This document shows positions 1-33,333 of a stretch of 33,333 bases of DNA, one piece after another. Location of the stretch: assembly GCA_018267535.1 (NCBI GenBank), contig JAFDYH010000033.1:21487-54819 (forward strand), in the 5' to 3' direction. Origin of the DNA: Bacteroidota bacterium (GTDB lineage Bacteria > Bacteroidota > Bacteroidia > Chitinophagales > Chitinophagaceae). Within the stretch, counting starts at the first letter, position 1. Each line of letters begins with the position of its first letter. The notes below the pieces were generated by a model. It saw only the letters and a list, made by a program, of their open reading frames with translations. It searched no databases and had not been told where the DNA came from. A program made the position numbers and the translations under genes.

Positions 1-426
1 ATCTCTGTAAGCCGTGTGGGGGGGAATGCTCAGATTAAATCCATGAAGAAAGTTGCCGGTACTTTAAAACTCGACCAGGCTTTATACCGGGAGTTGGAAG
101 CTTTTTCCAAGTTTGGTGGTGACCTCGATGCTGCGACAAAGAATGTGATAGACAAAGGTGCACGTAACGTGGAAATATTGAAACAGCCTCAATATTCTCC
201 TTTCGCCGTAGAACGACAAGTAGCTATTATTTATCTTGGTACGAATGGCTTGATTAAAGATGTACCGGTAAGAAGGGTAAAAGAGTTTGAAGAGCATTTT
301 CTGCTGGAAATGGAAAACAAACTGCCGGAAGTATTGGCTGAGTTCAAAAAAGGAAACCTTCCTGATGATGGAATCAAGAAAATGGTGGAACTGGCGAAAG
401 GATTGATTCCCCAATACAAAGTATAA
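1..426 (+). CDS. atpA: F1Fo ATP synthase subunit alpha, C-terminal part (5' end outside window)
   Basis: The frame is open from base 1 and encodes the last 141 residues of the alpha subunit of the F1 catalytic head, which with beta subunits makes ATP at the inner face of the membrane. Visible landmarks are [11 protein letters not shown] at the very start, followed by [28 protein letters not shown] and the LLKQ-like segment [10 protein letters not shown], all typical of the C-terminal helical domain of AtpA. The usual protein is about 525 residues, so roughly three quarters lie upstream of the window. The GTG at 16 is an internal Val codon, not a start. The gene ends in a strong terminator and the next gene is not atpG, which commonly follows atpA. 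Identification is confident. Confidence 0.95.
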
Positions 427-446
427 TTTCTAATTGTTTCTTATAT

Positions 447-481
447 AAAAGCGGTTCTGCCGATAGCAGAATCGCTTTTTC
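447..481 (+). terminator. Rho-independent terminator after atpA
   Basis: The arms AAAGCGGTTCTGC (448-460) and GCAGAATCGCTTT (466-478) pair over 13 bp with one G-U wobble around the 5-nt loop CGATA, and a T-run follows. It lies 22 bp past the atpA stop and separates ATP synthase transcription from the di-heme enzyme operon. Confidence 0.9.
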
Positions 482-544
482 GTTATGCACATATATGGAT
501 AGATTGACAGTTCAGTGAGAAGCCTGTTTCTGTATATTTAATTT

Positions 545-1711
545 ATGAAAAGCAGGCAGCTTCTTGTCATACTTATCCTTTCCTTTGCTGCGCTTTCATT
601 CTATCTCGTTTCTGCAAAAAAAAACCAAACCCGCTCTTACTCATCTTTACTAAAAGAACTTCCTTCTTTTTTTTCAGATAGCCTCTATCTCTATCCAGCT
701 AATCCTTACAACGAAGCAAAAGCAGAGTTGGGCCGTTATTTATTTTATGATAGGAGGTTATCCTTTAATAAAACAAAATCCTGTGCCAGTTGTCACGATC
801 AGAAATTCAGTTTTACGGATGGATATAGAAGGTCAATCGGGGCTGCAGGTGATCTGCTCCAGCGCAATTCATCTCCATTAATCAATATTGTTTATAAAAA
901 ATACCTGACTGCTGCGGATTCATCTTTACATTATCCGGAGCAGCAAATAAACAACCCGATGTTTCATAATACACCAATTGAACTCGGATGGAAAGGACAT
1001 GAAGAAGAAATTTTAGACCGGATCAAAAACGATCAATTTTATAGAAGTCAGTTTAAAGAAGTGTTTGCTGATGCAGATAAAAGTGTGACAATAAAAAATA
1101 TTCAATACTGTATCGCTTCATTTATAAAATCTATTTTCTCTTATAACTCGCGGTTCGATCAGTTTTTTTATCAGAAACAGGATGTATTATCTGCATCCGA
1201 AAAAAAGGGGATGCAATTATTTTTTTCAGCTAAGCTGAATTGCAGTTCCTGTCATGGCGGTAATAATTTTGATAAGTCAATACTACAAGATGATAATGGA
1301 AAGCCGCTTATTTATTTTAATACAGGTTTGTATAATATCGGAGGCAAAGGTGATTATCCTGAACCCGATAAAGGGTTATACCAACAAACGGGTAACAGGT
1401 CTGATATGGGCCGGTATAGGATTCCGACTTTAAGAAATCTTGCATTTACTGCTCCCTATTATCATGATGGCAGCGCTGTTACCCTGGAAGAAGTTATAAG
1501 CAATTATGAAAATGGAGGTCGCCTGACAGCAAGAGGCTTGTTGAATGGAAATGGGTCAGCGAATCCTTATAAAAGCAATTTAATAAAAGGGTTTTTATTG
1601 ACTGGAGAAGAGGAAAAGGACCTGATCAGTTTTTTGTTAGCTCTTTCCGATTCATCAGTCCTGGTCAATAAAAAATATAGCAATCCATTCCGGTATGATG
1701 AAACTAAATAA
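545..1711 (+). CDS. MauG/CcpA-family di-heme c-type enzyme (cytochrome c peroxidase-like)
   Basis: A 388-residue periplasmic protein with an N-terminal signal or anchor segment (about residues 5-24). It carries two c-type heme sites, C80-A-S-C-H84 followed by FTDG, and C233-S-S-C-H237. The family signature PTLRN...APYYHDG..TLEEV is near the C-terminus. Classical bacterial cytochrome c peroxidases place a Met ligand of the high-potential heme just after this segment. Here, by eye, the position is Tyr321 in ISNYENGG, as in MauG, where Tyr294 ligates that heme. The family reduces H2O2 or, in MauG, makes a protein-derived quinone cofactor by long-range oxidation. The gene overlaps the next one by 17 bp, so the partner protein is the obvious candidate substrate (inference). 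Family assignment is secure; peroxidase versus cofactor-maturation role is open. Confidence 0.88.
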   Translation: MKSRQLLVILILSFAALSFYLVSAKKNQTRSYSSLLKELPSFFSDSLYLYPANPYNEAKAELGRYLFYDRRLSFNKTKSCASCHDQKFSFTDGYRRSIGAAGDLLQRNSSPLINIVYKKYLTAADSSLHYPEQQINNPMFHNTPIELGWKGHEEEILDRIKNDQFYRSQFKEVFADADKSVTIKNIQYCIASFIKSIFSYNSRFDQFFYQKQDVLSASEKKGMQLFFSAKLNCSSCHGGNNFDKSILQDDNGKPLIYFNTGLYNIGGKGDYPEPDKGLYQQTGNRSDMGRYRIPTLRNLAFTAPYYHDGSAVTLEEVISNYENGGRLTARGLLNGNGSANPYKSNLIKGFLLTGEEEKDLISFLLALSDSSVLVNKKYSNPFRYDETK

Positions 1712-3485
1712 CAGGTTTATATTCCTGAATATTTTGCTGCTTGTATTGTCAGGCATCGATTTATCTTGTAACAACGGTAACGGAACAGTTACGGAGAAAA
1801 GATTGGAAGGTTATCCGGAGGATGTTCTTAAATCAGTTTTGTTGTCGGCAGATAGTCTCCGGACATTTCCTTTTACAGAACAAAGGGCGGAAGAAATTAA
1901 AAAATCACTGCAGCAACCTACACCTGTATTGTTGTGTAAAGACAGCCTGAGCAATAATCAGCAATTGGCCCAGATTATTGCATTGAATGAACCGGAATTT
2001 ATTCACTATGTAAGGAATGAGGCGAATCTCCCTTTCCGCAATGAAATATTCGGAGTCTATCCCGCCAGGGAAAGTGATTTTGCAGGTGGAAATAAACCTG
2101 TTGATTTAAAAAATGTTTTCCGGGTTGAGATGTATAATTATGGATTAAATCTCAGCTCCATTGCTTTGATTGATATTAAGCAGGGAAAAGCACTCGCTGT
2201 AAACCATATTCCGCAAGCACAACCCGATATACCGGTTAATTTAAAAGACCTGGCCGTGCAGATTGCCATCAATTCACCGGAGGTGCAGCAGGCATTAGGC
2301 TATAAACCAAAAGACAGTACAGCTTTAATGCCAAACACGAAAACTTCACTTAATCGTACCCGATGTGAAAGAAGTCATCATCTTTGTGTGGCACCCACAT
2401 TTGTAAAAGAGGATAAAGCTCTTTGGGCTATTGTTGATTTAACCGATTTCAGACTTGTCGGTATCCGCTGGACGAATACAGGAACAACTGGTCCTGCAGC
2501 ACCAATAACGGAAAAGAAATTACAGGATGATAAAATTTCTTCCTGCTTTTGCGAACTGGAACAATCTTTAAGTAAAGATGGCTGGAATATGAAATACATG
2601 CTGACCAGCAGCGATGGGTTGAGAATATCGGATGTTACATTTAACAATCAGCCTGTATTAAGAAGTGCTAAACTGGTAGACTGGCATGTAAACTATAGTG
2701 GTACCGATGGCTTCGGTTACAGTGATGCGGTCGGTTGCCCTTATTTCAGCCAGGCGGCTGTAGTAGCATGGAGTGTACCGGAAGTAGCAGAATTGCAAAA
2801 TGACAGAAATGAAACAATCGGTTTTGCACTCGAACAAACTTTTCGCAGTGAAGGATGGCCTACACCCTGTAATTACAATTACAGGCAGCGTTACGAATTT
2901 TATAATGATGGGCGATTCAGGGTCGCTGCAGCGAGTATAGGACGTGGTTGTGGTAATGATGGTACATATCGCCCGGTATTCAGAATAGCATTAGCAGGAA
3001 ATACCAATAATTTTTATTCATGGAATAATAATAACTGGGATAACTGGACACAGGAAAAATGGAATGAGCAAACGGCGCAGACCGCCTATTCTCCTGAAGG
3101 ATATTTATATAAAACAACAGGAAGGGAGAATGGATATTTTATAGAACCTGGTAATGGACAATTCGGGGATGGGGGAAAAGGAGATTTTTCATTTGTGTAT
3201 GTTACAAAAAATGTTACCGGAAAAGATGAGGGTGAGTCCGACCTGGTTACAATAGGCCCCTGTTGTAATACAGATTACCACCAGGGGCCAGAGAAATTTA
3301 TTGAGCCGCAACCAGAGAATATTCAAAACTCTTCCTTGGTGATATGGTATGTTGCTCAATTAAAAAATAATGACCAGAAAGGAAATGAATATTGCTGGGC
3401 AGAAAGTGTGTTGCAAAATGGAGTGTATGTTACGAAAACATACCCTTGTTTTTGCGGGCCTTTGTTTATTCCTGTTAAAAAATAA
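1695..3485 (+). CDS. Copper amine oxidase-like lipoprotein lacking the copper ligands
   Basis: A 596-residue protein with a signal peptide ending at a plausible lipidation Cys (C25, context DLSC). Residues about 295-460 align by eye with the copper amine oxidase catalytic domain: a SSDGLRISDVTF strand (family REGLVL.DV), GFGYSDAVGCPYF, then C392-N393-Y394-N395-Y396 followed by YEFYNDGRFRV. This last part corresponds to the N-Y-[DE] topaquinone motif and the strand after it. Y394 is at the cofactor position. The HxH copper pair expected just downstream is replaced by T-Y-R-P (424-427), and the C-terminal segment SSLVIWYVAQLKNN lacks the third His. The protein is unusually rich in Cys, including CFC, CC and CFC clusters. 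It starts inside the upstream di-heme gene and ends on the start codon of the next. Alternative: an unrelated beta-rich lipoprotein; the alignment needs a profile search. Confidence 0.6.
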   Translation: MMKLNNRFIFLNILLLVLSGIDLSCNNGNGTVTEKRLEGYPEDVLKSVLLSADSLRTFPFTEQRAEEIKKSLQQPTPVLLCKDSLSNNQQLAQIIALNEPEFIHYVRNEANLPFRNEIFGVYPARESDFAGGNKPVDLKNVFRVEMYNYGLNLSSIALIDIKQGKALAVNHIPQAQPDIPVNLKDLAVQIAINSPEVQQALGYKPKDSTALMPNTKTSLNRTRCERSHHLCVAPTFVKEDKALWAIVDLTDFRLVGIRWTNTGTTGPAAPITEKKLQDDKISSCFCELEQSLSKDGWNMKYMLTSSDGLRISDVTFNNQPVLRSAKLVDWHVNYSGTDGFGYSDAVGCPYFSQAAVVAWSVPEVAELQNDRNETIGFALEQTFRSEGWPTPCNYNYRQRYEFYNDGRFRVAAASIGRGCGNDGTYRPVFRIALAGNTNNFYSWNNNNWDNWTQEKWNEQTAQTAYSPEGYLYKTTGRENGYFIEPGNGQFGDGGKGDFSFVYVTKNVTGKDEGESDLVTIGPCCNTDYHQGPEKFIEPQPENIQNSSLVIWYVAQLKNNDQKGNEYCWAESVLQNGVYVTKTYPCFCGPLFIPVKK

Positions 3486-4420
3486 TGATGAGATCCATCT
3501 ATATAGCTTTGATTATTTTTTTTCTTTTCATTTCCTGCAATGAGAAGCGGGTTGAATTCAGGACAAATAATTGTAAGGGTAGTCCTGTGTTTGTAAAACG
3601 AGTAGCCGGCTTTGAAATAGCCAGATCTTATTTCAGCACTTCAGAAATAAGAAAAATGGGATTAGTATTGGTAGAAAATCAAGGTACGGGTGAAACACCA
3701 TCACTCCGGTATTACCAGCATCCATCCTGGAAAATGGCTGGGTGGTTATCGCCGATTCAACTTGATCAGGCAGGGAACGTATATACAGCTCCGGCACCTT
3801 TTATTAATGTTTTGAACAACCCGCAACAAAAACAAAACACTATTTACAAAGTTGAGGCTGCCAGTGGTGAAATGAACGAGTTTTTCAATATCCCTCTTCC
3901 GGATTCTTTGAATGATAATAATCCATACGGTGTTTTAGGCCTGCTTTATTTCTGTGAAGGAAATGTTTTATATGCATCAACTGTAGCAGGTTCTGACCGC
4001 CATGTTATAAAAGGCGGTATTTATGCAATTGATCTGAAAGACAAAAAGATTATTGATCATTTGCCACAGGTGGATGCAATCGGAATGGGAATATCTTATG
4101 TTACAGGAGAACGAAAATTATATTTTGGAACCGGCCGGTCATCTGAAATATATTCTGTTTCAATTGACAAAAATGGAAAGTTTCTGAGTAAACCTGAACC
4201 TGTATTTTCTTTGGAAGGGTTAGGGCCAAGAGGAGATGACAAGGTACGCAGAATCAGGTCTGATCAGAATGGTAATTTACTGGTATACGGAATTGAGTTT
4301 AATTACAACCTAATAGCACCCAGGGAAAAGCCCGAGGCTCTGTATGAATTTTGGTATGATAACAATGAAAAAAAGTGGTGGTGCAAAACTATTAATAGTA
4401 AAACTACCAGTACTGAATAG
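3485..4420 (+). CDS. Lipoprotein, probable beta-propeller, third gene of the di-heme operon
   Basis: A 311-residue protein with a short signal peptide and a lipobox-like FISC (C18), so probably anchored in a membrane of the envelope. The body shows repeated blade-like strands: LSPIQLDQAGNVYTAP, NTIYKVEAASGEMNEF, GGIYAIDLKDKKIIDHL, SEIYSVSIDKNGKFLS and RSDQNGNLLVYGIEF. This pattern (I.Y..D.......G) is typical of NHL, SMP-30 or YVTN-type propellers, but no specific family or active site could be recognised. Its ATG shares one base with the stop codon of the amine oxidase-like gene, indicating translational coupling. It may dock or shield its operon partners (inference). Function unknown. Confidence 0.7.
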   Translation: MMRSIYIALIIFFLFISCNEKRVEFRTNNCKGSPVFVKRVAGFEIARSYFSTSEIRKMGLVLVENQGTGETPSLRYYQHPSWKMAGWLSPIQLDQAGNVYTAPAPFINVLNNPQQKQNTIYKVEAASGEMNEFFNIPLPDSLNDNNPYGVLGLLYFCEGNVLYASTVAGSDRHVIKGGIYAIDLKDKKIIDHLPQVDAIGMGISYVTGERKLYFGTGRSSEIYSVSIDKNGKFLSKPEPVFSLEGLGPRGDDKVRRIRSDQNGNLLVYGIEFNYNLIAPREKPEALYEFWYDNNEKKWWCKTINSKTTSTE

Positions 4421-4670
4421 AAGATTTTATACCTGCTAATGGACTAAATGTTTACCTTATATAGCATGCTAAAAAATTATATTACTTTTTTTTGCAATTT
4501 TTGCCAATGATTTTATTTGATTATCAGTCGCTTCAATAAAAAACTGTGGTTTCTCTTGAGTAGTTATAGCATGGCGATCGAATTTTTACTTAGTAGATGC
4601 TAAGTCTGCGTATTAGTTTTACTCCGTAATCCGTATTGTAGAATATACCTAATTGTAATTCGAAATCCCC

Positions 4671-7600
4671 ATGAAGACTCAATTAAACCAAATCCAATTA
4701 ATACTTTCTTCAGTATTAATTATCATTTCCCTAACAGCCGGTGCCCAGATTTCGGGTACAGTTTTCAGAGACATTAATAATGATGGTATTCAACAGTCCA
4801 CAAATCCGACTGAACCCGGGGAATATGGTGTTACCGTTAAAGCATACAATTCCGTAAATGCCTTATTGGGTACAGTGACTACGGATGCAAATGGCTATTA
4901 TTCCTTCAGTGCTGCACAGGCACCATCTGGTCTTGCCGTGCGTATTGAGTTTTCAATAAAATCAGGTGACCAACCTTCTAAGCGCATAGATGCAAACCAT
5001 ACCAATGTACAGTTTGTAGTAGCAGGATCTGCAATAAATACAAACTTTGCTGTTGCTGACAGAAAATGGTTTTCAGATAACAGTAATCCTTATGTAGCAA
5101 CTACAGCTTATACTAATGGTAATGCTCTTTCCAGTGGTTCAGGTACTGCCGGCGATAATGATAACCTCTATGTTTTTCCTTATGATTTATCAAATGATGG
5201 AGGAAACACACGCAGGGCAAAAAACAAATACCTGGGCGCTATATTCGGCCTTGCCTGGCAGAGGGAATCAAGAACACTGTTAATGGCGGCTTACCTGAAA
5301 GTACATGCCAGTTTCGGACCCAATGGTATCGGTGCTATTTACCAGGCACAAATAGATAAAAACGGGATACCTGCAACACCAACTTTATTAGTGGATGTTG
5401 CTTCAATAGGAATTAATGTAGGTACAGATCCGCGTTCCTCTACTCTTCCTGACATATCGAGCACACCCAATGCGGATCCGGGCGTTTTTGCAGAAGTTGG
5501 TAAAAGAGGAATAGGAGGTATTGAATTGTCTGTTGACGGCAGGGAACTTTACATTGTGAATATGTATCAAAAGAAATTACAACGGATAAATGTCGGTAAT
5601 CCTTTAAAATCATCTTTTAGTTCCTCTGATGTTACCGGAAGCTGGTCAATACCTGATCCTGGTTATTCAGGAACTCAATGGCACCCGATGGCCGTTGAAA
5701 TTCATAACGGTAAAATTTATGTAGGTGGTATTTCAACAAAGGAAACAACAACTGCACATAATATTGCTGATACAACTAATTTAAGAGGTACGGTATACGA
5801 GTTTAATCCTTCCACTTCAACTTTCACGACAGTTCTTACTTTTTCTCTTACTCACAGAAGAGGTTTTACAAACAGCGATTATCGTTATGAATTCAGAAAT
5901 AACTACTGGGCTGCATGGCAAAACAGTAGCGATATATCTTTAGGAGGGCCTTTGCGTACAGGTTTATTGGGAGCAACTACAGGAAGCAATGCTACCGGCA
6001 TTTATTATTCACAACCTATGCTTTGCGATATAGAGTTTGATGTAGACGGTTCTATGATCATGGGAATACGCGATCGCTTCGGTGACCAGGGAGGATATGC
6101 CAATTACTTTGAAACAGGTAATGTAGTTGGTGAAACCTATCGTACGCTTTCTACAGGCGAAGTACTGAAAGCTGGTAAAGCAGGAAATGTATGGATATTA
6201 GAGAATAACGGTTCTGTAACAAATAATGGAGTTACTACAACTACTGCAGGATTAGCTGATAATACACCTGCATTAACAGGTTCTTTTACCGGACTTACAG
6301 GTACACCGTGGGGTGGCCCGATAGGCCCGGGTGGCGGCTATTTCTACTATAACCAGAATTTTACAAAAACTGGTGTACCTGCACCATTTGGTTCAGCAGC
6401 TACAATAACAGCACACTATACAAAATCAAATGGAGGGATAGCCGTATATCCGGGATATAATGAAGTAATGATGTCAGCAATTGACCCGCTGAATAAAAGC
6501 TATACAAATGGTATAATCAGGAATTTTAATGATGGTGCCAATGCAGGTAATATGTCCGGTAGGATGGAGTTATTCAGTTCAAATGGTAGCGACCCTACCA
6601 ATTTCGGTAAAGCTGCTGCATTGGGTGATTTTGAATTATTATTGGATGCTGAAGCTATGGAAATTGGTAATAAAGTATGGGATGATGCGAATGCAAATGG
6701 TATACAGGATGCGACGGAAGCCGGGATACCAGGAGTAAAAGTTGTTTTAAGAAGCGCAGGGTCAGATGGAGTTTATGGCAATGGAGATGACCAGACCTGG
6801 ATAGTGACTACGGATTCAAATGGTAACTATTATTTCGATGCAACCATTGTTAATGATAACCGCCGGCCTTCATCGTGGCTGGGTGTAAGTGCTACTAATT
6901 CTGGTATACTGCCCGGCTTTGAATACAGGGTTGAAATAGACCTTTCACAAGTAACATTAACCGGCTATTCAGCAACAGTCATTAATGGTTCAGCAAACAG
7001 CGCAATAGATAATAATGGAGTAAAAAGCGGAACTAAGGTGATGTATACATTAAATCCGGGAGGTTCAACAGCCGCGAACAGTGTGTTTTCGAATGATTAT
7101 AATATCGATTTCGGATTTACAGGTATAGTATTACCCTTAAAGCAATTAAAAGTGGCTGCAGTATTAAACGAAAACAATGTAAATGTAAACTGGAATACAG
7201 TAGAAGAATTTGATGTAAAAAGATATTTTGCAGAGAGAAGTACAGATGGTAAAACTTTTACGGAAGCAGGTTCATTAAGTTCGAAAGGAAACGGAAGTTT
7301 CAGCTACCAGGTAACTGATGACATCAGCAATATCCAGGCAACAACAATCTATTACAGAATACGGGTGGAGGAACTGGATGGAAAAACCAGGTATTCCGAA
7401 GTAGTGAAAGTAAACCCAGGCAAAGCGATCAGCCTGCAGGTATCCCCCAACCCGTTTACAGACAATATAAACCTGCAGATAAAAAATGAAAAAAAGACAG
7501 AAGTGAAGATCCGGATCATGAACTCTGCAGGCCAGGTATTACAGAATACGACAATGATAATGCAGAGTGGTGTGAACAGTGTTACATTGAATAATTTTAC

Positions 7601-7679
7601 TAATTATTCAAAGGGAATGTATGTCATTGAAATAACCGCAGGGGAGCAATATGCAGTCAAAAGACTGATTAAACGATAA
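4671..7679 (+). CDS. Exported SdrD_B-domain protein with T9SS sorting domain
   Basis: 1002 residues. A signal peptide ends near GAQ (24-26). An SdrD B-like domain follows at once (about 27-130, with DINNDGIQQ and TDANGYYSF), a prealbumin-like Ca-binding fold. Residues about 130-660 form a long beta-rich region with propeller-like motifs (GGIELSVDGRELYIVNM, YEFNPSTSTFTTVL, CDIEFDVDGSMIMG). A second SdrD_B domain starts at about 664 (GNKVWDDANANGIQD, TTDSNGNYYFD). The C-terminal module (LPLKQL at about 821, ending VKRLIKR) carries SPNP at 925-928 and is a T9SS type A sorting domain, so the product is expected at the cell surface or released. It has its own 250-bp upstream region and a terminator behind it, suggesting a single-gene unit. 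The role is unknown; adhesion or matrix binding is a guess from the domains. Confidence 0.85.
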   Translation: MKTQLNQIQLILSSVLIIISLTAGAQISGTVFRDINNDGIQQSTNPTEPGEYGVTVKAYNSVNALLGTVTTDANGYYSFSAAQAPSGLAVRIEFSIKSGDQPSKRIDANHTNVQFVVAGSAINTNFAVADRKWFSDNSNPYVATTAYTNGNALSSGSGTAGDNDNLYVFPYDLSNDGGNTRRAKNKYLGAIFGLAWQRESRTLLMAAYLKVHASFGPNGIGAIYQAQIDKNGIPATPTLLVDVASIGINVGTDPRSSTLPDISSTPNADPGVFAEVGKRGIGGIELSVDGRELYIVNMYQKKLQRINVGNPLKSSFSSSDVTGSWSIPDPGYSGTQWHPMAVEIHNGKIYVGGISTKETTTAHNIADTTNLRGTVYEFNPSTSTFTTVLTFSLTHRRGFTNSDYRYEFRNNYWAAWQNSSDISLGGPLRTGLLGATTGSNATGIYYSQPMLCDIEFDVDGSMIMGIRDRFGDQGGYANYFETGNVVGETYRTLSTGEVLKAGKAGNVWILENNGSVTNNGVTTTTAGLADNTPALTGSFTGLTGTPWGGPIGPGGGYFYYNQNFTKTGVPAPFGSAATITAHYTKSNGGIAVYPGYNEVMMSAIDPLNKSYTNGIIRNFNDGANAGNMSGRMELFSSNGSDPTNFGKAAALGDFELLLDAEAMEIGNKVWDDANANGIQDATEAGIPGVKVVLRSAGSDGVYGNGDDQTWIVTTDSNGNYYFDATIVNDNRRPSSWLGVSATNSGILPGFEYRVEIDLSQVTLTGYSATVINGSANSAIDNNGVKSGTKVMYTLNPGGSTAANSVFSNDYNIDFGFTGIVLPLKQLKVAAVLNENNVNVNWNTVEEFDVKRYFAERSTDGKTFTEAGSLSSKGNGSFSYQVTDDISNIQATTIYYRIRVEELDGKTRYSEVVKVNPGKAISLQVSPNPFTDNINLQIKNEKKTEVKIRIMNSAGQVLQNTTMIMQSGVNSVTLNNFTNYSKGMYVIEITAGEQYAVKRLIKR

Positions 7680-7703
7680 GAATACAACATGGGGATGTAT
7701 ATT

Positions 7704-7735
7704 CGAGGCGGCTACGAGCCGCCTTTTCTTTTTTT
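7704..7735 (+). terminator. Rho-independent terminator after the SdrD_B-domain gene
   Basis: The perfect 8-bp stem AGGCGGCT (7706-7713) / AGCCGCCT (7717-7724) has an ACG loop and is followed by a T-rich tract (7721-7735). It starts 25 bp after the stop codon. Confidence 0.88.
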
Positions 7736-8219
7736 AGACAATTGAATCGGTTATCTACTTATTAAATTAATCATACTTTAAAAGATATTTAATCATAAGA
7801 AAATAAAAGGACAGTGAGCGGTAATTTGTATTATTTCGTCAATGATGTTTATTGAATGCCTGTTACTATTAAAATTTACCTATAAGAGATACCGGGAGCC
7901 TATTTTCTTCCGGTTGGTTTTTTATTAAAATAAGGTTTGATTATTTCAACCGTTACATACGCCACTAAAAGGAAGAGGCTTAAAAACAAGCCCGGGGATT
8001 ACTATATCTATGAGAAATCTTTTGTTTTTTAAAAATTTTTCTATTTCTAAATAGTTGATTTTAAGTAATTTAAATTTTTAAACTGCATAAATTACGAATT
8101 TTCATATGGGAAAACCCCAAAGTACTTGTACATGTAAAAACCACATTATATATTGTGTAAGATTTCGATGAAAGACATCGGAATAAATCGAACCCTTAGA
8201 AAACAAAACTTGATCCTCT

Positions 8220-8387
8220 ATGAAACAATTGTACTCTGCAGTCTCAAAATTTGTCTCGCTTGAATACCTTCCGTTTTATAACTGGATTGAGAAGTGTTAC
8301 TTCAAAGGTTACGATAACCAATCAAATCGCGTTTTAGTTCCAATTACAAATAAGCCACTATCCTCCTTTTCCCCTAAAGGGAAATAA
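8220..8387 (+). CDS. Possible small ORF of 55 codons, unknown
   Basis: An ATG-started ORF encodes MKQLYSAVSKF...SFSPKGK with aromatic-rich content (YLPFYNWIEKCYF). There is no recognisable domain, signal peptide or ribosome binding site, and the end overlaps a hairpin. It may be a leader peptide or chance. It is listed because it is the only sizeable ATG ORF I found on the plus strand of this gap. Confidence 0.18.
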   Translation: MKQLYSAVSKFVSLEYLPFYNWIEKCYFKGYDNQSNRVLVPITNKPLSSFSPKGK

Positions 8388-8391
8388 GGAG
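8363..8391 (+). other. Hairpin in the leader region of the 8483 gene, enclosing an AAGGAG
   Basis: CTCCTT-TTCCC (8363-8373) pairs with GGGAA-AT-AAGGAG (8379-8391) with a two-base bulge and loop CTAAA. No T-run follows on either strand, so it is not a standard terminator. It sits about 90 bp upstream of the next start codon. Confidence 0.45.
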
Positions 8392-8482
8392 AATAGTTTC
8401 CATCTTAATCGATTTCCTGCGAAAGCCGCGTGTTCACAATCCTATGGGCCAAATATTAATTCTGGACCCTAAATTTCATGTG

Positions 8483-9781
8483 ATGAAAACATTTGTACCC
8501 TTTAGAAATTTCTTTACGCAGGTTTTATTTTTGGCCTTTTTTATGGCTCCGTTCTCTTATCTGAAAGCTCAGTTGGGCGGTTCTGCAGAAGGATTGAGTT
8601 TTAAAAATCCGTCGTTGCAGTTTGGAAACGATCTGAAAAAAGGAGCTGTTTATTTATTCAAAAGCGTTACAAAAGGCATCAATGCAAGTGTTACTATTAC
8701 AGACCTGGTAGGCGGCGCTTCTGTAAAAAAAATAGATGATAATTCCGGGGGACTTGGATACACGGATGCATTTCAGCCAGAGGTTCAGATTGGCGGAGTA
8801 GGGGAATCATATGCTCTTTTTACCATCAGTTTTATTGACTCAGCAACGGGCTTTTCCAAACAATTACAAAGTGTACAGGCGACTGCGCTGGATATTGATG
8901 GAAATGCTACACTAAAAGAATTTGCAGATATCAATATGAATGGAGGTACAGCTTCTTATATGGGTACTACCCTGGAAATTTTACTGAAAAATATTCCTAT
9001 CGTAAATACGCTTCTGAATGAATATCGTGCTGATAATATTATGGGAACAGAACATAGCGGGATTGATACCAGTGGAAAAGGGGTGATGTTTACCGCTAGT
9101 AATTCAAACATAAGCTCTTTCTCAGTAAAGTACGGGGCTAAGTCAACAACCCCTTCGAGTGCAAGCCGCCAGTATAGTATGTATATGAAAGGCTTCCAGT
9201 ACCCCAGCCAGATTATTCTGCCGCTTGATTTGCTTTCTTTCAATGCATACGTGAATAAAGGCAAAGTAGATCTGAACTGGGTTACAGCAGCGGAAAAAAA
9301 TGTTAGTCATTTCGTGATCGAAAAGAGCAGTGATGGTAAACATTTTTCAGATGCGGCTACCGTATTCGCCTTCGGAAATACAAGTGCAGACGATAAAAAG
9401 AACTATAGCTATTCAGATAATGTAGCTGCTAAAAACAATAGCCTTATTTATTATCGTCTTCGTTGCACTGATATAGATGGCAAATACACTTATTCACAGA
9501 TAAGAGTAGTCAGATTAGGCGAATTATCAGGAGAAACGAAAGTGCTGGCTTATCCTAATCCATTTGTTAATGATTTAAGAATTACACTTCCACAGAATAT
9601 GCAGGGCAAAGAATTTAAAATAGAATTATTTAATGTAGGAGGCCAGGTAGTGAAGTCGAAAAGTATAGCGGCGGCCAGCCAGACAGAAACGATCACAACG
9701 AATGACCTTGGACGGGGATTTTATGTGATCAGGATTACTTCCGCTACTGAAAAATTGCAGTACAAAGTAGTCAAAAACTAA
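8483..9781 (+). CDS. Secreted protein of unknown function with T9SS sorting domain
   Basis: The ATG at 8483 is preferred over the in-frame one at 8444 because it puts a normal signal peptide (MKTFVPFRNFF...SYLKAQ, about 30 residues) at the N-terminus, giving 432 residues. Residues about 31-240 are a beta-rich domain with strands such as SVTITDLVGGASVKKI, SYALFTISFIDSATG and QATALDIDGNATLKEF; I do not recognise the family. From about 246 (LPLDLLSFNA) comes the Fn3-like linker module seen in the other exported proteins here (DLNWVTAAEKNVSHF, YYRLRCTDIDGKYTYS). The T9SS type A domain starts at YPNP (357-360) and ends in YKVVKN. Expected at the cell surface or secreted. A strong terminator follows; no co-transcribed partner. 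Confidence 0.82.
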   Translation: MKTFVPFRNFFTQVLFLAFFMAPFSYLKAQLGGSAEGLSFKNPSLQFGNDLKKGAVYLFKSVTKGINASVTITDLVGGASVKKIDDNSGGLGYTDAFQPEVQIGGVGESYALFTISFIDSATGFSKQLQSVQATALDIDGNATLKEFADINMNGGTASYMGTTLEILLKNIPIVNTLLNEYRADNIMGTEHSGIDTSGKGVMFTASNSNISSFSVKYGAKSTTPSSASRQYSMYMKGFQYPSQIILPLDLLSFNAYVNKGKVDLNWVTAAEKNVSHFVIEKSSDGKHFSDAATVFAFGNTSADDKKNYSYSDNVAAKNNSLIYYRLRCTDIDGKYTYSQIRVVRLGELSGETKVLAYPNPFVNDLRITLPQNMQGKEFKIELFNVGGQVVKSKSIAAASQTETITTNDLGRGFYVIRITSATEKLQYKVVKN

Positions 9782-9811
9782 GAAGTTCATTTTTAGGGTA
9801 TCAATAAGAAC

Positions 9812-9842
9812 GACCGGGTTTGTCTAAATCTGGTCTTTTTTT
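9812..9842 (+). terminator. Rho-independent terminator
   Basis: GACCGGGTTT (9812-9821) pairs with AAATCTGGTC (9826-9835), 10 bp with two G-U wobbles, loop GTCT, then seven T. It ends the 8483 gene and insulates the next promoter. Confidence 0.9.
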
Positions 9843-9848
9843 AATTAA

Positions 9849-9880
9849 TTTGGTTTATATTATAAACTACTTTATATTTG
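9849..9880 (+). promoter_or_regulatory. Bacteroidota-type promoter for the TonB-dependent receptor gene
   Basis: TTTG (9849-9852) and TATATTTG (9873-9880) are separated by 20 bp and match the Bacteroidota -33/-7 consensus TTTG...TAnnTTTG. The predicted transcription start is about 10-13 bases upstream of the ATG at 9899, giving a very short leader. Confidence 0.6.
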
Positions 9881-9898
9881 TTTTTCAAATTGAAGAAA

Positions 9899-12145
9899 AT
9901 GCGACAATTGATTACCTTATCTCTTTTTTTGATGGCCTTATCTCAATTGTATAGCCAGGTAACCATCAGTGGAAAAATAAAAGATAATAAAGGTAAGCCG
10001 GTGCCTGGTGCCAGTGTATCCCTGAAAGATACATATGATGGAGCGGTTAGTGACTCTGCGGGGAACTATATATTTACTACTTCGGAAAAAGGAGATTTTA
10101 TTTTCCTTGTTACGAATATCGGATACAAAAGTTTCGAGCAAAGAATAACAATTGGCACTGTCGCTTTATCCATAGACGTAACAATGAAGGAAGAACTGAG
10201 TGAGCTAAAAGCAGTAACAGTAATATCTGGATCGTTTGCAGCGGGCGATACGAAAAGAGCAGCAACTGTTTTAAATTCTTTAGATGTAGTTACTGTTGGG
10301 GGTGGCAATGCCGATATCACATCCGCTGTCAGAACATTACCAGGCGCTCAACAGATTGGCGAGAAAGAGGGTTTATTTGTACGGGGCGGCACCGGTGCAG
10401 AAACTAAACAATTTATAGATGGCACATTGGTGAACAACCCTTATTTTTCCAGTGCACCCGACCTTGGCAGCCGGGGACGTTTTTCTCCATTCTTATTTAA
10501 AGGAACTGTATTTAGTACGGGCGGTTATTCTGCATTATACGGGCAGGCGTTATCATCTGCACTGATACTGGAATCGATTGATCTGCCTGAACGCTCTGCG
10601 GCCAATCTTTCCATTTCTCCAATTATACTGGGGGGTGGCTTCCAGGATTTATCTAAGAATAAAAAGGCTTCCTGGGGTGTTAATTACAATTATGTCAATC
10701 TTGTTGCTTACTTCAATGTTGTAAAACAAACGCCTGACTATTTTACAATGCCTATATTTCACAATGGCGATGCCAACTTTAGGATTAAAACAAAAAATGG
10801 CATCATTAAATATTATACAACATTTAGTAAAAGTGATATGGGACTGCGCAGGCAGGATGTTGACAGTTTGGTTATGAAAGATGCATTTGGCTTAAAAAAT
10901 ATCAACTGGTATAATAATATAAGCTGGCGGGAAAATCTGAGCAAAGGATGGAAAATGAATCTTGGTGCAGGGTACAGTACAAACACAGATAATATCAATC
11001 AGCAACTGCAGGACCAGTATAATAAGCAGCAGTTTTTCCCGGATAAACCCTGGTTGCAGGCAAAAAACTTTAGCTTAAAAAACCGCCAGGATTTATCACA
11101 GGTAAAAGCTGTATTTGAAAAAAGAATATTTGGGATCAGTACCGTTCGTTTTGGCGGGGAATATATGTATTCAGTAAATGATAATAATTATAATGATACT
11201 TTAAAATCAAAGCTGGTCGATAATTTCGAATCCTTATTTGCGGAAACAGATATTTATGTAACCAATGACCTTGCAGCTAAAATTGGCGGTCGTTTTGAAA
11301 ACTCTTCACTACTCGGAAAAGTAAATTTTGCACCACGTATTTCATTGGCGTATAAAGTGGGTAACGGAGCACAGGTATCGGCAGCATACGGAATATTTTA
11401 CCAGAAACCGGAGAACCAGCAACTCATTTATACAAGAAAACTCGGATATACAAAGGCAACACACTATATTCTCACTTACCAGAAAACGACAAAAGACAGG
11501 ATTTTCCGTACCGAAGTTTTCTATAAAAAATATGCTGATCTTGTAAAGACAGATGCTCTCGCATTCAATTATTTCAACTACAACAATGGTGGTTCAGGTT
11601 ATGCAAAAGGGATAGAATTTTTCTGGAGAGATAAGAAGAGTATAAAGAATTTTGATTACTGGATCAGTTATTCCTATCTCGACACAAAAAGAGAATACCT
11701 GCACTATCCACAACAACTTTTCCCTGACTTTGCAGCCACTCATACAGCATCGCTGGTAACCAAACGGTTTTTTATGGATATAAAGACAGGATTCAATTTT
11801 ACCTATAGTTATGCAACCGGCAGACCTTACTATAACCTCATGTATAATGGTAGTGGTAATAAATATATAATTGCCGACCAGGGAAAAACAAAAGATTATC
11901 ATAGCCTGGGCTTCAGTATGAATTATGTACCCAGCCTGGGTAAACAAAATGCGAGATTGTTCTGGGTCCTTGTTGCAAGCATCACGAATGTTTTGGGGAA
12001 TGATATAGTGTATGGATATAATTATTCTTATAATGGGGTAAATAAAATGCCCATTAACCCGGCTGCAAAAAGATTTTATTTTATTGGTGTATTCTTTAGC
12101 TGGGGGGTTGACAGAACAGAAGATGCGATTAATAATAATCTTTGA
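9899..12145 (+). CDS. TonB-dependent outer-membrane receptor with carboxypeptidase-regulatory-like N-domain
   Basis: The ATG at 9899 is chosen; the upstream in-frame TTG at 9878 lies inside the promoter. The signal peptide is MRQLITLSLFLMALSQLYSQ. Residues about 21-100 are a CarboxypepD_reg-like domain (ISGKIKDNKGKPVPGASVSL, DSAGNYIF, IGYKSFEQ). Residues about 120-235 form the plug (VRTLPGAQQIGEKEGLFVRGG, FIDGTLVNNPYF, GGYSALYGQALS), and the rest is a beta-barrel with alternating aromatic strands. At 748 residues it is FecA-like in size rather than a roughly 1000-residue SusC, and no SusD gene is adjacent. It should import a TonB-dependent ligand across the outer membrane; the substrate cannot be read from the sequence. 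A TPR-like gene follows 33 bp downstream without a terminator. Confidence 0.88.
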   Translation: MRQLITLSLFLMALSQLYSQVTISGKIKDNKGKPVPGASVSLKDTYDGAVSDSAGNYIFTTSEKGDFIFLVTNIGYKSFEQRITIGTVALSIDVTMKEELSELKAVTVISGSFAAGDTKRAATVLNSLDVVTVGGGNADITSAVRTLPGAQQIGEKEGLFVRGGTGAETKQFIDGTLVNNPYFSSAPDLGSRGRFSPFLFKGTVFSTGGYSALYGQALSSALILESIDLPERSAANLSISPIILGGGFQDLSKNKKASWGVNYNYVNLVAYFNVVKQTPDYFTMPIFHNGDANFRIKTKNGIIKYYTTFSKSDMGLRRQDVDSLVMKDAFGLKNINWYNNISWRENLSKGWKMNLGAGYSTNTDNINQQLQDQYNKQQFFPDKPWLQAKNFSLKNRQDLSQVKAVFEKRIFGISTVRFGGEYMYSVNDNNYNDTLKSKLVDNFESLFAETDIYVTNDLAAKIGGRFENSSLLGKVNFAPRISLAYKVGNGAQVSAAYGIFYQKPENQQLIYTRKLGYTKATHYILTYQKTTKDRIFRTEVFYKKYADLVKTDALAFNYFNYNNGGSGYAKGIEFFWRDKKSIKNFDYWISYSYLDTKREYLHYPQQLFPDFAATHTASLVTKRFFMDIKTGFNFTYSYATGRPYYNLMYNGSGNKYIIADQGKTKDYHSLGFSMNYVPSLGKQNARLFWVLVASITNVLGNDIVYGYNYSYNGVNKMPINPAAKRFYFIGVFFSWGVDRTEDAINNNL

Positions 12146-12178
12146 TCATAATTATAAAAACAAAAACCTACAAGAAAT

Positions 12179-12805
12179 ATGAAAAAGATCATAGCCGCCA
12201 TTGCGGTACTGACAACGCTTTCTGTAAATGCGCAAAGCGAAAAGTATTTACAAGCCATGAAAACAAACCTTGCCAGGTTTGACAGTGTAAAAACAACGGC
12301 GGATTATCAATCTCTTGCTGCCACTTTTGAACGTATCGGAGATGCAGAAAAAACACAATGGCTTCCCTATTATTATGCAGGACTTGCCTTGAGCACAGCG
12401 GCATGGAGCGATCAGAATATGGACAAAGACGCCAATGCAGAAAAGATAAAATCTTTATGTACAAAGGCAGAAAATATCGAAAAGAATGCAGAGATTCTGA
12501 CAATAAGAAATATGGCTGCTACACAGCAAATGATGGTTGACCCCCAGTCAAGATGGATGAGTTATGGCCAGGAAGCTTCGGGGTATCTTCAAAAAGGGAT
12601 GCAGATAGATCCCAATAATCCAAGACTCTATTATTTACAGGCAATGAGTGTTTTCGGAACACCAGAGCAATTCGGAGGGGGGAAAGAAAAAGCAAAACCC
12701 ATTTTTGAAAAGGCAGTGGCTTTATTCAAAGCAGAGAATCCAAAACCATTGTACCCGCATTGGGGACAAAAACAGGCAGAAGAAAAATTAGCTGAATGTC
12801 AATAA
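12179..12805 (+). CDS. Periplasmic TPR-like protein
   Basis: 208 residues with a clear signal peptide (MKKIIAAIAVLTTLSVNAQ). The rest is helical with TPR-like spacing: YLQAMKTNLARFDSV, LAATFERIGDAEKTQWLPYYYAGLALSTAAW, ASGYLQKGMQIDPNNPRLYYLQAMSVFGTPEQFGGG, KAKPIFEKAVALFKAENP and PHWGQKQAEEKLAEC. No catalytic motif is visible. It lies 33 bp after the TonB-dependent receptor and probably shares its transcript, so it may support receptor function or be a periplasmic scaffold (inference). Specific role unknown. Confidence 0.78.
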   Translation: MKKIIAAIAVLTTLSVNAQSEKYLQAMKTNLARFDSVKTTADYQSLAATFERIGDAEKTQWLPYYYAGLALSTAAWSDQNMDKDANAEKIKSLCTKAENIEKNAEILTIRNMAATQQMMVDPQSRWMSYGQEASGYLQKGMQIDPNNPRLYYLQAMSVFGTPEQFGGGKEKAKPIFEKAVALFKAENPKPLYPHWGQKQAEEKLAECQ

Positions 12806-12827
12806 CAAAGATTCTTAGCATATCTAT

Positions 12828-12874
12828 AGTGAGCAACAAGTGACTGTTTGATAAAACGGTCCTTGTTGATCACT
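12828..12874 (+). other. Long near-perfect hairpin upstream of the membrane-protein gene
   Basis: The arms AGTGAGCAACAAG (12828-12840) and CTTGTTGATCACT (12862-12874) pair at 12 of 13 positions. After a bulged T the stem continues with GACTGTTT (12842-12849) / AAACGGTC (12854-12861), with one G-U pair, around the tetraloop GATA. No T-run follows directly, so a simple terminator is unlikely. It could protect or process the 3' end of the upstream transcript, act as a regulatory leader, or be an operator palindrome. Confidence 0.7.
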
Positions 12875-12904
12875 GGCATTAACGGGAAAGATAAAATCTT
12901 TTTT

Positions 12905-13516
12905 ATGGAAGAAAAGCAAATTACTGAAAAAGAAAGCCTGCAGCTTATCAGTAAAATGATATATGAAGCGAAGGGTTATTATTACGAAAACGGAGTATCC
13001 GCATTGGTTTATGGATTTAGTATCCTGATCTGCTCATTATTATCTTTTTTTATGGTAGAAAAGAATATCCGTTTTCCTTTTAATCCCTTTTATATCCTTA
13101 TCCCTGTCTTCTTTGTGCAGGGATGGATACAGAACAGGCAGGATAAGAAGAAAAAAGCAAAAACATTTACCGATGAAACAATCGACTATGTGTGGATAGG
13201 TTTTTTCCTTAGCTGCATTGCATCGCTTTCTGCTTTGTTTGCAGGGATAGGGTACATCGTCATCTCTATTATTCTTATTCTTACAGGATTTGCCTCCCTG
13301 CTAACCGGCCTTATTGCTAAATTCCATTATCATATTGTCAGTGCTGTCATCTGCCTGGTATTGGCGGCGATATCATTCTTTTTGCAAAATCAAAATAGTT
13401 ATTTACTGTTAGCAATAACCGCCGTTATGATATGGATTATTCCGGGGTTTATTCTACGTTCGGCGTTCAAAAAAGTGTTGGAGGAAGAAAAAAATCAACG
13501 GGCATCGGATGTTTAA
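12905..13516 (+). CDS. Polytopic membrane protein paired with a winged-helix regulator
   Basis: The ATG at 12905 is used. An in-frame extension back to 12848 would start inside the long hairpin and add 19 residues that look non-native. The 203-residue product has a short cytoplasmic N-terminus (EEKQITEKESLQLISKMIYEAKG) followed by about six hydrophobic segments (ALVYGFSILICSLLSFFM, FYILIPVFFVQGW, WIGFFLSCIASLSALFAG, IVISIILILTGFASLL, IVSAVICLVLAAISFF, YLLLAITAVMIWIIPG) and a charged tail. No enzymatic motif is seen. Its last 8 bp overlap the regulator gene, an arrangement common in Bacteroidota, where the regulator probably controls the membrane protein and nearby genes (inference). Confidence 0.8.
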   Translation: MEEKQITEKESLQLISKMIYEAKGYYYENGVSALVYGFSILICSLLSFFMVEKNIRFPFNPFYILIPVFFVQGWIQNRQDKKKKAKTFTDETIDYVWIGFFLSCIASLSALFAGIGYIVISIILILTGFASLLTGLIAKFHYHIVSAVICLVLAAISFFLQNQNSYLLLAITAVMIWIIPGFILRSAFKKVLEEEKNQRASDV

Positions 13517-13796
13517 GGAATTAGATCCCATATTACATTCCCAACTGCGACTGGCAGTAATGTCGCTTTTAATAGGCGTAAAAGAAGCGGAATTTACTTT
13601 TCTGAAAGAAAAAACAAATGCCACAGCCGGCAACTTAAGCGTACAGATACAGAAATTAAAGGATGCCGGCTATATAGAAATCACCAAGCAATTTAAAGAC
13701 AATTACCCGCAAACGCTTTGTAAAATAACCCAGCCGGGTATTAAAGCCTTTGAGCAGTATGTAAAAAACCTGCAATCCTATCTCGGCAAAAGTTAA
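13509..13796 (+). CDS. Winged-helix transcriptional regulator (ArsR/MarR-like)
   Basis: A 95-residue protein that is essentially one winged-helix domain. The N-terminal helix is LDPILHSQLRLAVMSLLIG; the helix-turn-helix follows as FTFLKEKTNATAGNLSVQIQ with recognition-helix residues around GNLSVQIQKLKDAGY. The wing is IEITKQFKDNYPQTLCKIT and the C-terminal helix FEQYVKNLQSYL probably dimerises. It resembles the short winged-helix DNA-binding domain family found beside membrane and ABC-transporter genes. It overlaps the membrane-protein gene by 8 bp and lies 58 bp before the ABC exporter genes. Those may be part of its regulon, although a terminator stands between them. Confidence 0.83.
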   Translation: MFKELDPILHSQLRLAVMSLLIGVKEAEFTFLKEKTNATAGNLSVQIQKLKDAGYIEITKQFKDNYPQTLCKITQPGIKAFEQYVKNLQSYLGKS

Positions 13797-13840
13797 AAGT
13801 CCGGCTGTTTACTTTTTCAGAGGCCGGCTTTATTATTTTT
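13797..13840 (+). terminator. Rho-independent terminator after the regulator gene
   Basis: AAG-T-CCGGC (13797-13805) pairs with GCCGGCTT (13823-13830) with one bulged T. An inner TG/CA pairing and a loop of about ten T-rich bases complete the hairpin, and TTATTATTTTT follows. It overlaps the promoter-like element of the ABC exporter. Confidence 0.7.
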
Positions 13841-13841
13841 G
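13834..13841 (+). promoter_or_regulatory. Candidate -7 element for the ABC exporter operon
   Basis: TATTTTTG fits the Bacteroidota -7 consensus TAnnTTTG and lies 13 bp upstream of the ATG at 13855. The expected TTTG about 20 bp upstream is only partly matched (TGTTTA at about 13806-13811), and the element sits in the terminator T-tract, so this is tentative. Confidence 0.35.
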
Positions 13842-13854
13842 TTTAAAAATTGCA

Positions 13855-14790
13855 ATGCCTGCAATTATCCGTGTTCAGCATCTTTCCAAACAATTCGGTG
13901 AAATAAATGCAGTAGACGACCTTTCATTCTCTGTCGATAAGGGAGAAGTGTACGGCTTTCTCGGGCAAAATGGCGCAGGTAAATCGACTACCATTCGTAT
14001 GTTACTTACGCTGATTCAACCCACCGGTGGTACAATAGAAATATTAGGATTAGATCTCCAAAAGCATAGAAATGAAATCCTCCGGCAAACCGGTGCAATT
14101 ATTGAAAAGCCGGATTTGTATAAATATCTTACCGCAACAGAAAACCTTCGGTTATTCGCGTCGATGAGCGGAGTAAAAGTTTCAGGAAAAAGGATTTCTG
14201 AACAACTGGAGATGGTAGGACTTGCCGATAGGGCAAACAGTAAGGTGAAAACTTTTTCACAAGGCATGAAGCAAAGGCTGGGTATTGCCATTGCATTAAT
14301 TCATGATCCGCAGTTGATCGTTCTTGATGAACCAACCAACGGTCTCGATCCGCAGGGGATCGCTGATGTCAGAAACCTGGTTCTTCATTTGAGTAAAAAT
14401 TTAGGTAAGACGCTGTTTGTTTCCTCTCATCTGTTAAGCGAAATAGAACAGGTAGCTGATTCTATGCTTATTATTGATAAAGGAAAAAAGATGGCGGAGG
14501 GTAAAGTGTTCGAGTTATTCGGTTCTTCAGGTAGTATTGTAGAGTTAAAAACGAATGATAATAATGAAGCGATTCATAAAATCATGCAGTCTTCCTGGCA
14601 GAATCTTATTGACAAATATGATACTGACAAAATATTGTTGAAATTGAATAAAGAAGATATTGCGGTTTTTGCCAGGTACCTTGTGGATGCAGATATTGCT
14701 ATTCAGTCGCTTTCTGCACGGCACTCGCTCGAAGATTATTTCCTTACCCTGACAACTTCTAACCAGCATGTGGACGCTTTTAAAAATTGA
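13855..14790 (+). CDS. ABC-2 type transporter ATP-binding protein
   Basis: A 311-residue ATPase subunit that powers an inner-membrane exporter. All motifs are intact: Walker A G37-QNGAGKST, signature FSQGMKQR (about 134-141), Walker B LIVLDE (154-159) with the NGLD D-loop, and switch H192 in SSHLLSE. The accessory C-terminal region (about 225-311) is typical of the drug, bacitracin or Nos-type exporter ATPases. It overlaps the permease gene by 23 bp, so the two are made together. The substrate is unknown. The downstream LolA-like gene hints at a lipid, lipoprotein or envelope-stress role, but multidrug or peptide export is equally possible. Confidence 0.93.
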   Translation: MPAIIRVQHLSKQFGEINAVDDLSFSVDKGEVYGFLGQNGAGKSTTIRMLLTLIQPTGGTIEILGLDLQKHRNEILRQTGAIIEKPDLYKYLTATENLRLFASMSGVKVSGKRISEQLEMVGLADRANSKVKTFSQGMKQRLGIAIALIHDPQLIVLDEPTNGLDPQGIADVRNLVLHLSKNLGKTLFVSSHLLSEIEQVADSMLIIDKGKKMAEGKVFELFGSSGSIVELKTNDNNEAIHKIMQSSWQNLIDKYDTDKILLKLNKEDIAVFARYLVDADIAIQSLSARHSLEDYFLTLTTSNQHVDAFKN

Positions 14791-15607
14791 ACTCTTCAAG
14801 ATATTCAGGCGGCCCCGCACCTATATTGCATTTGCTGCTATAGCGGCAATTATAATATTGATTCAACTTGCTTTTTATTCTGATGGAGAAAATTTTCTGC
14901 AATTCGGGATGCAATCGCTCAAAGAAAGCTTTGATATAAAAGGGAAAATTTTGAGTGGTTATTTGGTTTGCTTTATTATCCTTCAAACTCTGTTAATTCA
15001 TGTTCCATTGTTAATTGCTTTGGTAGCAGGAGATAGTATTGCGGGAGAAGCGAATATGGGTACATTAAGGCTATTACTGACAAAGCCGGTAAGTCGTACC
15101 CGGTTTATGTTTGCCAAATTTTTAGCCACGCTTATTTATACATTATTACTGCTTTTGTTTATGGCAATCTTGTCATTACCGGTTTCGCTTAGTGTGTTTG
15201 GCTCAAGTGACCTGATAATAATGAAAAGCGAAATGGTGGTAATACTGGATAGTCACGATGTGTTATGGCGTTATTTTGCAGCTTTTGGATTTGCCGCTAT
15301 TGCGATGACTACTGTAGCTTCTTTAGCTTTTCTGTTATCAGTCTTTGCTGAAAATTCAATAGGACCGATTGTTGCAACGATGAGTGTAGTTATATTGTTT
15401 ACTATCCTTACAACAATGGATATTCCTCTTTTTAATGCAGTAAAACCTTTTCTTTTTACTAACCATATGCTCAACTGGAAAGGCTTTTTTGAGGAGCCTG
15501 TAAACTACAAATCAATATTTAAATCGGGTTTGCTGTTAATGGGTCACATTATAATGTTTGTTTCAGCGGCTATTTTTGTTTTCAGAAAAAAAGATATTTT
15601 ATCCTGA
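14768..15607 (+). CDS. ABC-2 type transporter permease
   Basis: A 279-residue membrane subunit that starts with LKIELFKIFRRPRTYIAFAAIAAII, the N-terminal amphipathic plus first transmembrane segment typical of ABC-2/NosY-type permeases. About six hydrophobic segments follow, including FIILQTLLIHVPLLIALVAG, FLATLIYTLLLLLFMAIL and MGHIIMFVSAAIFVF. The conserved cytoplasmic piece GEANMGTLRLLLTKPVSRTR couples to the ATPase. The 23-bp overlap with the ATPase gene and the 2-bp gap to the next gene show a single operon. Confidence 0.9.
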   Translation: MWTLLKIELFKIFRRPRTYIAFAAIAAIIILIQLAFYSDGENFLQFGMQSLKESFDIKGKILSGYLVCFIILQTLLIHVPLLIALVAGDSIAGEANMGTLRLLLTKPVSRTRFMFAKFLATLIYTLLLLLFMAILSLPVSLSVFGSSDLIIMKSEMVVILDSHDVLWRYFAAFGFAAIAMTTVASLAFLLSVFAENSIGPIVATMSVVILFTILTTMDIPLFNAVKPFLFTNHMLNWKGFFEEPVNYKSIFKSGLLLMGHIIMFVSAAIFVFRKKDILS

Positions 15608-15609
15608 TA

Positions 15610-16320
15610 ATGGTTCGGACTATGAAATATATGCTTGTCACGCTGCTTTTAATAGTAGCTCCTTTTTTTCTTTTTGCACAAAAGGAAGAAGAGCTTGTTA
15701 AAAAAGTAAAATCGAAACTTAACCAGGTGAATTCTTATGAAGCAAACGGCATTATAAAGATTGATGTATCATTCATAAAAGCGCCTAATTCACCAGTAAG
15801 GGTATATTATAAGAAGCCTGATAAATTTACGGTGAAAAAAGAAGGCGGTATTTCAATATTGCCTAAAGGAGGGTTTAGTACAAACCTTAATTCCCTTTTT
15901 ATGACCGATGGGTATACGATTGTACCGGCTGGTGAGACCAATTTGCAAGGTAGCAAAGTGAAAATAATTAAACTGCTTCCTCCTGATGAGAGCAGCAATA
16001 TTGTGGTTGCAACGCTTTATATTGATGAAAAGGAATTACTGATTAAAAAATCGGTAATAACAACAAAAGAAAGTGGTACTTATGAAATGATTATGCTATA
16101 TGGGAAGTACAGTACTTTAGGACTTCCTGACAAAATTGATTTTATTTTTAGTGTTAAAGATTATAAGCTTCCAAAAGGAGTTACTATTGAATATGAAAGT
16201 GGTGAAAAGAAATCTTCAGCTGCAAGACCGGGTAATCAAAAAGGTAAAATTGAAATAACCTATTCTAACTATGTAATTAACAAGGAAATTGTTGATTCTG
16301 TTTTTGAAAATAATAAATAA
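15610..16320 (+). CDS. LolA-like outer-membrane lipoprotein-sorting family protein
   Basis: 236 residues; ATGs at 15610 and 15622 are both possible, and either leaves a signal peptide ending in FLFAQ. The mature part has the LolA/LolB-type half-barrel pattern: a helix EEELVKKVKSKLNQVNSYEANGIIKIDVSF, then strands VRVYYKKPDKFTVKKEGG, LFMTDGYTIVP, IVVATLYIDEKELLIKKSVITTK, GTYEMIMLYG, KIDFIFSVKDY and GKIEITYSNYVIN. Such proteins carry lipidated cargo through the periplasm or bind hydrophobic ligands. It starts 2 bp after the permease stop, so it probably works with that exporter (inference). A bona fide LolA role is uncertain, since many paralogues exist in this phylum. Confidence 0.78.
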   Translation: MVRTMKYMLVTLLLIVAPFFLFAQKEEELVKKVKSKLNQVNSYEANGIIKIDVSFIKAPNSPVRVYYKKPDKFTVKKEGGISILPKGGFSTNLNSLFMTDGYTIVPAGETNLQGSKVKIIKLLPPDESSNIVVATLYIDEKELLIKKSVITTKESGTYEMIMLYGKYSTLGLPDKIDFIFSVKDYKLPKGVTIEYESGEKKSSAARPGNQKGKIEITYSNYVINKEIVDSVFENNK

Positions 16321-16576
16321 GCTAATATGTATTTTTATAAAAGCAGGAATTTTTTATTCACAAAAAGTTAGACAGTCACCTTTTTTGTACTGTATTTTTT
16401 TATAATTGCAAAAATTTTGATAGGCTTTCCGTTTGTTAAATACCACATTTTTCTCCTCTGATTATTGCTTTACTAGTCTAATTGTGAAAAACCATTATTA
16501 GCCTAACCTCGTAACGGTATTCGTTTTTGGGATAACATCATTTTAACTATTTTATTATAACCTTAAATGTGATGGC

Positions 16577-19345
16577 ATGAAACAATTTTGTTTTATCCTG
16601 TTTCTTAGTTTATTTACTGGTACTATTTATTCGCAAACGCTCCCGGCAGGTTTTTCCATGTCTAATATTGCATCAGGCTGGAACCTGCCTGTAGGCACAG
16701 CTGCAAACAGTAATGGTCAAAAACTTTTTGTGTGGGAAAAGGATGGCCGTGTATATGTATGTAATTGGAATGCCGGATCGCAGCAATATGTAAAGCAAAC
16801 CACTCCTGTATTAGATATTTCCCCCGAAGTGGGTGGCTGGCGTGATTTTGGTTTAATCGGCTTTGCATTGGATCCAAACTTTGATTCAAATGGATTGATT
16901 TACCTGCTTTATGTTGTTGACCGGCATTACCTGATGAATTTCGGAACTGCATCCTATGATCCTGCAGCCAATGATTATTATAAAGCAACAATCGGAAGGG
17001 TTACAAGGTATAAAACAGTTGTTAATGGCAGCGGAACAATAACCGCGGATCTTAATACACGAACAATATTGCTAGGCGAAACAAAGGAAACAGGCATCCC
17101 TATTCTTTATGAGTCGCATGGGGTCGGTTCTTTAGCTTTTGCATCTGATGGGATGCTTTTAGTCTCAGCTGGTGATGGGGCATGTTATATCCATTCAGAT
17201 GTAGGCAGTGATGCCGATACTTATTTTGCCCAGGCACTTACGGATGGAATAATAAGACAAGAAGAAAATGTAGGGGCTCTTCGTTCTCAAATGATCAATA
17301 GCCTAAGTGGAAAAATATTGAGAATAAACCCATCAAATGGGGATGGTGTCAGCAGTAATCCGTTTTACGACCCTAACTATCCAAGAGCTGCAAAATCAAG
17401 AGTGTGGGCTTTGGGTTTAAGAAATCCTTTCCGTATGTCTGTGAAGCCCAATACGGGATCAACCGATCCGGCAACCGGCGACATAGGAGAAATTTATCTA
17501 GGAGATGTTGGATGGGATAACTATGAAGAAATAGATATTGCTGACAGAGCAGCCAGTAATTTCGGATGGCCGATTTTTGAAGGTAATACTTCTACTGCAG
17601 CTCATTTGGCTCCTTTCAGTGCGAATGTGGAAAATAAAGATGAGGTCAATCCCTTATTTGGTGGAGGCGGATGTGCCCAAAACTATTTTTACTTTAATAA
17701 CTTAATAAAACAAGCTACTGCTGATAATAATACTACAGTGTATAATCCCTGTAACAATGCTGTTGCAATTGTTAGCGGAAACAGTAACCGCTTCTTTCAT
17801 CATCGGCCCTTGCTTGACTGGGACCACAATTCAGCTACAGCCCGGGTAGGTACTTTTTCTGGAAATACAGCAACTGTTGCTGTAATTGGAACTCCGCAAT
17901 CGGGGGTGACGGGTACACCTTTTAGGGGTAACTGTGCAGTAGGGGGGTGTTGGTACACAGGTGATATGTTTCCTGCAGACTACAAGAACACCTATATTTT
18001 TGCTGATTATGGAGCACAATGGTTAAACCGTGCAACCATGCTCTCCAGTGTTTCGCTGAAACAAATTGATCCTTTTATTACAGGGTTTGGCGCTATCGTA
18101 CATATGATTCAGGATCCCCTGGATGGAAGCATGATAGCAATTGACCTTTTAACCAATTCAGTTAAGAAAATAAACTATGGTGGAGGACAGCCGCCTGTTG
18201 TGAAAATGACTTCCGATAAAATATTCGGATCTTCCGCGTTGGCGGTAACCTTTACAGGAAGCAGCTCTTATGATCCTGAAGGCGGAGCGCTAACATACCT
18301 GTGGAATTTTGGTGATGGAAATACGAGTACCGCAGCAGACCCGCCTGTGCATAGCTTTACTTCTGCAGCAAACGTGGCTAAAAAATTCGTGGTAACCCTT
18401 ACCGTTAAAGACAATATGAACTTGGCTTCAACAGACAGTATTATTATTTCAGTAAATAATACGCCACCTAAAGTTCAAATTATCAGCCCGAAGAAAAATT
18501 CAAGATATACAATTGGTTCGGATACAACTTATTCTTTACAGGCTAATGTAACAGATGACGAACAAACAGATGGACAGTTAACCTATGTATGGCAAACAAT
18601 TCTCCGGCATAATAATCACCAGCATGCAGAAACACCAGATACTAACCGGATCACTTCATCTCTTATTTCAAGAATAGGGTGTAATGGCGATATTTATTAT
18701 TATCTCTTTAAACTAAAAGTAACGGATGCTGCCGGTCTTTCAACAGAAGATTCATCGAAGATATTTCCACTTTGCCCCGGTGATGTAATTCTACCGGTAA
18801 CCCTAACTTCTTTTAGTGTAAATACACAAAATGGTATTAACAATATAAAATGGACAACAGAATCTGAAATCAATAGCAAGAGCTTTATACTGGAACGAAG
18901 TATTAATGGAACAGACTTCCAGGTTATTAACCAGCAACCGGCAAAGAATATTCCGGGTTCACAGCAATACTTCTACCCGGATAATACACATTCAGGGGGT
19001 ATAAATTACTACAGGTTGAAAATGGTAGATATCAACGGATCTTTTACCTATTCAAAAACGATAAAAGTATTTAATGGAAGTGATGCAGATTTTAGTCTCA
19101 GGATAACCCCCAACCCTGTATTTAAAGATTTTACTTTATCTACTGCATACCCTGAAAACGGACCGGTAACGATCCGTATTACAGACATAACCGGTAAAAT
19201 AGTAAAACAGATAAGTGACAATGTAAGTAAGGGGTATGTTACTATGCAGATTTATCAACTGGATAAATTGAAACCTGCAACTTATTTTGTTGAGGTAATA
19301 CAGAAAGATTATAAGCGGAATACGAAGTTTGTTAAAGTAGATTAG
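16577..19345 (+). CDS. T9SS-exported GSDH-type (PQQ sugar dehydrogenase-like) protein with PKD domain
   Basis: 922 residues. The signal peptide ends near IYSQ. Residues about 25-530 form a six-bladed GSDH/HHIP-like propeller: GLIGFALDPNFDSNGLIYLLYV, H181 in ESHGVGSLAFASDGMLLVSAGDG (position of the catalytic His of soluble glucose dehydrogenase), SGKILRINPSNGDG, R282 in ALGLRNPFRMSV, GEIYLGDVGWDNYEEI and SNFGWPIFEG. Then come a PKD domain (about 539-635; SSYDPEGGALTYLWNFGDGN), a second Ig-like region (636-735), the Fn3-like module from LPVTLTSF (about 739) and a T9SS type A domain from TPNP (844). It should oxidise a sugar or aldose at the cell surface if it binds PQQ. No pqq genes are in the window, so cofactor binding or supply is unproven. 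Single-gene unit. Confidence 0.85.
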   Translation: MKQFCFILFLSLFTGTIYSQTLPAGFSMSNIASGWNLPVGTAANSNGQKLFVWEKDGRVYVCNWNAGSQQYVKQTTPVLDISPEVGGWRDFGLIGFALDPNFDSNGLIYLLYVVDRHYLMNFGTASYDPAANDYYKATIGRVTRYKTVVNGSGTITADLNTRTILLGETKETGIPILYESHGVGSLAFASDGMLLVSAGDGACYIHSDVGSDADTYFAQALTDGIIRQEENVGALRSQMINSLSGKILRINPSNGDGVSSNPFYDPNYPRAAKSRVWALGLRNPFRMSVKPNTGSTDPATGDIGEIYLGDVGWDNYEEIDIADRAASNFGWPIFEGNTSTAAHLAPFSANVENKDEVNPLFGGGGCAQNYFYFNNLIKQATADNNTTVYNPCNNAVAIVSGNSNRFFHHRPLLDWDHNSATARVGTFSGNTATVAVIGTPQSGVTGTPFRGNCAVGGCWYTGDMFPADYKNTYIFADYGAQWLNRATMLSSVSLKQIDPFITGFGAIVHMIQDPLDGSMIAIDLLTNSVKKINYGGGQPPVVKMTSDKIFGSSALAVTFTGSSSYDPEGGALTYLWNFGDGNTSTAADPPVHSFTSAANVAKKFVVTLTVKDNMNLASTDSIIISVNNTPPKVQIISPKKNSRYTIGSDTTYSLQANVTDDEQTDGQLTYVWQTILRHNNHQHAETPDTNRITSSLISRIGCNGDIYYYLFKLKVTDAAGLSTEDSSKIFPLCPGDVILPVTLTSFSVNTQNGINNIKWTTESEINSKSFILERSINGTDFQVINQQPAKNIPGSQQYFYPDNTHSGGINYYRLKMVDINGSFTYSKTIKVFNGSDADFSLRITPNPVFKDFTLSTAYPENGPVTIRITDITGKIVKQISDNVSKGYVTMQIYQLDKLKPATYFVEVIQKDYKRNTKFVKVD

Positions 19346-19374
19346 GGTCTGATTTTATTGATCATTGAAATAAG

Positions 19375-19407
19375 GAATCGGGAGGAGAATAATTATTCTC
19401 CCGATTC
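19375..19407. terminator. Bidirectional terminator overlapping the end of pdxA
   Basis: The perfect 10-bp arms GAATCGGGAG (19375-19384) and CTCCCGATTC (19398-19407) enclose a GAATAATTATT loop that is itself palindromic. It lies between convergent genes. The last pdxA codons and its TAA (19393-19395) are inside the hairpin. T-richness is moderate on either side. Confidence 0.7.
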
Positions 19408-20481
19408 TTCTATCTTTTCATCCACAGCATTGGCCAGCACTTCGGCTGTCATTTTCTTCAGCGGATTTTTATGATTTTCTTCATATGCCTGCCTGCGACG
19501 GATAATATCAAGACATTCAAATATGGCTGTCAGGAATGAGGATTCATCTGCCTTATTTTTTCCGGCGATATCAAAAGCCACGCCATGGTCAGGCGAAGTA
19601 CGGATAGCCGGTAAACCTGCTGTATAATTAACCCCTTCGCCAGAAGCCAGCGTTTTGAAAGGAATCAGGCCCTGGTCGTGATACATTGCGAGTACGGCGT
19701 CAAATCTTTTATATTGTCTTCTCGCAAAAAATGCATCAGAACTATAGGGTCCGAAGGCAAGAATATCCTTTTGCTTTGCCTCTTTAATTGCAGGTTTTAT
19801 AATTGTTTCTTCTTCATTTCCTATTAACCCTTCATCACCTGCATGCGGATTTAAGCCAAGAACAGCGATCTGTGGTTTATCAATTCCAAAATCTTTTTTC
19901 AGAGTTAGGTTTAATATCTGTAGCTTACTGATGATATTTTCTCTGGTAATAAATTTTGTAATGCTGCCAACCGGAATATGTTCTGTAACAAGAGCAACCC
20001 GGAAATCGCCGGCAAATAATAACATCAACACATCGTTTACGCCAAATACTTCTTTTAAATATGGAGTATGCCCGGTGAAATTAAAGTCCTGGGATTGTGT
20101 ATTCTTTTTATGAATAGGCGCCGTTACAAGTCCGTCAATTTGTTTTTGTTTTAATGCTTTTACAGCATTTTCGAGTGATTTAACAGCGTATTTTCCACTG
20201 GTATCGGTTAATTGCCCCGGTGTGATCACCACTTCTTCTTCCCAGCAATTAAAGACGTTAACCTGTTTTATATTCAGCCGATTCAATTCTTTAGTGCTTT
20301 GGTAATTAAAATTGCTATCCGGTACAGATTTCCTGTAGAAATTAATAACCTTATTGGAAGCAAAAATTACAGGCGTGCATAATTCTAGAACCCTACTATC
20401 GGAAAATGTTTTTATAATCAGTTCAATCCCAATGCCATTCAGGTCGCCGCAGGTTATTCCTATAACTGGTTTATTGTTCAT
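19393..20481 (-). CDS. pdxA: 4-hydroxythreonine-4-phosphate dehydrogenase (pyridoxal phosphate synthesis)
   Basis: A 362-residue cytoplasmic enzyme that oxidises 4-phosphooxy-L-threonine to the aminoketone used by PdxJ in the DXP-dependent vitamin B6 pathway. Hallmarks are the start IGITCGDLNGIGIELIIK, substrate-binding GHT around H138, and the three metal-binding histidines H168 (TEHIP), H213 (GLNPHAGDEG) and H268 (MYHDQG). These carry the same spacing as H166, H211 and H266 of the E. coli enzyme. TSPDHGVAFDIAGK near the C-terminus completes the family. It is about 30 residues longer than the E. coli protein. It is divergent from the accessory block to its right. No TAnnTTTG promoter was found within 80 bp upstream. 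Confidence 0.96.
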   Translation of the reverse strand: MNNKPVIGITCGDLNGIGIELIIKTFSDSRVLELCTPVIFASNKVINFYRKSVPDSNFNYQSTKELNRLNIKQVNVFNCWEEEVVITPGQLTDTSGKYAVKSLENAVKALKQKQIDGLVTAPIHKKNTQSQDFNFTGHTPYLKEVFGVNDVLMLLFAGDFRVALVTEHIPVGSITKFITRENIISKLQILNLTLKKDFGIDKPQIAVLGLNPHAGDEGLIGNEEETIIKPAIKEAKQKDILAFGPYSSDAFFARRQYKRFDAVLAMYHDQGLIPFKTLASGEGVNYTAGLPAIRTSPDHGVAFDIAGKNKADESSFLTAIFECLDIIRRRQAYEENHKNPLKKMTAEVLANAVDEKIEESGE

Positions 20482-20835
20482 ACTTCCTTTTTATCAGGTG
20501 GTAAAAGTACAGAATTCAGTGTTATTTGAATGAGGTAGGAATTAGGGGCTGGTATAGCACAATTGCATATCAAATTATTGGCATTTTACATAATGACAGC
20601 ATTCAGAAAAAGATAAAGGCTGACCTGCGGGTAAATGACAGGGACGGTAAAATTTTAATTAAGGTCTTAAAAAATATTTTACCAAATAATAACACGCTGG
20701 TACGCTCGTAAATCAGCAGATTTTCAAATGGATTATATTTTTATAAAATTCTATAATAAGCTCATTACCCACAAGTTTACAATATTAAAGTAAGCAGATA
20801 GCTGGTTATTATTTACAGGCTCACGGCCTGGAACA

Positions 20836-20867
20836 TCCCTTACCGTTCCTGGTAGGGGAGTTTTTTT
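20836..20867 (+). terminator. Terminator-like hairpin in the leader of the 21024 gene
   Basis: TCCCTTACC (20836-20844) pairs with GGTAGGGGA (20851-20859), 9 bp with one G-U, loop GTTCCT, then G and seven T. No convincing gene precedes it on this strand. An alternative pairing GGAAC (20830-20834) with GTTCC (20845-20849) would block this hairpin, so it may be an attenuator, or the end of a small RNA. Confidence 0.7.
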
Positions 20868-20876
20868 ATGATATTG

Positions 20877-20920
20877 CCCATGAAGTTTGTTTTTTTGAAA
20901 AAATGGCGATTCTTCATGGG
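20877..20920 (+). other. Inverted repeat in the leader of the 21024 gene
   Basis: CCCATGAAG (20877-20885) and CTTCATGGG (20912-20920) are perfectly complementary over 9 bp. The 26-nt loop holds a run of seven T, a G and six A that can pair further. It directly follows the terminator-like hairpin. Confidence 0.6.
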
Positions 20921-21023
20921 ATTAATCTCTTTGAAAATAAGAGAATTTACTAAAGAAATGGGGTAGTCTCTCTATTTAACTGACAGGCTCAATAACGTAT
21001 TTTGTGTATATAATCCCATCCTG

Positions 21024-23744
21024 ATGAAAAAATCGCTACTGTTATTGATAACTGGATTTCTACTGTCAGTTACAGTTTTTTCGCAAACCAACATTATAGG
21101 CACCCGTATGAATGAAGTGTTCCAGGAAACAATTATTCATGGAACAGAGGTTGCTAATATTGGCGACCCCGTACCGGCAGGCAACCTCAATAATCCATGG
21201 GAGATTACTTACGGCCCCGATCATTTTTTGTGGATTACCGAAGCAAAAGCCTACAAAGTAAGAAGGATGGATCCTGCTACAGGTGCAGTTACAACTATTC
21301 TTGATCTCAGCCCCGGTGCATCTGGATATCTTACATCTTCCGAGCATACTATTTTTAATCGTGAAAACTGGACAAACAGCGGATCTGTGCCCTGGCCACA
21401 GGGAGGTATGATGGGCCTTGCTATCCACCCGGATTTTATGAATTCATCCAGCCCCAAAAAATATGTGTATATCGGATACGTGCATGATCAGAATACGGTG
21501 AACACAGACGGCTCTGGTCAGTTTTATACAAACTATCTTGTACGCTTTACTTATAACGCTGCTACAAATAAACTCGAATCGCCGGTTGCCCTTTGCGATA
21601 CATTGCCCGGGAGTAAGGATCACAATTCAGGAAGAATAATTATTGCACCTGAAGGAGGAATTGATTACTTATACTATGCGGAAGGCGATATGGGTGCGGG
21701 ACAATTTGAAAACCTGACCCGCCCGATTAAAGCACAGAACTCATCTTCATACGAAGGAAAAATATTACGCTTTAACCTGGAAGATGATGGAGATGCAGGC
21801 GCCTATGATAAATGGATACCCGATGGGACAGGTATTGCAGGTAATCCATTCAACGGGGCGAAGCAAAATGCAGTATGGGCAACGGGAATGAGAAACAACC
21901 AGGGGTTTGCCTATGATCCCGTTAATGATATACTCTATGGATGTTCGCATGGGCCTTTCAGTGATGATGAATTGAATATTTTACAGCGCGGAAAAAATTA
22001 CGGACATCCCCTGGTCGTAGGGTACAGCGCTGATGGTAATTACAATGGGGCTAAAGTCGGCCCTTCCGGAGGATCACCACCTCTGATCCCTTCTGTAAAT
22101 GGTGAGCAAAATAATGCTGCGGCTATTGGTGCCAGTTATAAAGACCCTTTATATGCATTTTATCCGGCGCCAAGAGGAAATACCAGTACACCATGGACAA
22201 TACAATACATCTATACAAATCAAAACTATACGGGTTCTCCTGGCCCTACCGGGCTCGCCCAAAATGTAAACTCACATTGGTCTTCCGATGCCCCATCCGG
22301 AATGGCGTTTTATGGAGGCACTTATATTCCCGGATGGAAAAACTCATTGGTAATGGCCTCTCTTAAAAAAGGAAAACTATTTCGTTTGAAATTAGATGAT
22401 GCGGGCACCAGTGTATTACCGACACCATTAGGATCTGCAAGCCCGGCCAACGACACTGTTGGTATATTCTTTTCTCAAAACCGTTTTCGCGATCTTGCTT
22501 TTTCGCCAGGCGGGGATACCATATTTGCGGCTATTGATAAAGATGGTACCACCTCGGGGCCAACGGCAGGAGCAGGGGCTATCAATAGCAAATGCCCTGG
22601 TTGCATTAAGCGTTTTGTTTTTCTGGGATATAATGATGCTGCCGGTAAGAGTTCAATACCTGATGAAATACCTGTGACATTAGGAGTTGCCAATACCTGT
22701 ACCAATGGAACGACAGTAACTGTAGGTAATGATAATAATAACCTGTGGGTTCCTATCACAGGCCCTGATGGAAATATATTGGCAGAAATCTTTCCTAATG
22801 GTAATAATCTTGGAACAATCACTTCTTCTTTTTATACAAACTCGGGTTCAATAAGGCAGGATGGAACAGGCCTCAGATACCTTGACAGGAATATTACAAT
22901 TACTCCAACGAACCAGCCAACACTGCCTGCCGGTAATCCATCAGTGAAAATCAGGCTTTATCTTACCAATGCTGAGTACATGGCCTTGGACGTAAATCCA
23001 AACAGTGGTGTGAGTAGTGTCAATGATTTGCGGATCCGGAAAAATAATGATCCTTGCGGCTCTTCACTTACAGGCAGTACGTTAAATATTACCCCTACTG
23101 CTGAAGTGCATGGATCATCAGGGTATGTGCTGCAGGCAAACATCGGTTCATTCTCTACTTTTTATATTGGCGGCACTACAGTGATATTGCCATTGAAACT
23201 ATTGTTATTTAAAGGATCAATACAGGATAACACAGCTTTATTGCAATGGAAAACAAGCAGCGAGGTAAATACTTCGCATTTCGAAGTAGAAAGAAGCTTG
23301 AATGGCGAAGCCTATGAAAAAATCGGAACGGTAGCTGCCGGTGGTATTACTACTTCTGACGCTGATTATTATTTCAGGGATATGAATGCCTGTAATATGC
23401 CGGCAACTTTGTTGTATTACAGGTTGAAAATGGTAGATAAAGATGGTTCCTATACTTATTCGGATGTAGAGACTATTTCAATACCATACGTACCAGGTAG
23501 GGTTACTATATTTCCTAACCCCGCCAATAACGAAACGAGAATTACAATTTCGTCGAATACTAACGGTACAGTACAATTGAAAATAGTGGATAATGAAGGG
23601 CGAACTGTAATGCAAAATACTGCATCATTAAAGAAAGGGAATAATAGTATGCTGATTTATATGAACAAGTTGCCTGCCGGCATGTATTATATTACTGTCT
23701 CCGGAGCAGGTATTAATCACCATTCAAAATTGCAAAAATTGTAA
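21024..23744 (+). CDS. T9SS-exported PQQ-dependent sugar dehydrogenase-like protein (GSDH family)
   Basis: 906 residues. The signal peptide ends near VFSQ (residue 21). Residues about 45-540 form a GSDH propeller close to soluble glucose dehydrogenase: NPWEITYGPDHFLWITE, GGMMGLAIHPDF, H200 in KDHNSGRIIIAPEGG (catalytic base position), GKILRFNLEDDG, R290 in ATGMRNNQGFAYDP, and GPFSDDELNILQRGKNYGHP (310-329), which closely follows the Ca/PQQ-site segment GP.SDDE.N....G.NYG of that enzyme. Residues about 550-718 form a further beta domain (VKIRLYLTNAEYMALDV). The Fn3-like module begins at LPLKLL (722) and the T9SS type A domain at FPNP (830-833). It probably oxidises sugars or related alcohols at the cell surface using PQQ. 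It is a distant paralogue of the 16577 protein, and the active-site segments are better kept here. Confidence 0.88.
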   Translation: MKKSLLLLITGFLLSVTVFSQTNIIGTRMNEVFQETIIHGTEVANIGDPVPAGNLNNPWEITYGPDHFLWITEAKAYKVRRMDPATGAVTTILDLSPGASGYLTSSEHTIFNRENWTNSGSVPWPQGGMMGLAIHPDFMNSSSPKKYVYIGYVHDQNTVNTDGSGQFYTNYLVRFTYNAATNKLESPVALCDTLPGSKDHNSGRIIIAPEGGIDYLYYAEGDMGAGQFENLTRPIKAQNSSSYEGKILRFNLEDDGDAGAYDKWIPDGTGIAGNPFNGAKQNAVWATGMRNNQGFAYDPVNDILYGCSHGPFSDDELNILQRGKNYGHPLVVGYSADGNYNGAKVGPSGGSPPLIPSVNGEQNNAAAIGASYKDPLYAFYPAPRGNTSTPWTIQYIYTNQNYTGSPGPTGLAQNVNSHWSSDAPSGMAFYGGTYIPGWKNSLVMASLKKGKLFRLKLDDAGTSVLPTPLGSASPANDTVGIFFSQNRFRDLAFSPGGDTIFAAIDKDGTTSGPTAGAGAINSKCPGCIKRFVFLGYNDAAGKSSIPDEIPVTLGVANTCTNGTTVTVGNDNNNLWVPITGPDGNILAEIFPNGNNLGTITSSFYTNSGSIRQDGTGLRYLDRNITITPTNQPTLPAGNPSVKIRLYLTNAEYMALDVNPNSGVSSVNDLRIRKNNDPCGSSLTGSTLNITPTAEVHGSSGYVLQANIGSFSTFYIGGTTVILPLKLLLFKGSIQDNTALLQWKTSSEVNTSHFEVERSLNGEAYEKIGTVAAGGITTSDADYYFRDMNACNMPATLLYYRLKMVDKDGSYTYSDVETISIPYVPGRVTIFPNPANNETRITISSNTNGTVQLKIVDNEGRTVMQNTASLKKGNNSMLIYMNKLPAGMYYITVSGAGINHHSKLQKL

Positions 23745-23761
23745 GCTAACATTGATGGCCT

Positions 23762-23797
23762 GCACATTATCCCTTTATTGCTAAAGGGATAATGTGC
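23762..23797. terminator. Perfect 16-bp hairpin between convergent genes
   Basis: GCACATTATCCCTTTA (23762-23777) and its exact complement (23782-23797) flank the loop TTGC. It is placed between the stop codons of the GSDH gene (+) and the di-heme fusion gene (-) and can stop transcription from both sides. There is no T-run of normal length on either strand. Confidence 0.75.
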
Positions 23798-23800
23798 TAA

Positions 23801-25648
23801 TTACCTAGTAAAATGATTTGAATAAACAGTATCTGTAAGCGCTTTCATGAAACTGATAATATCCCCTATCTCTTTTTTAGACAGATTTAATTTATCAAAA
23901 GGCAATGATTGATTTGCGGGCGCAATCTTTAAACCTTTTCCTCCGCCATTATTGTAAAATTCCATCACTTCTTCCAGCGTTGTATATACGCCATTATGCA
24001 TGTATGGAGCTGTTAGTTCAATGTTGCGTAATGTGGGGGTTTTAAAAGCGAATTTATGAATCACCGATGTTGTAAAGCCAGCTTTTCCAATATCCGTGTC
24101 AAGAATTGCGTGGGTTTTATCTTTTGTTTGTGGCACACCCAGTATTTCCGATTCGGTTTCAGTAAATACCGGTGGAACTAATCCATTGAATAAAGGAATG
24201 AAATGACAGGTGGCACATTTTGCTTTTCCTGCAAAGAGATTAAATCCGTTTTTCTCTGATGCGGTTAATGCTTTTACATTACCACGCATGTATTTATCAA
24301 ACCTGGAATTTAAAGAAATGAGAGAACGGACATATGAAGAGATGGCGTTTGCAATATTGAACTCTATAACAGCATTTTTTTCTTCTGGATATGCTTCTTT
24401 GAACAACGTGGAATAAAAGGAGTTCGCTTTTAGGTGTGCAACGCTCTGCTTTAATGAGCCTTTCATTTCTTTTTCATTGTGTACTACTTCATCCAATTGA
24501 TTTTCCAATAAGCTGGTACGGCTATCCCAGAATAATTTTGTTTGAAATACGGAGTTTAGTAGTGTTGGCGTATTGCGGGATAGATAAGTCGTATCATCAA
24601 TAGATAGCGCGGTTTTCAATCCATCTGTAAATGCTTTTTCAGGTTTATGGCAGCTGGCGCAGCTTCTCTTTTTATTACTAGAAAGTATAGAGTCGTAAAA
24701 TAATCGCCTTCCAAGGGCAACTCTTTTTTCAGTAATATCATAAGGTATTCCGGGGGAAAAAAAATTCGGGTTGAATGCATTTTCAGAAAAAATATTTTGA
24801 GAAGAGTTGTTAACAGGGGTGTTTCCCTGGGGGATTATCAGGTTTAATTTTTTTCCTGTATAGGTTAATGAGTTTGCGAGCGGATTTATAAATGAAGTAA
24901 TAAACTCCAACCGGTTAAAACTATTAAAATCTTTATGATGCGTTAAATATTGGATACAGCTCACTATTTGGGCATTCAGTTTTGCATATAGCGAAGGCTC
25001 TACTTTGTCAATGTCTTCTTTAAAAGTAGTAAGCACTTGTTTTATTCCAGCGATACTTTCTGAAGCTTCCTGAATTGAATGAAATGCGACCGGTGAGTCA
25101 AACCCTGTAATACCCATGGTGGTTATAGTGATGAGAGAAGACCTTAATGAGGCGAAAACAAGCTCCTTTCTGAATTTGTAAACGCGGTCCGTTTCGGTTT
25201 CTATCCGGCCGATATACTTCAACATGATATCAGCCTGTGCCATTATTTTCTTATGATCTGGAGCTCTCCCGGCGTATAGTTCATCTTCTATTACCTGGAA
25301 CCCCGATGGCTTAATAACAAGGTCCGGCACATCGGATTCAATACGGTTCAGGTTAGGGCCATTCAGGAATTTAATTTCATAAGGGTTAAAAAATTCAATT
25401 AATACCGACATTTTTTTATAGAAATTTCTACACGTTTCGAATTGCTTTTGCAACTGGACTAATGGTTTTTTCTGTGCGCAGAGTAGCCTTAGGGTTGTTA
25501 TACTTTGTCTGAGTGCAGATAGCTTTTTAGCATAATAAGTATTCAGTTCTTCGTTAAAATTTTCCTTGGGTGGGATATAATAACTATATAACAGGAATGT
25601 GCATGCCAAAATGGCAAAAATCGAAGTCTTACGTGGTAGTTTTTCCAT
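23801..25648 (-). CDS. Imelysin-like domain fused to a MauG/CcpA-family di-heme c-type enzyme
   Basis: The ATG at 25648 is preferred to the in-frame TTG at 25678; it gives 615 residues with signal peptide or anchor PRKTSIFAILACTFLLYSYYI. Residues about 25-285 are all-helical. G116-F-Q-V-I-E121 followed by DELYAG resembles the imelysin/EfeO GxHxxE motif, with Gln in place of His. Residues about 305-610 are a complete di-heme domain: C330-A-S-C-H334 followed by FTDG, C478-A-T-C-H482, and PTLRNIELTAPYMHNG..TLEEV. Tyr565 in MEFYNNGG sits at the MauG-type axial-ligand position. Imelysins are periplasmic proteins tied to iron uptake and often encoded beside such di-heme enzymes, so a fusion fits an iron- or peroxide-linked role (inference). 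It is divergent from the phosphatase gene, 112 bp apart. Confidence 0.8.
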   Translation of the reverse strand: MEKLPRKTSIFAILACTFLLYSYYIPPKENFNEELNTYYAKKLSALRQSITTLRLLCAQKKPLVQLQKQFETCRNFYKKMSVLIEFFNPYEIKFLNGPNLNRIESDVPDLVIKPSGFQVIEDELYAGRAPDHKKIMAQADIMLKYIGRIETETDRVYKFRKELVFASLRSSLITITTMGITGFDSPVAFHSIQEASESIAGIKQVLTTFKEDIDKVEPSLYAKLNAQIVSCIQYLTHHKDFNSFNRLEFITSFINPLANSLTYTGKKLNLIIPQGNTPVNNSSQNIFSENAFNPNFFSPGIPYDITEKRVALGRRLFYDSILSSNKKRSCASCHKPEKAFTDGLKTALSIDDTTYLSRNTPTLLNSVFQTKLFWDSRTSLLENQLDEVVHNEKEMKGSLKQSVAHLKANSFYSTLFKEAYPEEKNAVIEFNIANAISSYVRSLISLNSRFDKYMRGNVKALTASEKNGFNLFAGKAKCATCHFIPLFNGLVPPVFTETESEILGVPQTKDKTHAILDTDIGKAGFTTSVIHKFAFKTPTLRNIELTAPYMHNGVYTTLEEVMEFYNNGGGKGLKIAPANQSLPFDKLNLSKKEIGDIISFMKALTDTVYSNHFTR

Positions 25649-25760
25649 GTTTAAGCGATTATTATTACTTTTTTGCAACTTATTCGCATTTGAACTTTGT
25701 TGGCTTGAAATAAAATTAAATATTAGTAGTTAAATATTAAGTAAAAACCATCATCCTAAC

Positions 25761-28367
25761 ATGGAAAAACCAGCCATCTGCCTTTATAGGATAGCTCTAT
25801 TGCTATTTTTCAGTTTTGTTTTTAATGAAACAGTTTTTTCTCAAGTTACTCTTGTTCCCTATGGTAGCTCATGGAAATATCTTGATAATGGTACTAACCA
25901 GGGAACCGCGTGGCAGGGTACAAGCTTTAACGATGCGTCATGGGCATCAGGTAATGCCGAGCTAGGGTATGGTGATGGGGATGAGGCTACTATTGTTTCC
26001 TATGGTGGCAATGCAAGTACTAAATATATTACCACCTATTTTCGTAAAACTATCACCATAGCTGATCCAACAGTATATTCCAGTTTTACTCTAAATGTGG
26101 AAAGAGATGACGGTTGTATAGTTTATATAAATGGTACAGAAATAACTCCAAGGGAAAGTAATATGCCAGCATCTGCTATTACTTATACTACTCCTGCTGT
26201 TGCTGCGATTGAAGATGCCGTCGTAAGTTACACTATACCGAATACCTCATTTGTTGCGGGGAACAATGTTATTGCAATAGAGGTGCATCAGGCAAATGTA
26301 ACCAGTTCAGATATTTCGTTCAATGCGCAATTGATAGGAAACGACCTTTTTACAGCCTCACTTACGAGAGGCCCCTATCTGCAAATGGGTAGTCAAACTG
26401 CCATTACTATACGATGGAGAACTTCCACTAGTTCCAATTCAAGAGTTGAAATAGGAACATCATTCGGTACATATACTACTGTATTTTCGGATGCTTCAAG
26501 TGTTACCGAACATATTATCCGGGTAACTGGCCTGACAGCAGATACCAAATACTGGTATCGTATCGGTAATAGCTCCAATATGGGGGCATCAGATCCAGAT
26601 AAATTTTTTACAACCGTGCCACCAGCCAATACAACAAGAAAAGTGAGAATAGTAGCCTTTGGTGATTGTGGCCGGGGAAACACTACCTACCAGGACCAGA
26701 ACCTAGCCAATTACATCAGCTATCTTTCTACAAATAATATTGATGCACCAGATGCATGGTTACTTTTAGGGGATAATGCATATTCAACCGGTTCTGATGC
26801 TGAGTATACCAATAACTTTTTTGGAATATATGGAAACAATATTTTAAAAAATCATAAACTTTATTCTGCACCAGGAAACCATGATTATGCTAATAATACC
26901 GCGAACAAGGCATCAAGGACAATGCCTTACTACAGCAATTTTACTACTCCACAGAATGCTGAATGCGGTGGCATAGCTTCTAATAAACCTAATTATTATT
27001 CTTATGATATTGGAAATATCCATTTTCTTTCTTTAGACTCATGGGGTACTGAGTCAGATGCATCACATATGGGCCTTGCCATTAGTGCAATTAAAACGTG
27101 GGTTACATCAGACCTTGCCGCCAATACAAAAAAATGGGTGATTGCTTACTGGCACCATGGTGGTTATACAAAAGGAAGCCACGATTCGGATGGAGAATCA
27201 GAGCTGGTAAATATCCGCCAGAATTTCGCGACGTTTCTTGAGTCCAAAGGAGTGGATATGATCATCTGCGGTCATAGTCACGTATATGAAAGAAGTTATT
27301 TGTTGCACAATTTTACGGGGGCATGGAATACTTTTAATGCGGCTACCCATGCAGTAAGTACTTCCAGCGCTAATTATGCGAGCAGTTCCACATGTCCTTA
27401 TGTTTACAATACAACAGCAACAAATCATGGTACAGTGTATTTAACTGCTGGTTCAACCGGGGCCAGCACAGGAAGTACATTTGCTAATTTCGGAGGGTAT
27501 GCATTTCCATATTCTGTTAATGACGGAGGTGTATTTTATTTTGAAGTTGATGACAATAGGCTTGACGCAAAAATGCTTCGCAGGAACGGAACGGTGTTTG
27601 ACAATTTCACTATTATTAAAGATGTTAATAAAACAAATTCTCAAACGGTGACCGTAGGAACACCTGTTACGATGAAAGCATCATGGCCAGGAAATTATAG
27701 CTGGAGTACTGCTGCAACAACGCGTTCTATAACTGTTACACCGTCTGCACCGGGTACAACAAACTATACCGTAACAGATAATTTCGGTTGTATTACTGAC
27801 CAATTCTCCATTACGGCTTCAGCTATATTGCCGGTAAGTCTTGTTGATTACAATGCTATTTTAAAAGGTGGAAAAGTGGACCTTAACTGGACTACATCTT
27901 CTGAAAATAATAGTAAATATTTTACAGTAGAGCGTACACAAAATCAGGCAAGCTTTGAAACAGTTGGCCGGATAAAAGCAGCCGGGCAGTCAATATCAGA
28001 TAAACATTATGCATTAACAGATTTTCATCCGCAAACCGGGGTTAGTTATTACCGGCTTTCACAAACTGATGTAGATGGGAAAACAGTGTTTTATGATTTA
28101 AAAAAGATCATAAACAATATGCCTGTATTTACGGCAAGACAGTTGACAGGTGAAAATGGAATCCTTGTATTGCAGATTAATTCACCGAAAACGGACAGGG
28201 TCAAGATTAGGGTATTTGATCTTTCAGGAAAAGAAATCTGGAAAGAAGATCTGATTATAAACGCTGGTGCAATTCAGAAAGCAATTATATTACGCAGAGG
28301 CGCTTATGTGTGGGAAGTGAGGAATAGTCAGGGCGAAATGGTTTCAAAAATCGGCATTTTGAAATAA
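25761..28367 (+). CDS. Purple acid phosphatase-like metallophosphoesterase exported by T9SS
   Basis: 868 residues. The signal peptide ends at FSQ (28). Residues about 29-193 are a jelly-roll-like domain (SSWKYLDNG, FNDASWASGNAELGYGDGDE, YFRKTI, VERDDGCIVYINGTEI, GNNVIAIEVHQ). Residues about 200-285 are the Fn3-like N-domain of purple acid phosphatases (RGPYLQMGSQTAITIRWRT, GLTADTKYWYRIG). The catalytic domain has D302 (FGDCG), D338-N339 (LLGDNAY), N373-H374-D375 (GNHD), H465/H466 (YWHHGG) and H505-S-H507 (GHSHVYER): a full metal-ligand set, so it should hydrolyse phosphoesters outside the cell. A T9SS-like module starts at LPVSLVDY (690), but the C-terminal domain has INSPKTDR where the others have PNP. 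The next gene is 19 bp downstream without a terminator. Confidence 0.88.
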   Translation: MEKPAICLYRIALLLFFSFVFNETVFSQVTLVPYGSSWKYLDNGTNQGTAWQGTSFNDASWASGNAELGYGDGDEATIVSYGGNASTKYITTYFRKTITIADPTVYSSFTLNVERDDGCIVYINGTEITPRESNMPASAITYTTPAVAAIEDAVVSYTIPNTSFVAGNNVIAIEVHQANVTSSDISFNAQLIGNDLFTASLTRGPYLQMGSQTAITIRWRTSTSSNSRVEIGTSFGTYTTVFSDASSVTEHIIRVTGLTADTKYWYRIGNSSNMGASDPDKFFTTVPPANTTRKVRIVAFGDCGRGNTTYQDQNLANYISYLSTNNIDAPDAWLLLGDNAYSTGSDAEYTNNFFGIYGNNILKNHKLYSAPGNHDYANNTANKASRTMPYYSNFTTPQNAECGGIASNKPNYYSYDIGNIHFLSLDSWGTESDASHMGLAISAIKTWVTSDLAANTKKWVIAYWHHGGYTKGSHDSDGESELVNIRQNFATFLESKGVDMIICGHSHVYERSYLLHNFTGAWNTFNAATHAVSTSSANYASSSTCPYVYNTTATNHGTVYLTAGSTGASTGSTFANFGGYAFPYSVNDGGVFYFEVDDNRLDAKMLRRNGTVFDNFTIIKDVNKTNSQTVTVGTPVTMKASWPGNYSWSTAATTRSITVTPSAPGTTNYTVTDNFGCITDQFSITASAILPVSLVDYNAILKGGKVDLNWTTSSENNSKYFTVERTQNQASFETVGRIKAAGQSISDKHYALTDFHPQTGVSYYRLSQTDVDGKTVFYDLKKIINNMPVFTARQLTGENGILVLQINSPKTDRVKIRVFDLSGKEIWKEDLIINAGAIQKAIILRRGAYVWEVRNSQGEMVSKIGILK

Positions 28368-28386
28368 CTGCTCTTGTAATCAGCCT

Positions 28387-31300
28387 ATGCAAACTTTAAA
28401 AACAAACCTTGTGAAATTCAAAATTTATTTTTTGATAGTTCTTGGGTTTTTGATAACGCAAAATTCTTTTTCTCAAATACTTCGGTCTTTTACAACACGG
28501 TATAATAATCCTTCTGTAAAAGGAAATATCGTATATGTTTCCAATAGTATTGTTTCAACAAATGGTGTTACAGGTACTGGCGAAGTTCCCCCTTCAGGAA
28601 CATCTACCAATAATGGGAACCCGGGAATTAATATAAATGTTGATGGAACAACTATTATTCCAGCTGGTTCATCTTGGAAATACTGGTCAAATACACAAGC
28701 CAACTATCAGCCCAACTGGGAAACAGTAGGGTATAATGATGCAGCATGGCCCTCGGGAAATGGTGAACTAGGTTATGGAGATGGAGATGAAGCTACTTGT
28801 ATTCCATCGGGTGGCGGTGGAACAATATGCACACCGACAGGAAATAAATGGGTAACCGCATATTTTCGTAAAACCATAAATATCCCTAACCCCTCTTTGT
28901 ATTCCACATATACATTTAATGTAGAAAGAGATGATGGATTCGTGATATATGTAAATGGAGTAGAAGTAGGGAGAGATAATATGCCTGCCGGTGCAGTTTC
29001 ATGGAGTACAGCGGCTATATCAGCAGTAAATGATGCGATAATTACTGTTACTGTACCAAGTAGTGCTTTTGTTGCAGGAAATAATGTAATTGCCGTAGAA
29101 GTTCACCAGGCTACTGTTGTCGCAGGCCCCCCAATCGCATCAACCAGTTCAGATCTATCATTTAACCTTGAATTATCGGCAAAATCTGTTTTTAATTCAA
29201 GTACATCCGATCTGAATCTTCCAGGTTGTTCGCAGGTATTATTTGCTGGCTTATATTGGGGAGCAGGCCAAGGGTCGGGTGGGACAAATACGTCATGGAT
29301 AACAGGTGAAACAACCTGCAAACTCAAAGTCCCCGGTGCATCATCATATACCAATATCACATCAACTCAAACAGATTATTTTAATTCTACCTTAATAACG
29401 TCATATGCGCATTCCGGTTATTTGTGTTATGCAAACATTACATCGTTGATTAATACTGCCAATCCAAATGGAACCTATACTTTGGCCAATGTGGTGTCGC
29501 CGGTAGGTATTAATGATGCTTATGGGGGGTGGACGATAGTTATTGTCTATTCAAATCCAACTCTCCCTACCAGGAACCTTTCGGTTTTTGATGGCTGCGC
29601 AGGTGTAAAAGGAGGTTCTGGAAATGTGGACGTAAATATAACAGGCTTTTTAACTCCACCTGCACCTTCGGTAGTAAGTTGTGAACTTGGTGCTGTGGCC
29701 TATGATGGAGACCGGGGTTCTCCCGATGCTTATTCATTTAAGCAAAACGGAGCTGGCTCATTTTATGACCTTACCCTATCTGACCCTACCTGTAACCCGA
29801 ATGATATGTGGAACAGCACTATTTCGTATAAAGGAAATGTGGTAACTACCCGTAATCCGGCATATCAGAATACATTAGGTTACGATGCGGATATCATTGA
29901 TTTGCCGAATGCAGGAAATTTGAACCTTTCGAATAATCAGACATCAGCCACGGTGAGGTTCTCGTCGCCAAGCGAAAATTATCTTATACATGTTGTAACA
30001 ACTTCTATATCTCAGTTCAGTCCTTCGTTTAGTATGGATAAAACAGCGACTGATGTGAATGGAGGCAGCCTAATGCCTGGCGATATATTAAGATATCAGA
30101 TAGCTTATACAAACGTTGGAAATGATACCAGTATCAATTCTGTATTGTATGATAATATTCCTTCTGGTACTTCTTTTGTACCTGGAAGTATCAAAATTGG
30201 TGGTGTTGCAAAAACAGACGCATCAGGCGATGACCAGGCGGACTATAGCTTAGCTAACAACCAGGTTACTTTTCGTATTGGCACAGGCGCTACTGCTGTT
30301 GCTGGTGGTGCAATAAATAATTCGGTAAGCGGTACAGTTCAGTTTGATGTAGTTGTTGGATCTTCTGCGGCTTTCTTTTCCTGTGGTCATACTACCTCAA
30401 ATTCGGCAAGGGTTGATTATACAGGGAAAACATCAGGGCTACCCTTGAATGATTCAAGCGGCACAAGCGTATCAGGGTGTTTTGTAAAAGGCCCAGTTAC
30501 CAATACGGTTGCAGGTGTAGGTTATGTTCCTTCTGATACTTCTCTTGTTAACTTATGTCCTTCGTTAAGTATTACTTTGCCATGGGCGAAATACGCAGGC
30601 TATTCGTTTTATACTGCAATGCCATTTGTACCGGCCAACAGGTACAATCCATATACACCTGTTACAGCTACTCATACTTATTATGCTTATTACAATTCAG
30701 GAACAGGGTGCTCCGACACAATAAAAATAAATGTTTTCATTAACGGTTGTCCGGATATTGATGACGATAAAGATGGTATACCCGATTATGTAGAAATAAA
30801 CCTGCCTGCGGCTACCCAGGATGCAGATGGTGATGGTATTCCTAATTGGAAGGATACCGATTACCCGGGATTTGTTGACAATAATATCGATGGCTCCAAC
30901 GATAATTTTGATCCTGCTGCAGATTCAGATAATGATGGTATTCCAAATTTTCTTGATGTTAATTTCCCCGGCTATGTGGATACAAATGGTGATAGAGTTA
31001 ATGATAATATGGACAAAGACTTGGATGGGATACCCAATAACTACGATGTTGATAGCGATAATGATGGTATACCTGATGTAGTGGAGGCAGGAGGTGTTGA
31101 TGCTAATGGCGATGGAAGAATAGATAACTTTACAGATACGGATAATGACGGACTATCTCAAAATGTCGATGCTAGTAATACAGGTATCCTCGGTTCTGGC
31201 AATGGATTAGGATTTGTAGATAAAGATGGAGACGGCATACCCAATTATCTCGACCTTGATAGCGATAATGATGGTATACCCGATGTAATAGAAGCCTATG

Positions 31301-32733
31301 GTACAGATACAAATAATGATGGGAAAGTAGATAGTTATACTGATACAGATGGCGATGGTTTTTCTGATAATGTAGATGGTGATGTAGGCAATGACGGAGT
31401 TGCAGAAAACGCATCTTCCACCCTATTACGAACAGGTGCCGATACCAATAGTGATGGTCGTGCAGATTCTTATCCTTATAAAAATATGGATGCGGATTCA
31501 AAAGCAAATCCATACGATCTGGATAGTGATGGTGATGGCATAACGGACGTAAAAGAAGCATTCCCTACGATGGATACCAATAGTGATGGGCGTATAGACG
31601 GAGCGTTCAATGCCAACGGATGGAGCACTACAATAGCTGCATTAGGAAGTTTGAGCCTGCCAAATACAGATGCTTCCGGCAGGGCAAATGTTTATGATAT
31701 CGACTCAGATGATGATGGTATACCGGATAATATTGAAGGCTTACCAACTGCTGCCTATGTATTACCGTCAGGATCCGATACAGATTTGGATGGTATCGAT
31801 AACAGTTATGATAACTATTCCGGCTTTGGCGGTAATGGTATTCCACCAGTAGATACAGATGGTGACGGCACTCCTGATTATAAGGACTTGGATACTGACG
31901 GCGATGGCGTTGCTGATATTTATGAGGGGAATGATTATAATAATAATGGATTAATTGATGATGGAGTTGCGTTAACAGGAGTTGATACAGATGGCGATGG
32001 CCTTGATAACTTCTTTGATTTGTTAAGCACAACGAAAGGAACGTCTGCAAAGATGGGTAATGGAGGGTCGTTTACCGGCGACGCATCACCAGGGTCAAAA
32101 ACGTCAGTGCAAAGAAATGCGACGCATGGTTGTGCGACTGAACGGGATTGGCGTTGTGTATCATATATTTTGAAGTGTAATATTATTACATTTAAAGGAT
32201 CACTGGAAAACAAAACGGTAAGCCTGGAATGGGCAGCTCTGTGCGATCAGGATGCCGACTATTTTACTGTAGAAAGAAGTATTGATGGTAATGCATTTAC
32301 TTATCTTGGTCTTGTAGAGGTAGGTGTCGTTGCAAATAAGCCAACAACATTTCGGTATGCAGACAATATATCTTTGGTTAAATCATCCTTTGTTTATTAT
32401 CGCTTGAAAACGGTGACTAAACAAGCTAAGATTTCATATAGTAGCATAGTAGCGATTCCGCTCAACGATAATTCTAAGCAAGATATACATATAGTCCCTA
32501 ACCCTGTTACGAACCAGCTAAGGCTTACTATTACTTCGTTTTCGAAGCTGAAAGCAGATGTACAAATATTTGATGAGAATGGAAGGATGATGATGAATAG
32601 ATCGGCAAATGTAAAAGCAGGGACTAATTATCTTGAATTTAGTGAAACTGAAAATTATCCTATGGGTGTTTATTATTTAAGGGTTAAACTAGATAATAAT
32701 GTTATTACCAGGAAATTCAATAAAGTGAAATAA
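28387..32733 (+). CDS. Giant surface protein: jelly-roll, DUF11-like and thrombospondin type 3 repeats, T9SS sorting domain
   Basis: 1448 residues. The signal peptide ends at FSQ (30). Residues about 90-262 form a jelly-roll-like domain close to the N-domain of the preceding phosphatase (SSWKYWSN, AAWPSGNGELGYGDGDE, VERDDGFVIYVNGVEV, GNNVIAVEVHQ). Residues about 265-545 are an unrecognised beta-rich domain (LPGCSQVLFAGLYWGAG). Residues 548-700 are a DUF11-like repeat (MDKTATDVNGGSLMPGDIL, SVLYDNIPSGTSFVPGSI). Residues about 788-1215 are acidic thrombospondin type 3 repeats (many D.D.DGIPD and D.N.DG units), which bind Ca in other proteins and form a stiff stalk. An Fn3-like module and a T9SS domain starting at VPNP (1370-1373) end the protein. 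It probably acts as a surface adhesin or scaffold (inference) and is likely co-transcribed with the phosphatase, 19 bp upstream. Confidence 0.86.
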   Translation: MQTLKTNLVKFKIYFLIVLGFLITQNSFSQILRSFTTRYNNPSVKGNIVYVSNSIVSTNGVTGTGEVPPSGTSTNNGNPGININVDGTTIIPAGSSWKYWSNTQANYQPNWETVGYNDAAWPSGNGELGYGDGDEATCIPSGGGGTICTPTGNKWVTAYFRKTINIPNPSLYSTYTFNVERDDGFVIYVNGVEVGRDNMPAGAVSWSTAAISAVNDAIITVTVPSSAFVAGNNVIAVEVHQATVVAGPPIASTSSDLSFNLELSAKSVFNSSTSDLNLPGCSQVLFAGLYWGAGQGSGGTNTSWITGETTCKLKVPGASSYTNITSTQTDYFNSTLITSYAHSGYLCYANITSLINTANPNGTYTLANVVSPVGINDAYGGWTIVIVYSNPTLPTRNLSVFDGCAGVKGGSGNVDVNITGFLTPPAPSVVSCELGAVAYDGDRGSPDAYSFKQNGAGSFYDLTLSDPTCNPNDMWNSTISYKGNVVTTRNPAYQNTLGYDADIIDLPNAGNLNLSNNQTSATVRFSSPSENYLIHVVTTSISQFSPSFSMDKTATDVNGGSLMPGDILRYQIAYTNVGNDTSINSVLYDNIPSGTSFVPGSIKIGGVAKTDASGDDQADYSLANNQVTFRIGTGATAVAGGAINNSVSGTVQFDVVVGSSAAFFSCGHTTSNSARVDYTGKTSGLPLNDSSGTSVSGCFVKGPVTNTVAGVGYVPSDTSLVNLCPSLSITLPWAKYAGYSFYTAMPFVPANRYNPYTPVTATHTYYAYYNSGTGCSDTIKINVFINGCPDIDDDKDGIPDYVEINLPAATQDADGDGIPNWKDTDYPGFVDNNIDGSNDNFDPAADSDNDGIPNFLDVNFPGYVDTNGDRVNDNMDKDLDGIPNNYDVDSDNDGIPDVVEAGGVDANGDGRIDNFTDTDNDGLSQNVDASNTGILGSGNGLGFVDKDGDGIPNYLDLDSDNDGIPDVIEAYGTDTNNDGKVDSYTDTDGDGFSDNVDGDVGNDGVAENASSTLLRTGADTNSDGRADSYPYKNMDADSKANPYDLDSDGDGITDVKEAFPTMDTNSDGRIDGAFNANGWSTTIAALGSLSLPNTDASGRANVYDIDSDDDGIPDNIEGLPTAAYVLPSGSDTDLDGIDNSYDNYSGFGGNGIPPVDTDGDGTPDYKDLDTDGDGVADIYEGNDYNNNGLIDDGVALTGVDTDGDGLDNFFDLLSTTKGTSAKMGNGGSFTGDASPGSKTSVQRNATHGCATERDWRCVSYILKCNIITFKGSLENKTVSLEWAALCDQDADYFTVERSIDGNAFTYLGLVEVGVVANKPTTFRYADNISLVKSSFVYYRLKTVTKQAKISYSSIVAIPLNDNSKQDIHIVPNPVTNQLRLTITSFSKLKADVQIFDENGRMMMNRSANVKAGTNYLEFSETENYPMGVYYLRVKLDNNVITRKFNKVK
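31051..31287 (+). repeat. Pair of 30-bp direct repeats in the thrombospondin type 3 region
   Basis: Copies at 31051-31080 and 31258-31287 are identical at 29 of 30 bases and 207 bp (69 codons) apart, in frame. Each encodes DSDNDGIPDV. They are the best-conserved DNA copies I noticed within the diverged repeat array and could mediate in-frame deletion or expansion. Confidence 0.75.
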
Positions 32734-32758
32734 AATTTTTCATATCGTCCAAAACCTC

Positions 32759-32793
32759 AATCCCTTCCTTCAAGAGGAGGGGATTCTTTTTAT
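32759..32793 (+). terminator. Rho-independent terminator after the giant surface-protein gene
   Basis: AATCCCTTCC (32759-32768) pairs with GGAGGGGATT (32776-32785), 10 bp with one G-U, loop TTCAAGA, followed by CTTTTTAT. It isolates rsmA from the accessory block. Confidence 0.88.
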
Positions 32794-32808
32794 ACGTATA
32801 ATTCAAAG

Positions 32809-32816
32809 TACATTTG
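32809..32816 (+). promoter_or_regulatory. Candidate -7 element for rsmA
   Basis: TACATTTG matches TAnnTTTG and ends only 5 bases before the rsmA ATG at 32822. A T-rich stretch (32785-32791) stands where the -33 TTTG would be. If used, transcription would start at or next to the start codon, giving a leaderless mRNA. Confidence 0.4.
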
Positions 32817-32821
32817 CAGGA

Positions 32822-33333
32822 ATGTACACATTAAAAAAATCGCTTGGCCAGCATTTTTTAAAAGATGAAAACATCTGCAAAAAAATTGTAGGGGCATTAC
32901 AGCAGCATTCTTTTCATCAATTACTCGAAGTGGGCCCTGGGGGCGGCGCTTTAACTAAATATCTCCTTCAAATAAACAATATAGATTTTAAGGCCGTTGA
33001 ATTAGATGAAGAAAAGGTAAATTATCTTCTATCGGCTTATCCTAACCTACAGGGAAAAATAATTCATCAGAGTTTTCTGGATATAGATAAACCATTTAGC
33101 GATAAGTTTACCATTGTAGGTAATTTTCCCTACAATATTTCTTCACAAATTCTATTTAAAGTATTGGAATGGAAAGAAGGCGTGGAATGTGTTATTGGCA
33201 TGTTTCAGAAAGAAGTAGCGCAACGGGTGGTAGCCAAGGAAGGAAGCAAGGTATATGGTGTGATTAGTGTGCTGGTACAGGCTTTTTTTCAAACAGAATA
33301 TTTATTTGAAGTGCATGAAAACTCTTTTCAGCC
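32822..33333 (+). CDS. rsmA: 16S rRNA (adenine1518-N6/adenine1519-N6)-dimethyltransferase, 5' part (runs off the window)
   Basis: The ATG at 32822 opens a frame that stays open to the window end, giving about 170 of the usual roughly 260 residues. It starts MYTLKKSLGQHFLKDENI, the conserved N-terminus of RsmA/KsgA. The SAM-binding motif LLEVGPGGGALT follows, then the acidic loop AVELDEEKV. The catalytic motif IV is NFPYNIS (family N-[LF]-P-Y-N-[IV]-S), followed by MFQKEVAQRVVAKEGSKVYG and VISVLVQAFF. It dimethylates two adjacent adenines near the 3' end of 16S rRNA late in 30S assembly. A terminator precedes it, so it is transcribed separately from the surface-protein gene. pdxA, a frequent neighbour, lies 12.3 kb to the left. 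Confidence 0.96.
   Translation, partial: MYTLKKSLGQHFLKDENICKKIVGALQQHSFHQLLEVGPGGGALTKYLLQINNIDFKAVELDEEKVNYLLSAYPNLQGKIIHQSFLDIDKPFSDKFTIVGNFPYNISSQILFKVLEWKEGVECVIGMFQKEVAQRVVAKEGSKVYGVISVLVQAFFQTEYLFEVHENSFQ

Follow-up and report, generated by a model that had tools for sequence, protein, structure and literature searches.

A conserved gene module pairing an MbnH-family di-heme enzyme with a copper-less amine-oxidase-fold lipoprotein: a candidate protein-maturation system

Here we describe a dedicated module of two to four genes around a lipoprotein, ORF2, that has a modelled copper amine oxidase (CAO) fold and lacks the copper ligands. It was found in a 33,333-nucleotide window (the whole stretch of DNA analysed) from a genome of the Chitinophagaceae. 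The module is well supported, and the pairing of ORF2 with an upstream di-heme enzyme gene, ORF1, recurs in two bacterial phyla. The likeliest mechanism, to which we assign a probability of about 45%, is oxidative maturation of ORF2 by ORF1, the two forming a dedicated maturation pair with a third protein, ORF3, as structural partner. The original prediction, that a MauG-like enzyme oxidises a residue of a copper-less amine oxidase-like protein, is partly supported as a whole.

Background

To our knowledge, few di-heme enzymes of the MauG type have a known protein substrate, the greater part of the family being unassigned. MbnH turns a tryptophan of its partner MbnP into kynurenine. In MauG, an axial tyrosine suppresses ordinary peroxidase behaviour, and the heavy chain of methylamine dehydrogenase (MADH) is a beta-propeller. 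The CAOs, for their part, are the textbook family of self-processing quinoenzymes. For MopE and CorA, the paired di-heme proteins have been proposed as the makers of kynurenine at a two-histidine copper site (PMC3621798, PMC3912023). In the open-licence papers searched, we found no earlier account of MbnH, or of a di-heme enzyme, paired with an amine oxidase.

Results

Organization of the gene cluster

The three genes exist as predicted (Table 1), with overlaps of 17 bp and 1 bp, and it is from these overlaps only that we infer translational coupling, by which the products would be made in step. A large surface protein with an SdrD_B domain is a frequent fourth member of the cluster; of the loci retrieved for ORF2 relatives, 39 encode its central domain, Chloroflexota included. 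The scan of window proteins turned up no mau genes, and copper genes (SCO, Cu ATPase, methanobactin) could not be recognised in the ORF2 clusters either. The plasmid records searched gave no match.

Table 1. Coordinates of the cluster genes and of the residues discussed in the text
Feature	Position	Strand	Remarks
ORF1, MbnH-family di-heme c-type enzyme, 388 aa	545..1711	+	Exported (N-terminal signal/anchor)
First heme-binding CxxCH of ORF1, CASCH, aa 80-84	782..796	+	Kept in 64/64 linked homologues
Second heme-binding CxxCH of ORF1, CSSCH, aa 233-237	1241..1255	+	Kept in 64/64 linked homologues
Tyr321 of ORF1	1505..1507	+	Position of MauG axial Tyr294
ORF2, CAO-fold lipoprotein without copper ligands, 596 aa	1695..3485	+	
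His229 of ORF2	2379..2381	+	One of two invariant histidines
Cys284 of ORF2	2544..2546	+	Additional Cys, found almost solely in Bacteroidota members
His331 of ORF2	2685..2687	+	Second invariant histidine
Tyr394 of ORF2	2874..2876	+	Aligned with topaquinone-precursor Tyr, motif C-N-Y-x-Y
ORF3, beta-propeller lipoprotein, 311 aa	3485..4420	+	Conserved partner of ORF2
Large T9SS-exported surface protein, SdrD_B domain and central domain (aa 131-650)	4671..7679	+	PF17210, PF18962

ORF1 is a di-heme protein of the MbnH family

The first protein had been called MauG-like on account of two CxxCH sites and a tyrosine matching the axial tyrosine of MauG in position. Both features are present, the tyrosine being placed there because phmmer aligns ORF1 with MauG as far as query residue 322 and chain residue 295, so the di-heme and axial-tyrosine parts of the description stand. 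The assignment to MauG does not: in a profile search of NCBIfam, ORF1 scored 394.8 bits against TIGR04039 (MbnH), over the curated cut-off of 362.85, and 109.4 bits against the MauG equivalog TIGR03791, below its cut-off of 443.85, which rules out a true MauG. Its best match in the PDB was the di-heme enzyme MbnH as well (6e1c, E 1.2e-78). By these sequence comparisons, ORF1 is nearer to MbnH, whose known partner is MbnP, than to MauG. Its neighbour is ORF2, with no adjoining MbnP gene; a separate MbnP/MbnH-like pair is found elsewhere in this genome, where the sole MbnP-like gene (TIGR04052) lies on contig C154.

In the tree of di-heme proteins, 55 ORF2-linked and five unlinked proteins fell into one clade (support 99), and all five of the unlinked proteins come from genomes with ORF2 elsewhere. 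The linked proteins of the Bacteroidota form one clade; the ORF1 clade of amine-oxidase-linked proteins is sister to true MbnH, separate from it, and seen only in genomes carrying ORF2. Among the di-heme partners, the axial tyrosine was kept in 43 of 55 Bacteroidota and in all nine Chloroflexota, having been lost in the remaining 12 Bacteroidota proteins, and the inter-heme tryptophan was not invariant, being alanine in the ORF1 of this genome.

ORF2 has a modelled CAO fold and has lost the copper site

The resemblance of the second protein to CAOs was marginal in the profile search (27.2 bits against PF01179, cut-off 27.0), and PF01179 was also matched by 48 of 50 ORF2 relatives. Sequence searches of the PDB with ORF2 returned noise only, and hhalign against E. 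coli TynA alone was not significant. Nevertheless, when the AlphaFold2 model (pLDDT 82.9) was compared with the PDB by Foldseek, its 50 best hits were all CAOs (best E 4.5e-18, probability 1.00), and profile-profile comparison with a multi-CAO profile gave a global probability of 97.6; together these two results settle the fold despite the weak single-sequence searches, and the model confirms a CAO fold over the whole length of the protein. A failure of profile and structure comparison to find an amine oxidase fold had been named as grounds for dropping the prediction, and the outcome was the opposite. Several CAO loops are lost in ORF2.

The three copper histidines of CAOs consist of an HxH motif and a distal histidine; all aligned ORF2 relatives have lost the HxH region by deletion and lack the distal histidine. 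The description of ORF2 as copper-less is supported because all three TynA ligands are absent across the family, and a functional copper amine oxidase is ruled out by the same observation. ORF2 is not an MbnP either, as it gave no TIGR04052 match in NCBIfam. The catalytic aspartate of CAOs aligns ambiguously with the D338/D344 region of ORF2, where model confidence is low.

The protein is rich in tyrosine, tryptophan and cysteine, as had been noted (26 Tyr, 12 Trp and 14 Cys, with the lipobox cysteine at Cys25). Tyr394 aligns with the topaquinone (TPQ) tyrosine of TynA, in accordance with the prediction, and does not vary in any of the groups compared, whether or not they have a di-heme gene. 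Tyr334, which aligns with the active-site tyrosine of TynA, is invariant as well, and the family has exactly two invariant histidines, several invariant tryptophans and ten invariant, family-specific cysteines.

ORF3 is a modelled beta-propeller

The third protein, predicted to be a propeller-like lipoprotein, was modelled by AlphaFold2 as a beta-propeller (pLDDT 91.4, pTM 0.88), and Foldseek matched the model weakly to generic beta-propellers (best E 1.6e-7). ORF3 adjoins ORF2 in 70 of 80 loci.

Distribution and linkage

Relatives of ORF2 were located at 202 genomic places, and the neighbourhood survey, in which rare co-occurrence of the homologues would have spoken against the prediction, revealed strong co-occurrence, an association far beyond chance. 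The di-heme gene lies directly upstream of ORF2 on the same strand in 51 of 52 linked pairs of the Bacteroidota, and is present in 27 of the 30 ORF2 loci with full flanks from outside the Chloroflexota. Furthermore, the five genomes with ORF2 among 198 Bacteroidota genomes are exactly the five with the best TIGR04039 scores, and in a set of 149 relatives the ORF2-type di-heme protein occurs in each of the six ORF2 genomes and was seen in none of the others. In the Chloroflexota, a nearby di-heme gene was found in at least 10 of 26 ORF2-bearing genomes; there the linked di-heme proteins stand in another gene arrangement and are partly more divergent.

The ORF2-ORF3 pair is a broader core than the di-heme pairing. 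Genomes such as that of Herpetosiphon aurantiacus, which is complete, keep ORF2-ORF3 without an MbnH or CCP_MauG protein, and therefore oxidation by a di-heme protein cannot be needed by all members of the family. ORF2 of the Herpetosiphon type has also lost none of the invariant Tyr, Trp, His or Cys residues, so that no residue shows the signature expected of a di-heme-dependent site. In three Chloroflexota loci without a linked di-heme gene, the initial residues of the neighbouring proteins were inspected, and no substitute oxidative enzyme was evident beside ORF2.

Cys284 was the best discriminating column of the ORF2 alignment (97% of the di-heme-positive Bacteroidota set versus 0/17 of the comparison set), and no other column contained a residue lost in the di-heme-free lineages. 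It is absent, however, from Chloroflexota ORF2 proteins whose genomes do have a di-heme gene; Cys284 tracks this gene only within the Bacteroidota and was therefore rejected as a general target of modification.

Discussion

In the proposed maturation, the exported ORF1 would be activated by H2O2, or by O2 plus electrons, and would remotely oxidise an aromatic residue of ORF2 by drawing electrons from it. The result would be a permanent modification of ORF2, whether a quinone, a crosslink or a kynurenine as in MopE and CorA, and the modified residue could act as a cofactor or bind metal in a pocket devoid of the three copper histidines that appears to keep the topaquinone-position Tyr394 together with His229 and His331. 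ORF3, the constant companion of ORF2, probably belongs to the same surface complex as one of its subunits. The identity of ORF2 as the substrate, the residue modified, the product formed and the final function served are all deduced. Maturation is favoured by the membership of ORF1 in the MbnH family, the CAO fold that has lost its copper ligands and kept the TPQ tyrosine, and the recurrent linkage; against it stand the enzyme-free Herpetosiphon, the restriction of Cys284 tracking to the Bacteroidota, the loss of the axial tyrosine in 12 of 55 proteins and the replacement of the inter-heme tryptophan by alanine. A bolder version, which we consider unlikely, is that the heme enzyme takes over from copper-dependent self-processing: in an amine oxidase fold now devoid of copper it would build a redox cofactor out of the protein itself, possibly at the topaquinone tyrosine, with Herpetosiphon-type members representing an enzyme-independent state.

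Alternatively, the di-heme protein might be a redox partner or peroxidase that alters no residue of ORF2, a reading we hold to be rather unlikely: the CAO-fold/propeller complex would perform a surface reaction or make H2O2, and the di-heme protein would remove the H2O2 or carry electrons. The survival of the ORF2-ORF3 core without the di-heme gene, the lack of any ORF2 residue signature tracking that gene and the occasional loss of the tyrosine that in MauG suppresses peroxidase behaviour all agree with such a role, but most di-heme partners retain this tyrosine, including all those of the Chloroflexota, and most ORF2 members would be without copper for H2O2 production of the CAO type. Moreover, a dedicated MbnH-type clade, sister to a partner-modifying enzyme and co-inherited with ORF2, goes beyond what a generic peroxidase would require.

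It is distinctly unlikely, in our judgement, that the system handles copper in the manner of MbnP/MbnH and MopE/SACCP, with ORF2 as a surface copper binder whose candidate site would consist of His229, His331 and an aromatic residue oxidised by ORF1, the fold being an amine oxidase relic. The sites of MopE and CorA consist of two histidines and kynurenine and come with a co-transcribed di-heme protein (PMC3912023), relatives of MbnH are tied to copper (PMC3621798), and the two invariant histidines, the invariant tryptophans and the lipoprotein location of ORF2 would suit this role; the clusters, however, yielded no recognisable SCO, Cu ATPase or methanobactin genes, and Herpetosiphon keeps the residues without the enzyme. 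Finally, ORF2 could be a pseudo-enzyme whose CAO fold now serves, along with the propeller and the SdrD_B protein, as a scaffold for binding or adhesion, the di-heme link reflecting shared regulation or envelope location. Loss of the copper ligands, ten invariant cysteines suggestive of a rigid, disulfide-stapled scaffold and the frequent surface-exported neighbour point this way, yet a scaffold would not need invariant Tyr394, Tyr334 and other residues of the active-site region, and the di-heme linkage recurs in two phyla; we regard this as improbable.

The findings supply a whole di-heme sub-clade with a specific, always-present candidate partner, a quinoenzyme-family fold minus its copper site. 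They also make the question of what di-heme enzymes beyond MauG oxidise directly testable, with Herpetosiphon as a natural no-enzyme control. If maturation by ORF1 is true, the system would also show how the scaffold of a quinoenzyme can persist once its metal is gone.

Comparison with known systems

The module shares features with several characterized systems and departs from each. Like MopE/SACCP and CorA/CorB, it joins a surface protein to a co-transcribed di-heme protein of the CCP/MauG type, for which tryptophan oxidation has been proposed (PMC3912023, PMC3621798); no fold relation of these partners to ORF2 was detected, the top 50 Foldseek matches all being CAOs. The mtoX-SCO1-mauG operon (methanethiol oxidase) and BthA-phosA likewise pair di-heme proteins constantly with a partner other than MADH (PMC5739008, PMC6405878), but these partners are an SBP56 propeller and a purple acid phosphatase, and the di-heme proteins belong to other subfamilies. 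With MauG and methylamine dehydrogenase (TTQ), ORF1 has in common two c-type hemes and the axial tyrosine position, and ORF3 is a propeller as is the MADH heavy chain; in contrast, ORF1 scores far below the MauG cut-off, the part of the window scanned has no mau genes, and the partner is not MauA. ORF2 resembles the copper amine oxidases (PF01179) in its whole-length fold and in the TPQ-position tyrosine within an N-Y-x-Y context, and differs from them in the missing copper ligands, ten family-specific invariant cysteines, lost loops and its nature as a lipoprotein. As for MbnH/MbnP (TIGR04039/TIGR04052), ORF2 is CAO-fold and unrelated to MbnP, the ORF1 clade is distinct, and this genome has its separate MbnP/MbnH-like pair, whereas ORF1 falls in the same family over the cut-off and in a sister clade, and both systems are two-gene pairings with an exported partner.

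Identification of the di-heme enzyme and its partner

The three reading frames lie where the original prediction placed them, with overlaps of 17 bp and 1 bp. The first product, ORF1, had been called a MauG-like di-heme enzyme with a tyrosine at the MauG axial position. Both the di-heme character, in the form of two CxxCH heme sites, and the tyrosine (Y321, aligned to MauG Y294) were confirmed, whereas membership in the MauG family was not: ORF1 scored 109 bits against the MauG equivalog, far under the cut-off of 444. Instead, it belongs to the MbnH family, with 394.8 bits to the MbnH model TIGR04039 (cut-off 362.85) and MbnH 6e1c as the top structure match (E 1.2e-78).

Profile search and structure prediction upheld the proposed amine oxidase fold of the lipoprotein ORF2. 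Its match to the copper amine oxidase (CAO) family PF01179 is marginal (27.2 vs 27.0 bits), and 48 of 50 relatives also match. The top 50 PDB matches of its AlphaFold2 model (pLDDT 82.9, pTM 0.79) are exclusively CAOs (best E 4.5e-18), at modest global TM-scores (0.43-0.49), as expected given a multi-domain protein with lost loops. In alignments with E. coli TynA and with a profile of real Chloroflexota CAOs plus TynA (global hhalign probability 97.6), the predicted tyrosine at the topaquinone position is Y394, in the context C-N-Y-x-Y. The same alignments bear out the copper-less character of ORF2: they show a deletion of the segment with the HxH ligands and no distal His. Members from both Bacteroidota and Chloroflexota share this loss, even those whose score has fallen to about half. 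Retained in essentially all groups compared are H229, H331, ten cysteines, and Y147, W244, W297, Y334, W388, Y394, Y396, Y425, W551 and W568. A separate CAO-like family of ~400 aa occurs in Herpetosiphon and near relatives (L220-L224; e.g. G161:C1:3926216-3927265); with 133-139 bits to PF01179, it stands midway between the ORF2 family and true CAOs.

The predicted structure of ORF3 is a beta-propeller (pLDDT 91.4), with only generic likeness to lactonase/paraoxonase-type propellers. The central domain of the large surface protein downstream is common to neighbours at 39 fetched ORF2 loci from Bacteroidota and Chloroflexota; no PDB sequence relative of this protein was found, and it may be a fourth member of the module.

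Features of the operon and of other genes in the window
Feature	Position	Strand	Remarks
ORF1, MbnH-family di-heme enzyme	545-1711	+	
ORF2, CAO-fold lipoprotein	1695-3485	+	
ORF3, beta-propeller lipoprotein	3485-4420	+	
Large T9SS/SdrD_B-type protein	4671-7679	+	downstream of ORF3; unassigned central domain, ~500 residues
T9SS-exported protein with glucose/sorbosone dehydrogenase propeller domain	16577-19345	+	PF07995
Second T9SS-exported protein with such a domain	21024-23744	+	PF07995
CCP_MauG di-heme protein, 625 aa	23801-25678	-	divergent neighbour of purple-acid-phosphatase-like gene
Purple-acid-phosphatase-like protein	25761-28367	+	PF00149 + PF16656

Linkage and origin of the pair

A survey of 84,980 species genomes bore out the expected co-occurrence of the genes; it yielded 202 ORF2 relatives, 80 of them kept. 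These loci, many cut by contig ends, comprise di-heme gene, ORF2 and propeller (47), ORF2 and propeller (23), di-heme gene and ORF2 (5) and ORF2 alone (5). Of 52 linked di-heme genes, 51 immediately precede ORF2 in the same orientation. Outside Chloroflexota, 30 loci have complete flanks; the di-heme gene is present at 27 of them, and so is the propeller at 27. The order varies (di-heme/ORF2/propeller or propeller/di-heme/ORF2) and the gene set persists. The five ORF2 carriers among 198 Bacteroidota genomes are precisely the top five by TIGR04039 score. In a sample of 149 relatives, each of the six genomes with ORF2 encodes a di-heme protein of the ORF2-linked type (372-613 bits to its profile); other best matches reach at most 247 bits and lie mostly beside MbnP, the known MbnH partner, as judged from the best-scoring loci. 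By a naive estimate, uncorrected for shared ancestry, agreement of this kind would arise by chance with a probability <1e-9. The association extends to a second phylum: ORF2 is present in 26 of 350 Chloroflexota genomes, and at least ten of these have a di-heme gene a few kilobases away at most, even though they carry just one or two such genes each. Here the arrangements are several and the di-heme proteins belong to more divergent groups.

A phylogeny of 111 di-heme proteins places those linked to ORF2 in one clade (support 99) with five unlinked ones, all from genomes with ORF2 elsewhere. MbnH 6e1c and two MbnP-linked relatives are sister to this clade; the remaining MbnP-linked Bacteroidota proteins branch separately. 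Most simply, an MbnH would have exchanged its MbnP partner for the CAO-fold protein. The source genome also carries a separate MbnH-like/MbnP-like pair (contig C154, L017, 2174-3259 and 3265-3999, both minus strand), in which the MbnP model TIGR04052 scores 42.9 bits, below cut-off.

Possible function

Because the MbnH family is known to act on a partner protein, oxidative modification of ORF2 by ORF1 appears the likeliest mechanism (probability roughly 0.45). The families, the fold, the loss of the copper ligands, the linkage and the clade are established by the analysis, whereas we infer substrate, site, product and function. MopE/CorA offers a parallel for the proposed di-heme-linked partner modification (PMC3621798, PMC3912023). 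Some genomes count against a simple maturation story: those of Herpetosiphon, among them the complete one of H. aurantiacus, and some others retain ORF2 and propeller but lack any MbnH or CCP_MauG protein, and their ORF2 keeps every invariant residue. The main rival, rather unlikely in our view, is that the di-heme protein serves as a redox partner or peroxidase. Less probable still is a MopE-like copper site, and a pure scaffold is the least probable role.

Residue signatures likewise count against the simple story. Cys284 is the best signature, yet is a Bacteroidota feature, absent from Chloroflexota that do carry a di-heme gene. Of 55 partners, 12 have Phe, Ser, Asn or a gap in place of the axial Tyr, and the inter-heme Trp is Ala in the source genome and seven others; electron hopping of the MauG type is therefore perhaps not uniform. 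The ORF2-linked proteins lacking the axial Tyr (L068, L071, L076 (Dyadobacter), L089, L131-L133, L084, L098) are a natural set for probing the role of that ligand.

Comparison with known systems

No earlier description of a CAO-fold partner for a di-heme enzyme was found in the literature searched, mainly open-licence papers. Long di-heme proteins (about 600-650 aa), like the 625-aa one in the window, recur in many Bacteroidota. In this Bacteroidota genome, that protein and its phosphatase-like neighbour resemble the Burkholderia pair BthA-phosA (PMC6405878). Several known di-heme enzymes have a different constant partner: MauG/MADH, MbnH/MbnP, SACCP/MopE, mauG in the mtoX operon, and BthA with its phosphatase.
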